NCBI RefSeq assembly: GCF_015350805.1
Contig: NZ_JADKSG010000001.1
Span: 930,001-994,000 of the forward strand
DNA from: Herbiconiux sp. VKM Ac-1786
GTDB lineage: Bacteria; Actinomycetota; Actinomycetes; Actinomycetales; Microbacteriaceae
Reading direction: 5' to 3'
DNA: 64,000 nucleotides
The translations under genes were made by a program, and so were the position numbers. This document shows positions 1 to 64,000 of the stretch, piece by piece (position 1 is the first letter of the stretch; every line of letters begins with the position of its first letter). Under the pieces are notes generated by a model. The model saw nothing but the letters and a program-made list of their open reading frames with translations, ran no database searches and was not told the DNA's origin.

Positions 1-975
1 TCCGGGAACCCCGGGGCGATCGACATCCTGCAGGCCGCCGGCTACCTCGCCGACCTCAGCGACAGCCCCTGGGTCGACCAGGTGCAGCCCGACGTCGCCG
101 ACTCGCTCAAGATCGACGGAAAGACCTACGGCCTGCCCTCGAAGCTCGATGCCGTGGGCGCCATCTACAACCAGGGCACCCTCGACGGCCTCGGCCTCAT
201 CGCCCCGACCACCTGGGATGAGCTGCTCACGTTCTGCGGCGACGTGAAGGATGCGGGCAAGGTCGCCTTCTCTCTCGGCGCGCAGACCCCGTGGGTGACC
301 CAGCTGATCGACTACGCCCTGGTGGCCAACACTGTCTACGCCGACGACCCCGAGTTCGACCAGGAGCTCGCCGCAGGCGACGCCACCTTCGTGGGCTCGG
401 GCTGGGAGGACGCGATGAACCAGTACCTCGAGATGAACGAGGCCGGCTGCTTCAACGAGAACGTGCTCGGCACCGACGTCAACGCCAGCTACGCCGCACT
501 GAACAACGGCGACGCCGTGGCCGTGGTGCAGGTGCTGGCATCCTTCCCGCAGATCCAGTCCACCGCCGCGGAGGGAACCGAGTACGGCTTCTTCGCCCTG
601 CCGGCGAACGACACCGGCACCACCCGCATCCCCACCGGCATCGGAGTGAGCTACGCGCTCAACGCGAAGGCCAAGAACACGGATGCGGGCCAGGCCTTCA
701 TCGATTGGCTGGGCACCCCCGAGGCCATCACCACCTGGTTCGAGGCGTCGCCCGGCATCCCGGCCATCCCCACCGAGGGGGTCGTGACCAACCCGGTGAT
801 CTCGGGAGCGGAGGCCATCATCGCGGCCGGCGACACCGCTCCCTTCCCCGACCAGAGCTGGCCGAGCGCGAAGGTGCAGGATGCGCACCTCACCGGCGTG
901 CAGGAGCTGTTCTCCGGCCAGAAGAAGGTGGAGGACGTGCTGGCGGGGCTCGACGCCGCCTACGGCAGCAACTAG
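1..975 (+). CDS. ABC transporter sugar-binding protein, 3' part only
   Basis: The reading frame is open from the first base of the window, so the start and any signal peptide lie outside it; 324 residues are visible. The GTG at 82 is internal and not a start, because the frame upstream of it is coding. The visible part has features of family-1 extracellular solute-binding proteins: a DGKTYGLP segment, an ATTWDEL-like helix (here PTTWDELL), and a C-terminal stretch in which the last sugar-contacting lobe ends in DVLAGLDAAYGSN. Such lipoproteins capture sugars outside the membrane and deliver them to ABC permeases, which are not in view here. A strong hairpin follows the stop, separating it from the downstream enzymes. 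The family is clear; the ligand is unknown. Confidence 0.85.
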   Translation, partial: SGNPGAIDILQAAGYLADLSDSPWVDQVQPDVADSLKIDGKTYGLPSKLDAVGAIYNQGTLDGLGLIAPTTWDELLTFCGDVKDAGKVAFSLGAQTPWVTQLIDYALVANTVYADDPEFDQELAAGDATFVGSGWEDAMNQYLEMNEAGCFNENVLGTDVNASYAALNNGDAVAVVQVLASFPQIQSTAAEGTEYGFFALPANDTGTTRIPTGIGVSYALNAKAKNTDAGQAFIDWLGTPEAITTWFEASPGIPAIPTEGVVTNPVISGAEAIIAAGDTAPFPDQSWPSAKVQDAHLTGVQELFSGQKKVEDVLAGLDAAYGSN

Positions 976-983
976 TCGCCGCC

Positions 984-1013
984 GGTGCGGCCCCGCTTCG
1001 GCGGGGCCGCACC
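984..1013 (+). terminator. Hairpin after the binding-protein gene
   Basis: A perfect 13-bp stem, GGTGCGGCCCCGC paired with GCGGGGCCGCACC, closes a TTCG tetraloop 9 bases after the stop of the binding-protein gene. No T-run follows, so it may be a weak terminator or a 3' mRNA stabiliser. Such elements often keep binding-protein transcript in excess over downstream operon genes (inference). Confidence 0.6.
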
Positions 1014-1069
1014 CCATCCGTTCGACCCTCCTTACCGGCCCCCTTTCAATGGAAGAGACCACCACCGCC

Positions 1070-1957
1070 ATGCCTTCACCCGCTGTCGCCCCCGAGATCC
1101 TCACCGCCGTGCCCGTCGCGTTCCGCGCCGACGGCAGCCTGAACGAGGAGGGCTCGCGCGAGATCCTCCAGGCCGTCGCCCGCTCGGGTGTGCAGGGTGC
1201 CCTGGTGCTCGGCACCACCGGGGAGTTCCCCGCGCTGTCCGAGCGCGAGCGGGGCATCCTCACCGAGATCGCGCTCGAGGAGCTGAGCGAACTGCGCGCC
1301 GTGGTGCACGTCGGTGCTGCCAGCCAGTACGAGGTCTCGCGCCTGATCGAGCAGGCACGAGCCGCCGGAGCCCGCGAGATCGCCATCCTCACGCCCTACT
1401 ACCTGCCCACCACGCCCTCCGCCATCCTCGAGTTCTACCGCACGCTCGCCGACCAGAGCGACGGACTCGACGCCTACGTCTACCTCTTCCGCGACCGCAC
1501 CAGCAACGACGTGAGCGAGGAACTGCTCGCGCAGATCGCCGAGCTTCCCAACATCGTCGGCGTAAAGCTGAGCGGGGAGTCGCTCGAGCAGGTGGCCCGC
1601 TTTCGCGCCGCCGTGCCGGCCGACTTCCTCATCTACACCGGCGGCGACCGCGACCTGGCCCGGGCTCACGACTTCGGGGCGCAGGGCGTCATCTCCGGGG
1701 TCGCCTCGGTGTTCGCCGGCCCGTTCGTGCGGCTGCGCGAGGCGCTCGTCTCCGGCAATTCGTCGCGCGTGGCCGAACTGCAGCACGAGGTCGACGCCGC
1801 CGTCGACCTCGTGCGCGGCGACCCGCTGCGCATGAAGGCCATCCTGCGACTTCAGGGGATCGACGCCGGGCACGCCCGGATGGCCCTCGACGAGCCCACC
1901 GACCGCGACCTAGCCGACTTCGCGGCCGCCATCCCCCGGTTCGCCGCACTCGTCTAG
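1070..1957 (+). CDS. Dihydrodipicolinate synthase/N-acetylneuraminate lyase family protein
   Basis: A 295-residue TIM-barrel aldolase of the DapA superfamily. The GTTGE substrate-carboxylate motif lies at residues 48-52, a tyrosine-containing strand (YVYLF) near 136-140, and the Schiff-base lysine is K166 in VGVKLSG. Members condense or cleave 2-keto acids with aldehydes; because this one lies among sugar genes rather than lysine genes, it more likely handles a keto-deoxy sugar acid. The start at 1070 is preceded by GGAAGAG at a slightly long distance; an in-frame ATG at 1049 has no ribosome site. The next gene follows after 48 bases. The exact substrate cannot be told from sequence. Confidence 0.85.
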   Translation: MPSPAVAPEILTAVPVAFRADGSLNEEGSREILQAVARSGVQGALVLGTTGEFPALSERERGILTEIALEELSELRAVVHVGAASQYEVSRLIEQARAAGAREIAILTPYYLPTTPSAILEFYRTLADQSDGLDAYVYLFRDRTSNDVSEELLAQIAELPNIVGVKLSGESLEQVARFRAAVPADFLIYTGGDRDLARAHDFGAQGVISGVASVFAGPFVRLREALVSGNSSRVAELQHEVDAAVDLVRGDPLRMKAILRLQGIDAGHARMALDEPTDRDLADFAAAIPRFAALV

Positions 1958-2005
1958 CGCCACCGACCGACCCACCCCACACCCCCACCACGTCGAGGAG
2001 TCCCT

Positions 2006-3721
2006 GTGACCACGCCCTACACCCTGCCCGCCGCCTCCGACCGCGGCGAGGTGGCCCCGAACACCGCCTACCTCATCGCCAGCGGCGACCTGCGCGAGTC
2101 GGCAAACACCGCCGGCTGGGCCACTCAGGCCACCCTCGAGGCCGCCCTCACCGCGGCCTTCGAGCGCCGCGGCTGGAGTGTCGTGCGCGCCAACCCGGTC
2201 GACCCCGAGACGGGCCACGGCTTCATCTCGAGCCAGCGCATGGGCCTCGAGGTGTTCAAGTCCATCCCCACCCACGCCCCGCTCATCGTGGCCGAGGCCG
2301 TCTGGCAGTACAGCCACCACGTGCTGGCGGGCCTCCGCACCCACCAGGGCCCCATCCTCACCGCCGCCAACTTCGCCGGCGACTGGCCTGGCCTCGTGGG
2401 CCTCCTCGGCCTGAACGCCGGCCTCACCAAGATGAACACCCCCTACTCCACCGTGTGGAGCGTCGACTTCACCGACGACTGGGCCCAGGAGCGCATCGCC
2501 GAGTGGATCGAGTCGGGCGCCATCGTGCACGACGCCTCGCACGTGCGCGACCTCCCCGCCCTCGACGCCCTCCCCTCCACCGACGAGGTCGAGCTCGGCA
2601 AGGCCGTCGCGGCGCAGCTGCTCACCGACAAGGCCATCATCGGCGTCTTCGACGAGGGCTGCATGGGCATGTACAACGCCATCATCGACGACGAGCTGCT
2701 CAACCACCTCGGCATCTACAAGGAGCGCCTCTCGCAGAGCGCCCTGTTCGCCGAGATGCAGCGCGTCACCGACGCCGAGGCCGAGGCCGTCGGCCGTTGG
2801 CTCACCGAGGCCGGCATGACCTTCACGACCGGCACCGACGACGCCACGGAGCTCACCGAGCGCCAGCTGCTCGAGCAGCACAAGATGTACATCGCCGCGC
2901 TGCGCATCAGCGACGACTTCGGCCTGGATGCGGTGGGCATCCAGTACCAGCAGGGCCTCAAGGACCTGACCCCCGCATCCGACCTGCCCGAGGGCCTGCT
3001 CAACAACGTCGAGCGCCCCCCGGTCACCAGCCGCGACGGCTCGCGCGTGCTCTGGGAGGGCAAGGCGCTCCCGCACTTCAACGAGGCCGACGAGGGTGTG
3101 GCCGTCGACGCGCTGCTCACCAACCGCGTCTGGACCGCCATGGGCCTCGACCCCGCCACCACCCTGCACGACGTGCGCTGGGGCGAGGACTACGACGGGC
3201 AGTTCGTCTGGATCTACGAGATCTCGGGCTCCGTGCCGCCCTCGCACTTCGAGAACGGCTACGCGGATGCGGTGGGCTGGCGGCAGGACCCGGTGTTCTT
3301 TCCGGCCGGAGGCTCCACCATCAGGGGCGTCTCGAAGGCGGGCGAAATCGTCTGGTCGCGCCTCTACGTGCAGGCCGGGGAGCTGCACTTCGACATCGGC
3401 CGCGCCTCCGCGGTGAGCCTGCCGGCCGCGGAGACCGAGCGCCGCTGGAACGCCACCAACCCCGAGTGGCCTATCATGCACGTAGTGCTGCACGGCATCA
3501 CCCGCGATCAGTTCATGGCCCGCCATAAGGCCAACCACGCCCAGGTCGCCTACGCGCCCGACGCCGAGACGGCCGACAAGGCCCTGATCGCAAAGGCGAC
3601 CGCGCTGGCCGCCCTCGGCGTGAAGGTGCACATCGCCGGCGACGTCGCGGCGCTCGAGGGCATCTCGGTGCCCGCAGCGGGAGTCACCGCCGTGCCCGCC
3701 ACCGCCGGCGCGACCGCCTGA
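2006..3721 (+). CDS. L-fucose/L-arabinose isomerase family protein
   Basis: A 571-residue protein, close to the length of FucI-type ketol isomerases. It starts at GTG 2006 with GAGGAG five bases upstream. FDEGCMGMYN (E217), GLDAVGIQYQQ (D308) and a C-terminal PIMHVVLHG segment (H492/H496) occupy the places where the metal-binding Glu, Asp and His of FucI lie; the assignment rests on motif position and was not aligned. These isomerases interconvert aldoses and ketoses in the cytoplasm. Together with the neighbouring binding protein, aldolase and FGGY kinase it describes a sugar uptake and phosphorylation route, now probably impaired because the kinase gene is broken. Confidence 0.75.
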   Translation: MTTPYTLPAASDRGEVAPNTAYLIASGDLRESANTAGWATQATLEAALTAAFERRGWSVVRANPVDPETGHGFISSQRMGLEVFKSIPTHAPLIVAEAVWQYSHHVLAGLRTHQGPILTAANFAGDWPGLVGLLGLNAGLTKMNTPYSTVWSVDFTDDWAQERIAEWIESGAIVHDASHVRDLPALDALPSTDEVELGKAVAAQLLTDKAIIGVFDEGCMGMYNAIIDDELLNHLGIYKERLSQSALFAEMQRVTDAEAEAVGRWLTEAGMTFTTGTDDATELTERQLLEQHKMYIAALRISDDFGLDAVGIQYQQGLKDLTPASDLPEGLLNNVERPPVTSRDGSRVLWEGKALPHFNEADEGVAVDALLTNRVWTAMGLDPATTLHDVRWGEDYDGQFVWIYEISGSVPPSHFENGYADAVGWRQDPVFFPAGGSTIRGVSKAGEIVWSRLYVQAGELHFDIGRASAVSLPAAETERRWNATNPEWPIMHVVLHGITRDQFMARHKANHAQVAYAPDAETADKALIAKATALAALGVKVHIAGDVAALEGISVPAAGVTAVPATAGATA

Positions 3722-3728
3722 CCCGGCC

Positions 3729-5206
3729 ATGACAATCGAGGCGGTTCTCGGGGTCGACATCGGCACCTCCAGCAGCAAAGGCGTGCTGGTGGCGCTCGAC
3801 GGGCGCATCCTCGCCACGGCCGTGCGCAACCACGACGTGTCGCGCCCCGCGCCCGGCCAAGTGGAGATGGACGGCGGGGTGTGGTGGGACGAGTTTGTCT
3901 CGATCTCCCGCGAGCTGCTGCCCGCGGTTCCGGATCCGGTCGTGACGGCCGTCGGCGTCAGCGGCATGGGACCGTGCGTGCTCGTCACCGACGAGGCGGG
4001 TGCACCCCTGCGGCCGGCGATCCTCTACGGGATCGATACCCGCGCCACGGCCGAGATCGCCTCACTCACCGAGGAGCTCGGTCAGGATGCGGTGGTCGAA
4101 CGCTGCGGGTCGGCCCTCTCCACGCAGGCGGCTGGCCCCAAGCTCGCCTGGATCGCCCGGCACGAGCCCGCGATCGCGGCGGCCGCCCGCAGGCTCTTCA
4201 TGCCGAGCTCCTTCTTGGCGAACCGCCTCACGGGCGCCTACATGCTCGACCACCACTCGGCCAGCCAGTGCACGCCCATGTACGACACCGCGACGCACCA
4301 GTGGTACGAGCCGTGGGCCGCGCGGGTGACTGAGGGGTTCGGGGAGCCGGGTGCATCCGGAGCCCGCGCCGGAGCCTTCGAGCTCCCGCGCCTGGTGTGG
4401 CCCGGCGACGTCGCGGGCACCGTGACGGCGGGAGCCGCCGCCGCGACCGGGCTGCCCGAGGGCGTGCCGGTGATCGCCGGCACCATCGACGCCTGGTCGG
4501 AGGCCCTGAGCGTGGGCGCCGTGAGCGTCGGCGACCTGATGCTGATGTACGGCACCACGATGTTCCTGGTCGATACCACGGCCGAGCGCACCACCTCCTC
4601 GGTGCTCTGGGGCGCGGTGGGCGCCCTCCCCGGCACCTACAACCTCGCGGGCGGCATGGCCACCTCGGGCGCCATCACGGGCTGGCTGCGCACCCTGTTC
4701 GGCTCCCCCGAGTTCACCGAGCTGCTCGCCGAGGCCTCGGCCTCGGGACCGGGGGCACGCGGGCTGCTGATGCTGCCCTTACCCTCGACTCCACTCGCGG
4801 CGACCTCTACCGCGCCACCCTCGAGGCCACGGCCTTCGGGGTGCGGCATAACGTGCGCGAGTTCCGGGCGCTCGGCGGTGCCGTCTCGCGCACCGTAGCG
4901 GTGGGCGGAGGCACGCAGGGCGGGCTGTGGACGCAGATCGTCTCCGACGTCACCGGGCTCGAGCAGCTGGTGCCGAGCGTCACAATCGGCCCCAGCTTCG
5001 GCGCGGCGTACCTGGCCGCCTCCTCCGTGGCGGAGGTCTCGATCGAGGCCTGGAGCCCGATCATCGACGCCGTGCGCCCGAACCCCACGAACAAACAGAA
5101 GTACGACAGGTTGTTCAGCCTTTACCTCGAGCTGTATGAGGTCACCAAAGGTGATCAACCATGCCCTTCGTCAGCTTGTCTAGATAGTCGATTATTCTTC
5201 TCTTGA
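3729..5206 (+). pseudogene. FGGY-family carbohydrate kinase (xylulokinase-like), broken by internal deletion
   Basis: Frame 3729-4778 encodes a typical FGGY kinase N-terminal lobe (VDIGTSSSKGV phosphate loop, VSGMGPC, GTIDAWSEAL). At GLLMLP (about 4761-4778) the family normally continues into the YFAGERTP signature and about 20 residues more. Here the reading jumps directly to LTLDSTRGDLYRA in another frame, which then runs as normal kinase sequence (GGGTQGGLW, FGAAYLAA) to a stop at 5206. A deletion of roughly 60 bases, of length 3n+1, therefore removed the signature and shifted the frame. Left as is, translation ends at 4898 with a nonsense tail. The last residues before 5206 also look non-native. 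An assembly error is possible but would need a missing block, not one base. Confidence 0.8.
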
Positions 5207-5284
5207 CTCTGATGCGGCCGCGTCTCTGATTGACCGGCGCCGCATTCTGCCAGAGGCGTCTCGCAACGGAGTAGAGCTGAAATG

Positions 5285-6633
5285 TCATTCGCGAGGAACC
5301 TTCTCCGCGTCTACTCGCGATCGCAGCCAATCGTGTATTTGCTGGCGATCGATCTCATTGCCGTCGGTGTCGATGATGGCGTGCACGCGCTGGCCGAGAT
5401 CGTCGTCGGGCACGCGCACGACGGCCGCCGACCGCACTGACGGGTGCTGCTCGAGCTGCTGCTCGACCTCGATGGGGTAGAAAGAAGTGCTGCCGGTGGT
5501 GATCTGGTCGTCGATGCGGTCGACCGCATACAGGTAGCCGTCGTCGTCGAGCCGGCCGACGTCGGCGAGGGTGTCCCAGCCTTCGGTGCGCTTCGACTCG
5601 GCGCCCAAATAGCGGTAGGGGATGTCACCGTCGCAGGTCATCTGGATGAGGCCGGTCGACCCCCGGGGCAGTTCGTCGCCGCGCTTGTCGACGATGCGCA
5701 TCCGCGAGCCTCCGACGGGGCGCCCGACGGAACCAGGATGCGCGAGCCACTCGAGCACCCGCTCGGGGGCGAGCCAGTCGATCCAGGCCCGCTTCAGCCA
5801 GGGCGCGCAGGGGGCACCGATGTGAAGGATCGATTCGAGCAAGCTGAGGTCGGCGGCCGCGCGGGCCTCGGGGCCGAGAAGCCAGAGGTGGTTCATCATG
5901 GTGGGCACGAGCATGGGCCCAGGTGATGCGGTGGCGGTCGAGTGCCCCCGAGCGCGGCGGCGGGCTCGAAGGCGGGCATCTGCGCGAGCGCGTGCCCGGT
6001 CATGAGGCCGCGCATGGCGTAGGTGAACGGCGCCGAGTGGTAGAGCGGGCCGGCCACCAGCTGGGTTGGCCCGCAGCGGGATGAACGCGGCCACACGGGC
6101 GTTGGGGTCGAGGTGAGCGGAGGCCTGGGCCACGACGATCTTCGGCCGGCCGGTGCTGCCCGAGGACGTCGGTGCCTTCCAGGAGAGGGCGGCCGGATGC
6201 GTGTCGAGTCGTGTCCTCGCCCCCGGGCCCACCCGGAAAGATCGGCATCCGCGTAAATGGTGGTGCGGCCGGGGAACTCGGCCGGGGTCGCGCCGAGCAC
6301 TATCCGGGAGTCGGCGAGTTCCACCACGGCTCGCTGCTCGGCGAGGGAGAAGCGGTGCGAGAGCGACTGCACGGTCGCACCGACCTTCCATGCGGCCGCG
6401 CAGGCCACCACGAACTCGGCCGTGCTGGGCAGGCGCACCGAGACGAAGTCGTCGGGGCGCACGCTGGCGTCGAGCAGGAGCGCGGCGTAGTAGTCGCTCT
6501 GCAGGTCGAGCTCGCGGCGGGTGACGGTGCGCTGCTCTCCTGCAGTCTCGGTCACGGCGACGGCATCGGGCTCGCGGCCGGCCCAGTACCCGAACGTCTC
6601 GCCGATACCTGGGGCGCCCGATGCGTCGTGCGA
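5285..6633 (-). pseudogene. AMP-binding acyl-CoA synthetase/ligase remnant, multiply frameshifted
   Basis: Adenylate-forming enzyme sequence is scattered over two frames on the minus strand. ETFGYWAGREPDAVAV to TTIYADADLSGW (6600-6230) is in one frame, SGSTGRPK (6160-6137, the AMP-binding loop) in another, LVAGPLYHSAPFTYAMRG (about 6060-6010) back in the first, then LVPTMMNHLWLL to the end in the second. At about 5752 RVLE runs straight into WLAHPGSVGRP, lacking the YGGTE-type core motif, so an in-frame piece is missing too. The C-terminus stops at EKVPRE, before the usual catalytic lysine region. No ATG or GTG precedes the N-terminal sequence, which abuts the stop of the NmrA gene. At least four lesions make this a clear pseudogene. 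Confidence 0.85.
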
Positions 6634-7506
6634 TCAGGACGGGATCTTCCAGTCGACGGCCTCGAGCCAGCTGGTGAAATCGAGCAGGCCCGGCGCGAGT
6701 TCGCGGGTGGTTTCGAAGTCGGCGTCGTAGGCGGGGAGTTCGGCGAACCAGCGGAACATGGCCGCGGCGTCGCTCGGGCCCAGCGCCTCCACAGGGATGG
6801 CCTCGTAGCGACCGGGCAGACCCACGTAGTGGCCGAGCGCCTCCGCGATCTGACTGCCCGTGAGCTCGTCGCCCGCGATCTCGACGGCGCCTTCAGGCAG
6901 CCGGTGGCCACGGATGACGCGGGCCGCCACCACGCCGATGTCCCGCACCGAGATCATCTGCAGCGGGATGCCGTCGGCCAGCGGCTTCCGCACCACGATC
7001 TCGCCGTCTTCGAGCGTCACCCCGCGCTGCAGAAAGTTCTCCATGAAGAACACCGGCCGGATGAACGTGGCATGCACGCCGAGCTCCTCGAGCCGCTTCT
7101 CGACCAGGCGTTTCGATTCGAAATGCGGCACCCCGGAGTCGCGCTCCGCTCCGCCGACCGAGGAGAACACCACGTGCTCGACGCCGGCCTTCGCCGCAGC
7201 GTCGGCGATCACGATGCCCTGAGCCGACTCCCCGTCGATACCGTCGGGGCCATCGGGGGTCGTCATGAAGAAGAGCGTGTGCACGCCCTCGAGGCCGGCC
7301 AGCACCGACTCCCCGTCGGCGGAATCGACCCGCACCACCTCGACGCCGAGCTCAGCCAGTGCCGCCGCCTTCTCCGACCTGGGGTCGCGCACCAACGCCC
7401 GCACGCGATCGCCCTCGTTCAGCAGGGCATCGACGACCGCGCCGCCCTGGTTGCCGGTCGCCCCGAAGACGGCAACGGTTTCTCCTGTTGTCTCGGCCAT
7501 GCTCAT
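6634..7506 (-). CDS. NmrA-like NAD(P)-binding reductase
   Basis: A 290-residue atypical short-chain dehydrogenase. VFGATGNQGGAVVDALL near residues 13-29 is the glycine-rich dinucleotide loop of the NmrA/HSCARG group, RALVRD follows as the NADP-selecting segment, and the C-terminal part resembles redox-sensing NmrA proteins. The conserved SDR Tyr-x3-Lys pair is not obvious, as is common for regulators of this class. The start at 7506 has GGATGA upstream. It is divergent from the MarR gene at 7579 with 72 bases between, a common arrangement in which the MarR protein represses the oxidoreductase. The upstream neighbour on the same strand is a dead ligase, so no pathway can be assigned. Confidence 0.75.
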   Translation of the reverse strand: MSMAETTGETVAVFGATGNQGGAVVDALLNEGDRVRALVRDPRSEKAAALAELGVEVVRVDSADGESVLAGLEGVHTLFFMTTPDGPDGIDGESAQGIVIADAAAKAGVEHVVFSSVGGAERDSGVPHFESKRLVEKRLEELGVHATFIRPVFFMENFLQRGVTLEDGEIVVRKPLADGIPLQMISVRDIGVVAARVIRGHRLPEGAVEIAGDELTGSQIAEALGHYVGLPGRYEAIPVEALGPSDAAAMFRWFAELPAYDADFETTRELAPGLLDFTSWLEAVDWKIPS

Positions 7507-7578
7507 CCTTTGCTCGTAAGATCTGATGTATCGACAAGAACATAAGTCGGCTAACTAATATTCCAGGAGACCCCGCTC
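7507..7578. promoter_or_regulatory. Divergent promoter region between NmrA-like gene and MarR gene
   Basis: This 72-base AT-richer gap must hold both promoters. It contains a short inverted repeat, CGAC-N10-GTCG (in TCGACAAGAACATAAGTCGG), which could be part of a MarR operator, but arms of four bases are weak evidence. AGGAGA at 7565-7570 serves the MarR start. Confidence 0.35.
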
Positions 7579-8010
7579 GTGTCCAGCGCCGTGCCGATCA
7601 GTTCCCTAATCCCGGCACTGGCCCGTGCCCATCGAGCGCTTGCCGGCGACCTGATCCGCGAGTTCGGCCTCGCCCCCGGCCAGGAGTCCGTCCTCATGCT
7701 GCTCTGGGAGAGCGAACCGCGCACCCAATCGGAGATCACCCGCGCCCTCGGAGTCGAACCTCCAACCGCGGCCAAGGCCCTGGCCAGGATGGAGGCGGCC
7801 GGGTTCCTCGAGCGCACCCGCTCGAGCGCCGACGCCCGCGTGATGCTCGTCACCCTCACCGAGAAGGGCCGCGCGCTTGAGACACCCGTCCGCGCCGCGT
7901 GGGCGACCCTGGAGGAGCGCACCGTCGGCTCGTTCTCAGAGGCCGACCGCACGGAGTTCGCCCGGCTGATCAGGCAGGCGATCACCGGCGTGGAGCGTAG
8001 CCACCCCTGA
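7579..8010 (+). CDS. MarR family transcriptional regulator
   Basis: A 143-residue winged-helix repressor. The order is a dimerisation helix (ISSLIPALARAHRALAGDL), a recognition region (SEITRALGVEPPTAAKALARMEAAGF, residues about 53-78), the wing (RTRSSADARVMLVTLTEKGR) and a C-terminal dimer helix. Start GTG 7579 has AGGAGA eight bases upstream. It is divergent from the NmrA-like reductase, whose promoter it probably controls together with its own. The effector is unknown. It is convergent with the TetR gene, with 52 bases between the ends. Confidence 0.85.
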   Translation: MSSAVPISSLIPALARAHRALAGDLIREFGLAPGQESVLMLLWESEPRTQSEITRALGVEPPTAAKALARMEAAGFLERTRSSADARVMLVTLTEKGRALETPVRAAWATLEERTVGSFSEADRTEFARLIRQAITGVERSHP

Positions 8011-8062
8011 CACCTGAACTGGAGGCACCGGGACGTGCGCTCGGGTGGGTCGGGAACCGATG

Positions 8063-8725
8063 TCAGGCCCGGCCGTCGGGCGGCGACGCCCGGAGTTCCT
8101 CGGTCACGGCACGGATCAGCAGCCGGGTGGCCGCCCCCATGTCGACGGACTGCTTGTCGAGCAGCCACTGCTCCTGCAAGCCGTCCATAGCGCCAATGAT
8201 GCCGTTGGCCGCCGCCCGGATGTCGCTCTCCCCCGGGTCGCGCCCGGTCGCCTCGGCGAGTGCGGTGGTGACCATCGTGCGGAGCCCCTCGAATCGGCTG
8301 GTGAAGAACGCGCGCGCGGGGTGCGTGTCGGTGACCGATTCGCCGAGTAGCACCGAATAGGCCTGGATGATGCCGGGCCGTTGTTCGTTGCGCTCGACCG
8401 TCCGGATCAGGTGCTCAAGCAACTCCGCCCCCTCGGGCGCGTGGCGCCCTTCGAGCGTGGAGACGTCGGCCTCGTCGCGGTACTCCAGGAGCGCGATCAG
8501 GAGCTGCTCCTTCGACCCGAAGTGGTGCAGCACCCCCGCGTGGGTCATGCCCGCCCGCTCGGCGATCTCGGCCAGCGACCCGTTGGCGTAGCCCCGTTCG
8601 GCGAACACGCTCATCGCGGCGTCGAGGATCTCCGCCCGTCGTTTCCCCGATCGCTTCTGAGGGCGAGTCGCCTTCGCGGCTCCCGACGACGGCGCCGCGG
8701 CCGGCCATACATCAGGCATTGTCAT
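8063..8725 (-). CDS. TetR/AcrR family transcriptional regulator
   Basis: A 220-residue protein with a basic N-terminus and a TetR DNA-binding domain at about residues 28-75: AEILDAAMSVFAERGY, then LAEIAERAGMTHAGVLHHFGSKEQLLIALL. The remaining helical ligand-binding part includes a WLLDKQSVDMG segment like regulators of carbohydrate genes. It is divergent from the GH1 glycosidase operon, and the 22-bp palindrome between them is the likely operator, so it probably represses that operon and itself (inference). The inducer would then be a glycoside or sugar. Confidence 0.85.
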   Translation of the reverse strand: MTMPDVWPAAAPSSGAAKATRPQKRSGKRRAEILDAAMSVFAERGYANGSLAEIAERAGMTHAGVLHHFGSKEQLLIALLEYRDEADVSTLEGRHAPEGAELLEHLIRTVERNEQRPGIIQAYSVLLGESVTDTHPARAFFTSRFEGLRTMVTTALAEATGRDPGESDIRAAANGIIGAMDGLQEQWLLDKQSVDMGAATRLLIRAVTEELRASPPDGRA

Positions 8726-8761
8726 GAACCCCTCCCGGCACGATGATACCTCGATTCATTT

Positions 8762-8783
8762 ACTTACATTGCGGTTAGTAAGT
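8762..8783. promoter_or_regulatory. Palindromic operator between TetR and GH1 operon
   Basis: ACTTAC-N10-GTAAGT is a perfect inverted repeat in the 123-base gap between the divergent TetR gene and the glycosidase operon. Size and spacing suit a TetR-family dimer pair. The gap is clearly AT-richer than the genes around it. Confidence 0.6.
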
Positions 8784-8848
8784 CTTTATGTGATACTCGA
8801 TCCACCGCGCCGGGAGGGTGTGGGAAGAGCACGAGAGAACGGTCGAGG

Positions 8849-10243
8849 ATGACGCTGCCCGAACTGAGCAACCTGCCCGAGGACTTCATCTGGGGCGTGG
8901 CGACTGCGGCCTACCAGATCGAGGGAGCCGTCGATGCCGACGGTCGTGGCCCGAGCATCTGGGATGTGTTCAGTCACACCCCCGGCCGCACCAAGCACGG
9001 CGACGACGGCGACATCGCTTGCGACCACCGCACTTACTGGCGCAACGACCTCGAGCTCATCGCCTCGCTCGACGTACCGGCCTACCGGCTCTCACTCTCC
9101 TGGCCACGACTGCAGCCGGGCGGCACAGGCCAGCTCAACGCCGTCGCCGTGCGCTGGTACCGCGACCTCCTCGCCACCGCGCGCTCGCTCGGCATCGCCC
9201 CCTACGTGACCCTCTACCACTGGGATCTGCCGCAGGAGCTCGAAGACCAGGGCGGCTGGCCCGAGCGCCGCACCGCCGAACTTTTCGGTGAATACAGCCG
9301 GCTCGTGGCCGACGCCCTCGGCGATCTGGTCGAGGGGTGGATCACCGTGAACGAGGCGTGGTGCGCCTCCTTCCTTGGCTATGGAGCCGGTGTGCATGCC
9401 CCCGGTCGCCATGATCTTCGGGCGGCGGTGGCGGCCGCGCACCACCTGAACCTGGCGCACGGCTACGCGACGGCGGGCATCCGCTCGATCTTCCCGCGGG
9501 CCAGCATCGGCGTGACGAACATCATCGCCGAACTCGTTCCGGCCGACCGCGAGCGCGATGCCGACGCGGTGGCGCGGCTCGATGCCGTGAACCACCAGCT
9601 GTTCCTCGCACCGGTGTACCACGGCGAGTACCCGTCGCTCCTGCGCGACCTGCTCGAGCCCTACGGCTTCGCCGAGCTCGTGCAGCCGGGCGACCTCGAG
9701 GTCATCAGCGCCCCGACCGACTTCGCGGGCGTCAACCACTACCAGCGGGTGATCGTGAGCGACGACCCGACGGTCGAGCTGACGGGTGCCCGTGAGGTGC
9801 CGGCCGGTGTCGCCCGCACCTCCTTCGACTGGTCGATCACTCCGGATGCGCTCACCCGCGTTCTGCAGAACGTCGCCGAGTACACCGACCTGCCGATCTA
9901 CATCACGGAGAACGGTGCGAGCTTCACCGACAACATCCGCCCCGACGGCGCGGTGGAAGACCCGGAGCGTGTCGACTACCTCACCGGCTATCTCGGGGCG
10001 ATCGACGACGCGATCGCCGCCGGCGTCGACGTGCGCGGCTACTTCGCCTGGTCGCTGCTCGACAACTTCGAGTGGGCCGAGGGCTACGAGAAGCGTTTCG
10101 GTCTCGTCTTCGTGGAGTTCGGCTCACAGCGCCGGGTGCCCAAGCGCTCGGCCGCCCACTACACCGCCATCATCCGCTCACATCGTGACGCGATCGAATC
10201 CCGCACAGACTTCGCGCCAGCCCACCAGGGCGCTTCCCTCTGA
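8849..10243 (+). CDS. Glycoside hydrolase family 1 beta-glucosidase
   Basis: A 464-residue cytoplasmic enzyme of normal GH1 length with no signal peptide. The opening FIWGVATAAYQIEGA is the family N-terminal signature. The acid/base glutamate is E169 in TVNEAW, where most members have NEP, and the nucleophile is E354 in YITENGA; the closing WSLLDNFEWAEGY contacts the sugar ring. It hydrolyses beta-linked glucosides or galactosides to monosaccharides. It is the first gene of an operon with an ABC importer and a GH35-type enzyme, so the importer probably brings in the oligosaccharide it splits. Regulation by the divergent TetR protein is likely. Confidence 0.92.
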   Translation: MTLPELSNLPEDFIWGVATAAYQIEGAVDADGRGPSIWDVFSHTPGRTKHGDDGDIACDHRTYWRNDLELIASLDVPAYRLSLSWPRLQPGGTGQLNAVAVRWYRDLLATARSLGIAPYVTLYHWDLPQELEDQGGWPERRTAELFGEYSRLVADALGDLVEGWITVNEAWCASFLGYGAGVHAPGRHDLRAAVAAAHHLNLAHGYATAGIRSIFPRASIGVTNIIAELVPADRERDADAVARLDAVNHQLFLAPVYHGEYPSLLRDLLEPYGFAELVQPGDLEVISAPTDFAGVNHYQRVIVSDDPTVELTGAREVPAGVARTSFDWSITPDALTRVLQNVAEYTDLPIYITENGASFTDNIRPDGAVEDPERVDYLTGYLGAIDDAIAAGVDVRGYFAWSLLDNFEWAEGYEKRFGLVFVEFGSQRRVPKRSAAHYTAIIRSHRDAIESRTDFAPAHQGASL

Positions 10244-10274
10244 TATCCCTAGTAACCGAGAGAAAGATCCTTCG

Positions 10275-11516
10275 ATGAAGAAGAAATACCTGACCGCAGC
10301 AGCCCTCACGGGGGTGCTCGGCGTCGCCCTCGCCGGACTCACCGCCTGCTCCAACGGGTCGTCCGCCGACGGCGGAACAGAGACGATCGTGTTCCAGAAC
10401 CAATTCTCCGACGCGGAGTCGGCCGAGGCCGAGAAGCTGGTGGCCGAATACGAGGCCGACAACCCGGGCGTGGAGATCACCCTCCAGCGCGACAACGACG
10501 CCTCGTACTACGACAAGCTGGTCACTCAGATCACTGCAGGCAAGGGGCCGGACATCGTGCGCCTGGAGCCCCCGAAGGTCTCGCAGTACGCCTCGAGCGG
10601 GTTCCTCGCCCCAATCGACGAGGCCCTCGGCGACGACGCCGACTACTTCGCCAACACCCTGGAAGCGGCCCGACTCGACGGCAAGACCTACGGGCTCCCG
10701 CAGGACGTGTCGACACTCGCCCTCTTCTACCGCACCGACCTGCTGGCCGCCGCGGGCATCCAGACCCCGCCCGCCACGTGGGATGAGCTGAAGACCGACG
10801 CTGTGAAGCTCACCGGCAATGGCAAGTACGGCATCGGCCTCTTCGGCGGCTGGGGTGCGTACGAGTTCTACCCGTGGCTCTGGCAGGCCGGCGCCGAGGT
10901 CGTAAACGACGACGGCACGAAGGCGGTCTTCGACTCCCCCGAAGGCGTCGACGCGCTGACCTTCTGGACCGACCTGCAGGCCACGGCGATGCCCCCGGGC
11001 ATGGCATCGGCCACCGAAGACGACGTGCGCGGCCCGTTTGTGAACGGCGACATCGCGATGTTCACCTCCGGTCCGTACATGGCCTCCACGCTGACCGAGG
11101 CCGGGCTGACCCCCGAGCAGTGGGGTGTGGCGCCGCTGCCGAAGGGCAAGGACGAGGCGTCGGTGCTTGGCGGCATGGATCTCGCGGTGTTGCAGAACTC
11201 GCAGCACAAGGAGGCGGCCATCGACTTCCTCGCCTGGTTCGGCTCCGACGACGTGCAGACCACGTGGGCCAGCGACCTCGGCTACGTGCCCGCGAAGAAG
11301 TCGCTCTACGAAGCCGCTCCCTTCTCGACCGACCCGAACACGGTGACCTTCGGCGAGATCATCGAGAACTCCCGCTCTCGTCCCACCATCACGCGCGCGG
11401 CCGACGTCGACGGCGCTCTGGGTGACGCCGTCGCGGCCGGACTCTCCGGGTCGTCGAGCCCCGCGGATGCGATGAAGGCGGCTGCCGAGAAAGCGAACGC
11501 TGCGATCAATGGCTGA
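10275..11516 (+). CDS. Sugar ABC transporter substrate-binding lipoprotein
   Basis: A 413-residue family-1 solute-binding protein. A lysine-rich start and hydrophobic stretch lead to the lipobox LTAC with C25, so the mature protein is anchored to the outer face of the membrane. The body carries LVAEYEADNPGVEI, LDGKTYGLPQD, ATWDEL and LNxP-like hinge segments typical of oligosaccharide binders. The start at 10275 follows GAGAGAAAG. It overlaps the next permease gene by eight bases. Its job is to bind the glycoside outside the cell and dock on the two permeases downstream. No ATPase gene is present; a shared MsiK-like ATPase elsewhere in the genome would be needed, as is usual in actinobacteria. 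Confidence 0.9.
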   Translation: MKKKYLTAAALTGVLGVALAGLTACSNGSSADGGTETIVFQNQFSDAESAEAEKLVAEYEADNPGVEITLQRDNDASYYDKLVTQITAGKGPDIVRLEPPKVSQYASSGFLAPIDEALGDDADYFANTLEAARLDGKTYGLPQDVSTLALFYRTDLLAAAGIQTPPATWDELKTDAVKLTGNGKYGIGLFGGWGAYEFYPWLWQAGAEVVNDDGTKAVFDSPEGVDALTFWTDLQATAMPPGMASATEDDVRGPFVNGDIAMFTSGPYMASTLTEAGLTPEQWGVAPLPKGKDEASVLGGMDLAVLQNSQHKEAAIDFLAWFGSDDVQTTWASDLGYVPAKKSLYEAAPFSTDPNTVTFGEIIENSRSRPTITRAADVDGALGDAVAAGLSGSSSPADAMKAAAEKANAAING

Positions 11517-12447
11517 CAGCCTCACCGGCACCCTCCCCGCCGTCGCGACCTCGCGGCGGCGGCGGAGGGGCCGGGACCGTTTCGTGCCGGTGGCGATGCT
11601 CGCCCCGATCACCGTGGTGTCGGCGGTCGTCATCGGCTTTCCGATCCTGTTCGTAATCGCGGAGAGCTTCTTCGACGTGAACCCGAGCCGCCACGCCGGG
11701 TGGGAGTTCGCGGGCCTGGAGAACTACTTCGCCATCGCCCAGGACGCCGAGATCGGCCCGGTGTTGCTCAACAGTGCCGTCTGGACCTTCGGATCGGTGG
11801 CGCTGCAGTTCGTGCTTGCCTTCGCCGCCGCGCTCGTGGTGCGCGAAGCGCTGCAGGGTCGCGCTTGGGCTTGGCTCCGCGCCGCCTACATCATTCCCTG
11901 GGCCACCCCCATCATCGTCGGTGCGATGGCCTGGCGCTGGTTGTACCAGCCGCAGTTCGGCCTCGTCAATTCCGTGCTCCAGCAGATCGGGCTCGGCGAC
12001 TTCGCTCATGCCTGGCTGAGCGACCCGGCCACCGCCCTCGGCGCCGTGATGGTGACGAACGTCTGGCGCGGCTTCCCCTTCATCATGGTGATGCTGCTCT
12101 CGGGCATGGCCGCCATTCCCGAGGAGGTCTACGAGGCCGCCAAGGTCGACGGTGCCGGCGCGATGCAGCGGGTCTTCTGGATCACCCTGCCGATGCTCCG
12201 CCCCGTCATCCTGCTCAGCACCCTCATGTCGCTCATCTGGACGTTCAACAACTTCGGCCTCATCTACGTGATGACCGGCGGCGGACCCGACGGCGCCAGC
12301 GACATCCTCACCACCTTCGTCTACAAGAACGCATTCGAACGCTTCGACTTCGGCTACGCCTCCGCGCTGTCAGTGTTCCTGTTCGTGATCGTCTCGGCCG
12401 GCTCGCTACTCTACGTGCGGGCTCTCGGAAAGGATGCCCTGAAGTGA
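11509..12447 (+). CDS. Sugar ABC transporter permease (MalF-like)
   Basis: A 312-residue inner-membrane protein with six predicted hydrophobic segments after a basic N-terminus (RRRRRGRDR). The coupling helix is the EAA loop [13 protein letters not shown] followed by FWITLPML, which docks on the ATPase. It overlaps the end of the binding-protein gene by eight bases, and its stop overlaps the GTG start of the next permease in a GTGA, showing translational coupling. It forms a heterodimer channel with the downstream permease for import of the glycoside. Confidence 0.92.
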
Positions 12448-13355
12448 CCACCGCTCTCGAAGTCGTCGTCGCCGTCGACGAGGTCGCGGCCGTGCCGCCG
12501 GCCCTCCGCGCCCGCCGACGCCGCCGCCCCCGCCCCTCCGGCGGACTCATCGCGGTGCGCATCCTCGCCGTCGTGATCGGGTTGTTCGCCGTGCTCCCGG
12601 TGCTCTGGACCGTGCTGGCCTCGTTCAAGGGGTCGCAGGAGGTTTTCCAGTCGCCGCCCACCATCCTCCCCGCGAATCCGACGCTCGAGAGCTACGCCTA
12701 CGTGCTCTCGCGCGGCGCCTTCGGCAACTGGGTGGTGAACTCCGTCATCGTCGCCGTGGCGACGGTCGCGATCGGGCTCCTCATCGGCACCCTCGGCGGC
12801 TACGCTCTCTCGCGCTTCGCCATCCGCGGCAAGCGGTACGTGCTGGTGGGCCTCATCATGACCCAGATGTTCCCGGCCGTGCTCCTGATCATCCCGCTGT
12901 TCTGGCTCATCTCGACCATCGGACTCTACGACTCGCTACCCGCGCTCGTCATCGCCGGGGTCGCGACCTCGGCGCCGCTCGGGGTGTGGCTCATGAAGAC
13001 CGCCTTCGACGAGGTCCCGCGAGAGCTCGACGAGGCGGCCCGGGTCGACGGAGCTGGCTGGTTCGGCGCCCTGTTCCGGGTCGTGCTGCCGGCTGCCCGC
13101 CCGGGCGTGGTGGCGACGGGCATCTTCCTGTTCATCGGCGCATGGGAGGAGTTCCTCTTCGCTCTCACTTTCACGAGCTCCGATGACAAGCGCACTCTCC
13201 CGGTCGGTCTCTCTCAGCTGAGCTCGGCGTTCGAGGTGAACTGGAACGACGTGTCGGCCATGAGTGTGCTGGTCCTGCTGCCGTCGCTGGTGCTATTCAT
13301 CTTCATACAGCGCTGGCTGATTGGCGGCGCCATCGCCGGCGGGGTGAAGGGATGA
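12444..13355 (+). CDS. Sugar ABC transporter permease (MalG-like)
   Basis: A 303-residue membrane protein starting at GTG 12444 inside a GTGA overlap. A basic N-terminal tail ([13 protein letters not shown]) precedes six membrane segments. The EAA loop is [23 protein letters not shown]. It pairs with the upstream MalF-like permease. Its last four bases overlap the GH35-type gene, so the operon is continuous. In-frame coding continues upstream of 12444 only as shadow of the previous gene. Confidence 0.92.
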
Positions 13356-14986
13356 GCACCGACCGGCACCTGCCGGCGATCACCGGCGAGGTGCAGTTCT
13401 GGAGGATGGAGCCGCGGCACTGGGAGCCGGCCCTCCGCGCGGTGCGGGAACTCGGAATTCGCTCGGTCGCCACCTACCTCTCGTGGCGCCGGCACGAGCC
13501 CGTGCGCGGCGAACGCGACCTCGACGGCCGCACCGACCCCTCGCTCGACGTTCGCGCCTTCCTGCGGCTGTGTCGCGAGAACGACCTCACCGTCATCCTG
13601 AAACCCGGGCCGTGGATCTGCGCCGAGGAGCCGAACGGCGGCTTCCCGGACTGGATCGTGGCCGAGACCGACCTGCTCGCCCGCGACCACGCCGGGGAGG
13701 TGGTGATCGGCTACAACCCGCCGTTCCTGCACCCCATGCCGAGCTATGCCAGCTCGCGCTTCCGCGCCGAGACCGAGCGCTGGCTGCGCTGGGTCTGGGG
13801 CGAGCTCGCCGAATTCACGGGGCCCGAGGGTCCGGTGGTCGCCACGCAGTATGACAACGAGCCCAGCCTCGGGTTCCGCGACACCATGTATGGCTTCGAC
13901 CACCACCCCGAGGCTCTCGCCTCGTGGGAGCGCCGACGGCCCGGCGCGCCGGCCCCGCAGCCGCGCGTCGACGGGCCGCTCGAGCCGACCGAGGCCGAAC
14001 TCGACTGGATCGCCTGGCAGCACGAGTACATCTCCGACTACCTGGCCTGGATCGCCGCGGTGACGGCAGATGCCGCGCCGGGGCTCCTCGGCACGGTGAA
14101 CCTCAACACCCACCCCGTGCGCGGTGAGCCGCAGAGCGGCCCGGTCATCGCGGCCGCCCTGCCGGGCGCCGTGGTCGGCGAGGACCACTACTTCGTGCCG
14201 CCGCTCGACGAGAACGACCTGGCGGGGCTCGCCCTCGCCGCGGCGCAGGCCGCCACTAGCGACACCGCTCGCATCTGGGCTCCGGAGATGCAGTCCGGCA
14301 TCTGGCGCTCGCCCGGCGAGCTGGTCGAGTACCCCGACCCGACCGACGACGAGCTGGCGGCGTGGTGGGGCGCGGCGATCGCCCTGGGGTACCAGGGCTT
14401 CAATCTCTACATGCTCGTCGATCGCGAGAACTGGGAGTTCGCGCCGATCGGGCCCGACGGCAGCCATCGCCCGCTCGCGGAGGCGGTCGCGCGGCTCGTC
14501 GCGACGCTGGAGTCGGTGCCCGGGCTTGACGGCTACCGGCCGCTGGTCGACGAGACCCTGCCCTGGTCGGATGCCTTGCGCAGCCGCGCCTACCGCATCC
14601 GCGGACGGCAGGCCGACCCGACGACGCCGTGGGATCTCCCCGAGGCCCGGGCGGCTTACGACGCCGTCGAGGCCGCGGCGTTCCAGGCCGTGCTGGCCGG
14701 CCGGCAGTTCGCGCTCGACCCGGGGGCGGATGCGCCGTCGGTCGCCCGCACACCGCCGGTCGCCTCGCCCGCGGGGGTTCTCGCCCGCATCCACGAGAAT
14801 GCGGAGGGCGAACGCCTTCTGCACGTGGTGCGCTGGTCGCGAACCGCTTCCGCAGAGGTCGCACTCGTTCTTCGCGAGCACCAGGGCTCGCTCGTGCACA
14901 CGCTCGATGGAACCGTCACCCCAATCGACGACGACGGCCGAGTGACGCTGTCACCCGGTGCGGGGCTCCAGCTGTATCGAGTGTGA
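13352..14986 (+). CDS. GH35/GH42-type beta-galactosidase-like glycoside hydrolase
   Basis: A 544-residue TIM-barrel glycosidase. VEL-like [30 protein letters not shown] (residues 83-101) and [11 protein letters not shown] match the GH35 pattern, giving E170 as acid/base; the likely nucleophile is E312 in WAPEMQSG. It is shorter than secreted GH35 enzymes and has no signal peptide, so it acts in the cytoplasm on an imported oligosaccharide. The C-terminal part looks like a small beta domain. It overlaps the preceding permease by four bases and ends the operon. Together with the GH1 enzyme it suggests a substrate with both galactosyl-like and glucosyl-like ends (inference). Confidence 0.8.
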
Positions 14987-15005
14987 CCTCCGCGGGGATC
15001 GCGGC

Positions 15006-15530
15006 TCAGTAGTCGAGGATCGTCATGAGCTTCTGGCCGAGCGGGCTCGTCCAGTCGATCGCGAGCTCGGAGATGATCTGGTCGACGGTGGTGATCACGG
15101 CGCCGGCATTCTCCATGCGTCGGAGCGACAGGTCGTCGCCGAACTTGGTGTGCGAGGCCGAGGCATCCGCCGACACCTGCACCTCGTAGCCCTCGTCGAG
15201 CAGCTGCAGCACGGGGAACGTGACGCAGATCTCGGTGGTGACACCGGCGACGAAGAGCTTGCGGCGGCCGAGCGCCTTGACGGTGTCGCTGAACCCCTCG
15301 TGGTGCATCGCGTTCACGATGCCGGGGCGCTTGACGCGGGCGGCGTAGGCCTCGGGCAGGATCTCGGCGAGCTCCGGGATGAGCAGGCCCTGGGCGTACT
15401 CCTCCATGCTCGAGGTCAGCACCACGGGGATCTCGGCCGCTGCCGCGATCTTCGCGAGCTTGATCGTGTTCTCCCGCACCAGGTTGATGTCGTGCGAGTG
15501 GGTCCAGGCCATGGTGCCCACGGGGTGTCA
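15006..15530 (-). pseudogene. Isochorismatase-like cysteine hydrolase, N-terminus deleted
   Basis: From VGTMAWTHSH onward this is a good YcaC-type isochorismatase-family protein: LTSSMEEYAQGLL, cis-peptide region GVTTEICVTFPVLQLL with the cysteine nucleophile, and a complete C-terminus ending LGQKLMTILDY. The family normally starts about 20 residues earlier with a strand ending in the catalytic aspartate (LIDHQ-like). That piece is missing; instead MTP precedes VGTMAW, and the next bases belong to a truncated TetR gene on the other strand. An ATG at 15530 keeps it open, but with no catalytic Asp and no room for a promoter it is probably dead. Confidence 0.75.
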
Positions 15531-16052
15531 TTGCGCGCCCTCCAGGTCGAGCTCGGCGTGAGCCACAACGTGCTGCACCAGCGCTTCCGCTCGAAAGCCG
15601 GTCTCTGGCGCGCGGCGGTCGACCACGGCTTCGGGGGGCTCCTGAGCGGCATCGACTGGGAGCCCGACCTCGACTGCGCACCACTCGACCGGCTCCTCGG
15701 CCTCATTCGCACCTTCGTGCTGGCCAACGAGAGCCGCCCGGATCTCCTCCGCCTGGTGCAGACCGAGGGCGCGCGGGCCTCCGACCGCCTCGACTACCTC
15801 TACGAGAACTACGTCGTCGTCCTTGAGCAGATCATCCGCCCCACTGTCGACGCACTGACGGCCGACGGGCTGCTCCGCCCGGCGGACTGGCCGAGCCTGT
15901 ACTTCCTCATCACCTCGGGTGGCACAGCCCTGTTCGGGAGTCCGGCCCTGGCGCACCTGATCGAACCGGATGCCGCGGCCGACCCGGATGCCTCCGCCCG
16001 GCACGCCGACTTCGTGGCCGACGTCATCGTCGCCGGCCTGCGCTCGCGCTGA
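15525..16052 (+). pseudogene. TetR-family regulator, N-terminus deleted
   Basis: The frame opens inside the DNA-binding domain: LRALQVELGVSHNVLHQRFRSKAGLW is helices 2-3 of a TetR regulator, and helix 1 with the basic N-terminus is absent. The C-terminal ligand domain appears complete (DRLLGLIRTFVLANESRPDLL to VADVIVAGLRSR). A GTG at 15525 could start it, overlapping by six bases the start of the equally truncated isochorismatase on the opposite strand. The simplest reading is one deletion that took the shared promoter region and both 5' ends of a divergent regulator-enzyme pair. Ends are 12 bases from the convergent MFS gene. Confidence 0.75.
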
Positions 16053-16064
16053 GCTCCGCGGCGG

Positions 16065-17312
16065 TCACCCGTCGCGACCGGTGCGCAGCGCCAGCCGCGA
16101 CTGCGCCACCAGTCCGACCAACGCCGCGACGATCAGCACCAGCACGTACACCCGGGTGACGGGCACGAGGCCGAGGGTGCGTACGAGCAGGCCCGCGATG
16201 ATGATCGGCACACTGAAGGAGAGGTAGCAGACCACGAAGATACTGGCGAAGAGCTCAGCGCGCTGGTGCGACGCGGTGAGCGGCACAATCAGGCGCACGG
16301 CCCCGGAGAAATCGATGCCGAAGCCGACGCCGGCCACCACGGTGCCGACGAAGAACAGGGGCAGCGAAGTCGACCCGATCGCCACGACCACCGCTGTCGC
16401 ACCCACGATCACGAGCGCGTTGCCGAGCAGCACGACGGTACGCGGCGCCACCCACCCGAGTGCGATGCCGGAGAGCGCGCCCACGAGGCAGAGCGCCAGG
16501 ATGGCAAGGCCATCCACCACCCCGCTCTCGACCAAAAAGACCTGAACCAGCACGAGCGGGACGAGCCCCAGGTACAGGCCGCCGAGCATCCAGGAGGAGA
16601 TGTGCACCGGGATGGCGGCCACGAACTCGGCGCGCGCTCGCGGCGGCACCGAGATGCGCGGGATCAGCGAGTGCACCGCCCCCGGACGGTGCGACACCGG
16701 TTCAGGCGAGATCGCGACGACCACAAGCCCAAGCACGAAAAGCACGATCAGCGACCCGAAGATAATGAGGTTGGGGCTGTCGGCGTACTGAACCGCGATG
16801 CCTCCGCCGAGCGCACCCAAACCCAGGCCGCCGGTCGGCGTGGCGCTGCCGATGAGCGCACCCAGCTTCTTGCGGTTCGCCGGCGCGTATTCAACGATGG
16901 CGGCCGTGAACGCGCCAGCAGCGGCGCCGGTGGCGATGCCCTGCACGACCCGCGCAGCGATGATCCAGCCGATGTCCGGCGCCACGAGGAACAGCGCCAT
17001 GGAGAGAATCTCCCCCGCCAGCGCGCCGATCAGCACCGGGCGGCGCCCGATGTGATCCGACAGCGAACCGGCGACCAACAGGGCAACCAGCAAGGCGACG
17101 GCGTAGATCGCGAAGGCGAAGGTGAGCATCCAGACCGGGAACCCCCAGGTCTGCTGCTCGAGCTGGAACAACGGTGAGGGTGCACCGGCGGCGACGAACA
17201 TGCCGAGGAACGACACGGTCACGCCGACGAACGTCAGCATCAGGGGCGACCGGAAACCCCGGTCGCCCTCTTCTTCGACGCGCTCTCGCCGCGCCGCGCC
17301 GTCGCCGGTCAC
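16065..17312 (-). CDS. MFS transporter
   Basis: A 415-residue protein with twelve predicted membrane segments. The loop between segments 2 and 3 is SDHIGRRP, a major-facilitator motif A, and ARVVQGIATGAAAGAF resembles the drug/proton antiporter segment. It starts with a basic and acidic cytoplasmic tail. GTG 17312 overlaps the stop of the alpha/beta hydrolase in a GTGA, so the two are co-translated. It probably exports a small organic compound; the substrate is unknown. It is convergent with the broken TetR gene, with 12 bases between ends. Confidence 0.88.
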   Translation of the reverse strand: MTGDGAARRERVEEEGDRGFRSPLMLTFVGVTVSFLGMFVAAGAPSPLFQLEQQTWGFPVWMLTFAFAIYAVALLVALLVAGSLSDHIGRRPVLIGALAGEILSMALFLVAPDIGWIIAARVVQGIATGAAAGAFTAAIVEYAPANRKKLGALIGSATPTGGLGLGALGGGIAVQYADSPNLIIFGSLIVLFVLGLVVVAISPEPVSHRPGAVHSLIPRISVPPRARAEFVAAIPVHISSWMLGGLYLGLVPLVLVQVFLVESGVVDGLAILALCLVGALSGIALGWVAPRTVVLLGNALVIVGATAVVVAIGSTSLPLFFVGTVVAGVGFGIDFSGAVRLIVPLTASHQRAELFASIFVVCYLSFSVPIIIAGLLVRTLGLVPVTRVYVLVLIVAALVGLVAQSRLALRTGRDG

Positions 17313-18130
17313 TCGGCGATGAATTTCAGCAGATCGTCGACCAGCTGCTTCTGGTACCAGCCCCAGATGCCGTGCGAGGCGCCCTCATACTCTTTGAGAC
17401 GGCCGTGCTTCACGAGATGGATCGACTTGCGTGCCGCATCGGCGATGGGCACGATCTGGTCGTCGGTGCCGTGCGCAATGAAGATCGGCACGTCGAGGGC
17501 TTGCAGATCCTCCGTCAGGTCGGTCTCCGAGAACGCTGCGACGCAGTCGTAGGCTGCCGCCAACCCCGCCATCTCGCTCTGCCGCCAGAAGTTCAAGACG
17601 AGACCGCGCGACTCGGCCACGCCCGGCCGGTTGAAGCCGAAGAACGGCTGCGCGAGCTCGAACCAGTACTCCGAGCTGTCGGCCAGCACATGTGCCCGGA
17701 TGTCGTCGAACACGGCGATGGGAAGGCCGTCGGGGTTCGAGTCGGACTGCACCATGACGGGCGGGATGGCACCGGCGGTGAAGACCTTGCGCACGCGACC
17801 GTTCGCGTAGCGGGCCGCGAACCGCACGGCCTCGCCGCCGCCCGTGGAGTGGCCCACCGTCACGATGTCGTGCAGGTCAAGCGACCCCGCGAGCTCACCC
17901 AGGTCGCGGGCATAGGTGTCGATGTCGTTGCCGGTGTAGGTCTTGGTAGAGCGGCCGTGGCCGCGGCGGTCGTGCGCGATGGCGCGGAAGCCCGCGTCGG
18001 CGACCAGTTTCAGCTCGAGTTTCCAGGCATCCGAGCTGAGCGGCCAGCCGTGGCTGAACAGCACCGGGCGACCGGAGCCCTGATCGGTGTAGTAGATCTC
18101 GGTTCCGTCGGAGGTTGTGAAGTAAGGCAT
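17309..18130 (-). CDS. Alpha/beta hydrolase, non-heme haloperoxidase/esterase type
   Basis: A 273-residue enzyme of the exact length of cofactor-free chloroperoxidases. SHGWPLSSDAW is the oxyanion region, HDRRGHGRS a family signature, the nucleophile S95 sits in GHSTGGGE, acid D224 in HGTDDQIVP and base H253 in GASHG. Members hydrolyse esters and, with peracids formed in the active site, can halogenate. No signal peptide. It is upstream of, and overlaps by four bases, the MFS gene, suggesting joint processing and export of a compound. A candidate TAGCGT -10 box lies upstream on the minus strand near 18190. Confidence 0.88.
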   Translation of the reverse strand: MPYFTTSDGTEIYYTDQGSGRPVLFSHGWPLSSDAWKLELKLVADAGFRAIAHDRRGHGRSTKTYTGNDIDTYARDLGELAGSLDLHDIVTVGHSTGGGEAVRFAARYANGRVRKVFTAGAIPPVMVQSDSNPDGLPIAVFDDIRAHVLADSSEYWFELAQPFFGFNRPGVAESRGLVLNFWRQSEMAGLAAAYDCVAAFSETDLTEDLQALDVPIFIAHGTDDQIVPIADAARKSIHLVKHGRLKEYEGASHGIWGWYQKQLVDDLLKFIAE

Positions 18131-18211
18131 GTGGCCACCCTCCCGCCACCGGGCCCAGTGCGAAAAGCCGGGGGACGCGACACCGAACCGCCACGCTACC
18201 GTGACACTAGA

Positions 18212-19075
18212 TCAGCCCCGGCGCTCGGCCGCCACGAGCTCGCGCACTGCGGGCGCTGTCTCCTCGCCGTAGGCGGCCAGATCACGAGCGTCGTCGCTCG
18301 CCAGGATGAACGTGCCGATGCCACCCTCCAGGGCGAGCTCCGCCAACCGCTGGGCGAACTCGGCCGGGTCGGCGGCCAGCCGGTCGACGTTCGCCAGCCG
18401 GCGGATCTCCCGAGGGTCGCGACCCACCGACCGCGCTGCCTCGTCGATCGCGGCATTGCCGGCCTCGAGACCGCCTGGCTGCAGCCGACCGAGCGAAGGC
18501 AGCCATCCGTCGGCCTTGCGCCCGGTGAGCGCGAGCATGCGCGGCTTGTACGCCCCGATCCAGATCGGCACCGGATGCGCCGGTGCCGGCCCGCGCTTGG
18601 CTCCCCGCACTCGGTAGTGCGTTCCCGTAGTAAACACACCACGCCGCTCGCTTGTATCCCAGAGTTCCCGGATGACGTCGATCGCCTCCTCGAGGGCCGT
18701 GACGGCTTCACCGGGGGTGCGACGGATGCCACCCATCGCCTCGATGGCGTCCCAGAATCCGCCGGCGCCGAGAGCCAGATCGAAGCGCCCTCCCGAGAGG
18801 AGGTCGAGGCTGGCGGCAGCTCGGGCCACGACTGCGGGCGGGCGGAGCGGCACGTTCAGCACGTTGGGGGCCACGCGGATCGTCGAGGTCTGCGCAGCCA
18901 CGAAGGTCATCAACGTCCAGGTGTCGAGGAACGCCGATTGGTAGGGATGATCCTGGAAGGTCACGAGGTCGAGCCCCGCACGCTCGGCCGCCTGGGCGAG
19001 CGCCACCGGCACCGTCGGGTCGGCAGCCGTGGGAGTGATGAAGGCGCCGAACTCCAGCGCGTGTCCGTAATCCAT
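18212..19075 (-). CDS. LLM-class flavin/F420-dependent oxidoreductase
   Basis: A 287-residue luciferase-like TIM barrel. The N-terminal LEFGAFITPTA strand, LVTFQDHPYQ (flavin-site region), SGGRFDLALGAG and the PVPIWIGAYKPRML segment at about residues 168-181 are characteristic of bacterial LLM monooxygenases and F420-dependent reductases. Which cofactor it uses cannot be decided by eye. It is single, 40 bases from the TetR gene ahead of it on the same strand, and might share its transcript. Confidence 0.85.
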   Translation of the reverse strand: MDYGHALEFGAFITPTAADPTVPVALAQAAERAGLDLVTFQDHPYQSAFLDTWTLMTFVAAQTSTIRVAPNVLNVPLRPPAVVARAAASLDLLSGGRFDLALGAGGFWDAIEAMGGIRRTPGEAVTALEEAIDVIRELWDTSERRGVFTTGTHYRVRGAKRGPAPAHPVPIWIGAYKPRMLALTGRKADGWLPSLGRLQPGGLEAGNAAIDEAARSVGRDPREIRRLANVDRLAADPAEFAQRLAELALEGGIGTFILASDDARDLAAYGEETAPAVRELVAAERRG

Positions 19076-19115
19076 GTGCTTCCTCTCGCCGGGGCGCCCT
19101 CGTCGGCGCCGTTCG

Positions 19116-19646
19116 CTACGGGTTCAGGCCCCGCAGGCAGATCTCGACCACCCGGTCGAGTTGCCCGGAATGCGGGTACTCGGCCAGACCGATGCCGCTG
19201 AGCATACGGAGGATGTCGTCGGCCGTCACCTCGTGACGCACCGTGCCCGCCCGCTGGGCGGCCTCGAGCAGCGGCGTCGCCGTGGCGTAGATGCGTCGGC
19301 GGGCGTCGACCACGAGTTCGGTGTCGTGGGCCATCTCCTCGGCGAAGGCGCGCTTCCCGATGATGAACTCGACGAAGCAGCGGAGCCACGAGTCGAGTGC
19401 AGCGCGGGCGTTCGCCGCCCCGTCGACCGGAGCGAGGAGCTGCTCCACCTGTTCGGCGTAGACCGCCTCGAAGAGGGCGGCGCGGGTGGGGAACCGGCGA
19501 TAGAGGGTTCCGCTGCCGACCCCCGCACGGCGCGCGATCTCTTCGAACGAGGTGCCGGCGCCGTCTTCGGCGAAGGCGGCCGTGGCCACCTCCACGATTC
19601 GGCGGGAGTTGCGCAGGGCGTCTGCCCGCAGCGGTCGCTCGGCCAT
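19116..19646 (-). CDS. TetR family repressor of the adjacent MFS pump
   Basis: A 176-residue regulator starting MAERPLRADALRNSRR. The DNA-binding domain is residues about 15-60: RIVEVATAAFAEDGAG, then SFEEIARRAGVGSGTLYRRFPTRAALFEAV. An in-frame ATG at 19715 would add 23 residues but would run through the operator palindrome, so 19646 is preferred. It is divergent from the DHA2-type exporter at 19743, with two inverted repeats between them, the usual layout of a drug-pump repressor. The C-terminal domain would bind the exported compound. Confidence 0.85.
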   Translation of the reverse strand: MAERPLRADALRNSRRIVEVATAAFAEDGAGTSFEEIARRAGVGSGTLYRRFPTRAALFEAVYAEQVEQLLAPVDGAANARAALDSWLRCFVEFIIGKRAFAEEMAHDTELVVDARRRIYATATPLLEAAQRAGTVRHEVTADDILRMLSGIGLAEYPHSGQLDRVVEICLRGLNP

Positions 19647-19670
19647 CGACGATCTTCTTTCTTTGATGGA

Positions 19671-19696
19671 ATAAACGGGGATACCCCTCCGTTTAT
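19671..19696. promoter_or_regulatory. Operator 1 between TetR gene and MFS pump
   Basis: ATAAACGG-N10-CCGTTTAT is a perfect 8-bp-arm inverted repeat, with an inner GGGG-ATA-CCCC hairpin. AAACGG-centred palindromes are typical of TetR repressors next to EmrB/QacA-type pumps. Confidence 0.65.
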
Positions 19697-19703
19697 GATT
19701 TAG

Positions 19704-19725
19704 AATCGGAGACATCCCTCCGGTT
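19704..19725. promoter_or_regulatory. Operator 2, imperfect copy
   Basis: AATCGGA-N8-TCCGGTT has seven-base arms with one mismatch and the same CGG/CCG core as operator 1, eight bases downstream. It lies immediately before the AAGGAG ribosome site of the pump gene at 19732-19737, so a bound repressor would block transcript start or elongation. Confidence 0.5.
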
Positions 19726-19742
19726 GAGTCTAAGGAGTTCTC

Positions 19743-21185
19743 ATGCCAACCGCGTCACCGACCGGGCGCTTCACCCGCAGCGTCGCCCTCGCGCTCATCA
19801 TGGGCGCCCAGCTCATGATGGTGCTCGACACCTCGATCGTCACCACTGCCCTCCCCCGGCTCGTCGCCGACCTCGGCTTCTCGCCCGCCTCGCTGTCCTG
19901 GGTGCAGAACGCCTACGTGCTCGCGTTCGGCGGTCTGCTGCTGCTCGGTGCCCGCGTGGGCGACCTGGCGGGGCGGCGCCGCGTGTTCGTGCTCGGCGTC
20001 GCCGTCTTCGCCGCCGCCTCGCTCGCGGCCGGTCTGGCCGTGGGCGCCCCGATGATGATCGCGGCGCGCATCGTGCAGGGCGCCGCGGCCGCGTTCGCCA
20101 TCCCGTCGACGCTCGCCCTTCTCGTCAACGCCTATCCCGAGCCCGAGCAGCGTAGTCGCGCCATTGCGATCTACAGCGCGGTCATCGGCGCGGGCGCGAG
20201 CGTCGGCATCATCGTGGGCGGCGTCTTCACCGACCTGCTCTCGTGGCGCTGGGGGCTCCTCATCAACGTGCCGATCGGCATCCTGGTGATCGTGCTCGCC
20301 CCGCGCTTTCTCACCGAGACGCCCCGTCGGCGCGGCGGCTTCGACCTGCCCGGTGCCATCACCATCACCCTCGGCATGACGGCTCTCGTCTACGGTCTCA
20401 TCGAGTCGAGCACCCGCGGCTGGACCGATCCCGTGGTGCTGGGGTCGCTGATCCTCTCGGTGCTGTTGGTCGCGGCCTTCATCGGGATCGAACGGCGCAG
20501 CAAGGAGCCGATCGTGCCGCTCGCGCTGTTCCGTGATCTGACGCGCTCCGGCGCCTACCTCGGCCGCGTGCTCATCGTCGGCGCGATGTTCTCGACGTTC
20601 TACTTCCTCAGCCAGTACCTGCAGAACGTGCTGCACTTCAGCGCGCTGGAAGCCGGGCTCAGCTACATCCCGCTGACCGGGATGTTCTTCGCCACCGTGT
20701 ACGTCGTCGGTCCGCTGACCCGCCGCATCGGGCGGGAGTGGTTGCTCGTGGCCTCTCTCGTCGTGGCCCTCGTCGGCATGGCGTGGCTCTCGACCATCGG
20801 GGCGGGATCCGCGTTCTTCCCGTGGATCGTGCTGCCGCTCCTCGTGCTCGGCATCGGTCAGGGCATCGCGATCATCCTGCTCACCCAGCTGGGTATGGCG
20901 GGGGTTCCCGCCGAGCAGTCCGGTGCCGGGTCAGGGCTCGTGAACGCCGCCCACCAGCTGGGCGGCTCCATCGGCCTGGCCATCCTCGCCGGCGTGTTCA
21001 TCGCCGTCGGAGGTGACCACACCGCGGTCGCCGACCAGGTGACCGGGTACCAGACCGTCTTCCACATCGCGACCGGGTTCTACCTGCTCGCAATCATCGT
21101 GGCCGTCGTGATGCTTGTCATCTCGCGTGCCTCCCGTCACTCCGAGGTCGCCGCCCCGGCGGCCGCGGTCTCCACACAGAACTGA
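19743..21185 (+). CDS. MFS multidrug exporter, DHA2 (EmrB/QacA) family
   Basis: A 480-residue protein with fourteen predicted membrane segments. LDTSIVTTALPRL in segment 1 is the DHA2 signature, GARVGDLAGRRRVF is motif A, and IGAGASVGIIVGG is the antiporter motif C in segment 5. It should export a toxic or signalling compound by proton exchange. Start ATG 19743 has AAGGAG five bases upstream. It is repressed, most likely, by the divergent TetR protein. The SDR gene follows after 13 bases and is probably co-transcribed. Confidence 0.92.
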   Translation: MPTASPTGRFTRSVALALIMGAQLMMVLDTSIVTTALPRLVADLGFSPASLSWVQNAYVLAFGGLLLLGARVGDLAGRRRVFVLGVAVFAAASLAAGLAVGAPMMIAARIVQGAAAAFAIPSTLALLVNAYPEPEQRSRAIAIYSAVIGAGASVGIIVGGVFTDLLSWRWGLLINVPIGILVIVLAPRFLTETPRRRGGFDLPGAITITLGMTALVYGLIESSTRGWTDPVVLGSLILSVLLVAAFIGIERRSKEPIVPLALFRDLTRSGAYLGRVLIVGAMFSTFYFLSQYLQNVLHFSALEAGLSYIPLTGMFFATVYVVGPLTRRIGREWLLVASLVVALVGMAWLSTIGAGSAFFPWIVLPLLVLGIGQGIAIILLTQLGMAGVPAEQSGAGSGLVNAAHQLGGSIGLAILAGVFIAVGGDHTAVADQVTGYQTVFHIATGFYLLAIIVAVVMLVISRASRHSEVAAPAAAVSTQN

Positions 21186-21198
21186 AAGGACACCTGAC

Positions 21199-22044
21199 AT
21201 GACAACCTGGCTCATCACCGGCGCCGCCACCGGCCTCGGCCGCGCGATCTCCGAGGAGGTGCTGGCCCGCGGCGACTCCGCCATCGTGACCGGCCCGCAC
21301 ACCGCCTCCCTTCAGGATCTGGCCGAGCGCTACCCGTCCACCGCCGTCGTCGCCGAGCTCGACGTGACGCGGGCCGACCAGCGCGAGGCCGTGCTCTCGA
21401 CGGCTGAGCGTCTCGGCGGCATCGACGTGCTCGTCAACAACGCTGCCGTCGACTTCGTCGGGGCCATCGAGGAGCAGACGGATGCCGACATCCGCTCCCA
21501 GTTCGAGGTGAACCTCTTCGGGGCCCTGGCTCTCACCCGCGTCGTGCTGCCGGGCATGCGCGCCCGCCGGCGCGGCACGATCGTGAACATCTCGTCCATG
21601 GACGGCATCGCGAGCCTTCCCGGCAACGCGATCTACTCGGCCTCGAAGTTCGCACTCGAAGGGCTGACCGAGGCGCTCTGGCAGGAGCTCGAGCCCATCG
21701 GCCTCCGGGCACTGCTGGTCGAGCCGGGCTCGTTCCGCACCGGCATCGAGCACCGCACGCACGCCTCCGGCGAGGCCATCGAAGACTACGCTGCGACCGG
21801 TGGTGTCTTCCGCGGCATGCTGGGCGCCCTGACGCCCGAGGTGTTCCCCGGCGACCCGGCCCGCGCCGCCGCTGTCATCTACGACACGGTCGCGTCGGAT
21901 GACGGCGCGCACTGGCTGGTGCTCGGCAGCGACGCCCACCGACGCATTCAGGCCAAGCTCGACGCTTTCGGCGCCGAGTTCGCCGCCGGGCGAGATCGGG
22001 CTGAAAGCACCGACTTCCCGGGGAGCGGCCCCGCCGTCCTCTGA
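21199..22044 (+). CDS. Short-chain dehydrogenase/reductase
   Basis: A 281-residue classical SDR. TGAATGLGRAI (residues 8-18) binds the cofactor, NNAAVD stabilises the central sheet, and the catalytic set is Ser in ISSMDG with Y-S-A-S-K. The group with SSMDGIASLPGNA and a long C-terminus is often annotated as oxidoreductase of unknown substrate. Start ATG 21199 follows AAAGGA. It lies 13 bases after the exporter and probably shares its transcript. It is a close paralogue of the SDR at 25412, sharing the SSMDGIASLPGNA block. Confidence 0.88.
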   Translation: MTTWLITGAATGLGRAISEEVLARGDSAIVTGPHTASLQDLAERYPSTAVVAELDVTRADQREAVLSTAERLGGIDVLVNNAAVDFVGAIEEQTDADIRSQFEVNLFGALALTRVVLPGMRARRRGTIVNISSMDGIASLPGNAIYSASKFALEGLTEALWQELEPIGLRALLVEPGSFRTGIEHRTHASGEAIEDYAATGGVFRGMLGALTPEVFPGDPARAAAVIYDTVASDDGAHWLVLGSDAHRRIQAKLDAFGAEFAAGRDRAESTDFPGSGPAVL

Positions 22045-22070
22045 ATCACACCATCGCGCTAGGACCGGAC

Positions 22071-22113
22071 GGTGCGGCAATGCCACGTCAGCGTGACGAG
22101 GCATTGCCGCACC
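22071..22113 (+). terminator. Long two-tier hairpin between SDR and TDT genes
   Basis: GGTGCGGCAATGCC pairs perfectly with GGCATTGCCGCACC. Inside it, after one A-A mismatch on each side, CGTCA pairs with TGACG around a GCG loop, giving 19 base pairs in a 43-base element. There is no T-run. It starts 26 bases after the SDR stop and most simply ends or stabilises that transcript. Confidence 0.6.
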
Positions 22114-22178
22114 AGCCGGGTCGCGGCGTTTCCCGCAGCGCCACAACAGTAGAGGCAGACCGAGATCGAGGAGTCGAC

Positions 22179-23225
22179 GTGTCACAGGACAGTTCGAAAT
22201 CGGACCCGGTCACAGCCCGCGCCGAGAAGGTGGTGGCGCGGCGGATTCCGCTGAACACGTTCGCGATCGCCCTCGGACTCACCGGGCTCGCAACGACGTG
22301 GTCGGCGGCGGCGGCCGCAGCCGACCTGCCGATCGCGGTGCCCCAGGTGTTCTGGGGCATCGCGTTGGTCTCCTTGATCTGGCTCATCGCCGCCCACCTG
22401 GCACGCGGCTTGCAGAGCGGCGTGCCGCTCCGCAAGCAACTCCACGACCCGGCGCAGGGTCCGCTCGCGGCGATCGTCCCGATCGCCGGCATGCTGATGG
22501 GCGTCGACCTCTTCACGTGGGCTCCGCTGCTCGGCGCGGTGGTCATCGTCGTCTGCATGACGGTCACCCTCATGCTGGCCGGCTGGCTGCTGAGCCGCTG
22601 GCTCACGGCTCAGATCGAGCTCGGGGCGGTGCACGGGGGCTACCTGCTGCCGACAGTGGCGGGAGGATTCGTGGCGGCGCGGGCCGCCGCCACGATCGGG
22701 CTGACCGGTCTCGGCTGGGCTGCTTTCGGTGTGGGGCTGCTGTTCTGGGCGGTGGTGACGACGCTCATCCTCGTGCGTCTTGTGGCGAGGACCGCCCTGC
22801 CGGACGCCCTCGTTCCCACGCTCACGGTGCTCCTGGCGCCTCCGGCGGTGGGCGGCCTCGCCCTGTTCGCGCTCGACGACGGCGAGGTGACTCCATTTTC
22901 GTCGGCTCTTGCCGGTCTCACAGTGCTGCTCGGTGTCGTGCAGCTCGCCCTGATCCCGCAATACCGCCGCCTGCCGTTCTCCCTCGGCTTCTGGTCGTTC
23001 ACGTTCCCGGTGGCCGCGGTGCTGGCGTACGCGATCGAGTGGACCGTTCTGCTCCAGTTGCCGGAGGCACCGGTCGTGGGGTGGGTGCTCGCGGTCGTGA
23101 TGACGCTCTTCATCGGCGCCATCGGCATCCGGTCACTCCAGGCCGTCACCGGATCAGGCGCTCGTCGGAGCGCCGAACAAGTGCTGAGCACGGCCGATGC
23201 GCTTGACGCGGCCGTCGGCCGGTAG
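22179..23225 (+). CDS. TDT/SLAC1-family membrane transporter (tellurite-resistance/dicarboxylate type)
   Basis: A 348-residue integral membrane protein with about ten hydrophobic segments. IPLNTFAIALGLTGLATTW at the start of segment 1 and LGFWSFTFPVAAVLAYAI in the ninth are hallmarks of the TehA/SLAC1 anion channel and malate transporter family. The start is GTG 22179 with GAGGAG five bases upstream. Such proteins pass small anions or export sulfite or dicarboxylates. The upstream hairpin isolates it from the SDR gene, so it probably has its own promoter in 22114-22178. Substrate unknown. Confidence 0.8.
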   Translation: MSQDSSKSDPVTARAEKVVARRIPLNTFAIALGLTGLATTWSAAAAAADLPIAVPQVFWGIALVSLIWLIAAHLARGLQSGVPLRKQLHDPAQGPLAAIVPIAGMLMGVDLFTWAPLLGAVVIVVCMTVTLMLAGWLLSRWLTAQIELGAVHGGYLLPTVAGGFVAARAAATIGLTGLGWAAFGVGLLFWAVVTTLILVRLVARTALPDALVPTLTVLLAPPAVGGLALFALDDGEVTPFSSALAGLTVLLGVVQLALIPQYRRLPFSLGFWSFTFPVAAVLAYAIEWTVLLQLPEAPVVGWVLAVVMTLFIGAIGIRSLQAVTGSGARRSAEQVLSTADALDAAVGR

Positions 23226-23245
23226 CCGCGTGCGCCGGCGCGGGA

Positions 23246-23262
23246 CACGCTAGCGTGACGCT
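23246..23262 (+). promoter_or_regulatory. Palindrome/candidate -10 region upstream of lipoprotein gene
   Basis: CACGCTAGCGTG (23246-23257) is a perfect 12-bp palindrome and contains TAGCGT as a possible -10 box, 57 bases before the gene start. The 14-base string GCTAGCGTGACGCT recurs inverted at 28877-28890. No convincing -35 box is seen. Confidence 0.3.
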
Positions 23263-23318
23263 GGGATGCCACCGCACCCTGGTCGACCCCGTCCTTCCGC
23301 AGCACGAATACTGAAGCG

Positions 23319-24521
23319 ATGACGACGGCTTGGAACGAGATATCCACGAGGGCGGCACGGGCGCGAAGGGTGACTGTGGCGGTGGGAGCCGTTGTGGGAT
23401 CGGTCCTCGCGCTGTCGGCGTGCACCGGAGCGCTTTCACCGGTCGACACCGACCCGGCGACCGCTCCTCCGACCAGTGCCACCAACGCGGCAAACGAGCC
23501 ATCTGTCGGCGATGACGAGGAGCTCTTTATCCTCGACAACGACTGGAGTCTGACAGGGGGCGGCGACATGCTGATCCTCTTGGCGGATTCCGACGCCACC
23601 GTGCTCGGGACGACCACCACCACGGGCGATGCCTGGGCTCACCAGGGGACGGCGGCTGCGCTCAGCTTTCTGGAAGCGGTAGGACGAGACGACGTCACCG
23701 TCGCAGAGGGTCAGCGCTATCCACTCATCAACACGGCGGCCCGCATGCAGTCTCGCGCGGATCTCTACGGAGGCCGGAACAGCTGGATGGGGGTGTTCAA
23801 TCCATCGGAGGACGACCCGGGCGTCACAGTGGCCCCCGATGCGACGGCGGTCACGGAGCCTGTGAACGGTTGGGCTCAGTCACTCGCAGCCGCCGATTCG
23901 AGTGCGGCCGATTACATGATCGAGCAGGTGCAGGCATTCCCGGGCCGGGTCACGATCGTGACCACAGGGCCGCTGACCAACGTCGCAGCCGCCATTCGGC
24001 AGGACCCGAACTTCGCAGCGACGGCCAAAGGCATTGTGATCGGCGGCGGAAACATTGAGCAGATGTCGCCCGAGGAAGCGGACGCCGGGTTCAATTCCAG
24101 CGAGGGATTCAACTTCCGTTTCGACCCTGAAGCGGCGCACATTGCACTGACCGCCGAATGGAACTCACTCGTCGCCGTGGGCGACGTCACCGACTCGGTG
24201 GTGCTCGACGATGCTCTGCTCGATCGAGTTCGAGAGACGACCACTCCGGCGAGCGAGCTCATGGCGCGGCTCGCCTATGTCGGTTTCCCGATCTGGGACG
24301 AAACCACAGCGGCCGTCGCGGCCCACCCGGAGTTGATCACGCGAAGTATCCCCCTCCGGATGGACGTCGACCTGAGCGAAGGACCGAACTACGGCGCGGC
24401 CCGCGTATGGGCCGATGGCGATTCCCCGGGTCTCGGTGAGCAGTTGGTCACCTTCGTGCAGGCCGTCGATATTGACGGGGTGGCGGACACCTACGTCGAT
24501 GCCACTCACACAACCACCTAG
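23319..24521 (+). CDS. Nucleoside-hydrolase-like lipoprotein
   Basis: A 400-residue secreted lipoprotein: basic N-terminus, hydrophobic stretch and lipobox LSAC with C35, then a Thr/Ala/Pro linker to about residue 65. The rest is an inosine-uridine nucleoside hydrolase fold: VTIVTTGPLTNVAAAI (about 212-227), KGIVIGGGN, and NFRFDPEAAHIAL where the family has its NFxxDPEAA ribose/metal motif. The N-terminal DTDPGxDD calcium loop is replaced by DNDWSLTGGGDM, keeping some acidic residues but not the standard order. Catalysis is therefore uncertain; it may have altered specificity or act as a binding protein. It starts a group with two SDR genes. Confidence 0.75.
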   Translation: MTTAWNEISTRAARARRVTVAVGAVVGSVLALSACTGALSPVDTDPATAPPTSATNAANEPSVGDDEELFILDNDWSLTGGGDMLILLADSDATVLGTTTTTGDAWAHQGTAAALSFLEAVGRDDVTVAEGQRYPLINTAARMQSRADLYGGRNSWMGVFNPSEDDPGVTVAPDATAVTEPVNGWAQSLAAADSSAADYMIEQVQAFPGRVTIVTTGPLTNVAAAIRQDPNFAATAKGIVIGGGNIEQMSPEEADAGFNSSEGFNFRFDPEAAHIALTAEWNSLVAVGDVTDSVVLDDALLDRVRETTTPASELMARLAYVGFPIWDETTAAVAAHPELITRSIPLRMDVDLSEGPNYGAARVWADGDSPGLGEQLVTFVQAVDIDGVADTYVDATHTTT

Positions 24522-24536
24522 GGAGGGATTCGGATC

Positions 24537-25406
24537 ATGACACCTGTATGGCTGATCACAGGGACGTCGCGAGGTTTCGGAAAGGAACTCGCTCGCGCCG
24601 TGCTCGAGAAGGGCGATCGACTGGTCGCCACAGCGCGCCGGGCGGAGCAACTGCAGTACCTCATCGACCGGTATGGCGAAGCGGTGCGCGTCTTTGCGCT
24701 GGATGTGACCGACGCGAAGGCTGCAGCCGACGCGGTCGCGTATGCCATCGCCGAGTTCGGCGCTCTCAACGTCGTGGTGAACAACGCCGGTTTCGCAAAC
24801 AGTGCGCCCATCGAGGAGATGGCAGACAGTGACTTCCGGGGCCAATTCGAGGCGAACCTCTTTGGCACGGTCAACGTCACGCGAGCAGCATTGCCCGTCA
24901 TGCGGGCACAGCGATCGGGAACGATTGTGCAGTTCTCCTCCGTCGGCGGCCGGGTGGGCGGCACGCCTGGCATGGGCGCGTACCAGGCGGCCAAGTTCGC
25001 GGTGGAGGGCTTCTCCGAAGTGCTGGCAAACGAAGTCAAGCCCTTGGGCATCCGCGTGATGATCGTGGAACCGGGGGCCTTCCGCACCGACTGGCAGGGG
25101 TCGTCGATGACCCTGGCGCCCGTCGGGCCCGATTACGAACAGACGGTCGGCGCACTGAACGCATACCGGGCCGCCAACGCGAGCAACCAGCCGGGTGATC
25201 CGGCACGCGCCGCCGACATCATCGTCGACACGGTCCACGGCGACGACCTTCCGATGCGGCTCGTGCTCGGAACCGGCGCCGTCGACATGATTCGCACCGC
25301 GGCTGAGGCGCGCGCCGCCGAGACCGAGAAATGGGCGACGGTGAGCGCCGCCGCCGACTTCCCCCAGGCCGAGCGCGCCCGCGCCTCCACCGAAGACAAG
25401 GAGTGA
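24537..25406 (+). CDS. Short-chain dehydrogenase/reductase
   Basis: A 289-residue classical SDR: TGTSRGFGKELA cofactor loop at residues 8-19, NNAGFAN, catalytic Ser in FSSVGGRVG and the pair Y-Q-A-A-K. A long C-terminal extension rich in Ala and Glu follows the fold. It begins 15 bases after the lipoprotein gene and ends 5 bases before the next SDR, so the three probably form one operon. Substrate unknown. It is more distant from the SDRs at 21199 and 25412 than those two are from each other. Confidence 0.88.
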   Translation: MTPVWLITGTSRGFGKELARAVLEKGDRLVATARRAEQLQYLIDRYGEAVRVFALDVTDAKAAADAVAYAIAEFGALNVVVNNAGFANSAPIEEMADSDFRGQFEANLFGTVNVTRAALPVMRAQRSGTIVQFSSVGGRVGGTPGMGAYQAAKFAVEGFSEVLANEVKPLGIRVMIVEPGAFRTDWQGSSMTLAPVGPDYEQTVGALNAYRAANASNQPGDPARAADIIVDTVHGDDLPMRLVLGTGAVDMIRTAAEARAAETEKWATVSAAADFPQAERARASTEDKE

Positions 25407-25411
25407 ACACA

Positions 25412-26266
25412 ATGAACAGCACTACGACAGCCACCTGGGTGATCACCGGAGCATCGAGCGGCCTTGGCTACGACCTGGCGGAACGCGTGCTGGAGAATGG
25501 CCACGAGGTCGTGCTCGCCGCACGGAACGTCCATGCCATGCACGAGCTGGCCGAGCGGCATAGCGACACGGCCCTCGTGGTAGGCGTGGATGTCGCAGAT
25601 CGGCACCAGCGCGCGAACCTCCTCTCCCGGACGTATGAGCGGTTCGGCAAGATTGACTTCCTCGTCAACAACGCCGGCATCGACTACCTCGGCGCGATCG
25701 AGGAACAACGTGAGGAGGACTACCGTCGGATCTTCGAGGTCAACTTCTTCGCCGCCGTCGAATTGCTGAGGCTCGCTCTGCCGGCCATGCGGAAACGTCG
25801 ATCGGGAACCATCGTGAACATGTCTTCGATGGACGGCATCGCGAGCCTCCCCGGCAACGCGTTCTACTCCGCGAGCAAGTTCGCGTTAGAAGGTCTCACC
25901 GAATCGCTCTGGCAGGAGATTGAGCCCGTGGGCTTGAAAGCCGTGCTCGTGGAACCCGGCTCCTTTCTGACGGGCATTGACTCCCGCACCCGCTTCTCAG
26001 GTGAACTCATACCCGATTACGACGCATCATCGGGCAACTTTTTTCGCGCGATGCAGAACGTCGAATCGTTGAAGGATGTGATGTTTCCGGGAGACCCGAA
26101 GCGAGCGGCCGAGGTCCTCTTCGAGCAACTCACGGGAGACCTAACCGGGCACCGAATCATCCTTGGTAGCGACGCGCTGCAGCGCATCCGGATCAAGATG
26201 GATGATCTGCAAGCCGACTTCGATGCCTCGCAGCGGATCGCGCACACCACCGATTTCGTCCGCTAG
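25412..26266 (+). CDS. Short-chain dehydrogenase/reductase
   Basis: A 284-residue classical SDR with TGASSGLGYDLA, NNAGIDYLGAIEEQ, MSSMDGIASLPGNA and the YSASK catalytic pair. AAGGAG at 25397-25402 precedes ATG 25412. Codon use is less G/C-biased than in the glycoside operon, as for the two genes before it, hinting that this small operon was acquired separately. It is a paralogue of the SDR at 21199. Substrate unknown. Confidence 0.88.
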   Translation: MNSTTTATWVITGASSGLGYDLAERVLENGHEVVLAARNVHAMHELAERHSDTALVVGVDVADRHQRANLLSRTYERFGKIDFLVNNAGIDYLGAIEEQREEDYRRIFEVNFFAAVELLRLALPAMRKRRSGTIVNMSSMDGIASLPGNAFYSASKFALEGLTESLWQEIEPVGLKAVLVEPGSFLTGIDSRTRFSGELIPDYDASSGNFFRAMQNVESLKDVMFPGDPKRAAEVLFEQLTGDLTGHRIILGSDALQRIRIKMDDLQADFDASQRIAHTTDFVR

Positions 26267-26328
26267 TGAGCTGCGGTGTGCCGGGGTGCGGCCTGCTCTG
26301 GCGCGGCCCGGGTTCTGGATCCGGTGTG

Positions 26329-28833
26329 TCAGGGTGCGAGGCGCCCTGCGAGATACGGTCCCGTGACACTGGCTGGGTCGATGGCCACTTCGTGCGGTGA
26401 GCCCTGCGCCACAATACGGCCGCCTTGCGGCCCGCCCACCGGGCCAAGGTCGATCAGGCGGTCGGCAGCGGCCAGCAAGTCGAGGTCGTGATCGATCACC
26501 AGCACCGTCGCGCCGGCGTCGATCAGCCGGTCGAGTACAGCCACGAGCGTGCGGATGTCGAGCGGATGCAACCCCGTCGACGGCTCGTCGAACACATAGA
26601 GCACGCCGCGCTGACTATTGCGGAGGCGCGAGGCGATGCGTAGCCGCTGCGCCTCACCCCCCGAGAGCGAGGGCGTCGCCTCCCCGAGCCGCAAATAACC
26701 CAGCCCCACGTCGTCGATGGGCCTCAGCCGACGGTCGACCCCCGGCCACTCCTCGAGCACCGCGAGCGCCTCGTGCACCGTGAGCCGCAGAACGTCGGCG
26801 ATCGTGTGCCCCTCCACCGTCACCTCGAGCATCTCAAGCGCGTATCGCCCGCCCTCGCATGTGGGGCAGGTCTCCCGGACGTCGGGCAGGTACTGCACGT
26901 CGAGGTCGAGGTAGCCGATGCCGAGGCAGGTCGGGCACTGCCCCTGTTTGGTGTTGTAGGAGAAGTGACCGGCCTTCCATCCGCGCGCCCGTGCATCCGG
27001 GCTCTCGGCGAACACCGCACGGATGGCGTCGAAGGCACCCGAGTAGGTGGCCGGCGTCGAGCGGGCGTTCGCGCCGATCGGCGTCGCGTCGATCTCGGCG
27101 AGCCCGCGGATACCGGGGGCTTCGAGCGAGGTCACGTGCGCCGGCAGGGGCTGACCCGCGAGCTGCGCGGTGAGTGCGGGCACGAGGCTCTCCAGCAGCA
27201 GCGCCGACTTGCCGGCTCCGGACGGACCGGCGATGGCCGTGAGGGCGTGCAGCGGCACCTCGAGGCGCACGTCGTTGAGATTGTGAAGGGCGGACACCTC
27301 GAGCGTGAGGTCTCCGGCGTCGAGGGGCCGCGGCATCCGCTCGATTAGGGGGCCCGGGGTGAGGAAAGGGCCGATCAGCGACGACGGGTCGGCAGCCACC
27401 TCGGTCGGGGTGCCCTGCCCGATGGCGGTGCCGCCCGCCGAGCCTGCGCCCGGGCCCAGTTCGATGACCCAGTCGGCCTCGGCGATGACCTCGACGTCGT
27501 GCTCGACCATAACGACCGAGTTGCCGGCATCGACCAGTGCGTCGATGGTGGCGATGAGCCCGCCGATGTTGCTCGGGTGCAGCCCCACCGAGGGCTCGTC
27601 GAGGACGTAGAGCATGCCGGTGGTGTCGGCCCGCACGGTCGAGCTGAGTTCGAGGCGCTGGCGTTCGCCCGTGGAGAGGGTGGATCCGGCGCGATCGAGG
27701 CCGAGGTAGCCGAGGCCGAGCTGCAGCAATGGGTCGAGCAGGCTCAGGATCTCGCGGGTGAGGGTCTCGGCCGGCCGCGTGATCTCCTCCGGCGTCTGGG
27801 CCAGGAGGCCCTCCACAAAGCCGCGCAGCCCCTCGAGGGGCAGGCTCGAGATCTCGGCCAGGTTGCTGCCGTCAAGCATGCTGGTGAGTGCCTCGGGGCG
27901 CAGGCGCGTTCCGTGGCAGACGCTGCAGGTCTCCCAGTGTAGGAACTGCTCCTGCCGGGCGCGCGTGCTCGCGGTGTCGGACTTCGCCGCCCGCCGCACC
28001 GCCGCGATCGCGTTCTCGTAGTGCACCTGGAGGGTGACCGGGCGCGGGCCGGCTTCACCGAGCCGCACCTCGCGCACCACGGGCTCGCCGTGCAGCACGA
28101 TGTCGTGCTCGCGGTCGCTCAGGTCGCGCCAGGGAACATCGAGGCGCACCCCGAGTTGGGCGGCGGCGTAGCGAGAGAGACGCATGCCGCCGACGTTCCA
28201 GGGCAGGACCGCCCCCTGCTCGATGGTGAGCTCCGGGTCGGGCACCAGCCGATCGGTATCGATCTCGAACCGCTCGCCGACACCGTCGCATCCGGGACAG
28301 GCGCCTTCGGAGTTGAAAGCGAAGGACTCGGCACTCGGCGTGGGAAAGTGCACGCCGCAGACCGGGCAGACGATCTCCTCGCGGAACGACTGTAGCGAGG
28401 GCGGCACAATGTGGCCGTTCGGGCACCGGTGCGACCCGAGCCGGGACATCGACAGCCGCAGCGCGTTCAGCACCGAGCTCATTGTGCCCACTGTGCTGCG
28501 CGGACCGGGAACGGGCGGTCGCTGCCGGAGCGCCACCGCCGCGGGCAGGTGGGAGATGCGGTCGGCGTCGGGCCGCTGGGCCTGGCTCAGCCGGCGGCGG
28601 CTGAATGTCGAGAGCCCCTCGAGGAACCGCTGCATGCCCTCGGCGAAGAGCGTGCCCATGGCCAGGGAGCTCTTGCCCGACCCGGAGACGCCGGTGATCG
28701 CCACGACACGGTGCAGCGGGATGTCCACGTCGAGGTCGTGCAGATTGTTATGGCGGATGCCGCGGGCCTCGATGGCGACAGGCGGCTCCGGGCGAGCGCG
28801 GGGCGGCTCAGGGATGCGGTAGGCGTCGCTCAT
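26329..28833 (-). CDS. UvrA-like ABC-ATPase (UvrA2/drug-resistance type)
   Basis: An 834-residue protein, shorter than the roughly 950 residues of DNA-repair UvrA. It has two ABC ATPase halves. Half 1 has Walker A ITGVSGSGKSS (about residues 46-56), signature STGERQRLEL and Walker B LYVLDEPSVGLH. Half 2 has IAGPSGAGKSA, LSGGEAQRLRIA and LYVFDEPSTGLH. Zinc-type cysteine pairs CPVC/CPGC, CSVC and CPTC/CPTC are present. The region between Walker A and the first zinc module is short, so the UvrB-binding domain is probably missing, as in UvrA2 proteins linked to drug tolerance rather than standard excision repair. It stands alone and divergent from the quinone reductase. Confidence 0.85.
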   Translation of the reverse strand: MSDAYRIPEPPRARPEPPVAIEARGIRHNNLHDLDVDIPLHRVVAITGVSGSGKSSLAMGTLFAEGMQRFLEGLSTFSRRRLSQAQRPDADRISHLPAAVALRQRPPVPGPRSTVGTMSSVLNALRLSMSRLGSHRCPNGHIVPPSLQSFREEIVCPVCGVHFPTPSAESFAFNSEGACPGCDGVGERFEIDTDRLVPDPELTIEQGAVLPWNVGGMRLSRYAAAQLGVRLDVPWRDLSDREHDIVLHGEPVVREVRLGEAGPRPVTLQVHYENAIAAVRRAAKSDTASTRARQEQFLHWETCSVCHGTRLRPEALTSMLDGSNLAEISSLPLEGLRGFVEGLLAQTPEEITRPAETLTREILSLLDPLLQLGLGYLGLDRAGSTLSTGERQRLELSSTVRADTTGMLYVLDEPSVGLHPSNIGGLIATIDALVDAGNSVVMVEHDVEVIAEADWVIELGPGAGSAGGTAIGQGTPTEVAADPSSLIGPFLTPGPLIERMPRPLDAGDLTLEVSALHNLNDVRLEVPLHALTAIAGPSGAGKSALLLESLVPALTAQLAGQPLPAHVTSLEAPGIRGLAEIDATPIGANARSTPATYSGAFDAIRAVFAESPDARARGWKAGHFSYNTKQGQCPTCLGIGYLDLDVQYLPDVRETCPTCEGGRYALEMLEVTVEGHTIADVLRLTVHEALAVLEEWPGVDRRLRPIDDVGLGYLRLGEATPSLSGGEAQRLRIASRLRNSQRGVLYVFDEPSTGLHPLDIRTLVAVLDRLIDAGATVLVIDHDLDLLAAADRLIDLGPVGGPQGGRIVAQGSPHEVAIDPASVTGPYLAGRLAP

Positions 28834-28876
28834 TACTTTCAGTATCGCGCAACGAGGCCAGATACGACTTCTCCGA

Positions 28877-28890
28877 GCGTCACGCTAGCT
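28877..28890 (-). promoter_or_regulatory. Candidate -10 region for the UvrA-like gene
   Basis: Read on the minus strand, GCTAGCGTGACGCT contains TAGCGT (28882-28887) about 50 bases before the UvrA-like start. The same 14 bases occur at 23249-23262. On the plus strand the overlapping TAGCTATACG could serve the quinone reductase. Support is limited to the shared motif. Confidence 0.3.
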
Positions 28891-28956
28891 ATACGGGAAC
28901 CCTTCAAGGCCCGTGGTCCGCGGAATGACTCAATTGTGACTGGCGTTAGGCACTAC

Positions 28957-29988
28957 ATGAGAGCCATCGTTTACTCTGAAACCGGCGCGTCCGACGTCTT
29001 GCGTGAAGTTGATCGGCCCATACCCGAGCCTGGTCCAGGAGAGGTACGCGTGCGCGTTTTTGTGTCGGGCGTGAATCCCACGGATTGGCGCAACAGGACC
29101 GGTAGCGCCTCTATCGCAAGCGAGAATGGTGAGCAGACCCCTAATCAGGATGGTTCAGGTGTGATCGACGCCGTCGGCCCGGGTGTTATTGGACTGGCCG
29201 TTGGAGACCGGGTATGGCTGTTCCTCTCGGCATTCCAGCGTCCTACCGGCACCGCGCAAGAATTCACCATATTGCCCATCGAGCGGGTCGCCGCGTTGCC
29301 AGACGGAGTCTCCTTCGACGTGGGGGCCTCTCTCGGCGTGCCGGCGCTCACTGCGCATCGGGCGCTGACTGTTCACGAGGACGGCCCGTCGCGACTGGCG
29401 CCCGGCGCCCTCAAAGGCCGTTTCGTGCTCGTGGCGGGCGGAGCCGGTGCGGTAGGTCACGCCGCCATCCAGCTCGCGCACTGGGCAGGAGCGACGATCA
29501 TCACCACTGTCTCGTCCGCCGAGAAGGCGGCCCTCGCGACCGCGGCGGGGGCAGACGTCGTCGTGAATTACCGGGAGGAGGACGCGGCGGCGCGCATCCG
29601 GGAAGCTGCACCCGCCGGCGTCGACATCGTGGTGGAGGTCTCCCCCTCGGCCAATGCGGCGCTGAACGCGGCGGTCATTGCGAACCGCGGCGTCGTGGCA
29701 GTATACGCCACCGACGGAGATGGCCGACTGACTCTGGATGTGCGTCAGCACTTCGGTCTCAACGTGCGTTACCAGTTTGTGCTGCTCTACACGTTCGGCG
29801 CTGCGGCGCTGGCCGCGGCGGTCGCCGACGTGGGAGCCGCCCTCCGCGACGGCGCCCTGCCCGTGGGCTCCGAAGCGGGCCTGCCGATCACTCGGTTCAC
29901 GCTCGAGGAGACCGCTGCAGCGCACGACGCCGTGGCAGCGGGCGCGGTCGGCAAGGTGCTTATCGACGTCACGGTCGCCGGCCTCTGA
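28957..29988 (+). CDS. NADPH:quinone reductase-like medium-chain dehydrogenase
   Basis: A 343-residue zinc-free MDR enzyme. The N-terminal GroES-like part carries GVNPTDWRNR and NQDGSGVIDAVGPGV in place of the zinc site; the Rossmann part has LVAGGAGAVGHAAIQLA (about residues 152-168). Such enzymes reduce quinones or unsaturated carbonyls with NADPH. The start at ATG 28957 matches the family N-terminus MRAIVY; the ribosome site is weak (TTAGG). It is divergent from the UvrA-like gene and convergent, by 10 bases, with the DNA glycosylase. Confidence 0.85.
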   Translation: MRAIVYSETGASDVLREVDRPIPEPGPGEVRVRVFVSGVNPTDWRNRTGSASIASENGEQTPNQDGSGVIDAVGPGVIGLAVGDRVWLFLSAFQRPTGTAQEFTILPIERVAALPDGVSFDVGASLGVPALTAHRALTVHEDGPSRLAPGALKGRFVLVAGGAGAVGHAAIQLAHWAGATIITTVSSAEKAALATAAGADVVVNYREEDAAARIREAAPAGVDIVVEVSPSANAALNAAVIANRGVVAVYATDGDGRLTLDVRQHFGLNVRYQFVLLYTFGAAALAAAVADVGAALRDGALPVGSEAGLPITRFTLEETAAAHDAVAAGAVGKVLIDVTVAGL

Positions 29989-29998
29989 CGGTTCGCAC

Positions 29999-30625
29999 TC
30001 AGCCCAGGCTTCGCCACAAGAGCGCGCTGGCGTAGGTGCGCAGCGGGGCCCACGCTTCGCCGCGCTGCCGCGTCTGGTCGATCGTGGGGACGGCGTCCAG
30101 GCCGTCCAGCGCCGCAACGGCGTTCCGTATGCCCAGGTCACCCGCAGGAAGCACGTCCGGTCGGTGCAATTGATGGATGAGGAACATCTCCGCCGACCAT
30201 GGGCCGACGCCGCGAACACTGAGCAGCGCCGCCTTGGCCTGCTCGTCGCCCCAGTGGTCGAGAGCGTCAATAGCCAGATCGCCTGAGTTCACGCGGGCCG
30301 CGAGGTCGCCGACATACGCCGCCTTCGCGTTCGACATGCCGAACGAGCGGAGCGTGTCATGTCCGAGCGCGAGCACGGCCGCGGGGGTAGGGGTACCCCC
30401 CGCGGCCGTGGCCAGCCGGTCGTACACCACCAGAGCGACCTTGGTCGAGATCTGCTGGCTGATGATGTGCAGGCTCATCGCGGCGAAGTTGCTCTCCGCC
30501 GTGCGCCCGCCGTCGTGGAACTCGAACGGATCAACTGGGCCGAAACGCTCGATCAACGCCCCGAAGGCCGGCTCCGCCGCGGCGAGTGCCGCGTAGGCGG
30601 CCCCCCGCCCGGCGAGATCGTTCAC
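29999..30625 (-). CDS. DNA-3-methyladenine glycosylase (AlkA/HhH-GPD family)
   Basis: A 208-residue base-excision-repair enzyme. ISQQISTKVA is the substrate-pocket helix, SVRGVGPWSAEMFLIH (about residues 140-155) is the helix-hairpin-helix, and the catalytic aspartate lies just after it in LPAGDLGIRNAV. It lacks the N-terminal sheet domain of E. coli AlkA, as is usual for short actinobacterial forms. It removes alkylated bases from DNA. GTG 30625 overlaps the RidA stop in a GTGA, so the two are co-translated, an odd functional pairing. Confidence 0.88.
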   Translation of the reverse strand: MNDLAGRGAAYAALAAAEPAFGALIERFGPVDPFEFHDGGRTAESNFAAMSLHIISQQISTKVALVVYDRLATAAGGTPTPAAVLALGHDTLRSFGMSNAKAAYVGDLAARVNSGDLAIDALDHWGDEQAKAALLSVRGVGPWSAEMFLIHQLHRPDVLPAGDLGIRNAVAALDGLDAVPTIDQTRQRGEAWAPLRTYASALLWRSLG

Positions 30626-30990
30626 GTGCCCGGCAGCACCGCGATGCAGTCGATCTCCACCCCGTAACCCGGCAGGGTGGCCCCCACCAGAGTGCGGGCA
30701 GGCAGTCGCGACTGGAACGCGGCGGTGTACGCGGCGTTGAATGCCGGGAGCTGACCGAGGTCGGCCAGGAAGACACCGCAGCGAACCACGTCGGCGAGCG
30801 TCGCCCCGGCGGTCTTCAGGATCGCCTCGACGTTGTCGAGCGCGGCGCGGGTCTGCTCGCCCAGACCGCCCTCGACGAGGGTTCCGTCGCGGAGCGGCGT
30901 CTGGCCCGAGACGAACACGAACCGGCCTTCGGCGATGATGGCTGGCACGTACGGCCGACCGCTCTCGCCCTCGAGGACGACTGTTCCCAT
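30622..30990 (-). CDS. RidA family enamine/imine deaminase
   Basis: A 122-residue protein of standard length for the YjgF/YER057c/UK114 family. R99 in LPARTLVGATLP corresponds to the arginine needed for imine hydrolysis in RidA, and GVEIDCIAVLPG is the closing signature with the conserved acidic residue. It clears reactive enamines or 2-aminoacrylate-like by-products as a trimer. It is followed by the overlapping DNA glycosylase and preceded, 20 bases upstream, by an alpha/beta hydrolase on the same strand. Confidence 0.88.
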   Translation of the reverse strand: MGTVVLEGESGRPYVPAIIAEGRFVFVSGQTPLRDGTLVEGGLGEQTRAALDNVEAILKTAGATLADVVRCGVFLADLGQLPAFNAAYTAAFQSRLPARTLVGATLPGYGVEIDCIAVLPGT

Positions 30991-31010
30991 GGCGTGTGCC
31001 TCTCCTTCCG

Positions 31011-31739
31011 CTACTCGCCGGAGACCGCGGCGGCGGCCTCACGGATGAGGTCGACGACATGGCCGGCCTCGGGGATGCCGACCGTGTGCGACCCGCCCTC
31101 GAGTTCCACGGTGCGCTTCGATCCGGCGCGCTCCGCCATGAAGCGGTGCGCCTCGGCCGGGATGTTCTTGTCGGCGGAGCCGAAGAGGAACCACGACGGA
31201 CGGGTCTTCCACGCGGGCTCGCCCGAGGGCTCGTTCAGCGCGGCCTCGGTGATCGGGCGCTGCGTGACGGCCATGACCGCGGCGACCTCCGCCGAGGAGT
31301 CGGCGGCGAACTGGCCGTGGTACTTGTCCTGCACGATGTAGAGGTCGTTGCCTCCCTCGGCCAGCGGAACGGCCGTGAGCGTGTCGCCGAGGCTGCCGCC
31401 CTCGTACTTGCCGGAGAGCTGGGCTGCGCTCTCGCCGGCCTCCGGTGCGAACGCGCCGATGAACACGAGCGCCTTGACCGCGTCGGTCGCGCCGTTGCTG
31501 ATGACGGAACCGCCGTAGGAGTGGCCCACGAGCACGATGTCGCCCGACACGTCGCCGAGCACATCCCGCAGATACCCCGCGTCGAAGGCGACACCGCGCA
31601 GCGGGTTGGCCAAGGCGATCACCGGGAAGCCGTCTGCGAGCAGCTTCTCGATAACACCGCTCCAGCTGGCGGATTCGGCGAAGGCCCCGTGAACGAGGAC
31701 GACGGTCGGTCGGCCGGCGGCCGGAGTGGTGATGCTCAT
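31011..31739 (-). CDS. Alpha/beta hydrolase
   Basis: A 242-residue esterase-like protein. VVLVHGAFAESASW is the oxyanion region of the EstC/methylesterase-like group, the nucleophile serine is in GHSYGGSV (about residues 73-80), and GGSHTVGIPEAGHV near 219-232 holds the catalytic histidine. The chosen start ATG 31739 has AAGGAGA eight bases upstream; an open frame extends to 31814 but without a ribosome site. It heads a group with the RidA and DNA glycosylase genes. Natural substrate unknown. Confidence 0.85.
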   Translation of the reverse strand: MSITTPAAGRPTVVLVHGAFAESASWSGVIEKLLADGFPVIALANPLRGVAFDAGYLRDVLGDVSGDIVLVGHSYGGSVISNGATDAVKALVFIGAFAPEAGESAAQLSGKYEGGSLGDTLTAVPLAEGGNDLYIVQDKYHGQFAADSSAEVAAVMAVTQRPITEAALNEPSGEPAWKTRPSWFLFGSADKNIPAEAHRFMAERAGSKRTVELEGGSHTVGIPEAGHVVDLIREAAAAVSGE

Positions 31740-31860
31740 GGGGGATTCTCCTTGGTGTCGTGGATGACCCAACGATTCCGCAGCACGGTCTCGAGGGCAA
31801 TCATGCGGGCGCACCGTCCGGATGCCCCGGCGGCCTTCCCGCGATCGTCACGCCACCCGG

Positions 31861-33501
31861 CTAGTCGCGCCGCCCCGTCGGGAGCACGACGGTGATGGTC
31901 GTGCCCCGGCCCACCGGGCTCAGGATCTCGATGCTCCCGCCCAGCGCCTCGACTCGGTCGGCGATTCCAATCAGTCCGCTGCCCATCTCCGGATCCGCTC
32001 CCCCGCGCCCGTCGTCGCGGACCTCGATCCGCAGGCCGTCGTCGACCAGACCGAGCACGACGTCCGCCTTGGCCTGCGGCGCGTGCTTCGCGGTGTTGGT
32101 GAGCCCCTCGGAGACGACGAAGTAGGCGGCCACCTCGACGTGCGCATCCAGCCGCCCTAGGTCACCGACCGTCAGGTCGGTGGCGATTCCCGACCGCCTG
32201 GCCAGGGAGCGCAGCGCCGGGGCGAGGCCGCCCTCGGTCAGGATGGCCGGGTGCACACCGCGGGACAACTCGCGCAGTCCGTCGATCGTGTCGTCGAGCA
32301 GCACCCCCACCGCGTCGAGGATCTCTCGGGCGGGCTCGTCCTCCGCCACCGCGCCCTGGGCCCGCACGACCCCGAGACCGACGGCGACGAGGCGCTGCTG
32401 CACGCCGTCGTGCAGGTCGCGCTCGAACCGCCGGCGCGTGTCATCGGCCATGTGCACCAGCCGCACCCGGGAGTCCAGCAGCGCCCGGCGGGACTCCAGA
32501 TTCGCGATCGCGGTGGCGACCAGGTCCGCGAAGTCGCGCATCCGCTGTTCGGTGTCGTCGGGAAGGCTGCGATCGGCCGTGCCGATCACGATGGCCCCCC
32601 ACAAGCGACCGTCTACCCGGATGGGCGCCCCGGCCGCACTGCGGATGCCTGCCGCGGTGAGCTGCTCGGCCAGCGGACCGCGCGCCCGCCGATAGTCGTC
32701 GACCCGCGCCGCTTCGCCGGTGGCGAGGATGCGGCCGGCCACACTCGTGCCCTGCGCCGAGATGCGGGTTCCGGTGACCAGTCCGCCGTCGAGCGGGCCC
32801 CAGCTCGCCACGAAGGTCGCCGTTCCGTCGGTCTCGTAGCGCAGCAGCTTGGTGCCCTGCACCCGCAGGAGCCGGGCCAGCTCCTCGGCGACGGCGTCGA
32901 AGACCTCCATCGGTTCGGCCGACTTCGCCACGAGCCCCGCGACACGGCGCAGCGCCTCCTGCTCGAGCACGACCCGTTCGAGCTCTGCGCGGGTCGCCGC
33001 GTTGACGATGGCGGCGGCGATCAGCTGACTGAAGGCGGCGAGGCACTCCTCGGCGTCGGCGCCCAGCTCCTCGCCCGTCGTGTGCACGTAGAGGGCGCCC
33101 CAGACGTGGTCGTCGACGCTGATCGGCACCCCGACCGACGACCGGACGCCGAGCCGGCCGCGCAGGGTACGGCCCACTGGATCGGTCGCCCCCTCCCAGG
33201 TCTCACGGACGGCGCGGCCGCTCTCGATCACGTGGCGGGTCGAGGGATCGTCGGCGAGCGACCATCGGTCGAGCACCACGGAGGGCGCTCCGGTGGCGGC
33301 CCACGCGACCTCGACTTCGACCTCGGAGGGGGTCGCGAGCCGCAAAACGGCGACATGGGTGGCACCGAGGAGCTCCGCGGCGAAGCCCGCGACGGTCTCG
33401 AGCACCTCGGTCACGGAGACCCCGCCGGCGATGAGTTCTGTGGCGGCCCGGAGCACCGAACGCCCGTCGCGCAGACCCCTGCCGATCACGTCGTGGTTCA
33501 C
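31861..33501 (-). CDS. GAF-domain sensor histidine kinase
   Basis: A 546-residue soluble kinase with no membrane segment. Two GAF sensor domains occupy about residues 15-170 and 185-335 (VGVPISVDDHVWGALYV and GAPIRVDGRLWGAIVIG are the matching cores). A HisKA_3 dimerisation domain follows with phospho-acceptor H364 in FERDLHDGVQQRLV, then an HATPase_c domain with N-box SEGLTNTAKHA and GSGLIGIADRVEALGG. It probably senses a small cytoplasmic ligand or redox state and phosphorylates the NarL-type regulator encoded divergently 46 bases away. Confidence 0.92.
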   Translation of the reverse strand: MNHDVIGRGLRDGRSVLRAATELIAGGVSVTEVLETVAGFAAELLGATHVAVLRLATPSEVEVEVAWAATGAPSVVLDRWSLADDPSTRHVIESGRAVRETWEGATDPVGRTLRGRLGVRSSVGVPISVDDHVWGALYVHTTGEELGADAEECLAAFSQLIAAAIVNAATRAELERVVLEQEALRRVAGLVAKSAEPMEVFDAVAEELARLLRVQGTKLLRYETDGTATFVASWGPLDGGLVTGTRISAQGTSVAGRILATGEAARVDDYRRARGPLAEQLTAAGIRSAAGAPIRVDGRLWGAIVIGTADRSLPDDTEQRMRDFADLVATAIANLESRRALLDSRVRLVHMADDTRRRFERDLHDGVQQRLVAVGLGVVRAQGAVAEDEPAREILDAVGVLLDDTIDGLRELSRGVHPAILTEGGLAPALRSLARRSGIATDLTVGDLGRLDAHVEVAAYFVVSEGLTNTAKHAPQAKADVVLGLVDDGLRIEVRDDGRGGADPEMGSGLIGIADRVEALGGSIEILSPVGRGTTITVVLPTGRRD

Positions 33502-33547
33502 CGCTCCTCCTCATCGGCGTTTGCCGCCATCACCGAACAGCCACACA

Positions 33548-34267
33548 ATGGCAGAGATGATGTCACAGATGGCCCCTCGGATGACAGCGGGCGACCCGAG
33601 CGGCCGCCCGCGGATCGTGATCGCCGACGACGAGGTGCTACTCCGCGACGGGCTGGCACTGCTGCTCCGGCAATCGGGGTTCGACGTGGTGGGCACGGCG
33701 GCGGATGCGACCCAGCTGGAGCGCGTGCTGGCCGAGACGCCTTGCGATCTCGTGATCGTCGACATCCGGATGCCGCCGACCAACACCACCGAGGGACTGG
33801 TCGCCGCACGCCACATCCACGACGACTACCCGCGGCTGCGCGTGCTCGTGCTCTCCTCGTACATCGAGGTCGAGCACGCGGTGGAGCTGCTCTCCGGCAG
33901 CGAGGGGATCGGCTACCTGCTCAAGCAGCGCGTCTCGGCGGTCGGCGAGTTCGTCTCGGCCCTGCACCGAGTGCTGCAGGGCGAAGCGGTCATCGATCCC
34001 GAGCTCGTGCGCGAACTGCTGCAGGCGCGACGCACCGTCGATCCGCTGGCCGTGCTCACCCCGCGGGAGCGCGACGTGCTCGAACTGATGGCGCAGGGCC
34101 GATCTAACGGCGGCGTGGCCGCGACCCTGCACCTCTCCGAGGCGACCGTGGAGAAGTACGTGCACCGCATCCTCAACAAACTCGACCTTACCGACGACGA
34201 CGGGTCGAGCAACCGCCGGGTGCTGGCGGTGCTCGCCCTGCTGGACAACGCCGGTTCGAAGAGCTGA
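33548..34267 (+). CDS. NarL/LuxR-type response regulator
   Basis: A 239-residue regulator. The receiver domain has the acidic pocket IADDE and phospho-acceptor D72 in IVDIRMPP. The output domain at about residues 170-230 is a LuxR helix-turn-helix (LTPRERDVLELMAQG, SNGGVAATLHLSEATVEKYVHRILNKL). Several in-frame ATGs (33548, 33557, 33560, 33569, 33581) precede the domain and none has a strong ribosome site, so the exact start is uncertain. It partners the divergent GAF kinase. Whether it also controls the PTS operon that begins 85 bases downstream cannot be told. Confidence 0.9.
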   Translation: MAEMMSQMAPRMTAGDPSGRPRIVIADDEVLLRDGLALLLRQSGFDVVGTAADATQLERVLAETPCDLVIVDIRMPPTNTTEGLVAARHIHDDYPRLRVLVLSSYIEVEHAVELLSGSEGIGYLLKQRVSAVGEFVSALHRVLQGEAVIDPELVRELLQARRTVDPLAVLTPRERDVLELMAQGRSNGGVAATLHLSEATVEKYVHRILNKLDLTDDDGSSNRRVLAVLALLDNAGSKS

Positions 34268-34277
34268 GAGGATACCC

Positions 34278-34317
34278 TTGCGCTCCCGCTAGTGCACTGG
34301 CATCGTGGTCTAGACCA
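34278..34317 (+). promoter_or_regulatory. Promoter with DasR/NagR-like palindromic operator
   Basis: TTGCGC (34278-34283) and CATCGT (34301-34306) are spaced by 17 bases. The perfect palindrome TGGTCTAGACCA (34306-34317) starts at the -10 box. That 12-mer is the core of the dre operator bound by DasR/NagR-type GntR regulators of aminosugar uptake in actinobacteria. The adjacent gene encodes a regulator of that very class, so autoregulation and control of the PTS operon are likely. Confidence 0.65.
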
Positions 34318-34335
34318 GCGGTGGGGACCGCTGGT
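34314..34335 (+). promoter_or_regulatory. Second, overlapping inverted repeat in the leader
   Basis: ACCAGCGGT-GGGG-ACCGCTGGT is a perfect 9-bp-arm repeat that shares ACCA with the end of the upstream palindrome. It ends 16 bases before the regulator start. It could be a second operator half-overlapping the first, or an mRNA hairpin just upstream of the GGAGG ribosome site at 34343-34347. Confidence 0.5.
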
Positions 34336-34351
34336 ACTGACCGGAGGTACG

Positions 34352-35188
34352 ATGCCCCAGTACGGCATGTTCGAGATCCGCGCCGTCGACCCCGACGCGC
34401 CGGAGCCGTTGTACGTTCAGATCCGCACCCAGATCGAACAGGCGATCGTGTCGGGTCGGCTCTCCAAAGGCCAGCTCCTGCTGCCCGAGCGCGAGCTGGC
34501 CGACCGCTTCGAGGTGACCCGCATGACCCTGCGTCAGGCGGTCAGCACCCTCGAGATGGCGGGCCTACTCTCCCGGTTGCCGGGCGTCGGCACCTTCGTC
34601 AGTGAACGGATGCGTGTCGAAGACGTGCTCTCGTTCTCCGACAAGGCGAAGGAGCAGGGTCGCACCCCGGGCTCACGTCTCCTCGTCGCCGAGGTGGTGC
34701 CCGGCATCCCGAGCATCAACATGGCGTTGCACCTGCCGCCCCGCGCGGAGCTGGTGCACATCCGCCGGCTGCGCTCCGTGAACGGCCTGCCGGTGCAGGT
34801 CGGCTCCGGCCACCTGGAGTCCGCGCGGTTCCCGGGCATGGTCGGGCACCTTCGGGCGCTTGGCGACGCCTCGTTCTACACGCTGCTCCGCGAGGTCTAC
34901 GGAGTGGTCGTGCACCAGGTCCACGAGACCATCGAAGCCGCGGTCGTCGGGCCCGAACAAGCCCCCCTGCTCGAGTGCGACCCGGGCCTGCCCGCGTTCC
35001 TGCGGGAACTGACAGCCGTCACCGAAGACGGCGAACCGGTCGAGTACGGGCACACCCTCGTCCGTGGCGACCGGTGCAACTACAGCTTCACCCTCACTCA
35101 GCGCAACGGCGCGACGGGTGCTCTCTCCGTTCATTTCGACACCCGGCCGGATGCCCTCTCGCCGAGCGAAGCGCTCACCTTCGTCTGA
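34352..35188 (+). CDS. GntR family regulator with UTRA domain
   Basis: A 278-residue HutC/DasR-type repressor. The winged helix at about residues 15-85 has PLYVQIRTQIEQAI, LLPERELADRFEVTRMTLRQAVSTLEMAGLL and GVGTFV. The UTRA ligand domain follows, with the typical ELVHIRRLRSVNGLPV strand and a Y-S-F-T-L-T-Q end. Such proteins release DNA on binding a phosphosugar such as GlcN6P or GlcNAc6P. Start ATG 34352 has GGAGG just upstream. It precedes the PTS operon by 38 bases and probably controls it and itself through the TGGTCTAGACCA site. Confidence 0.9.
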   Translation: MPQYGMFEIRAVDPDAPEPLYVQIRTQIEQAIVSGRLSKGQLLLPERELADRFEVTRMTLRQAVSTLEMAGLLSRLPGVGTFVSERMRVEDVLSFSDKAKEQGRTPGSRLLVAEVVPGIPSINMALHLPPRAELVHIRRLRSVNGLPVQVGSGHLESARFPGMVGHLRALGDASFYTLLREVYGVVVHQVHETIEAAVVGPEQAPLLECDPGLPAFLRELTAVTEDGEPVEYGHTLVRGDRCNYSFTLTQRNGATGALSVHFDTRPDALSPSEALTFV

Positions 35189-35226
35189 AGAGTGTCGCTG
35201 ACCCGATCCCCCTGGAGGACCAGCCC

Positions 35227-36591
35227 ATGAGCATCGCACATCACCAGCGGTCCCGGTTCGAGGCCCGTCTCGACTCAGTGTCGGCGTGGGTCGAGAAGTA
35301 CATCACCCCGCCCCTCGTGAAACTGGGCAACCAGCGTCACTTCCTGGCCATCCGTGCGGGCCTGACCCGCATCATCCCCATCATCGTGATCGGCGCGGTT
35401 CCACTCATCATCACGAACTTCCCGATCGAGGGGTGGGCCGACGTCATCGCGCCCATCGCGGTGCCGCTGAACACGCTCTATCAGATGACCTTCGGGTTTA
35501 TCGGGCTCTGGGCAGCCCTGAGTATCGGGGCCGAGATGGGGAGGGTGTACAAACTCGACCCCGTCTTGTCGGCCATCATCACGGCGTCGTGCTTCATGCT
35601 CACCGCGGCTCCCGCAAACCTCGAGGAGGGCGTGCTGCCCTTCGCGAACTTCGGGGCGGGAGGGTTATTCACCGCCATCCTGATCGCCGTCGTGGTGGCC
35701 GAGGTCACCCGCTTCATGCGGGATCACAAGATGGTGATCACGATGCCCGCCGGGGTGCCGGCCAACATCGCCGCGAGCTTCTCGGCCCTGTTCCCGTTGG
35801 CCGTGCTGCTGGTGTTCTTCTGGCTCATCCGCTACGTGTTCAGCTTCGATCTGACCGTTGCGATCTCCACCGTGGTGAGCCCGCTGCTGCTGGCGGCCGA
35901 CTCCTGGTACGCCGCGCTCATCGCGATCATCGTCTGCCAGCTGCTCTGGTTCGTCGGCATCCACGGCGGAGCCATCACGTTCTGGGGTGTGCTGTACCCG
36001 TTCCTTCTAGCCAACGTCGCCGCTAACGCCGAGGCCGCCGCAGCCGGCGAGCCCCTCCCACACGTGTTTACCGAGCCGTTCCTGTTCATGTACGGCATGA
36101 TGGGCGGCGTCGGCAGCACCTTGCCGCTCGTGATCTTCTTCCTCGTGCTGGCCAAGTCCGCGCGCCTCAAGCAGGTCGGCAAGCTCAGCATCGGGCCGGC
36201 GCTGTTCAACATCAACGAGCCGGTCACCTTCGGAACGCCGATCGCCTTCAACCCGGTGATGCTACTCCCCTGGGTCTTCGGCACCAGCGCGGTCGGCGTC
36301 GTGATCGGCTACGCCGCCACGTCGTGGGGCTGGGTCTCCGCCGCCTACATCCAGGTGCCGTGGACCACGCCGCCGTTCATCAACGCGTGGCTCGCCACGG
36401 GCGGCGACTGGCGGGCCGTGGTGCTGCAGGCGATCATCTTCGCACTGATGGCCATCGTCTGGTTCATCTTCTTCCGCATCTGGGACGGCCGCCTCCGCGC
36501 CGAGGAGCTGGCGCTGGCCGGCGACGCCCCGACCGCCGCGACCGACGACACCGTCACCGGCCCGACCACCCAAGAGACGGTGAACTCATGA
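35227..36591 (+). CDS. PTS system lactose/cellobiose-type EIIC permease
   Basis: A 454-residue membrane component with about ten hydrophobic segments. FVGIHGG and the signature FNINEPVTFGTPIAFNP (about residues 322-338) are characteristic of the lactose/N,N'-diacetylchitobiose/cellobiose IIC class, where the NEP glutamate binds sugar. It moves and phosphorylates its sugar with phosphate passed from IIB. It is fused to no other domain; IIA and IIB are separate genes just downstream, the first in an ATGA overlap. Start ATG 35227 has GGAGG (35213-35217, in CTGGAGGACC) upstream. Confidence 0.93.
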   Translation: MSIAHHQRSRFEARLDSVSAWVEKYITPPLVKLGNQRHFLAIRAGLTRIIPIIVIGAVPLIITNFPIEGWADVIAPIAVPLNTLYQMTFGFIGLWAALSIGAEMGRVYKLDPVLSAIITASCFMLTAAPANLEEGVLPFANFGAGGLFTAILIAVVVAEVTRFMRDHKMVITMPAGVPANIAASFSALFPLAVLLVFFWLIRYVFSFDLTVAISTVVSPLLLAADSWYAALIAIIVCQLLWFVGIHGGAITFWGVLYPFLLANVAANAEAAAAGEPLPHVFTEPFLFMYGMMGGVGSTLPLVIFFLVLAKSARLKQVGKLSIGPALFNINEPVTFGTPIAFNPVMLLPWVFGTSAVGVVIGYAATSWGWVSAAYIQVPWTTPPFINAWLATGGDWRAVVLQAIIFALMAIVWFIFFRIWDGRLRAEELALAGDAPTAATDDTVTGPTTQETVNS

Positions 36592-36965
36592 CCCCCCACA
36601 CGACTCCACTCGAAGAGATCGTGATGCCGATGATCGCGGCCGCCGGTGAAGGGCGGGCTCTGGTCTTCGAAGCGCTCGACACCGCGCTCGACGGCGACGT
36701 GGCCGGAGCGGAGGCCCTGCTTGCCGAAGCCGATGAGCGCATCCGTGAAGCACACCTCATCCAGTTCCGCGAGCTTATCCGCCCCGAGGCCGCTGGCGAG
36801 AACGTGCCGGTGAAGCTGATCGTGGTGCACGCGATGGACACGCTGATGATCACGATGTCCGAGCGCGACCTCGCCAAGCGATTGATCGACCGGCGCTGGA
36901 GCCGCCGGGTGGGGGCCGCCGACCCCACCGCCTCGCAGACCCCCACCCCCTCCGAAGGAGAATGA
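36588..36965 (+). CDS. PTS system lactose/cellobiose-type EIIA
   Basis: A 125-residue all-helical IIA of the lactose class. The phosphorylated histidine is H81 in VVHAMDTLM, with D84 matching the metal ligand of the trimer; the family usually has HAQDHLM, so the second histidine is replaced by Thr here. It takes phosphate from HPr and gives it to IIB. ATG 36588 overlaps the IIC stop. The C-terminus ends in a Pro/Thr-rich tail. The HPr donor may be the one fused to the HAD protein encoded in the same operon. Confidence 0.88.
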   Translation: MTPHTTPLEEIVMPMIAAAGEGRALVFEALDTALDGDVAGAEALLAEADERIREAHLIQFRELIRPEAAGENVPVKLIVVHAMDTLMITMSERDLAKRLIDRRWSRRVGAADPTASQTPTPSEGE

Positions 36966-36967
36966 CG

Positions 36968-37300
36968 ATGCCCGCCCTCAAAGTCCTGTTCATCTGCGCC
37001 GCCGGCATGTCGTCGAGTCTCATCAAGTCGAAGGTCGAGGCCGAGGCCGCGCGCCGTCAGATCTACCTCGAGCTCGAGGCCGTTCCCGCCGTCATGATCT
37101 CGCGGGCCGACCTCACCGGCGCCGACGTGGTGCTCGTGGCCCCCCAGGTGCGCGGCCAGCTCGCGCAGTTCAAGGAGTGGGCGGCCGAGGAGGGCGCCCC
37201 GATCGAGGCGATCGCCTTCCACCACTACGGCCTCGCGGATGCCGACGGCATCCTCGCGCAGGTCGAGCGGCTGACAACGGCGACGAGCCCGAAGCCATGA
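36968..37300 (+). CDS. PTS system lactose/cellobiose-type EIIB
   Basis: A 110-residue IIB with the phosphocysteine C10 in LFICAAGMSSSL, the P-loop-like motif of this class. An ATG at 36962 is also in frame, but GAAGGAG at 36954-36960 is correctly spaced only for ATG 36968. It relays phosphate from IIA to the sugar held by IIC. Its stop overlaps the start of the first amidohydrolase in an ATGA, tying uptake to the catabolic genes. Confidence 0.92.
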   Translation: MPALKVLFICAAGMSSSLIKSKVEAEAARRQIYLELEAVPAVMISRADLTGADVVLVAPQVRGQLAQFKEWAAEEGAPIEAIAFHHYGLADADGILAQVERLTTATSPKP

Positions 37301-38046
37301 TCGTCGACCTCCACGCGCACCTCGGTGCGCGGAAACGCGCGCGCTATTCGGGCGAGGAGATCCTCCGCGACATGGATGCCGCCGGTGTCGACCACGCCTG
37401 CGTCTTCAGCTTCGTCGAGAGCCTTGACAACCACTATCCGGCGCGCCAGGCGGCCGAGCATCCCGACCGCTTCACGGCGTTCTGCATGGTCGACCCCTGG
37501 AACCCCGACTCGGCCACCGCTATGCGCCGTTGCTTCGAACAGGGCATGAGGGGCGTGAAGTTCCACCCCATGCGCCAGGCCGTCGCCGTCGACCGGGTGG
37601 ACGTGATGGCCCCCTTCCTCGACCTCTGCGAGGAGTTCGGCGCGGTGTTCTTCGCCCACGGCTCGAGCGAGTCGTTCAACAGCCCGGGCAAGTTCGCCCG
37701 GCTGGCGCGGCGCTGGCCGACAGTGCCGATCGTGATCGGTCACAGCGGCGGGCCCTGGGGCCTGCCGGAGGCCATCGACGTGGCAACCGACCATCCGAAC
37801 GTGCGGCTCTCCACCTCGCTGGTGCCGGTTCCGGCACTGCGCCGGATCGTCGACCGGATCGGGCCGGAGCGGTTGCTGCTGGCCTCGGACGTGCCGTTCG
37901 GTTCGTTCGATTTCGAGATCGCGAAGGTGCGGGCGGCCGTGCCGGAGACGGCCGACCTCGTGCTCGGCGGCAACCTCGCCCGCCTCATCGGCCTCACGGC
38001 GGTCGCGGCGGGAGGGGTCGGCGGTCTGGCGGTGGCGACGTCGTGA
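37297..38046 (+). CDS. Amidohydrolase-2 family metal-dependent hydrolase (intact ligand set)
   Basis: A 249-residue TIM-barrel hydrolase of the ACMSD-like branch. The metal motif HxH is H6/H8 in DLHAHLG; further ligands fit H121 (FFAHGSS), H149 (IGHSGG) and D198 (ASDVPFG), and K88/H90 in RGVKFHP lie in the barrel. Members hydrolyse or decarboxylate small ring, amide or lactone compounds in the cytoplasm. Within this operon a deacylation or ring-opening step on the PTS product is plausible. It is followed, with a GTGA overlap, by a paralogue that has lost several of these residues. Confidence 0.82.
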   Translation: MIVDLHAHLGARKRARYSGEEILRDMDAAGVDHACVFSFVESLDNHYPARQAAEHPDRFTAFCMVDPWNPDSATAMRRCFEQGMRGVKFHPMRQAVAVDRVDVMAPFLDLCEEFGAVFFAHGSSESFNSPGKFARLARRWPTVPIVIGHSGGPWGLPEAIDVATDHPNVRLSTSLVPVPALRRIVDRIGPERLLLASDVPFGSFDFEIAKVRAAVPETADLVLGGNLARLIGLTAVAAGGVGGLAVATS

Positions 38047-38765
38047 TCATCGATGCCCACACGCACATCGGCCGGGTGCGCGGTCGCACCTTCACCGCCG
38101 GCGACCTCCTGGGCCGCCTGGACGCAGCCGGCGTCGACCGCGCAGTCGTGTTCAGCTTCGTCGAGAACATCGACAACGACACCGTCGCTGAAGCCGCCCG
38201 CCGGCACCCCGACCGGCTCATCCCTTTCGCGGTCGTGAATCCCTGGCAGGACGACGCGGAGACCGAGTTGCGCCGCCGCCTGGACGACGGTTTCCGCGGC
38301 GTGAAGCTGCATCCGGTGCGACACGGCTACCCGCTGGACCGCCGCGAGCTCACCGATCCCCTCTTCGAGATCGCCGCCGCCGCCCGGGTGCCGGTGCTCT
38401 CCTTCGGCGGTGACGACCTCTTCTCGACCCCCGACCGGTTCACCTCGATGGCCCGCCGGCATCCGTCGGTCGACCTGATCATGGCGCACATGGGCTTCAG
38501 CAACGAGCGCGACGGCGCCCAGCGATCCGCCACCGAGAACCCCAACGTCTACGTCGAGACCAGCGGGGTGCAGAGCGCCCGCTACATCGTCGGGGCCGTG
38601 CAGGCTGCCGGCGCCGAAAAGGTGGTGTTCGGGTCGAACATCCCTCACGAAGACCTGGCCGAGAGCATCGCCATGACCCTCACGGCTGCCGGCCCCGACC
38701 ACGCCGACGCCGTCTTCCACCAGAATCTCAGCCGCCTTCTGGGCGAGAACGGACGACCAGCATGA
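38043..38765 (+). CDS. Amidohydrolase-2 family paralogue with altered metal site
   Basis: A 240-residue protein clearly homologous to its upstream neighbour (shared VFSFVE, NPW/DPW, RGVK-HP, ARRHP). It keeps the first HxH (H5/H7 in DAHTHIG) and H149 (MAHMG), but the third ligand His is Gly (LSFGGDD where the paralogue has FFAHGSS) and the catalytic Asp is N199 (GSNIPHE in place of ASDVPFG). It may use another chemistry, or be the structural partner of the first protein in a heteromer. Start is GTG 38043 in a GTGA overlap. Its stop overlaps the SIS gene. Confidence 0.82.
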   Translation: MIIDAHTHIGRVRGRTFTAGDLLGRLDAAGVDRAVVFSFVENIDNDTVAEAARRHPDRLIPFAVVNPWQDDAETELRRRLDDGFRGVKLHPVRHGYPLDRRELTDPLFEIAAAARVPVLSFGGDDLFSTPDRFTSMARRHPSVDLIMAHMGFSNERDGAQRSATENPNVYVETSGVQSARYIVGAVQAAGAEKVVFGSNIPHEDLAESIAMTLTAAGPDHADAVFHQNLSRLLGENGRPA

Positions 38766-39754
38766 CCCGCCGAGACGACTTCCGCCGTGACGTCGGCGCC
38801 GAGCCGCAGGTGCTCGATCAACTCCTCACTGCCTACGAGGGCACCGACGGTCCGCTGCGGGCGATCCCCGTGATCGGACACCCGGATGCGCCGATCGTGT
38901 TCGCCGGGATGGGCTCGAGTCACAACGCCTCAATGGCCGCCTCGTGGTGGCTGCAGCGGCGCGGCGTCCCGAGCTGGACGAGCTACTCCTCCAAGTTCGC
39001 ACCGACCGCCCCGCCCCCGGCCTCGACGCTGGTCGCGGTCTCCAAGAGCGGCTCGTCCGTCGAGACGCTCGCGGCCGTCGAGCACTTCCGCGCCGCGGGC
39101 GGCGACCGCGTGATCGTCGTGACCAACGAGGAGAACAGCGTGCTCGCCGAGCGCGGCGATCTCGTGCTGCCGATCCTCGCCGGGCGCGAAGGGCCGATCT
39201 CAGCGAAGTCGTACGCCGCCACGGTGGCCGTGCTGCTGCTCCTGACCGGTGCCTGGCTCGACGAACCGGAACTGCGGCCGAGCACGCTGCGGCCGGCGGT
39301 GCGGGCGGGTCTCGACCTGATCGACCGATTCGACCACGTCGGCGACGAGATCGCCGCCGAGCTCTCGGCCACCCCCGTGCTGCACGTGCTCGGTTCCGGC
39401 GCCGGGGTGGCCGGGGCTCGGGAAGGCGCGGTGATCTTCAAGGAGGGCCCGGGCGTACCGGCCGAGGCGCTGACGGCCGCCGAGTGGCTGCACGGCGCCT
39501 ACCGCGCGGTGCGCCCGGGTCGGTTCACGGCCCTGCTCCTCCTCGGCTCGCCGGCCGGGAGCCGTGACGGCGAGGTGCGCGCCAAGGTGGAATCCCTGGG
39601 CGGGGCGGTGGTGGAGATCGGGCCGCTGGTCGTGGGAGATCCGGCGCTCGGCCTCCCCGGGGTGCCGCGCTCGGCACTGCCGCTGGTCGAGGGCCTCGCC
39701 CTCGAGCTCTGCTCGCTGGCGGTGTGGAAGTCAAGGCCGGAGGCGACCTCATGA
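38762..39754 (+). CDS. Double-SIS-domain sugar isomerase/deglycase (GlmS/FrlB-like)
   Basis: A 330-residue protein made of two SIS phosphosugar-binding domains, as in the isomerase half of GlmS and in fructosamine-6-phosphate deglycases. Domain 1 has GMGSSHNAS and SKSGSSVETL phosphate loops (about residues 49-57 and 93-102). Domain 2 has KEGPGVPAEALTAAEWLHG, matching the Glu and His that act in ring opening and deamination. No glutaminase domain is present, so it probably works in the breakdown direction, releasing an amine from a phosphosugar. Overlaps both neighbours by ATGA. Confidence 0.85.
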   Translation: MTRRDDFRRDVGAEPQVLDQLLTAYEGTDGPLRAIPVIGHPDAPIVFAGMGSSHNASMAASWWLQRRGVPSWTSYSSKFAPTAPPPASTLVAVSKSGSSVETLAAVEHFRAAGGDRVIVVTNEENSVLAERGDLVLPILAGREGPISAKSYAATVAVLLLLTGAWLDEPELRPSTLRPAVRAGLDLIDRFDHVGDEIAAELSATPVLHVLGSGAGVAGAREGAVIFKEGPGVPAEALTAAEWLHGAYRAVRPGRFTALLLLGSPAGSRDGEVRAKVESLGGAVVEIGPLVVGDPALGLPGVPRSALPLVEGLALELCSLAVWKSRPEATS

Positions 39755-40725
39755 CGGCGACCCGCGCGGTCGCGCCGCCTCGCCCGCCGACCGCGGTTCT
39801 CCTCGACTTCGATGGCACCCTCGTACTGAGCGAGGAGCGCAACGCCCGCATCTGGGACCACGTGTTCGACCGCATCGGCTACCGGCCGGATGCCACCGAG
39901 CGACACCGCCTGCTCGGGCGCCGCCTGCACGAGATCGCGGTCGATTTCCCTGCCGTCGCCGCGGGCGCGCACACCGTCGCCGACGTCGAGCGGCTCTACC
40001 GCGGCTTCGACGCCGAGCTGCCCCGCCACGACGTGGTGCTCGCGCCCGGCGTGAGGGCGTTCCTGGAGCGCCTGGCCGCGCGAGGCATCCCGGTCGCCGT
40101 GGTTAGCTCGGCGCACTCGCGCACCATCGCCGAGCTGCTCGAGGCGGAGGGCCTGACGGCGCGGGTGACGACCATCGCGGGCGGTGAGAACTCACCGGTG
40201 GGCAAACCCGACCCGGCGCCCTACCGCGAAGCCCTCGGCCGGCTCAGCCTCCCCGCCACCGGCACGGTCGCCGTAGAGGACAGCCCGGTGGGGCTCTCCT
40301 CGGCCCGGGGCGCCGGGGTGTTCGCCGTCGGCATCCTCTCCACCCACCGCCGCGACGAACTGGCGTTCGCCGACCTCGTCGTCGCCTCGTTCGACGAGCT
40401 GTCGCACGGGCTCCTGCCCGGTCCCTTCCCCGACCCGACCGAAAGAGAGACCCTCACGCTCACCAGGACAGCCGTCGTCGGCTCCACCGGCGGGTTGCAC
40501 GCCCGGCCCGCCGCCCAGTTCGTGAAGGCCGTCAAGGCCAGCGGCATCCCGGTCACCATCTCGAAACCGGGCGGCAGCGGGCGGGATGCCGCGAGCATCC
40601 TGACCCTGCTCGCCCTCGACGCGCAGCAGGGCGAAGCCGTCGAGCTGACGGCCGGTGGCGACGACGCCGAGCGGGTGCTCGGCGAGCTCGTCGCCCTCGT
40701 GGAGAGCAACCTCGATGTGGCGTAG
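39751..40725 (+). CDS. HAD-family phosphatase fused to an HPr phosphocarrier domain
   Basis: A 324-residue fusion. Residues about 13-225 are a beta-phosphoglucomutase-type HAD enzyme: motif I D19-x-D21 (LLDFDGTL), motif II S119/S120 (VVSS), motif III K152 (GKPDP), motif IV E176-D177 (VEDSP). Residues about 234-324 are a full HPr: phosphohistidine H250 in GGLHARPAAQF, the regulatory serine position S282 in AASILTLLAL, and QQGEAVELTAGGDDAE near the end. The start ATG 39751 overlaps the SIS stop. HPr normally stands alone or is fused to other PTS parts; joining it to a sugar phosphatase inside a PTS operon suggests a dedicated phosphate donor and possible control of the phosphatase by PTS state (inference). 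Confidence 0.9.
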   Translation: MTATRAVAPPRPPTAVLLDFDGTLVLSEERNARIWDHVFDRIGYRPDATERHRLLGRRLHEIAVDFPAVAAGAHTVADVERLYRGFDAELPRHDVVLAPGVRAFLERLAARGIPVAVVSSAHSRTIAELLEAEGLTARVTTIAGGENSPVGKPDPAPYREALGRLSLPATGTVAVEDSPVGLSSARGAGVFAVGILSTHRRDELAFADLVVASFDELSHGLLPGPFPDPTERETLTLTRTAVVGSTGGLHARPAAQFVKAVKASGIPVTISKPGGSGRDAASILTLLALDAQQGEAVELTAGGDDAERVLGELVALVESNLDVA

Positions 40726-40734
40726 GTGGTCGCG

Positions 40735-41766
40735 ATGAAAGCGCTGGCGAAGGACACCACGGGCCCCGGTCTCGTGCTGACCGACCGACCCGACCCGGTC
40801 GGCGGCCCCTTCGACGTGACGATCGCGGTGCTCCGCACGGGCATCTGCGGCACCGACCTGCACATCGAGAGCTGGGACGACTGGGCCGCGGGGGTCATCC
40901 GGCCACCCCTCATCCCCGGCCACGAGTTCTCGGGACGGGTGGTGGAGGTCGGCGACGCCGTGACCTCCGTGCGGGTGGGTGACCTCGTCTCCGGCGAGGG
41001 TCACATCGTCTGCGGTGTCTGCCGCAATTGCCGAGCCGGTCGCCGTCATCTGTGCGTGCACACCTTGAGCGTCGGGGTGAACCGCGACGGCGCGTTCGCG
41101 CAGTACGTCGCGCTGCCCGAGCAGAACATCTGGGTGCACCCGGCCGATATCGACCTCGATCTTGCCGCCATCTTCGATCCGCTCGGCAACGCCGTGCACA
41201 CCGCACTCTCTTACGAGATGGCGGGCGAGGACGTGCTGATCACCGGCGCCGGGCCGATCGGGCTGATGGCGGCACGCGTGGCCAAGCACGTCGGGTCGCG
41301 CAACGTCGTGATCACCGACGTCAACGCCGAGCGGCTCGCCCTCGCGCGGTCGATGGGGGTGGATGTCGCCGTCGACGTCTCCTCGGACTCCGTCGCCGAT
41401 GCCCAGCAGACGCTCGGGATGCGCGAGGGCTTCGATGTGGGGCTCGAGATCAGCGGTCGCCCCTCGGCCCTGGTGGAGATGCTCGAAAACATGAACCACG
41501 GCGGCAAGGTGGCGCTGCTCGGCCTTCCGACGGAGCGCTTCGACATCGACTGGGCGAGCGTGGTGGGGCGCATGATCACGATCAAGGGCATCTACGGGCG
41601 CCAGATGTTCGAGACCTGGTACCTCATGGCCGCCATGCTGCACTCCGGTCTCGACGTGCAGCCTGTCATCACCGACCGCCTTCCGGCCGCGGACTGGGCG
41701 GAGGGCTTCGACATCGCCCGCCGCGGCGCCGGCGGCAAGGTCGTTCTCGATTGGAGCACCCTGTGA
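40735..41766 (+). CDS. tdh: L-threonine 3-dehydrogenase
   Basis: A 343-residue zinc MDR enzyme of the same length as bacterial Tdh. The catalytic zinc site is ICGTDLHI with PGHEFSG; the structural zinc cysteines are in [15 protein letters not shown]; the NAD loop is [12 protein letters not shown]. It oxidises L-threonine to 2-amino-3-ketobutyrate. ATG 40735 (MKALAK) fits the family; TAGGTGG lies upstream, and the GTG at 40726 is less likely. The next gene is the partner ligase with a GTGA overlap, which supports the threonine role over another alcohol. Confidence 0.88.
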
Positions 41767-42941
41767 TCAACGACAGCACCCTCGACGAACTCGACGCGAC
41801 TCTCGACGAAATCTGCGACGCCGGGCTCTGGAAGGTCGAGAACCCGCTCGACTCGCCGCAGGGCGGGCACATCGTCTCGCACGGCGAGCAACTGGTGAAT
41901 TTCTGCTCGAACAACTACCTCGGGCTCGCCGACCACTCGGCGGTGGTCGCGGCCGCCAAGCACTCCCTCGACCGCTGGGGCTTCGGCATGGCCAGCGTGC
42001 GCTTCATCAGCGGCACACAGTCGCAGCACCTGGACCTGGAGGCGGCGCTCACCGATTTCCTGGGCACCGAGGCCTCCGTGCTCTTCCCCTCGTGCTTCGA
42101 CGCCAACGGCGCCGTCTTCGAGACGCTGCTCGACGACCGCGACGCGGTGATCTCGGACGAGCTGAACCACGCCTCCATCATCGACGGCATCCGGTTGTCG
42201 AAGGCGGCGCGGCATCGTTACCACAACCGCGACATGGCCGACCTCGAACTGAAGCTCCAGGCCACGGCCGGGGCCCGACGCCGCCTGATCGTGACCGACG
42301 GCGTGTTCTCGATGGACGGCTATGTCGCCCCGCTCGACGAGATCGTCGCGCTGGCGCGCCGCTATGACGCGATGGTGATGGTGGACGACTCGCACGCGGC
42401 CGGGTTCGTCGGGCGGCGGGGAGCCGGCACACCGGAGCTGTTCGGGGTGACCGATGACGTCGACATCCTCACCGGGACCCTCGGCAAGGCGCTCGGCGGC
42501 GCCTCCGGCGGGTATGTCTCTGGCCGCTCCCCCGTCGTGGAGCTGCTGCGGCAACGCGGGCGGCCCTATCTCTTCTCGAACTCCGTACCCCCGGTGGTGG
42601 TCGCCGGGAGCCTCGCGGCCCTGGAGATCGTGACCTCTCCCGACGGCGACGCCCGACGGGCGCAGCTGGCGGCCAACGCGGCGCGGTTGCGCGAGGGCCT
42701 CACCGGCCTGGGCTTCGAATTGCTGCCGGGCGCCCACCCCATCATCCCGGTGATGATCCCGGAGGCCCCGGAAGCGGCCTCGCTCGCGACCGCACTCCGG
42801 CGGCAGGGTGTCGCGGTGACGGCCTTCGTCTACCCCGTCGTACCGCTCGGCCGCTCGCGCATCCGGGTGCAGGTGTCGGCGGCACATACGGAGGAGGACA
42901 TCGCGATCTGCCTGGGGGCGTTCGCGGGCGCTCTGGTCTGA
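41763..42941 (+). CDS. kbl: Glycine C-acetyltransferase (2-amino-3-ketobutyrate CoA ligase)
   Basis: A 392-residue PLP enzyme of the alpha-oxoamine synthase family. [33 protein letters not shown] and the PLP lysine K242 in [14 protein letters not shown] are diagnostic. It splits 2-amino-3-ketobutyrate with CoA into glycine and acetyl-CoA, completing threonine breakdown started by Tdh. GTG 41763 overlaps the tdh stop. It is the last gene of the PTS operon; why threonine degradation is tied to a sugar PTS is the key question here. Confidence 0.92.
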
Positions 42942-42971
42942 CCGGCGGTCGGCGGGAATGCGCCGAGGGAT

Positions 42972-42991
42972 TTACTTGTTCAGACAGGTAA
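42972..42991. promoter_or_regulatory. Operator upstream of MarR gene
   Basis: TTACTTGT-TCAG-ACAGGTAA has 8-bp arms with one mismatch, 22 bases before the start of the MarR gene and inside an AT-rich island. It is a good candidate for autorepression. Confidence 0.55.
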
Positions 42992-43013
42992 TATCCGCGA
43001 CAAGGGAGAGAAC

Positions 43014-43514
43014 GTGAACAGGTCTGCCACGGAACCCACACCGATTCCGGCCTCGGCCGACAACGGCGTGGTTAGTCACGCCATCTTTCGGATGACGCGG
43101 TTGCACAAGCTCCGGGCCGGCCAGCTCCTGCGCGAAGTGGGACTCCACCCGGCTCAGGAGCTCGTGATGATGCAGCTCTGGGACAGCGGGCGGCAGCGCC
43201 AGACCGATCTGGTGCGCCAGCTCGGGTCGGATGCCGCCACCATGACCCGCACCATCCAGCGGCTCGAGAACGCGGGCTTCGTGCGGCGGCTGCCCTGCGA
43301 CGACGACAAGCGGGTGACCCTCGTCGAGTCGACGGAAGCAGGGTCGGCGTTGCGACCGCGGGTCGACGCCCTCTGGTCCGAACTCGAGGCCGACACCGTC
43401 CGCGGACTCTCCCCTGCCGAACGAACGCTCTTTCTCGGGCTGCTGAACCGCACCGAGACGACCCTGGCCACCGCCGTCGATACGGCAGGCGCCTCCACCA
43501 CCGACAGAAAGTGA
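43014..43514 (+). CDS. MarR family transcriptional regulator
   Basis: A 166-residue winged-helix protein: dimer helix IFRMTRLHKLRAGQLL, DNA-reading region QTDLVRQLGSDAATMTRTIQRLENAGFV, and wing RRLPCDDDKRVTLVESTEAG. Start GTG 43014 has GGGAGAG just upstream. It is coupled to the luciferase-like oxidoreductase through a GTGA overlap and probably controls that small operon through the TTACTTGT repeat. Confidence 0.88.
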   Translation: MNRSATEPTPIPASADNGVVSHAIFRMTRLHKLRAGQLLREVGLHPAQELVMMQLWDSGRQRQTDLVRQLGSDAATMTRTIQRLENAGFVRRLPCDDDKRVTLVESTEAGSALRPRVDALWSELEADTVRGLSPAERTLFLGLLNRTETTLATAVDTAGASTTDRK

Positions 43515-44617
43515 CCACCATGACCGACGAGACCACTCCCGAACCCGGAGCCGTGCAGTTCGGCTTCTTCAGCATCGGCGACCGCAAGGCCGACCCGGCG
43601 ACCGGCCGCATTCCCACGGAGACCGAAAGACTGCACGGCATGGTCGACCTCGCCGTGGCGGCGGAGGCATCCGGACTCGACGTGTTCGCCATCGGCGAGC
43701 ACCACAACCCGCCGTACGTCACCTCGGCCCAGACCACCCTGCTCGCCTACATGGCAGCGCGCACGGAACGTCTGCGGCTGTCGACGGCCACCACGCTCAT
43801 CACCACGAACGACCCGGTGCGGCTGGCCGAAGAGCACGCCGTGCTGCAGCACCTCTCGCGTGGCCGGAGCGACCTGATGCTCGGCCGCGGCAACACCGGC
43901 CCGGTCTACGCCTGGTTCGGCAAAGACGTCCGCGACGACGTGGCGCTCTCGGTCGAGAACTACGACCTGCTGCGCCGGCTCTGGCGCGAGGAGCAGGTCG
44001 ACTGGTCGGGCCGGTTCCGCACTTCGCTCACCGCCTTCACCTCGATGCCACGGCCCTTCGACGACACGCCGCCGTTCGTCTGGCACGGCTCGGTGCGCAC
44101 GCCGGAGATCGCCGACCAGGCCGCGTACTACGCCGACGGCTTCTTCTCGAACCACCTCTTCGCACCCTCGCAGCACACCCAGCGCATGGTGCAGCTCTAC
44201 CGCGAGCGCTGGGAGCACCACGGGCACGGGCCGGGCGAGCAGGCCGTCGTCGGTCTCGGGTCGCACGTGTTCATCGCCAAGAACTCGCAACAGGCGCTCG
44301 ACCAGTACCGGCCCTACTTCCGCAACAGCGGCATGTTCGGCTCGATGCAGCTCGAGGACTACATGGCGGCCACGCCGTTCGTCGCCGGCAGTCCGCAGGA
44401 GGTCATCGACAAGGTGCTCGGCTTCCGCGAGTACGCCGGCGACATCGCGCGGCTGCTGTTCACCGTCGAGATCGGTGGCGTTCCCGGGTGGTTGGCACAG
44501 GAGCAGATCGAACTCCTCGGCTCGGAGGTCGTTCCGGTGCTGCGGCGCGAGATGTCGTTCAGCGGCGACCGTCGCTTCGCCGGTGAGGCGCCGCGCGAGG
44601 CGACGCTCGCCGGCTAG
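43511..44617 (+). CDS. LLM-class flavin-dependent oxidoreductase
   Basis: A 368-residue luciferase-like monooxygenase. VQFGFFSIGD, VFAIGEHHNPPYV, LSTATTLITTNDPVRLAEE and the SRGRSDLMLGRGN block (about residues 116-128) place it with bacterial luciferase-type FMN enzymes. It starts at GTG 43511 within a GTGA overlap; ATG 43520 is an alternative. Substrate unknown; the MarR partner suggests induction by a small aromatic or lipophilic compound. Confidence 0.88.
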   Translation: MTTMTDETTPEPGAVQFGFFSIGDRKADPATGRIPTETERLHGMVDLAVAAEASGLDVFAIGEHHNPPYVTSAQTTLLAYMAARTERLRLSTATTLITTNDPVRLAEEHAVLQHLSRGRSDLMLGRGNTGPVYAWFGKDVRDDVALSVENYDLLRRLWREEQVDWSGRFRTSLTAFTSMPRPFDDTPPFVWHGSVRTPEIADQAAYYADGFFSNHLFAPSQHTQRMVQLYRERWEHHGHGPGEQAVVGLGSHVFIAKNSQQALDQYRPYFRNSGMFGSMQLEDYMAATPFVAGSPQEVIDKVLGFREYAGDIARLLFTVEIGGVPGWLAQEQIELLGSEVVPVLRREMSFSGDRRFAGEAPREATLAG

Positions 44618-44621
44618 CGAC

Positions 44622-44663
44622 GGGCTCGGTTCGACTCCGGGGCTCGGTTCGACTCCGGGGCTC
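44622..44663. repeat. 18-bp tandem repeat between convergent genes
   Basis: The unit GGGCTCGGTTCGACTCCG occurs twice in direct succession (44622-44639 and 44640-44657), followed by GGGCTC as the start of a third copy. It fills the whole 44-base gap between the LLM oxidoreductase and the convergent SDR gene. Confidence 0.85.
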
Positions 44664-45420
44664 AGTGCGTGGAGTAGCCTCCGTCGACGAGCAGCGACGT
44701 GCCGGTGACGAACGACGAGAGCTCCGAGCCGAGCCACACGACTGCGTTGCCGATGTCGCGCGGCAGGCCGAGGCGACCGATCGGATGCTCCTTCAACAGC
44801 ATGTCGCTGAAGCCCGGGTGCTGCACGTCGAGCGCCTCGATCATGGGGGTGCGGATGACGCCCGGCAGGATCGTGTTTACCCGGATGCCGCGCCCCGAAT
44901 ACTCCATCGCCGCCGCCTTGGTGAGGCCGATCACCGCGTGCTTTGACGACACGTAGGCGGACTGCCCGGGCAGCGCGACGATGCCGAGCGCCGAGGCGGT
45001 GTTGATGATGGAGCCCTCGCCCTGCTTGAGCATCTGCGGGATCTCGGCCTTCATGCTGATGAACACGCCCGTGTAGTTCACGGCGATGAGCTTCTGGAAC
45101 TCCTCGACCGGCACGTCGGCCAGGTCGAGGCCCGAGAACTCGATTCCGGCGTTGTTGTGCGCGACGTCGAGGCGGCCGTAGGTCTCGACGGTCTTCGCCA
45201 CCAGCCCCTCGAACGAGGCGAGGTCGGTGACGTCGGTCTTGTGGAAGAAGGCGTCGTCACCGGCGCCCACGTACTCGATGGTCTCCCGTCCCGCGTCCTC
45301 CGAGATGTCGGCGACGGCGACCCGTGCTCCGTTCTCGAGCAGGACCCTTACCGTCTCCCGGCCGATTCCGCCGCCGGCTCCGGTGACGAGGGCGACCTTG
45401 CCGCTGAGTGTGTCTGGCAT
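44662..45420 (-). CDS. Short-chain dehydrogenase/reductase (Rossmann, classical)
   Basis: A 252-residue SDR: TGAGGGIGRET, NNAGIEFSG, catalytic Ser in NTASALG with the YVSSK pair, and a C-terminal FVTGTSLLVDGGYSTH typical of FabG-like enzymes. GAAGGAG precedes ATG 45420. It closely resembles the SDR at 49093-49833 in the gentisate operon (shared AHNNAGI and NTAS blocks). It lies beyond the end of that operon on the same strand and may belong to the same regulon. Substrate unknown. Confidence 0.88.
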   Translation of the reverse strand: MPDTLSGKVALVTGAGGGIGRETVRVLLENGARVAVADISEDAGRETIEYVGAGDDAFFHKTDVTDLASFEGLVAKTVETYGRLDVAHNNAGIEFSGLDLADVPVEEFQKLIAVNYTGVFISMKAEIPQMLKQGEGSIINTASALGIVALPGQSAYVSSKHAVIGLTKAAAMEYSGRGIRVNTILPGVIRTPMIEALDVQHPGFSDMLLKEHPIGRLGLPRDIGNAVVWLGSELSSFVTGTSLLVDGGYSTH

Positions 45421-45452
45421 TCTTGCTCCTTCTATGTGGGGGTGGATGTGAC

Positions 45453-45767
45453 TCAGAGAGGCTTTCCGCGCAGGTGGCGCGTGACGGTGATCGCGACGAG
45501 CAGGGCCAACCCGTTGAAGGCCGGCTCGACCGGCACACCCCGGGAGGAGGCGTAGTCGCGGATGTCGTCAGAAGTCATTCCGGCGTCGAGCGCGTCGTAG
45601 TAGGTACTCGGCGAGATCGCGAGACTCGTGAAGCCGCCGGCCACCGCCGCCTCCACGTGGTCGTGCAGCGGGCGGGAACGAATGGTGGCGGGCCAGAACT
45701 CGTACGACAGGGCATGCCTGTCGGAGTTCGTGAGGGGCGTTTCGGCCACCGGATCGGGTAGTGCCAC
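45453..45767 (-). pseudogene. N-terminal fragment of a TIM-barrel sugar isomerase/epimerase joined to a foreign tail
   Basis: The 104 residues start at GTG 45767 behind AGAGGATG. Residues 1 to about 78 (YEFWPATIRSRPLHDHV, AAVAGGFTSLAISPSTYYD, YASSRGVPV) look like the first two beta-alpha units of an AP-endonuclease-type sugar phosphate isomerase, a family of about 270 residues. Then the sequence changes to FNGLALLVAITVTRHLRG, a hydrophobic segment with a basic end like the last helix of a transporter, and stops. An internal deletion joining two genes would explain this. It still has a promoter with a GTGTATACAC operator, so a short chimeric protein may be made. Confidence 0.55.
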
Positions 45768-45802
45768 GACATCCTCTGCTTTCGCGTCATTGCGTCGAGT
45801 AA

Positions 45803-45812
45803 GTGTATACAC
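45803..45812 (-). promoter_or_regulatory. GTGTATACAC operator, site a
   Basis: A perfect 10-bp palindrome, flanked as AAGTGTATACACATAT, 36 bases before the start of the isomerase fragment. On the minus strand TATACA/TACACT could be the -10 box, so a bound regulator would cover it. The first of six related sites in this island. Confidence 0.6.
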
Positions 45813-45853
45813 ATATCGGCGCGTAACACCAGAGCGAGTAGCCCGATCAGAGG

Positions 45854-46303
45854 TCAGGGAGCGTCGGGGGCAGTGCGCCCGGCCGCCGCCGCTAGCACCT
45901 TCCCTAACAGCCGACGGAGATCGCGCTGCTCGTCCGGCGAGAGCGTGGCTGTGAGCACGTCGTCGACGCGAGCCACCCGCGGCAACAGTGCCCGCACCTC
46001 CACCCGCCCCGCATCGGTGAGCTCGAGCACGTTGCGCCGCCGATCGGTCGACGCCCGGATGCGCGCGATGAGTTCCCGGCGCTCGAGCCGGGCGACGATG
46101 TCGGCGATGGTCGAGCGGTCGAGGTCGAGCTCGACGCAGAGCTGCTGCTGACTCGCCCCGGGGGTGCGCGCGAGCACCGCGAGCACGCCGAACTGCACGC
46201 TCGTCACCTCGGCGGAGACCTCGCGCTGCCAGGCCGCGACGTGGGCCTGCTGGGCGCGACGGATGAGGTACCCGGTGTAGTCGGAGACGTCGCGCGGATC
46301 CAT
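45854..46303 (-). CDS. MarR family transcriptional regulator
   Basis: A 149-residue regulator: YTGYLIRRAQQAHVAAW dimer helix, QQQLCVELDLDRSTIADIVARLERRELI reading region, RIRASTDRRRNVLELTDAG wing. It resembles the MarR proteins often found with aromatic catabolic genes. It starts 23 bases after the maleylpyruvate isomerase stop and probably ends the operon that begins with gentisate dioxygenase. It may respond to gentisate or a related acid (inference). Confidence 0.88.
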   Translation of the reverse strand: MDPRDVSDYTGYLIRRAQQAHVAAWQREVSAEVTSVQFGVLAVLARTPGASQQQLCVELDLDRSTIADIVARLERRELIARIRASTDRRRNVLELTDAGRVEVRALLPRVARVDDVLTATLSPDEQRDLRRLLGKVLAAAAGRTAPDAP

Positions 46304-46326
46304 CGGCCCGATTATCGCACGCGGGG

Positions 46327-47076
46327 TCAGAGCCAGCGGGGCGGTTCCGGCAGCTCTCCCCCACCCGCCCGTTCGACGCCGACGGCGTTGCGCCCCGTGG
46401 CCCAACTGGCGAGCTGCGCCGCGGTGCCCGTGAGGACGATGGCTTCGGGGGCGGTCGGGACAGCCTCGCGCCCCGGCCGGTCCGTCGGGGCGAACGCGTA
46501 CACCGGCAGCCCCTCCTGCACACGGCGACGATCCCAGGAGCGCGCCACGTCGTCGAGCAGCGCATCCACCAGACCCGGCGGGAAGTCGCGGAACGACCCG
46601 CCGCTGCCGAGGTCGACGGCATGGATCCAGACCTCGCGGGTGCGCATCCACACGGTCTCCGACACCGGCACCAGCCGGCCGAGCGCGGTGCGCACCTCGT
46701 TCGACCACGCAGCATCCGGCAGGTCGCGCCACTCGACGCTCAGGTGGATGGCGGCGTGGTCGGAGAGGTTCCGCAGCGCCTGCGGCGGCAACGTGGCCGC
46801 CACGTCGATCTCTTCGGCCCGCTGCGTCGGCGACTCGTACATCGGCGTCTCGACGCCGGTCGCCGCCCACTCCGTCAGCCGCGTGATGGCGCGGGCGTTG
46901 AGCCCGACGTGCGCGATGACGTGCCGGCGATCCCAGCCGGGCAGCAGCGACGGCTCGTCGAACTCGGCGTCGCCGAGCTCGGCGAGCTTGCGCGAATAGT
47001 ACGCCTGCCCGCGCCGGGCGAGGAGCAGTGCGTCGATGATGGCCGGATCGGTGACCCGGTCGGTGCGGGCGACGAT
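46327..47076 (-). CDS. Maleylpyruvate isomerase, mycothiol-dependent; no standard start codon
   Basis: About 249 residues in the frame ending at 46327. The DinB-like N-terminal bundle has LPGWDRRHVIAHVGLNARA with H52/H56 and TREVWIHAVDLG with E148 and H152, matching the zinc ligands of the mycothiol-dependent enzyme. It isomerises maleylpyruvate to fumarylpyruvate in the gentisate pathway. Between the in-frame stop at 47095-47097 and the ATG at 46842 there is no ATG, GTG or TTG, yet the frame is homologous from about 47079. A start at 46842 would lose the zinc histidine, so the listed ATC (47076) is a guess. Either a rare start is used, a start was mutated, or the sequence has an error. Confidence 0.75.
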   Translation of the reverse strand: MVARTDRVTDPAIIDALLLARRGQAYYSRKLAELGDAEFDEPSLLPGWDRRHVIAHVGLNARAITRLTEWAATGVETPMYESPTQRAEEIDVAATLPPQALRNLSDHAAIHLSVEWRDLPDAAWSNEVRTALGRLVPVSETVWMRTREVWIHAVDLGSGGSFRDFPPGLVDALLDDVARSWDRRRVQEGLPVYAFAPTDRPGREAVPTAPEAIVLTGTAAQLASWATGRNAVGVERAGGGELPEPPRWL

Positions 47077-47077
47077 G

Positions 47078-47914
47078 TCAGTCCCCCTCGACGATCACCT
47101 GGTTGACGAGCGTGCCGATGCCCTCGACGGAGGTGCTGAGGCTGTTGCCGTCGACGAGGTAGCGCGGAGGCTTCCGGGCGTGCCCGACGCCCCCGGGGGT
47201 GCCGCTCGCGATGACGTCGCCGGGGTTGAGCGTGAAGATCTGCGAGATGTACGACACCAGCGCGGCCGGGTCGAAGACGAGGTCGTCGGTGATGGCGCTC
47301 TGCACGACCTCGCCGTCGACCTCGGTGCGCAGCTCGGTGTCGACGCCGTAGTCGTCGGCTGTCACGAGCACCGGTCCGAAGGGCGCCGACTTCTCGAACG
47401 ACTTGCCCTGGAACCACTCCGGCGTGCGGTACTGGTAGTCGCGCATCGTCAGGTCGTTCATGACCGAGTAGCCGGCGATGGCCAGCGCTGCGGCGTCGCG
47501 GTCGAGCCGGCGCGCGGCGGCACCGATGACGATCGCGAGCTCGCCCTCCCAGTCGAGGGCCTGTGCCGCGTAAGCGGGCAGCACGATCGGGTCGTACGGA
47601 CCGATCACCGCTTCGGGGTACTTCGCGAACAGCGTCGGGTACTCCGGCAGCTCGCGCCCCATCTCGAGGATGTGCGACCGGTAGTTCAGGCCCACGCAGA
47701 CGATCTTCGAGGGGGCGGGCACTACCGGCGCCCATGCGCTCCTCTCGATCGAGTTGAGCGGATGCGCGGGGCCGGCTCCGGCGGCGGCGAAGGCCTTCCA
47801 GTCGTCTCGGGCGAGCAGGGCGCCGATATCGGGCACCCCGAGCTCCACGGCCGTGCCGTTGTCAATCCGCACCGCTACGGTGCCGGTGGGGGTTCGGAGG
47901 GTTGCGAGTCTCAT
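47078..47914 (-). CDS. Fumarylacetoacetate hydrolase family protein, probable fumarylpyruvate hydrolase
   Basis: A 278-residue FAH-fold enzyme. VCVGLNYRSHILEMG, ALDWEGELAIVIG (metal-binding acidic residues) and the closing PGDVIASGTPGGVG are family signatures. Lying between gentisate dioxygenase and maleylpyruvate isomerase, it should cleave fumarylpyruvate to fumarate and pyruvate. Start ATG 47914. The isomerase frame overlaps its last codon. Two further FAH proteins lie at 60072 and 61504, but this one is the best fit for the gentisate route by position. Confidence 0.87.
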   Translation of the reverse strand: MRLATLRTPTGTVAVRIDNGTAVELGVPDIGALLARDDWKAFAAAGAGPAHPLNSIERSAWAPVVPAPSKIVCVGLNYRSHILEMGRELPEYPTLFAKYPEAVIGPYDPIVLPAYAAQALDWEGELAIVIGAAARRLDRDAAALAIAGYSVMNDLTMRDYQYRTPEWFQGKSFEKSAPFGPVLVTADDYGVDTELRTEVDGEVVQSAITDDLVFDPAALVSYISQIFTLNPGDVIASGTPGGVGHARKPPRYLVDGNSLSTSVEGIGTLVNQVIVEGD

Positions 47915-47929
47915 CGAAGTGCTCTCGTT

Positions 47930-49006
47930 CTAGTCGGCGGACGGGATGTAGCTGCGAGCGAAGTTCAGGCGGTCCATGATCGGTCCGTCCGAGAATCGGA
48001 AGAGGTCGAACGAGGTGTCGGCGTGCAACGACCACGGCACCCAGCTGGGCACCACGAAGAGGTCTCCGGTCTCGAGCCGCGTCTCGACGCCGCCGAGCAC
48101 GACCGTGCCCTCCCCCTCGAACACCTGCCAGACCGACGAACCGACCTCGTGGCGTTCGGGCGTCGAGATGCCCGGGCGCAGTCGGTGGAACTCGCAGCGG
48201 ATGGTCGACATCACGTCGCCACCGGTGGTCGGGTTCACGAAGCGGATGGCGGCGTGCCCCTGTTCGAGCGTGGCGGGGAATCCCTCGTCCTCCAGTGCGA
48301 GCTGCTCGCGGAGCGCGGCATCCGTGTGCTCCCAGCGATAGGCGCTGAGCGGCGAGCTCACCTTGTTTTGCAGCACCGACATCGGGCGGAGCCCCGGATG
48401 CGCCCACAGGCGTTCGGCGCGCGACACCGGCGGCGACGCCTCGTCCGTCACGCGTTCGGAGCCGAACTCGAAGAACCCGACATCCATCTGGCTGGCGAAG
48501 GGGATGTCGAGCCCGTCGATCCAGGCCATCGGGTTCGGCGTGTCGTTGTGGTGACCGTGGAAGTTCCAGCCCGGCGTGAGCAGCAGGTCGCCCCGCCGCA
48601 TCGCGACCGGGTCGCCGTTGACCACCGTCCACACCCCCTCGCCTTCCACCACGAAGCGGAAGGCGTTCTGTGAGTGGCGGTGTTCGGGCGCCGTCTCGTG
48701 CCCGCCGAGGTACTGAATGGCGCACCAGAGCGTGGGGGTCACATAGCCCGTACCGGGCAGGCCCGGGTTGGTGAGACCGACCGCGCGACGCTCACCACCG
48801 CGACCGACGGGCACGAGTTCGCCCGAGCGCTCCGCGATGTCGAAGAGCGTCCTCCACCGCCACACGTGCGGCACCGCTTTCGGTGCCGGCGTCATGGGCA
48901 TGAGGTCGTCGCGCTGCGTCCAGAGCGGGGCCATGTCGTTGGCCGCGAAATCGCGGTAGAGCTGTTCGAGTTCCGGCGTGTCGGCCGAACCGTCCATCTG
49001 CTGCAT
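47930..49006 (-). CDS. Gentisate 1,2-dioxygenase
   Basis: A 358-residue bicupin of standard length. The N-terminal cupin has PEHRHSQNAFRF with iron ligands H109 and H111, and GWNFHGHHND with H150; the C-terminal cupin (RLRPGISTPERHEVGSSVWQVFEGEG) is also well formed. It opens the ring of gentisate to maleylpyruvate with Fe(II) and oxygen. GAGGAGG sits five bases before ATG 49006. It heads the operon dioxygenase, FAH, isomerase, MarR, with its own promoter just upstream. Confidence 0.92.
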   Translation of the reverse strand: MQQMDGSADTPELEQLYRDFAANDMAPLWTQRDDLMPMTPAPKAVPHVWRWRTLFDIAERSGELVPVGRGGERRAVGLTNPGLPGTGYVTPTLWCAIQYLGGHETAPEHRHSQNAFRFVVEGEGVWTVVNGDPVAMRRGDLLLTPGWNFHGHHNDTPNPMAWIDGLDIPFASQMDVGFFEFGSERVTDEASPPVSRAERLWAHPGLRPMSVLQNKVSSPLSAYRWEHTDAALREQLALEDEGFPATLEQGHAAIRFVNPTTGGDVMSTIRCEFHRLRPGISTPERHEVGSSVWQVFEGEGTVVLGGVETRLETGDLFVVPSWVPWSLHADTSFDLFRFSDGPIMDRLNFARSYIPSAD

Positions 49007-49032
49007 TGCATCCTCCTCGAGCGACTGTCTCG

Positions 49033-49061
49033 ATAATACTCAGTACCCCAACGGTTGGGAA
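49033..49061 (-). promoter_or_regulatory. Promoter and palindrome of the gentisate operon
   Basis: On the minus strand TTCCCA (49061-49056) and TATTAT (49038-49033) are separated by 17 bases. The palindrome CCCAAC-G-GTTGGG (49047-49059) overlaps the -35 box and spacer. It is unrelated to the GTGTATACAC sites, so this operon may be under another regulator, for example the MarR or an IclR protein. Confidence 0.5.
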
Positions 49062-49092
49062 GACCCCGCGGGCCGGGCCCGAAGGCCCGGGG

Positions 49093-49833
49093 TCAGTTGG
49101 CCAGCCAGCCGCCGTCGACCGGCAGCACCGTGCCGTTCACGAACGACGCCGCATCCGAGCACAGCCACACCACGGCCTCCGCGATCTCCCGCGGCTGGCC
49201 GTACCGGTTCTCGACCGTTCGGGCGATGATTGTGTTCATGATCTCGGTCGGCACGGCGGCGGTCATCGGCGTCTGGATGGGCCCCGGGGCGACGGCGTTG
49301 ATCCGCACCCCCGTGCCGCCGTGGTCGATCGCCGCCGCCTTGGTGAGCCCGGCCACGGCATGCTTGCTGGCGGTGTAGGCCACCTGGCCTCCGGCGCCCA
49401 CGAACGACCAGATCGACGCCGTGTTGACGATTGCGCCCGACCCGGCCGCGAGCATCTGTCGCAACTCGTACTTCATGCCGTAGAACACGCCGCCCAGGTT
49501 GATCCGGAGCACGCGGTCGAAGTCGTCCTCGTCGAGGTCGGGCACCGGCCCCACGATCGAGATGCCGGCGTTGTTGTGCGCGTAGTCGAGTCGACCGAAC
49601 CGCGTCACGGCCTGGTCGACCACGTCGCGCACCGCCGCGGGGTCGGAGATGTCGGCGACGACCGGCAGCACCTCGGCACCCAGGGTCTCCACGGCGGCCA
49701 CGGTCTCGTCGAGCCCCGCCCGGTCGGTCACCACCACCCTCGCGCCACGGCGGGCGAACGCCAGGGCGCTCTCGGTGCCGATGCCACCGGCCGCCCCGGT
49801 GACGAGGGCCACTTTTCCGTCGAATTCAGACAT
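49093..49833 (-). CDS. Short-chain dehydrogenase/reductase
   Basis: A 246-residue SDR: TGAAGGIGTES, AHNNAGIS, NTASIWSFVG with catalytic Ser, YTASK pair, and NGTVLPVDGGW at the C-terminus. Start ATG 49833 has GAGGAGAG upstream. It follows the AtaL-like gene by 31 bases on the same strand and ends 86 bases before the gentisate operon. It may oxidise an alcohol intermediate feeding the aromatic route. Confidence 0.88.
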   Translation of the reverse strand: MSEFDGKVALVTGAAGGIGTESALAFARRGARVVVTDRAGLDETVAAVETLGAEVLPVVADISDPAAVRDVVDQAVTRFGRLDYAHNNAGISIVGPVPDLDEDDFDRVLRINLGGVFYGMKYELRQMLAAGSGAIVNTASIWSFVGAGGQVAYTASKHAVAGLTKAAAIDHGGTGVRINAVAPGPIQTPMTAAVPTEIMNTIIARTVENRYGQPREIAEAVVWLCSDAASFVNGTVLPVDGGWLAN

Positions 49834-49864
49834 CCGCTTCTCTCCTCGCTCGTCGTCGACCGGG

Positions 49865-50326
49865 TCAGCTCGCGACGCCGGCGGTGACGCGATCGCGCAC
49901 GGCGTTGAGAGTGGTGCGGACGGCGGCGAGGTAGTCGCCCTGCATCTGCGCGCCGTACTCGCGCTCCTGGTCGCTGCCGGGCTCGACGCCGTCGAACACG
50001 ATGCGGAAGGTGAAGGTGAGCTGGTCGTCGCCGTTCTCGTCGACACCGATCTCGTTGTCGATGGTGCCGCGGGCCGAACCGTGCGTGCGCACGAAGTGCA
50101 CTAGCTTCTTGGGGTAGAAGGTCACGACCTCCCGCACGGGACCGTTGTGCACGATGTCGCGCACGAGGCCTCCTTCGAAACGCTCGACCACCGTGCAGGC
50201 CGTGATGGCCTCGACGTAGGGCAAGGGGTTCTCTGCCTTCTCGACCAGCCCCGCCCAGACATCGTCGACGGTCAGGATCGGGAGGGTTCCGTCGTTCATC
50301 GGGATGCTCTTAGTGAGTTCGATCAT
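49865..50326 (-). CDS. DUF1857/AtaL-like SRPBCC family protein
   Basis: A 153-residue helix-grip protein. The N-terminal MIELTKSIPMN, the VWAGLVEKAENPLPYVEAI block and the mixed strand region (REVVTFYPKKLVHFVRT, QLTFTFRIVFDG) match the AtaL-like group, which has a deep pocket for a small aromatic or hydrophobic ligand; no catalytic residues are known. It is the first gene behind a strong GTGTAGACAC-controlled promoter, so it is a regulon member, and its role in ring degradation is unknown. Confidence 0.78.
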   Translation of the reverse strand: MIELTKSIPMNDGTLPILTVDDVWAGLVEKAENPLPYVEAITACTVVERFEGGLVRDIVHNGPVREVVTFYPKKLVHFVRTHGSARGTIDNEIGVDENGDDQLTFTFRIVFDGVEPGSDQEREYGAQMQGDYLAAVRTTLNAVRDRVTAGVAS

Positions 50327-50387
50327 TGTTCACTCCATCGTAGAAAGCCGCCACGCCGTCGTGGCCGGACCGGATCGTTGTACCGGC

Positions 50388-50419
50388 ACTCTACCCGTCT
50401 CGCGTCAATGTGTCTACAC
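50388..50419 (-). promoter_or_regulatory. Promoter of AtaL-like gene with operator site b on the -35 box
   Basis: On the minus strand TAGACA (50416-50411) and TAGAGT (50393-50388) are spaced exactly 17 bases. The operator variant GTGTAGACAC (50419-50410) contains the -35 box. The 16 bases AAGTGTAGACACATTG recur at the promoter of the gene at 61145. Confidence 0.65.
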
Positions 50420-50456
50420 TTTATTGGATGGCGGTACGACCTCGTTCGGTCGACGG

Positions 50457-50467
50457 CTGTATACACT
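50457..50467 (+). promoter_or_regulatory. GTGTATACAC-like operator, site c, before the GntR gene
   Basis: CTGTATACAC differs from the palindrome in one base and is followed by T, giving TACACT (50462-50467) as a candidate -10 box, 44 bases before the GntR start. It would let the GntR protein repress itself. No good -35 box is seen. Confidence 0.5.
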
Positions 50468-50510
50468 AAGTACGCGCGACAGCGCCGATTCGAATCAGAC
50501 AGGATGCACG

Positions 50511-51320
50511 ATGCCGGTTCGCACCGACGAGGGGTACGAGAAGCTCTCGATCCCCACGTTCACGAAGACCCGCGACACGAGCGACCAGATCCACGCCTAC
50601 CTCCGCCACCTCATCATCGACGAGGTGCTCCCGGCGGGAAGTGAGCTGAACCAGGCCGAGCTCGCCCGACGCATGGGCGTCTCGCGCATCCCGATGCGGG
50701 AGGCCTTCCGGATGCTGCAGCAAGAGGGTCTCATCGACGTGCAGCTGAACCAGCGTGCCGTCATCCGCGAACTCGACGCCCACGAGGTCGACGACCTGTA
50801 CGGCACGCGCATCGCCCTCGAGTCGCTCGGGGTGCGGATCACCTCCGGCCACCTCACCGAGGCGGAGGACGCGAGCGCCAGCACGCTCCTGCAGCTGATG
50901 CGCGACTCCGTGGCGAGTGGCGACATGGCGGCCTGGGTCGCGGCGCACCGGCGCTTCCACTCGGTGTGCACCATCCGAGCCGGCGAGCCGCTCGCCCGGC
51001 TCATCCTGAGCTACTCCGAGCGCACCGAGCGCTATCTGCGATTCGCCCAGCTCGCCCACCCGGGCGCCTTCGGGTCGGCGGAGCTCGAGCACCAGGCCAT
51101 CCTCGACGCCCTGCGCAGCGGCGACGCCGCTCGGGGCGGAGCCCTCATGGCCGAGCACCTCTCGCACACAGCGCGGATCGTGCTCGCCGACCTCGGAAGC
51201 ACCGACGAAGCAGGCTCGACCATCACCGAGGCCTTGGCGATGTCGACCGGCGCCGAAACGGGAACGCGCCCGGGCGTGGGGCCCGGGCGCGCGTCGTTCG
51301 ACGGCCGACCGATCGACTGA
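50511..51320 (+). CDS. GntR family regulator, FCD type
   Basis: A 269-residue regulator. The winged helix at about residues 25-85 has SDQIHAYLRHLIIDEVLPAGSELNQAELA and GVSRIPMREAFRMLQQEGLI; the FCD ligand domain has the metal-site pattern HRRFHSV and EHQAILDALRSGD with a late H in MAEHLSHT. FCD regulators usually bind TnGTnnnACnA-like palindromes and respond to acids, which fits the repeated GTGTATACAC sites of this island, two of which flank its own promoter. It is the best candidate for the master regulator. The last 25 residues are a low-complexity tail. Confidence 0.9.
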   Translation: MPVRTDEGYEKLSIPTFTKTRDTSDQIHAYLRHLIIDEVLPAGSELNQAELARRMGVSRIPMREAFRMLQQEGLIDVQLNQRAVIRELDAHEVDDLYGTRIALESLGVRITSGHLTEAEDASASTLLQLMRDSVASGDMAAWVAAHRRFHSVCTIRAGEPLARLILSYSERTERYLRFAQLAHPGAFGSAELEHQAILDALRSGDAARGGALMAEHLSHTARIVLADLGSTDEAGSTITEALAMSTGAETGTRPGVGPGRASFDGRPID

Positions 51321-51327
51321 CCCGACC

Positions 51328-51391
51328 AGCCGAGTGCCGATCGGGTCAGTGCATGATCGGTTCAGTGCTCGATCACGTCAGTGCACGATGA
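51328..51391. repeat. Four degenerate 16-bp tandem repeats over the dioxygenase stop
   Basis: Consecutive 16-base units begin at 51328, 51344, 51360 and 51376, sharing a CAGTGC-(N)-GAT core. The last unit is the end of the extradiol dioxygenase gene, so on the minus strand the final codons and TGA appear to have been duplicated behind the gene. The first unit is the most diverged. Confidence 0.7.
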
Positions 51392-52298
51392 GGTCGGGGT
51401 TCACCGGCCCCCAGCTGTTCACCGCGATGGCGTCAACCTCCCAGGTGCGCGGGTACTGAGGGAACTCGTTGTGCCACGGTCGCGGCTCGAAGTACCCCTT
51501 CGACTCGTCGATGATCTGATCGAGCTGGGTGAAGAGCTCGATCATGTTGCCATCGGGGTCTTTGTGGTACGTGAAGATGTTGTGGCCGGGGCCGTGCCGC
51601 CCCGGGCCCCAATCGAGCCGGTACTCGTACGACGCCAGGTGGTCGAGCATGGTCTGCAGGTGGTTCAGATCGCGCATCTCGTAGGCGATGTGGTGCATGC
51701 CCTGCTTGATCGACGACTCGAGGAAGTTCGCGGCGTGGTGGTCGGAGTTGCAGCGGAGGAACACGAAGAAGTCGCCGATGGTGTCCGACCATTTGAATCC
51801 GAGCAGGTCTTTGTAGAAGCTCTCGAAGGTGCCGAGGTCGGGCACGAAGGCGGCGACGTGGCCGAGCTTGGTGGGTCGGATGGGCGTGTACCCGGTGACC
51901 CCGCTCCCCGATTGCCCGTCGAACAGGTGGATCGGCGTGCCCGTTAGCGGCTCGTTCAGCACCAGCACGTCGGGAGTCGACGGGGCGATGTCGCTGCGCC
52001 GCTCGGTCTCATAGCCGGCCTCGCGGAGCCGCCGCTGCGCATCCGCCAGGTCTTCGAAGATCTCATAGCCCACGAAGCTCCTCGGCACGACAGCGCCGCT
52101 CTTCAGCACCACCGAGTGGTGGTCGAAGGTGGTGGTGAGGAACGCCTCGTCACTCCCCTTCTCGACGAGCACGAAGTCGAGCACGTTCGTGTAGTAGTCG
52201 ACCATGCGATCGAGATCGGTCGTCTCGAAGCCGACGTAGCCGAGCTTGGACACCGTGACGGGCGTGCCGCCGGGCGGACGAACGCGATTTTCACTCAT
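51378..52298 (-). CDS. VOC-family extradiol ring-cleavage dioxygenase
   Basis: A 306-residue type I extradiol dioxygenase with two vicinal-oxygen-chelate domains. The C-terminal catalytic domain supplies the 2-His-1-carboxylate iron site: H147 in KLGHVAAFV, H202/H203 in GMHHIAYEM and E254 in DPDGNMIELF; H235/H239 in GPGRHGPGHN lie near the substrate. It opens catechol-type rings next to the hydroxyls. Start ATG 52298 has AGGAAC upstream. It is divergent from the IclR gene and has operator site d on its promoter. The ring substrate is not clear, since the rest of the island is gentisate-type. Confidence 0.88.
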   Translation of the reverse strand: MSENRVRPPGGTPVTVSKLGYVGFETTDLDRMVDYYTNVLDFVLVEKGSDEAFLTTTFDHHSVVLKSGAVVPRSFVGYEIFEDLADAQRRLREAGYETERRSDIAPSTPDVLVLNEPLTGTPIHLFDGQSGSGVTGYTPIRPTKLGHVAAFVPDLGTFESFYKDLLGFKWSDTIGDFFVFLRCNSDHHAANFLESSIKQGMHHIAYEMRDLNHLQTMLDHLASYEYRLDWGPGRHGPGHNIFTYHKDPDGNMIELFTQLDQIIDESKGYFEPRPWHNEFPQYPRTWEVDAIAVNSWGPVNPDLIVH

Positions 52299-52343
52299 GG
52301 GATTGTTCCTGTCTGTCGAGAGCTTCCTTGCTGTCGAGCAATA

Positions 52344-52372
52344 GTGTATACACATTAGCAGCGAGACGTCAA
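52344..52372 (-). promoter_or_regulatory. Promoter of extradiol dioxygenase with operator site d on the -10 box
   Basis: On the minus strand TTGACG (52372-52367) is followed after 16 bases by TATACA (52350-52345), or after 18 by TACACT. The perfect palindrome GTGTATACAC (52344-52353) covers this -10 region. Confidence 0.6.
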
Positions 52373-52386
52373 CGTATCATTCAGCC

Positions 52387-53154
52387 ATGTCTAGCACTCC
52401 CTCCGAGTTGCCCCCCTACGCGATCGAATCGGTCGACAACGCTCTGCGCCTGCTGCTGCTGTTCCAGAACCGGCAGAAGCTCCGGGTGAGCGACGTCAGC
52501 GAGGAACTCGGCATCGCACGCTCGACCGCCCATCGACTGCTGGCCACGATGGCCCATCGCGGGTTCGTGTTCCAGGAGCGGGGCTCGAAGGGGTACTACC
52601 TCGGTCGCGCCCTGCTCGAGATCGGGCTCTCGGCCTCTGGGCACCAGGGCATCCGGAGGGCGGCCCGCCCGCATCTCGAGCAGCTCGCCGAGGTGACGCA
52701 CGAGACCGCCAGCCTGATGGTGCTGGAGGGCGGGGGCAGTCGGTTCATCGACAGTATCGAGAGCGACCAACTGGTGCGGGTCGCCTCGCGCACGGGAACG
52801 CTGCTGCCAGCCCAGGCCTCCTCCGGCGGCAAGGTGCTGCTGGCCGAGCTCGACGAGACCGAGCTGCGCACTCTCTTCGCCTCGGGGTTCAACGCGCTCA
52901 CGACGCAGACCATCACCAACTGGTCCGACCTGCTGAGCGAGCTGAAGGTGGTGCGCGACCGCGGGTACGCCACCAACCGCGGCGAGACACTCACCGGTCT
53001 CCGCGCGATCGCCGTGCCGGTGCGCGACCACGAGGGCCGCACGATCGCATCGCTCGCCCTGAGCGTGCCCGACCAGCGGGTGGCGCTCTCCGCGCTCGAA
53101 TCGTTCCTGCCCGACCTGCGAGCGACGGCGGAGGCGATTTCCTTAGATCTCTAA
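52387..53154 (+). CDS. IclR family transcriptional regulator
   Basis: A 255-residue regulator: winged helix YAIESVDNALRLLLLF and LRVSDVSEELGIARSTAHRLLATMAHRGF (about residues 12-65), then a GAF-like ligand domain with the family signature LTGLRAIAVPVRD. IclR proteins commonly control aromatic and gentisate/protocatechuate genes as activators or repressors. It is divergent from the extradiol dioxygenase and in front of the flavin hydroxylase, either of which may be its target. Confidence 0.9.
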   Translation: MSSTPSELPPYAIESVDNALRLLLLFQNRQKLRVSDVSEELGIARSTAHRLLATMAHRGFVFQERGSKGYYLGRALLEIGLSASGHQGIRRAARPHLEQLAEVTHETASLMVLEGGGSRFIDSIESDQLVRVASRTGTLLPAQASSGGKVLLAELDETELRTLFASGFNALTTQTITNWSDLLSELKVVRDRGYATNRGETLTGLRAIAVPVRDHEGRTIASLALSVPDQRVALSALESFLPDLRATAEAISLDL

Positions 53155-53164
53155 GTATTCCGCA

Positions 53165-53195
53165 CAGGAGAATTTTTAACTAATAATTCTTCCTG
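53165..53195 (+). promoter_or_regulatory. AT-rich inverted repeat before the flavin hydroxylase gene
   Basis: CAGGAGAATT (53165-53174) can pair, with one bulged T, with AATTCTTCCTG (53185-53195) across an AT-rich loop. It starts 11 bases after the IclR stop and lies 50 bases before the hydroxylase start. It could be an operator or a weak terminator; TACCAT at 53211-53216 is a possible -10 box downstream. Confidence 0.4.
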
Positions 53196-53244
53196 CGACA
53201 ACAGTACGCCTACCATCGTGCCAACAGTCACAGGAGGAACAATC

Positions 53245-54495
53245 ATGGACGGATCCACCGCTCTCATCGCCGGAGGCGGCATCGGCGGGCTGACCCTCGC
53301 CCTCGAGCTGCACGCCGCCGGCATCCCGTGCCGGGTCTTCGAAGCAGCACCGGAGCTGCGACCGCTCGGCGTCGGCGTCAACATCCTTCCCCACGCGTCG
53401 GCGGTGCTCGACGGGCTGGGGCTTACCCCCGCGATGGCCGAGATCGCGATCGAGACTATCGAGTCGGGGTTCTTCAACCGCTTCGGCCAGGAGATCTTCA
53501 CGGAGCCCGCCGGCAAGCGGGCCGGGTACGACCACGCCCAGTGGAGCGTGCACCGGGGCGACTTCCAGATGATGCTCTACCGCACCGTCGTCGAGCGACT
53601 CGGCGAGGACGCCGTGCAGCTCGATCACAAGCTCATCGGTTTCGAGCAGGACGCGGACGGCGTCACGGCGCACTTCCAGTCGCTCGCCACGGGCGAGCCG
53701 CTCCCCTCGGCCCGCGGCGGCATCCTCGTCGGCGCCGACGGGATCCACTCGGCGGTGCGCAAGCAGCTCTACCCGAACGAGGGCCGCCCGCGCTACTCGG
53801 GCATCAAGATGTGGCGCGGCACATCGGTGGCCCCGGCCTTCCTGAGCGGCGCCACGATGGTGCGCGCCGGCTGGCTGCAGGACGGCAAGCTCGTCATCTA
53901 CCCGATCCGCGAGAACGTCGACGGCCAGGGCAACCAGCTGGTCAACTGGGTGGCCGAACTCGAGACCGACTTCGAGGCCGACCGCAACTGGGGAGCGCGC
54001 GGCGACCTCGAAGAGTTCATCGGCGCGTTCGAGGACTGGACCTTCGACTGGCTCGACGTGCCCGCGCTCATCCGCTCCTCGGAGGCCATCTTCGAGTACC
54101 CGATGGTCGACCAGGATCCGCTCGAGCAGTGGACCTTCGGACGCGTGACCCTGCTCGGCGACGCCGCGCACCCCATGGTGCCGCGCGGCTCGAACGGGGC
54201 AGGCCAAGCCATCCTCGACGCCCCGGTGCTCCGCCGCTTCCTCGAGACGGCCGCCAGTCCCGCCGAGGCACTCGCGCAGTACGAAGCCGTGCGGCTGCCG
54301 GCCACCACGGCCGTGGTGCTGAAGAACCGCGACACGCCGCCCGACGCCATCCTCCGCGAGGTCTGGGAGCGCACCGACGACAAGCCCTTCGACGACATCG
54401 GAACGGTCATCTCGCACGACGAGCTGGTGGCGCTGTCGAACTCGTACAAGACCGTGGCCGGCTTCGCCGTGCCCGTCGGCGGTGACGGCGAATGA
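53245..54495 (+). CDS. FAD-dependent aromatic monooxygenase (3-hydroxybenzoate 6-hydroxylase/salicylate hydroxylase-like)
   Basis: A 416-residue single-component flavoprotein hydroxylase: dinucleotide fold GGGIGGLTLALELHAAG (residues 10-26), the LVGADGIHSAVRKQL motif in the middle, and GRVTLLGDAAHPMVPRGSNGAGQ (about residues 297-319), in which FAD ribose is bound. It hydroxylates a phenolic acid with NAD(P)H and oxygen. With gentisate dioxygenase nearby, conversion of 3-hydroxybenzoate or a similar acid to gentisate is the likely role. AGGAGGA lies just before ATG 53245; 27 bases of open frame upstream lack a ribosome site. It overlaps the SDR gene by ATGA. Confidence 0.85.
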   Translation: MDGSTALIAGGGIGGLTLALELHAAGIPCRVFEAAPELRPLGVGVNILPHASAVLDGLGLTPAMAEIAIETIESGFFNRFGQEIFTEPAGKRAGYDHAQWSVHRGDFQMMLYRTVVERLGEDAVQLDHKLIGFEQDADGVTAHFQSLATGEPLPSARGGILVGADGIHSAVRKQLYPNEGRPRYSGIKMWRGTSVAPAFLSGATMVRAGWLQDGKLVIYPIRENVDGQGNQLVNWVAELETDFEADRNWGARGDLEEFIGAFEDWTFDWLDVPALIRSSEAIFEYPMVDQDPLEQWTFGRVTLLGDAAHPMVPRGSNGAGQAILDAPVLRRFLETAASPAEALAQYEAVRLPATTAVVLKNRDTPPDAILREVWERTDDKPFDDIGTVISHDELVALSNSYKTVAGFAVPVGGDGE

Positions 54496-55280
54496 GCACG
54501 TCCGACGGCACTCCGGCGGGCGCGCCCGTCGGCCCGCCCGTGGTCGTCATCACGGGTGGCGCCCGCGGCATCGGCGCTTCCCTGAGCCGCGACTTCGCCG
54601 AGGCCGGTGCCCGGGTCGCCATCGCCGACGTGCTCGACGAGGAGGGTGTCGCGTTGGCGTCGGCCCTCACCGCCGACGGCCGTGAGGCCTTCTTCCGCAG
54701 TACCGACGTCACGAGCGCGGAGTCACTCGACGCGCTCGTGGCCGAGACCGTCGAGCGGTTCGGCCGCATCGATGCGCTGATCAACAACGCCGCCATCTAC
54801 CAGGGGTTGGGGGGCAAGACACCGTTCTCCGAGATCTCCCCCGAGCTCTGGGATCGCGTGATGTCGGTCAACGTGAAGGGCGTCTGGCTCGCCACGCGCG
54901 CCGTCTACGAGACGATGAAGGCCCAGGGCTACGGCCGCGTGGTGAACGTCGCCTCAGCCACCGTGCACACCGGCGTGCCCTTCTTCGCGCACTACACCGC
55001 GTCCAAGGGCGCGGTGATCGCGCTCACCCGCTCGCTGGCGAAAGAGGTGGGCCGCGACGGTATCACGGTGAACGCCGTGGCACCGGGGCTGGTCGACAAC
55101 GAGTCGTCGGCCGCGCTCAACGACAAGAGCTACTTCCCGGTGCTGGCGCAGATGCGCGCCATCCCTCGCAGCATGCTGCCCGACGACCTATCGGGTGTCA
55201 TGAAGTTCCTCACGTCGCCCGCCAGCGATTTCGTGACCGGCCAGACCATCGTGGTCGACGGGGGCGTCGCGTTCTCCTGA
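54492..55280 (+). CDS. Short-chain dehydrogenase/reductase
   Basis: A 262-residue SDR: TGGARGIGASLS, NNAAIYQGLGG, VASATVHTG with catalytic Ser and the YTASK pair, and FVTGQTIVVDGGVAF at the end. It is translationally coupled to the flavin hydroxylase, so it acts on a related compound, for example a benzylic alcohol or a diol. A strong terminator follows the stop. Confidence 0.88.
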   Translation: MSTSDGTPAGAPVGPPVVVITGGARGIGASLSRDFAEAGARVAIADVLDEEGVALASALTADGREAFFRSTDVTSAESLDALVAETVERFGRIDALINNAAIYQGLGGKTPFSEISPELWDRVMSVNVKGVWLATRAVYETMKAQGYGRVVNVASATVHTGVPFFAHYTASKGAVIALTRSLAKEVGRDGITVNAVAPGLVDNESSAALNDKSYFPVLAQMRAIPRSMLPDDLSGVMKFLTSPASDFVTGQTIVVDGGVAFS

Positions 55281-55296
55281 CCGAGCGCCCCTCACC

Positions 55297-55356
55297 CCAC
55301 GAGGAAGGCCCCGCAGCATCCTCCGGCTGCGGGGCCTTCCTCGTGGAACGTTTTCC
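55297..55356. terminator. Strong bidirectional-type terminator
   Basis: A perfect 20-bp stem (55297-55316 with 55327-55346, core GGAAGGCCCCGCAG/CTGCGGGGCCTTCC) closes a 10-base loop, followed by AACGTTTTCCTCT. It lies between the convergent SDR and aldehyde dehydrogenase genes and probably ends both transcripts. Confidence 0.85.
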
Positions 55357-55367
55357 TCTAGGGGGCG

Positions 55368-56828
55368 CTAGATCTGCGCCTGCATGTCGGTGCGGTCGGC
55401 GATGATCTGGAGCTCGGTCGACTCGTCCACCGAGATCTCGCCGTGGCCGCGACCCACGCCGCTCTGTTTGAACCCGCCGAACGGCATCGACGCATCCGAC
55501 GCCCCCACCCGGTGCACGTTCACGAACACGGAGCCGGCCTGGATGCGCCGGGCCAGCCCGAAGGCGTGCTCGGTGTCGTCCGACCAGACCGAGGCCGCGA
55601 GTCCGTACTCGCTGTCGTTCGCGAGCGCGACCGCCTCCTCCTCGCTGTCGAAGGGCAGGATGGGCACCGCGGGCCCGAACTGCTCCTGCTGCACCAGCGG
55701 GGAGTGCTGGTCGAGGCCCGACACCACGGTGGGCAGCATGAAGAAACCGTCGGTCTCCTCGACCCCCTCGTACCGGCCCGCCGGTCGCACGCTAGCCCCC
55801 TCGCGCCGGCTCGCCTCGACGAGTTCCTTCACCGTGTTCAGCTGCGCCTTGTTGTTTAGCGGGCCCATCGAGACGGCCGGGTCGAGCCCGAAGCCCACCA
55901 CGAGCTCGTCCGCCGCCGCGGTGAACGCGTCGACGAATTCGCTGTAGCGCGAGCGGTGCACGTAGAGGCGCTTCGGGGCGTAGCAGACCTGCCCCGACGT
56001 CATGAAGGCACCGCGCAGGATGCCCTGCACCAGTCTGTGGTTCACGGTCGCGCTCTCGAGCACGATGGCGGGGTCGTTCCCGCCGAGCTCGAGGCCGAGG
56101 CTCTTGAGATTGCTGCTGGCGTCGCGCATGATGGTGCGCCCGGTCTCGGTGCTGCCGGTGAAGCTCACCCGCCTGACTTTCGGATGCGTGGTGAGCGCCA
56201 CGCCGACTTCGCCACCGGAGCCGGCCACCACCGAGAGCACACCCTCGGGCAGTTCCTGCACGAGGCGCTGCAACGTGGCCGAGAGGGCCAGTGGGGCGTT
56301 CTCGGGCAGCTTCACCACGACGGTGTTGCCGGCCAGCAGGGCCGGTGCGTACATCAGCGTGGCCAGGAGCACGGGGTAGTTCCAGGGCACGATCACTGCG
56401 ACCACGCCCATCGCCACGCGGCGCTCGATGATGCGGCCGCGCGCGTCGTCGAGCACGGTCTCGCGCTCGACATAGTCGGCCAGGCCTGCGTAGTAGCGGA
56501 TGGTCTTGGCGGTGTTCGTGATCTCGGCCGTCGCATCCGCCAGCACCTTGCCGTGCTCACGGGTGAGGAGCTCGGCGATAGCGGCCCGCTCGAGGTCGAT
56601 GGCGTCGGCCGCGCGGAACAGGGCGGCGGCGCGCTCGTGCGCACCGAGGCCCGACCACGACGGGAAGGCGGCATACGCCCGGTCGACGGCCTCCTCGGCC
56701 ACGGCGGCGCGGCCGCGGGTGAGCACCCCGACCTCCTCCACGAGGCGGGCGGGGTTCCGCACCGAGAACGGTTCGCCGACGTGCGTCGTGGCGGCGCGGA
56801 CCGGCGGGGTGAGAGTGCTGTCGGGCAT
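55368..56828 (-). CDS. NAD(P)-dependent aldehyde dehydrogenase
   Basis: A 486-residue ALDH superfamily enzyme. VIVPWNYPVLL is the nucleotide-site loop, FTGSTETGR the Rossmann turn, the general base is E247 in LELGGND and the thiol is C282 in SGQVCYAPKR; PFGGFKQSGVGR closes the fold. It resembles benzaldehyde/vanillin-type dehydrogenases, oxidising an aldehyde to the acid. It is the last gene of the minus-strand operon FAH, quinone reductase, Rieske oxygenase, reductase, ALDH, and could oxidise formaldehyde-free aromatic aldehydes arising upstream. Confidence 0.92.
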   Translation of the reverse strand: MPDSTLTPPVRAATTHVGEPFSVRNPARLVEEVGVLTRGRAAVAEEAVDRAYAAFPSWSGLGAHERAAALFRAADAIDLERAAIAELLTREHGKVLADATAEITNTAKTIRYYAGLADYVERETVLDDARGRIIERRVAMGVVAVIVPWNYPVLLATLMYAPALLAGNTVVVKLPENAPLALSATLQRLVQELPEGVLSVVAGSGGEVGVALTTHPKVRRVSFTGSTETGRTIMRDASSNLKSLGLELGGNDPAIVLESATVNHRLVQGILRGAFMTSGQVCYAPKRLYVHRSRYSEFVDAFTAAADELVVGFGLDPAVSMGPLNNKAQLNTVKELVEASRREGASVRPAGRYEGVEETDGFFMLPTVVSGLDQHSPLVQQEQFGPAVPILPFDSEEEAVALANDSEYGLAASVWSDDTEHAFGLARRIQAGSVFVNVHRVGASDASMPFGGFKQSGVGRGHGEISVDESTELQIIADRTDMQAQI

Positions 56829-56858
56829 GGTTGTTGTCCTTCGCTCGGGCGGGATCGG

Positions 56859-57872
56859 CTAGGAGACGTCGATCGTGACGACGGGGAGGGAGTGGCCGGC
56901 CGGGCGCTCCCGGCCGTCGGCGGGTACGGTGCGGATGACGCGCGACACGCAGCAGCACATCTTCGTGGCGGCGTTCTGCTGCCGCTCGCTGTAGAACACG
57001 TCGCGGTGATCGATTGTGCCGTCGAGCTCCAGCACGCGCACCTCGCAGAGCCCGCACTCTCCCTTGCGGCAGTCGAACATCATGTCCACGCCGGCGGATT
57101 CGAGGGCCTCGAGCATCGACCGACCGGTCGGGATGGTGGCTTCGACGCCCAGGCGCGGAATGCGCACCACGAACTCCTCCGGGTCGAACCAGCCGCTGTT
57201 GCCGAAGGTCTCGTAGCGGAGGTTCGGGTACGACAGGCCGCTGTCGGTCCACTGTCGGCGCACCGCATCCATCAGCCGGATGGGGCCGCACATGTAGAGC
57301 TCGGTGTGCACGTCGAGGCCGGCCAGCAGGGCGGGCACCTGCAGGGAGGTATCTTCGTCGTCGACGTGCACCACGAGGTTCTCGCCGTGCTCCTCGCGCA
57401 GCGGCTCGAGGTAGGCCATCGCCTCGCGGCTGCGGCCCGCGTAGACCAGCGTGTAGTCGGCGCGCGCGTCCTTGAGGGTGCGCGCCATGTTCACGAGCGC
57501 GGTCACACCGATGCCCCCGGCCAGCAGCACGTACCGTTTCGCCCCGATGCGCAGCGGGAAGTTCTGCAGCGGCTGCGTGATCTCGAGCCGGTCGCCCACG
57601 GCCAGACCGTGCATGTACACCGAGCCGCCACGCGACGCGGGCGCCTTGAACACCGTGATGGTGAGGCGGGTGCCGTCGTCGCTCGACTCGACGATCGAGT
57701 ACGACCGCTTGTCTTGCTCGCCGTCGATGACGACCTTGAGGTCGACGTGCGAACCCGGCTCCGCGCGCTTGGGCAGCTGCGGCTCCAGCACGATGCGCTG
57801 GATGTCGATCGCCACCTGGTCGATCGCGACGACGGAGGCGTGCTGCCAGACCTCTACGTTCGTGGCTGCCAC
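56859..57872 (-). CDS. Phthalate-dioxygenase-reductase/VanB family oxidoreductase
   Basis: A 337-residue electron-transfer protein: flavin domain with RSYSIV (R57-S60), NAD domain with LLAGGIGVTALVNMA (about 116-130) and YMCGP, then a plant-type [2Fe-2S] ferredoxin domain at the C-terminus with C268, C273, C276 and a cysteine of the CCC cluster 306-308. It passes electrons from NAD(P)H to the Rieske oxygenase. GTG 57872 has AGGGGG upstream and lies inside the end of the oxygenase gene, so the two are made together. Confidence 0.9.
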   Translation of the reverse strand: MAATNVEVWQHASVVAIDQVAIDIQRIVLEPQLPKRAEPGSHVDLKVVIDGEQDKRSYSIVESSDDGTRLTITVFKAPASRGGSVYMHGLAVGDRLEITQPLQNFPLRIGAKRYVLLAGGIGVTALVNMARTLKDARADYTLVYAGRSREAMAYLEPLREEHGENLVVHVDDEDTSLQVPALLAGLDVHTELYMCGPIRLMDAVRRQWTDSGLSYPNLRYETFGNSGWFDPEEFVVRIPRLGVEATIPTGRSMLEALESAGVDMMFDCRKGECGLCEVRVLELDGTIDHRDVFYSERQQNAATKMCCCVSRVIRTVPADGRERPAGHSLPVVTIDVS

Positions 57873-58951
57873 GGTGCCCCCTCGGCTTCCAGTGCGCGCT
57901 CGATCAGGCGACGGATCCACATGCCGCCGGCGTCGATGTTGAGGTTGTAGAACTCGTAGCTCGGCATGGCGTCGATGGCCACCTGTTGCGCGTTCAGCAT
58001 CGCGGTGTCTTCGCGGAACACCCCCGCGATGCCGTCCTTGATCTGCGTGGTGAGCTTCTGGCTGTCAAGCAGGTAGTTGCGCATCCAGGCCCAGAAGTAG
58101 CGGCTCGTGGTGTCGGTCGAGGGCGAGATGGTGTTCATCACGTACCCGTTGATGCCCTGGCTGCGATCGCCCTCGGGCGCACCTGTGCCGGTCTTCGCCA
58201 CTCCCACGTCGATGCAGATGGTGGAGGGGAACTCGTACCGGATGATCTGCCAGCGGTCGACGTTGCCCTCGAACCCGGGGAACTTCGCGTTCATCTGCCC
58301 GCGCATGAACGGCACCGGCTCGATGTCGATCATCCAGCGCGAGAGCGTCACGCTGTTCGCGCCGTGGGTCACGATGAAGTCGGACGAACTGATGTTCTTG
58401 CCGCCGATGCTCGAGGTGTGGATGAACTCCTCGTGCGTGAGGTCCATCAGGTTGTCGAGCACGAGCTGGTAGTTGCAGTCGAGGTCGATGGTCTCGCCGT
58501 CGCCCGCCCACTTCGGGTCGTCCATCTGATGCATATCGGGGATCTTGTCGGGGTCGGCCAGCAGCGGGTCGCCGAGCCAGACCCAGATGAAGCGGTACCG
58601 CTCGACCGCGGGGAACGAGGGCACCGTGGCGCTGGGGTTCAGCACCTCCTGCGCGGGCATCGAGACGCAGCGCCCGGCCGAGTTGTAGACGATGCCGTGA
58701 TACGGGCACTGGATGCCGTCTTTCCCGACGACCTTGCCCATCGAGAGGGGCGCGAGCCGGTGCCAGCAGGCATCCGCGAGCGCCACCACCTCACCGTCTT
58801 CGGTGCGGTAGAGCGCGAGCGGCTGGTTGGCCACCCGCACGGCGAGGGGCTTCCGCACCACCTCGCGGTCCCACGCCGCGACGTACCAGGCGTTCAACGG
58901 GAAGCGGAGGGTCTTGTTGGTGGTGGAGCTGGTGGATTCGACGATCGTCAT
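57854..58951 (-). CDS. Rieske non-heme iron oxygenase, VanA-like
   Basis: A 365-residue oxygenase alpha subunit. The Rieske cluster is C62-x-H64 (ACWHRL) and C82-x2-H85 (CPYHG); the mononuclear iron site is LDNLMDLTHEEFIH with H173 and H178. Single-component-type oxygenases of this group (vanillate O-demethylase, toluenesulfonate-like) remove O-methyl groups or hydroxylate rings. With a VanB-like reductase directly downstream it forms a two-part system. A methoxylated benzoate demethylated to a hydroxybenzoate that feeds gentisate is one possible role. Confidence 0.9.
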   Translation of the reverse strand: MTIVESTSSTTNKTLRFPLNAWYVAAWDREVVRKPLAVRVANQPLALYRTEDGEVVALADACWHRLAPLSMGKVVGKDGIQCPYHGIVYNSAGRCVSMPAQEVLNPSATVPSFPAVERYRFIWVWLGDPLLADPDKIPDMHQMDDPKWAGDGETIDLDCNYQLVLDNLMDLTHEEFIHTSSIGGKNISSSDFIVTHGANSVTLSRWMIDIEPVPFMRGQMNAKFPGFEGNVDRWQIIRYEFPSTICIDVGVAKTGTGAPEGDRSQGINGYVMNTISPSTDTTSRYFWAWMRNYLLDSQKLTTQIKDGIAGVFREDTAMLNAQQVAIDAMPSYEFYNLNIDAGGMWIRRLIERALEAEGAPWQPRT

Positions 58952-58992
58952 GAGATCTTCCTCTCGAGTACCGGCGGTTTCGGTGGAGCTGG

Positions 58993-60075
58993 TCAGTCGA
59001 CCGTGAGGGCGACGCGGCCGACGTTGCCCCCGCTCTCGACGTACTGGTGGGCGGCGGCGGCGTCGGTGAGCGAGAAGGTGCGGTCGACGACGCTCCGGAA
59101 GCCCGCCGACACCTCGCCCCAGGCCTTCTTCGCCGAGTTCAGGTTGCTCGAACGCACCCCCACCACCCGCTGGCCGAGCGAGTACAGGCGCTGCAGGTTG
59201 ATCGGCACCTGGTGGCCGAGGAAAGCTCCGGAGCTGACGACGGTGCCGCCGGGGGCGAGCACCTCGAAGCCGTGCTCCCAGATGAGCGGGGCTCCGAGGT
59301 TGTCGACGATGACCTGGGCCCCCTTGCCGCCGAACGCCTCGCGCACGCGGTCGGGGAAGTCGCCGTCGATGGCGTCGAGCACGTGGGTGAAGCCGAGTTC
59401 GCGCAACCGCTCGCGCTTGCTCTCGTGCCGGGAGGTCACGATCACGTCGGCACCGAGGTGCTTGGCGAGGAGCGCCGTGGTCGACCCGAGCGCGCTCGTG
59501 GCGCCCTGCACGATCACCCGGGTGCCGGGGCCCACTCCCCCGGCGCGGTCGAACTGGTTCATCGCCACCCCGCCCGCGAGCGCCACCGACACGGCCTCGA
59601 CCGGGTCGATGTCGGCGGTCACCGGGAGGAGGTTCGCGGCGGGCACCCGACTGTACTGGGCGTACGCGCCCTGGCGGTGGGTGCCGATGATCGCCACGCT
59701 CGAGGCCAACTCGCCGAACCCGGCGAGCACCATCTCGTCATCCGCGGGCACGACCACGGGGAACACGGCGACGCGGTCGCCCACGCTCACCCCGTCGACC
59801 CCGGGCCCCACCGCGGCGACCGTGCCGGCGTGCTCGGCGCCGAGCACGTGCGGGAACTGGAAGGTGGCGTACGGATGCTTGCCCGAACGGGCCACGATGT
59901 CGAGCAGGCGCCCGACACTGACGGCTCCGACGCGCACCAGCACGTCACCCGGCCCGGGCTCCGGCACGGGCATCGATTCCGGCTTCAGCACCTCAGGACC
60001 ACCGAACTCCCGGAAGACGACCCCCGTCATCTCGCTCGGCACACTCTGCACGGCGGGCCAGGCGACGGCGGTCAC
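58993..60075 (-). CDS. Zinc-free medium-chain quinone reductase-like dehydrogenase
   Basis: A 360-residue MDR protein: FPHVLGAEHAGTVAAVGPGV in the GroES-like part, VIVQGATSALGSTTALLAKHLGA in the Rossmann part. No zinc-cysteine lobe is seen. It could reduce a quinone or an unsaturated ring-opening product. GTG 60075 overlaps the FAH stop as GTGA; an inner ATG at 60030 (MTGVVFREFGG) is a possible alternative start. It lies in the Rieske operon. Confidence 0.85.
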   Translation of the reverse strand: MTAVAWPAVQSVPSEMTGVVFREFGGPEVLKPESMPVPEPGPGDVLVRVGAVSVGRLLDIVARSGKHPYATFQFPHVLGAEHAGTVAAVGPGVDGVSVGDRVAVFPVVVPADDEMVLAGFGELASSVAIIGTHRQGAYAQYSRVPAANLLPVTADIDPVEAVSVALAGGVAMNQFDRAGGVGPGTRVIVQGATSALGSTTALLAKHLGADVIVTSRHESKRERLRELGFTHVLDAIDGDFPDRVREAFGGKGAQVIVDNLGAPLIWEHGFEVLAPGGTVVSSGAFLGHQVPINLQRLYSLGQRVVGVRSSNLNSAKKAWGEVSAGFRSVVDRTFSLTDAAAAHQYVESGGNVGRVALTVD

Positions 60076-60962
60076 GACGCCACCACCGTGTTCGTCAAGC
60101 GCCCCACACCCTCGACCTCGGCCACGATCACGTCGCCCACCGAGAGGAAGTCGCCTCGCGGCATCCCGACCCCCGCCGGTGTGCCGGTGAGGATGAGGTC
60201 GCCCGGCTCGAGCGTCAGCCACCGACTGGCCGCCGCCACCAGGCGGTCGACGTCGACCACCATCTGGGCGGTGGAGGAATCCTGTTTGGTGACACCGTTG
60301 ACCGTCAGCGTGACGGCCAGGTTCTGCGGGTCGGCGATGGTGAAGGCCGGCACGAAGCCGGGGCCGATGGGGCAGAACCCGTCGAGGCTCTTATGCGCCA
60401 CCCAGTCCCAGGCGAAGGCCGGGAACACCGATTCGGTGCGCTTGAAGTAGCCGCGCGCCGAGATGTCGTTCGCCACGAGGTAGCCGGCCACGTGCGACCG
60501 GGCCTCCTCGACCGGCACGTCACGGCAGCGGTCGGCGATCACCACCGCCAGCTCCGCCTCCCAGTCGAGCTTCGGATCGGGGCGGCCCGGGTAGGGGATG
60601 CCGTCGCCGTCGCCGATGACCGTCGTGGTCGGCGACTTGAGGAAGAAGAAGGGCTCGGCCTCGGGGTCGGGCCGGTCGGTGCCCATCTCGGCAGCGTGGT
60701 CGTAGTAGTTCGCGCCCGCGCAGATGATCTTGTTCGGGAAGGTCAGCGGAGCGAGCAGCTTCGCGCCGTCGACGCGGCTGAGCGAGTCGGGATCGGTCGA
60801 GCGGAGGGCCTCGTTCCAGCGCGGCCAGTCGGCGAGCGCCGCCAGCAGGGTGGTGGGCCACTCCTCCGGAAGTTGGCGGATGTCGGCGCCGACCTGGAGT
60901 CCCAGTCGAGGCACGGTGTCGCCGGCGGTGTATTGAACGACCGACCATGCGGGCTGATTCAT
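60072..60962 (-). CDS. Fumarylacetoacetate hydrolase family protein
   Basis: A 296-residue FAH-fold enzyme. IICAGANYYDHAAEMG, PKLDWEAELAVVIA and LEPGDLILTGTPAGVG are the metal and substrate signatures; the last matches 2-hydroxyhepta-2,4-diene-1,7-dioate isomerase/decarboxylase-like members. It hydrolyses or tautomerises a ring-cleavage product. AGGAGA precedes ATG 60962. It is the first gene of the Rieske operon with operator site e on the promoter. A product of the extradiol dioxygenase is a plausible substrate. Confidence 0.88.
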   Translation of the reverse strand: MNQPAWSVVQYTAGDTVPRLGLQVGADIRQLPEEWPTTLLAALADWPRWNEALRSTDPDSLSRVDGAKLLAPLTFPNKIICAGANYYDHAAEMGTDRPDPEAEPFFFLKSPTTTVIGDGDGIPYPGRPDPKLDWEAELAVVIADRCRDVPVEEARSHVAGYLVANDISARGYFKRTESVFPAFAWDWVAHKSLDGFCPIGPGFVPAFTIADPQNLAVTLTVNGVTKQDSSTAQMVVDVDRLVAAASRWLTLEPGDLILTGTPAGVGMPRGDFLSVGDVIVAEVEGVGRLTNTVVAS

Positions 60963-60998
60963 GACTTCTCCTATCGAACGCTCCATCGCGCTCCTTAA

Positions 60999-61027
60999 GT
61001 GTATACACAAAAGCCTGATTGACACAA
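60999..61027 (-). promoter_or_regulatory. Promoter of the Rieske operon with operator site e on the -10 box
   Basis: On the minus strand TTGTGT (61027-61022) and TATACA (61005-61000) are 16 bases apart, and the perfect palindrome GTGTATACAC (60999-61008) covers the -10 box, as at site d. Confidence 0.6.
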
Positions 61028-61059
61028 GACGGGAGGTCGGCGGGGATTGTGATCATTAA

Positions 61060-61091
61060 GTGTAGACACATTGGTGAACGACTTCTATATT
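61060..61091 (+). promoter_or_regulatory. Promoter of SnoaL-like gene with operator site f on the -35 box
   Basis: TAGACA (61063-61068) and TATATT (61086-61091) are spaced exactly 17 bases, one mismatch from a consensus -35 box. The operator GTGTAGACAC (61060-61069) contains the -35 box, the same design as site b. Confidence 0.7.
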
Positions 61092-61144
61092 GGAGCCAGC
61101 CGATCCGAGGCCCTTCAGCAATGACGCTAATCCAGGAGACCGAA

Positions 61145-61513
61145 ATGACCACTCTCAGCACCCTCAGCACGCACGATGTCTTCGCCGCGATCGATGCCAA
61201 CAAGAGCGCCGAGTTCGCGGAACTCTTCACCCCCACCGGCCGCTTCACCTTCGCCAACGGCGATCCCATGGTGGGCCCGGAGGCGATCAAGGGCGGCGTG
61301 GAGTACTTCTACACGACCATCAAGGGGCTGCGGCACCAGGTCGTGCAGGAGTGGACCGTCGGGCACGACACGATCGTCGAACTCTCGGTCTCGTACGACC
61401 GCCACGACGGCGGCAACGTCACCATCCCGGTCACCACCATCTGGTCGGTCGACGACGAAGGCCGGTTCGAGGACTACCGCATCTTCGGCGATCTGACGCC
61501 TGTCTACGCCTGA
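61145..61513 (+). CDS. SnoaL/NTF2-like small protein
   Basis: A 122-residue cone-shaped alpha-beta fold: HDVFAAIDANKSAEFAELFTPTGRFTFANG (helix and first strands), GPEAIKGGVEYFYTTIKGLRH, and a closing sheet TTIWSVDDEGRFEDYRIFGD. Such proteins are small isomerases, hydrolases or binding proteins. ATG 61145 has AGGAGA five bases upstream; an ATG at 61121 lacks one. It is alone on the plus strand behind promoter f, and its stop overlaps the convergent FAH gene by ten bases. Role in the aromatic pathway is unknown. Confidence 0.82.
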   Translation: MTTLSTLSTHDVFAAIDANKSAEFAELFTPTGRFTFANGDPMVGPEAIKGGVEYFYTTIKGLRHQVVQEWTVGHDTIVELSVSYDRHDGGNVTIPVTTIWSVDDEGRFEDYRIFGDLTPVYA

Positions 61514-62379
61514 CGGCGCCGGAACGTCGTGGTGACGGAGCCGACCTTCTCGACCGACACCGTCACGGTGTCGCCCGACGCGAGGAAGGCTCCGTCGCCC
61601 GCCCCCACGCCCGCCGGCGTGCCGGTGAGGATGACGTCACCCGGCTCGAGCGTGGTGAGACGCGAGGCGAACGCGACCAGCTCCACCACCGAGAAGTGCA
61701 GGTCGGCGGTCGTGCCGTCCTGACGGAGCCGACCGTTCACCGTCGTGCGTACGGCGAGCGGCTCCTCCCCGAGCTCCCAGGCCGGCAGCAGGTAGGGCCC
61801 GATCGGGCAGAACCCGTCCTGGCCCTTGTGCGCCAGCCAGTCGAAGGCGAACGCCGGCCCGAGGGGCGTCGCCACGCGGAACGGCCGTCGCGCCGACACG
61901 TCGTCGGCCACGATGTACCCGGCGATGTGGGCGGATGCCTCCCCCGGCTCGATCCGCGAGGCCCGCACCCCGATCACCACCCCGAGCTCTGCCTCGAAGT
62001 CGAGGTTCACCTCCGGCCCGAGATCGGTCAGCACGGTTGCGCCGTCGCCGACGATCGCGCTGGCGGGCTTCAGGAACAGGTAGGGCTGCGCGCCCTCCGG
62101 TGGCGGCGGCAGCTTCATCTCGGCCATGTGGTCGGTGAAATTGGCCCCGGCGGCCAGGAGCTTGCCCGGCCGCTCGACCGCGGGCAGGTCGAGCACCGGG
62201 TCATCGGCGAGCTCCTCCCCGAGTTCGACGTGGCGCAGGGCCGCACTCGCAGCGGGCCAGGAACGCAGCAGCTCGTCGATGGTGAGATGCCGCACGGCCC
62301 GCGGCGCGCGATGGAACCGGCCATCGTGCTCGACGACGATCTGCCTCGAGCCGTCGACCGAGGCTTGGGCCAGTCTCAT
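61504..62379 (-). CDS. Fumarylacetoacetate hydrolase family protein
   Basis: A 291-residue FAH-fold enzyme: LLAAGANFTDHMAEM, VNLDFEAELGVVIG, AFAFDWLAHKGQDGFCPIGP and LEPGDVILTGTPAGVG. It shares the WLAHK-(S/G)-(L/Q)-DGFCPIGP block with the FAH protein at 60072, so the two are recent paralogues. Start ATG 62379 overlaps the IclR stop. It probably handles a homologous ring-opening product. The two convergent genes here overlap by ten bases, so strong transcription of one may reduce the other. Confidence 0.88.
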   Translation of the reverse strand: MRLAQASVDGSRQIVVEHDGRFHRAPRAVRHLTIDELLRSWPAASAALRHVELGEELADDPVLDLPAVERPGKLLAAGANFTDHMAEMKLPPPPEGAQPYLFLKPASAIVGDGATVLTDLGPEVNLDFEAELGVVIGVRASRIEPGEASAHIAGYIVADDVSARRPFRVATPLGPAFAFDWLAHKGQDGFCPIGPYLLPAWELGEEPLAVRTTVNGRLRQDGTTADLHFSVVELVAFASRLTTLEPGDVILTGTPAGVGAGDGAFLASGDTVTVSVEKVGSVTTTFRRRQA

Positions 62380-63164
62380 CCGGAGATCGTCTCGGCCGAG
62401 CGTGGCTGCGCCTCGACGGGCTTGCTCAACCAGGCCGCCGTGATCTGCGCGACCGACTCGGCCGCACGCTCGATGATCCGCTCGCGCGCTGCTGGACTGA
62501 GCCGGAATTCCGGGCCGGCGACGGTGATCGTCATCGGCGGCTGCCCCACCAGACCGAGGCCCACGGCGCAGGCCCAGACGCCAGGCTCGAGCTCCTGCTC
62601 GCTCGTCGACCAGCCACGTGCACCCGTGCGGTCGATCTCCACGAGGTCGGGCTGCGCGTCCTGGGGCAACACCTCGATCCTGCGCTGTCGCTCGTCATCT
62701 GACATCATGGCCAGCAGCATCCGCGTGGTGGCGCCCGCGCCGAACTCGAAGATGTGCCCCACCGGGAAGTCCAGGCGAAGGGCGTGCGGCGAGGGGATGC
62801 TCAGCATGCAGACCGCCACATTGCCGGCCTGCCGGGTCAGCATCACACTCTCCCCCACCTCCAGCGCCAACGCGTGCACGAACGGCGAAGCGATGGCCAC
62901 CGCGTTCTGCACCACCATGGCGGCACGGGCGGTGGGCAGGATGCGCGGGGTCAGCTGCAACTGCGAGCCCGGGCCGTCTTCCAGCATGCCGAGCTCGCGG
63001 AAGAGCGCCGTGTAGCGGTAGATGCTCCCCATCGGCAGGCCCAGCAGCACGGCGAGATCGGCGGGGGTGTGTCGTGGCGACTCCGGAGTGAACGCGAGCA
63101 GCAGTTGCAGGGCGCGCCGGGCGCTCCCGACCCCGTGCGTCGTCTTGGTCTCATCGTCGATCGA
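62376..63164 (-). CDS. IclR family transcriptional regulator
   Basis: A 262-residue regulator: GVGSARRALQLLLAF and TPADLAVLLGLPMGSIYRYTALFRELGML form the winged helix; the effector domain has ESVMLTRQAGNVAVCMLSI and ends with helices. GTG 63164 has GAGGGA upstream and clears the previous gene; an ATG at 63191 in the same frame would overlap that gene by 17 bases. The stop overlaps the FAH start, so regulator and enzyme are coupled, suggesting it controls this operon and responds to an aromatic acid. Confidence 0.87.
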   Translation of the reverse strand, partial: SIDDETKTTHGVGSARRALQLLLAFTPESPRHTPADLAVLLGLPMGSIYRYTALFRELGMLEDGPGSQLQLTPRILPTARAAMVVQNAVAIASPFVHALALEVGESVMLTRQAGNVAVCMLSIPSPHALRLDFPVGHIFEFGAGATTRMLLAMMSDDERQRRIEVLPQDAQPDLVEIDRTGARGWSTSEQELEPGVWACAVGLGLVGQPPMTITVAGPEFRLSPAARERIIERAAESVAQITAAWLSKPVEAQPRSAETISG

Positions 63165-63174
63165 CACGATTCCC

Positions 63175-63636
63175 TCAGTCCTGCGGGGCATCCTGCGCCG
63201 CCGTGGGAAATTGTTGCACCTTGTGGATCAGTCGCCAATCACCGCGGAAGAGCGGGGTGATGACGTGGGTGCGCCAGCGCCACACGCCGTCGACCACCTC
63301 CCAGGTGGAGTCGAACCAGCAGGCCGACACCGTGTGGGCCAGCCCCTGCTCGTCCTGCGCGAAGAGGGTGAGGTAGTTCCGCGAGCGCAACAGGTCGTCA
63401 CGCGCGGGATCGGGCTGCTCGATGGCGAGCGTCGAGAGCACGTGCTGGGTGCGCGAGTCCTCGCGCACCACGGTGCGCCCCCACTCGGCCGCGGCCTCGG
63501 GGCCGGGCGCCGAGGCGAAGTGATAGCGCCCGTGCGAGAAGAGCCGGCCGAGCCGTTCCCAATCCTTCGTGTCGGAAGCGATCGCGTATTCGAACAGCTG
63601 CCGTTCGATCTCGGCCCTGCCGTCGGTGCTGATCAT
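63175..63636 (-). CDS. SnoaL/NTF2-like or ring-hydroxylating small-subunit-like protein
   Basis: A 153-residue protein: RAEIERQLFEYAIASDTKDWERLGRLFSHGRYHF at the start is typical of SnoaL_4-type folds, and TVSACWFDSTWEVVDGVWRWRTHVITPLFRGDWRLIHKV is the twisted sheet shared with small subunits of ring-hydroxylating dioxygenases. No partner large subunit is adjacent. Start ATG 63636 overlaps the oxidoreductase stop as ATGA, so it belongs to the operon that continues out of the window. Confidence 0.82.
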   Translation of the reverse strand: MISTDGRAEIERQLFEYAIASDTKDWERLGRLFSHGRYHFASAPGPEAAAEWGRTVVREDSRTQHVLSTLAIEQPDPARDDLLRSRNYLTLFAQDEQGLAHTVSACWFDSTWEVVDGVWRWRTHVITPLFRGDWRLIHKVQQFPTAAQDAPQD

Positions 63637-64000
63637 GCGTCGATCTCCTCTCGTCCCCAGTAGCCCCGCTCCTTGCGGGATTCCGGCCAGCTCTCGCAGA
63701 TGGTGCCGGTGAGTTGTGTGCGCAGACAGGTCGGCGGGTCGCACGGGCACCCGGCGGGGTCGTGCGCACCCGCCGCGGCGTCGCGCGCCCAGTCGGGATT
63801 GCCGAGCATCGGGCGTGCGAGGGCCACCGCCGCGACGAGGCCGCCGGCGATGAGGCTGTCCATCTTCTGCGGGTCGGTGAGGCCGCCGTTCGCGATCACG
63901 GGCACGCGCACGGCGGCCTGCAGTGCGATGGCGGTGCCGAGCTGGTGGCCCCACCGCCGCACCTCGCCCGGGGTGGAGATGCCGCGCAGCGTCTCGAAGG
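63633..64000 (-). CDS. NADH:flavin oxidoreductase/old yellow enzyme family, 5' part outside window
   Basis: Only the last 121 residues are visible; the frame is open to the window edge. RRWGHQLGTAIALQAAVRVPVIANGGLTDPQKMDSLIAGG and VALARPMLGNPDWARD are the C-terminal barrel strands of old-yellow-enzyme oxidoreductases, where FMN phosphate is bound. The tail has an unusual CPCDPPTC cluster and a further Cys before TICESWPESR, possibly a remnant of the iron-sulfur type 2,4-dienoyl-CoA reductase. It heads, or lies within, the operon with the SnoaL-like, IclR and FAH genes. Confidence 0.82.
   Translation of the reverse strand, partial: FETLRGISTPGEVRRWGHQLGTAIALQAAVRVPVIANGGLTDPQKMDSLIAGGLVAAVALARPMLGNPDWARDAAAGAHDPAGCPCDPPTCLRTQLTGTICESWPESRKERGYWGREEIDA

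Follow-up and report, generated by a model that had tools for sequence, protein, structure and literature searches.

An unusual PTS catabolic operon of Herbiconiux sp. VKM Ac-1786 containing an intact and an impaired amidohydrolase-family protein

The DNA analysed is a stretch of 64,000 nucleotides (positions 930,001 to 994,000 of contig NZ_JADKSG010000001.1), referred to below as the window. Ten intact, co-oriented genes fill the whole of the span 34352-42941 on its forward strand. Their families were assigned with Pfam and NCBIfam profiles as follows:

34352..35188, + strand, GntR/UTRA transcriptional regulator (Pfam GntR 65.6 bits, UTRA 102.5 bits)
35227..36591, + strand, PTS IIC of the lactose/cellobiose family (TIGR00410 295.8 bits, cut-off 236)
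36588..36965, + strand, PTS IIA of lactose type (PF02255 90.4 bits)
36962..37300, + strand, PTS IIB of lactose/cellobiose type (PF02302 47.3 bits)
37297..38046, + strand, AH1, an Amidohydro_2 protein (PF04909 105.2 bits)
38043..38765, + strand, AH2, an Amidohydro_2 protein and paralogue of AH1 (PF04909 124.2 bits)
38762..39754, + strand, NagB-II/GlmS-like SIS protein (one Pfam SIS domain; NagB-II 69.6 bits)
39751..40725, + strand, HAD phosphatase-HPr fusion (HAD_2 87.1 bits; PTS-HPr 68.8 bits, residues 238-318)
40735..41766 (or from GTG 40726), + strand, Tdh, L-threonine 3-dehydrogenase (PRK05396 529.9 bits, cut-off 380)
41763..42941, + strand, Kbl, glycine C-acetyltransferase (2-amino-3-ketobutyrate CoA ligase; PRK06939 559 bits, cut-off 460)

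An earlier note on this DNA described ten coupled genes, and this is borne out: all are intact and on one strand, and seven of the nine junctions are overlaps of 4 bases. The junction gaps in gene order are +38, -4, -4, -4, -4, -4, -4, +9 and -4, the 38-base gap lying between the GntR and IIC genes and the 9-base gap between the HAD-HPr gene and tdh; with the alternative start at GTG 40726, tdh directly abuts the HAD-HPr stop (gap 0). Judged by this packing, the operon is tightly coupled across all ten genes, which are predicted to be co-expressed. Nine other frames of the window span ranges of GC content and codon-position GC that include the values of the operon, so that its composition is not foreign. 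It is a real and unusual PTS catabolic operon.

The transporter belongs to the lactose/cellobiose family of PTS, as IIC exceeds the TIGR00410 cut-off and IIA and IIB exceed the gathering scores of PF02255 and PF02302; the sugar uptake by PTS that had been proposed from the sequence is thereby upheld as a prediction. IIC falls under the sugar-specific equivalog cut-offs for cellobiose (295.8 vs 434.45) and lactose (184.9 vs 614.4), and the NCBIfam subfamily models are not reached by IIA (TIGR00823, 83.5 vs 136.95) or IIB (TIGR00853, 64 vs 110). IIC is the sole match of its kind in the genome at E<=1e-25. By eye, IIA carries a histidine in VVHAMD, presumably the phosphorylation site, and IIB a cysteine in FICAAGMSS, which we take to be the PTS motif residue. 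The fusion of an HPr domain to the HAD protein is absent from the earlier note; by eye, the HPr domain has a histidine in GLHARPAA and the HAD domain a DxD motif, and both are presumed to have their familiar meaning in this protein. The rest of the genome encodes one EI and two further HPr domains, and therefore the PTS of the operon could in principle be driven.

The operon was also said to lack GH4, GH1, NagA and NagB enzymes, which is correct for the operon itself and, for GH4, genome-wide (no match), but the genome encodes five strong GH1 proteins, one of them inside the window at 8849-10243. The GH1 protein at C1:821396-822874 matches best with 6-phospho-beta-glucosidase subfamily models, below the cut-off (553.3 vs 639); therefore, a 6-phospho-glycosidase may serve the operon in trans. 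A probable BglF-type PTS gene adjoins this GH1 gene (by eye).

The SIS protein is of the NagB-II/GlmS kind, as had been noticed, and the PDB chains most closely related to it are of NagB-II/GlmS type; the accompanying description as a double-SIS enzyme is only likely, for Pfam finds a single SIS domain (residues 45-161), yet alignments to the NagB-II and GlmS profiles extend over about residues 45-247. It scores below the NagB-II deaminase equivalog (NF046059, 69.6 vs 430 bits) and does not have the identity of GlmS, being 330 amino acids long with no glutaminase domain found and a TIGR01135 score of 65.2 vs 418.05. Residues E228, E235 and H244 are kept; the histidine at the place of H244 is common to seven compared SIS proteins, and E235 is presumably equivalent to E214 of FraB. 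The protein ends in AVWKSRPEATS, without the GlmS tail PRNLAKSVTVE, the lysine of which has a role in GlmS function. That tail ends six of the seven compared proteins of GlmS length (at least 600 amino acids), no end being visible in the other; the SIS relatives at loci L008 and L014 have a related lysine-bearing tail, and those at L002, L003, L006, L007, L010 and L049 are likewise without PRNLAKSVTVE, which cautions against a simple interpretation of its absence. With the glutamates and histidine kept and the GlmS-type tail missing, the odds appear shifted away from a standard glucosamine-6-phosphate enzyme and towards a deglycase or isomerase acting on an amine adduct. A structure model of the SIS protein from its single sequence was unusable (pLDDT 40.5).

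AH1 and AH2 are 35-37% identical. AH1 keeps all six of the catalytic residues that were checked (H6, H8, K88, H121, H149 and D198), that is, the metal-dependent residue set of Amidohydro_2 on a TIM-barrel fold, and is predicted to bind metal. The corresponding residues of AH2 are H, H, K, F, H and N; with four of the six kept it may have an activity of its own, but despite its Pfam family score it departs from the set HxH, K, H, H, D, with F in place of H121 and N in place of D198. The paralogy of the two proteins, with one of them impaired, was missed in the earlier note.

The AlphaFold model of AH1 (pLDDT 94.1, from a 33-row alignment) has as its top Foldseek match 3cjp, the uncharacterised CAC3332 (TMq 0.76), followed by dihydroxybenzoate, ACMSD and IDCase decarboxylases, the hydratase LigJ, LigY, and pyrone hydrolases or lactonase folds, including the pyrone hydrolase 4d8l, which we take to be LigI. 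Several of the best 50 matches are "putative amidohydrolases" without a known function, and no amidase is named in the titles of these 50. Given this set of named neighbours (decarboxylases, hydratases, LigY, pyrone hydrolases), AH1 more probably performs ring-opening or C-C chemistry, on the evidence of the model, than the plain amide hydrolysis suggested earlier, for which the case is weak. ACMSD, LigI, LigJ, LigY and gamma-resorcylate decarboxylase have the fold of AH1, and the metal-site residues of the Amidohydro_2 family are common to them and AH1. AH1 differs from these enzymes in sequence (at most 20% identity in the Foldseek matches listed), in having an impaired paralogue as partner, and in length (249 amino acids, shorter than the matched chains of 262-380). 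By its title, PDB 4ifk describes a zinc-dependent decarboxylase for which arginines 51 and 239* of an adjacent subunit are essential, a precedent for a possible contribution of AH2 residues to the active site of AH1.

Loci L050-L064 and L077-L160, retrieved with AH2 or with AH1 and AH2 as queries (a non-random sample that includes near-duplicates), contain 143 amidohydrolase domains, which a domain-based count resolves into 33 tandem pairs and 77 unpaired proteins. All 33 pairs have one member with all six residues (D or E being allowed at 198), and in 29 the partner keeps three or fewer. Both members keep six in the other four (L083, L085, L086 and L058), of which L058 may be mis-paired, as a degenerate domain adjoins it. 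The unpaired proteins are for the most part intact, 60 with six residues, 12 with five and five with fewer, so that at least five are kept in 72 of the 77. The pairing of an intact with a degenerate amidohydrolase thus recurs, with AH2 (four of six) milder than the 29 strongly degenerate partners. By record titles, the sampled pairs belong to Proteobacteria, Clostridiales, Actinomycetota, Chloroflexi, Armatimonadetes and one Bathyarchaeota archaeon. In the trees, the lineages of paired members mirror one another; for L082, L084, L087, L088, L096 and L101, for instance, the intact proteins form one clade and the degenerate ones another. Within these trees AH1 and AH2 of the window are sisters with support of 89 in one tree and 75 in the other; as both values are below the 95 that the tool stars, a separate origin of the window pair from other pairs is probable but not certain. 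Two pairs (L078 and L085) are near Amidohydro_1 (NagA-type) and glucosamine-isomerase-family (NagB-type) genes. No such operon, and no pairs of intact and degenerate amidohydrolases, were described in the titles and abstract openings covered by the literature search, which mostly lay outside subscription papers.

It is possible that AH1 and AH2 are instead independent active enzymes acting in sequence, with the two substitutions of AH2 tolerated, since AH2 keeps HxH, K88 and H149 and four pairs, one possibly mis-paired, are doubly intact; this is nonetheless unlikely, given the partners with three or fewer residues in 29 of 33 pairs and the loss of H121 also from the second amidohydrolases of four other PTS-linked operons.

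These four operons came from two further searches. In the first, an amidohydrolase profile was run against 356 genomes of the phylum (including that of this strain, with up to seven candidates scored per genome); 85 of them had matches at E<=1e-22, and 12 loci from 11 genomes (L207-L218) were examined, picked for high score or for having two matches. Three genomes (L213, L214 and L215), perhaps of the class Coriobacteriia, combine a GntR-type regulator with an amidohydrolase, a mannose-family PTS, a second amidohydrolase, an IF-2B-type protein and BtpA. Pfam was used to check the regulator, second amidohydrolase, IIC, IF-2B and BtpA proteins of L213 and the regulator, both amidohydrolases, IIC, IF-2B and BtpA of L214; the other PTS subunits of these two and the genes of L215 other than the amidohydrolases were read by eye. 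The first amidohydrolase has all six residues at all three loci, L213 having M at H90, which is outside the six. At L209 an amidohydrolase pair, the second member of which has C at H121, precedes a gene for a SIS_2 protein and the beginning of one for an FGGY kinase. No PTS was seen in the frames read at five of the 12 loci (L207, L208, L210, L211 and L217); L212, L216 and L218 were searched by tblastn with the window proteins, which could miss other types of PTS, and by the same means no window-type SIS, Tdh or Kbl was found at any of the 12. A plasmid search with the L214 amidohydrolase matched 71 records, with one strong match (50%): L220 on the Klebsiella plasmid pC708_1, where an amidohydrolase, a hypothetical protein at the place of IIA, IIB, IIC, IID, an amidohydrolase, an ADP-ribosylglycohydrolase and a GntR regulator are encoded. 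The second amidohydrolase is without H121 in all four of these operons and without D198 in three.

Like the operon of the window, those of L213-L215 and L220 have a GntR-family regulator, a PTS, two amidohydrolases of which the second is impaired, and a further enzyme; unlike it, they have a mannose-family PTS and no Tdh or Kbl that could be seen, and the SIS protein is replaced by the IF-2B homologue and BtpA (L213-L215) or by the ADP-ribosylglycohydrolase (L220). AH1 and AH2 do not group with these PTS-linked amidohydrolases, which are in another clade, and therefore the shared layout is either convergent or very old. Forcing AH2 together with the second amidohydrolases of L213-L215, a group that was named post hoc, costs 31 log units and is not rejected (p-AU 0.09).

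The last two genes of the operon encode a true Tdh and Kbl, as their family scores bear out. Tdh is above the PRK05396 equivalog cut-off (529.9 vs 380) and just under that of TIGR00692 (432.1 vs 458.35), and scores 449 bits against PDB 5kia; Kbl is above both PRK06939 (559 vs 460) and TIGR01822 (524.8 vs 493), with 3tqx and 1fc4 as PDB relatives. Both enzymes of the Tdh-Kbl pathway from threonine to glycine are thus present at high score, but, unlike in the known pathway, their genes close a PTS operon at its 3′ end. At E<=1e-70, 14 of 98 other relatives have Tdh, whereas all 15 genus-mates are without it; within this genus it has the look of a new arrival, and the same holds for other parts of the operon. 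Eight of 15 tdh loci of relatives, from seven genomes, were examined by tblastn with all ten window proteins, and the frames were read at five of the eight. Kbl adjoins tdh in seven, and no window-type PTS, amidohydrolase or SIS gene is near tdh in any of the eight (other PTS families could be missed by tblastn); therefore, tdh-kbl is an independent unit there. The derivation of threonine from the PTS substrate, as first proposed, is not supported by these loci. Tdh and kbl unlinked to this PTS in relatives had been named as grounds against that proposal, and this was found in part, the operon as a whole being absent there rather than rearranged. Nothing bearing on a modified nucleoside, threonylcarbamoyl-adenosine, as a threonine source was among the literature matches listed.

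Conservation of the neighbourhood, also raised earlier, was not found: the complete ten-gene set has no second copy in the genomes, plasmids and contigs sampled, although it may exist elsewhere, since each search covered a sample of genomes and scored a fraction of the first-look candidates. For the SIS protein, the best other match in 40 relatives (this strain included) is 33% identical with 74.7 bits, compared with 708.5 to itself, and the 15 genus-mates have no close relative of it (best 33%); among 396 genomes of the order (this strain included, five candidates scored per genome), two others match at E<=1e-18 with 34-35% identity. No second set was reached with SIS peptide patterns in contigs, in plasmid searches with SIS, AH2 or IIC, with AH2 in 296 genomes of the class (up to nine candidates scored per genome), or among the matches listed for an amidohydrolase-pair search of contigs with two patterns. 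A lactose-family IIC is present in eight of 395 other genomes of the order at E<=1e-25, in one of 397 other genomes of the family at E<=1e-30 (31% identity), and in none of the 10 genus-mates among the matches listed. The joint absence of several operon parts from the genus-mates checked fits arrival as one block. Homologues of the downstream LLM gene in the 15 genus-mates are only 56-59% identical, and an empty site is not demonstrable with these.

The best explanation of the locus, with about an even chance of being correct, is a GntR-controlled PTS catabolic operon for a sugar conjugate, the phosphorylated import product of which is opened by an AH1/AH2 heteromer and then processed by the SIS protein. 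The lactose-family PTS, the parts of which are present, would import and phosphorylate the sugar, and the HPr domain of the HAD protein would feed or sense this PTS. AH1 and the impaired AH2, as a predicted heteromer, would open the phosphorylated product by cleaving a ring, such as a lactone, or a C-C bond, which the fold neighbours make likelier than a plain amide. The SIS enzyme would isomerise or deglycate the resulting 6-phospho amino sugar or ketosamine for entry into glycolysis, the HAD domain would remove phosphate from a by-product, and Tdh and Kbl, with activities predicted from their families, would turn threonine, whether set free from the substrate or in excess for another reason, into glycine and acetyl-CoA. 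This explanation draws on the tight packing, the family identities, an intact AH1 and impaired AH2 in line with 29 of 33 pairs, the like layouts of L213-L215 and L220, the pairs near a SIS protein and FGGY kinase (L209) or NagA/NagB-type genes (L078, L085), and the presence of EI and HPr; against it are the finding of the complete set here only, the grouping of AH1 and AH2 apart from the PTS-linked amidohydrolases of L213-L215 and L220, the four doubly intact pairs, and the four residues that AH2 keeps.

Alternatively, Tdh and Kbl may merely share a transcript with a PTS, amidohydrolases and SIS protein that act on something unrelated, for instance a disaccharide of an amino sugar or aldonolactone, while a 6-phospho-beta-glucosidase encoded elsewhere acts in trans. 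The tdh genes of relatives stand without such partners, a candidate glucosidase exists in the GH1 protein at C1:821396-822874, and both the pyrone hydrolase 4d8l among the fold neighbours of AH1 and the amidohydrolase pairs near NagA/NagB-type genes would suit such a substrate; however, the Tdh start is only 0-9 bases behind the HAD-HPr stop and the GH1 gene appears to have its own adjoining PTS gene, and the alternative is considered unlikely. It is improbable that the substrate is a threonine-sugar conjugate (fructosyl- or glycosyl-threonine) that is simply taken up and deglycated by the SIS protein, with the threonine consumed by Tdh and Kbl. Consistent with such a substrate, Tdh and Kbl pass family cut-offs in a gene row packed together with the PTS, Tdh is absent from all 15 genus-mates, a SIS protein that keeps Glu/His without the GlmS tail would suit a substrate that arrives as an amine adduct, and Gfr of Salmonella is a precedent for combining a PTS with deglycases; but a simple Amadori pathway has no evident role for two amidohydrolases, the tdh genes at the eight loci of seven relatives are away from window-type PTS, amidohydrolase and SIS genes, and the set has no second example.

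The routes considered here can be compared with known systems. The fra and frl systems have, to our knowledge, no amidohydrolase pair, and by sequence the SIS protein is nearest to NagB-II/GlmS-type chains, as set against their deglycases. The deglycase step of Salmonella fra, for fructose-asparagine (PMC10100877, PMC4941530), and of Bacillus frl (PMC12632257) is likened to that proposed for the SIS protein; the two systems have a kinase (FraD) or an ABC importer in place of a PTS, and the E214A variant of FraB is called catalytically inactive. A precedent for PTS with deglycases is gfrABCDEF of Salmonella, for fructoselysine and glucoselysine (PMC12675984), in which a PTS imports and phosphorylates the sugar-amine conjugate and deglycases free the amino acid and hexose 6-phosphate. 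As outlined in that source, the PTS is of the mannose family and, of the six genes, four encode its parts and two the deglycases, leaving no amidohydrolase, Tdh, Kbl or HAD-HPr protein.

With this operon one would gain a PTS route for a sugar conjugate, and also a functional way into tandem amidohydrolases with one degenerate member. What carries over best to other systems is the pairing of an intact with a degenerate amidohydrolase and the recurrent link of such pairs to sugar phosphorylation. Should activity depend on the degenerate partner, some proteins annotated singly as "amidohydrolase family proteins" would each be half of an enzyme; this could account for assays that failed, and it opens the pair to direct testing. 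A bolder generalisation, which is doubtful at present, is that tandem Amidohydro_2 proteins constitute a widespread two-subunit enzyme of a catalytic and a degenerate barrel, to which uptake with sugar phosphorylation (by PTS or kinase) and an enzyme that processes sugar phosphates became linked more than once, with the branch in the window converting a phosphorylated sugar-threonine conjugate to a glycolytic sugar phosphate, glycine and acetyl-CoA. One amidohydrolase on a Niallia plasmid (L077), with no second one annotated adjoining it, has a DUF6379 protein, oxidoreductases and sugar-phosphate isomerase/epimerases as its neighbours.

The single Amidohydro_2 proteins nearest by tree path to the operon's two adjoining paralogues, AH1 (six catalytic residues kept) and AH2 (two of these lost), are those of the fetched loci L051 (8627-9376), L052 and L056, in all of which the HxH motif (H6/H8 in AH1 numbering) is replaced by YxN or YxT. 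A neighbour of the L051 protein resembles, by eye, a transporter substrate-binding protein. An intact and a degenerate Amidohydro_2 protein, as classified by the six residues, also occur in tandem in L082, L084, L087, L093, L096, L101, L120, L147, L050, L057 and others of the fetched loci, a non-random sample; these tandems span several phyla, and the title of one record is Candidatus Bathyarchaeota.

The remaining features are as follows.

L083, 8056-9219: protein of about 385 amino acids near an Amidohydro_2 pair
CP067510.1, 54500-73234: operon of a Klebsiella plasmid (L220) with Amidohydro_2 protein, mannose-family PTS, second Amidohydro_2 protein, ADP-ribosylglycohydrolase and GntR
window, 39751-40725: HAD-HPr fusion of the operon
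window, 8849-10243: GH1 enzyme, plain beta-glucosidase type by its NFEW motif (by eye)
L231 (same genome, C1), 9376-13079: 6-phospho-beta-glucosidase-like GH1 and adjoining putative BglF-type PTS gene (PTS type judged by eye)

The L083 protein has no Pfam match; its relatives in L078 and L085 are likewise near Amidohydro_2 pairs. L083 also contains a NagA-like match, and NagA/NagB-type genes are found in L078 and L085. A blastn comparison of the first 3.9 kb of L220 with the E. coli genome collection gave no match, and in the plasmid search none of the 114 matching records covered the HAD-HPr fusion to 80%. Upstream of the operon, at a distance of about 24 kb, lies the window's GH1 gene.
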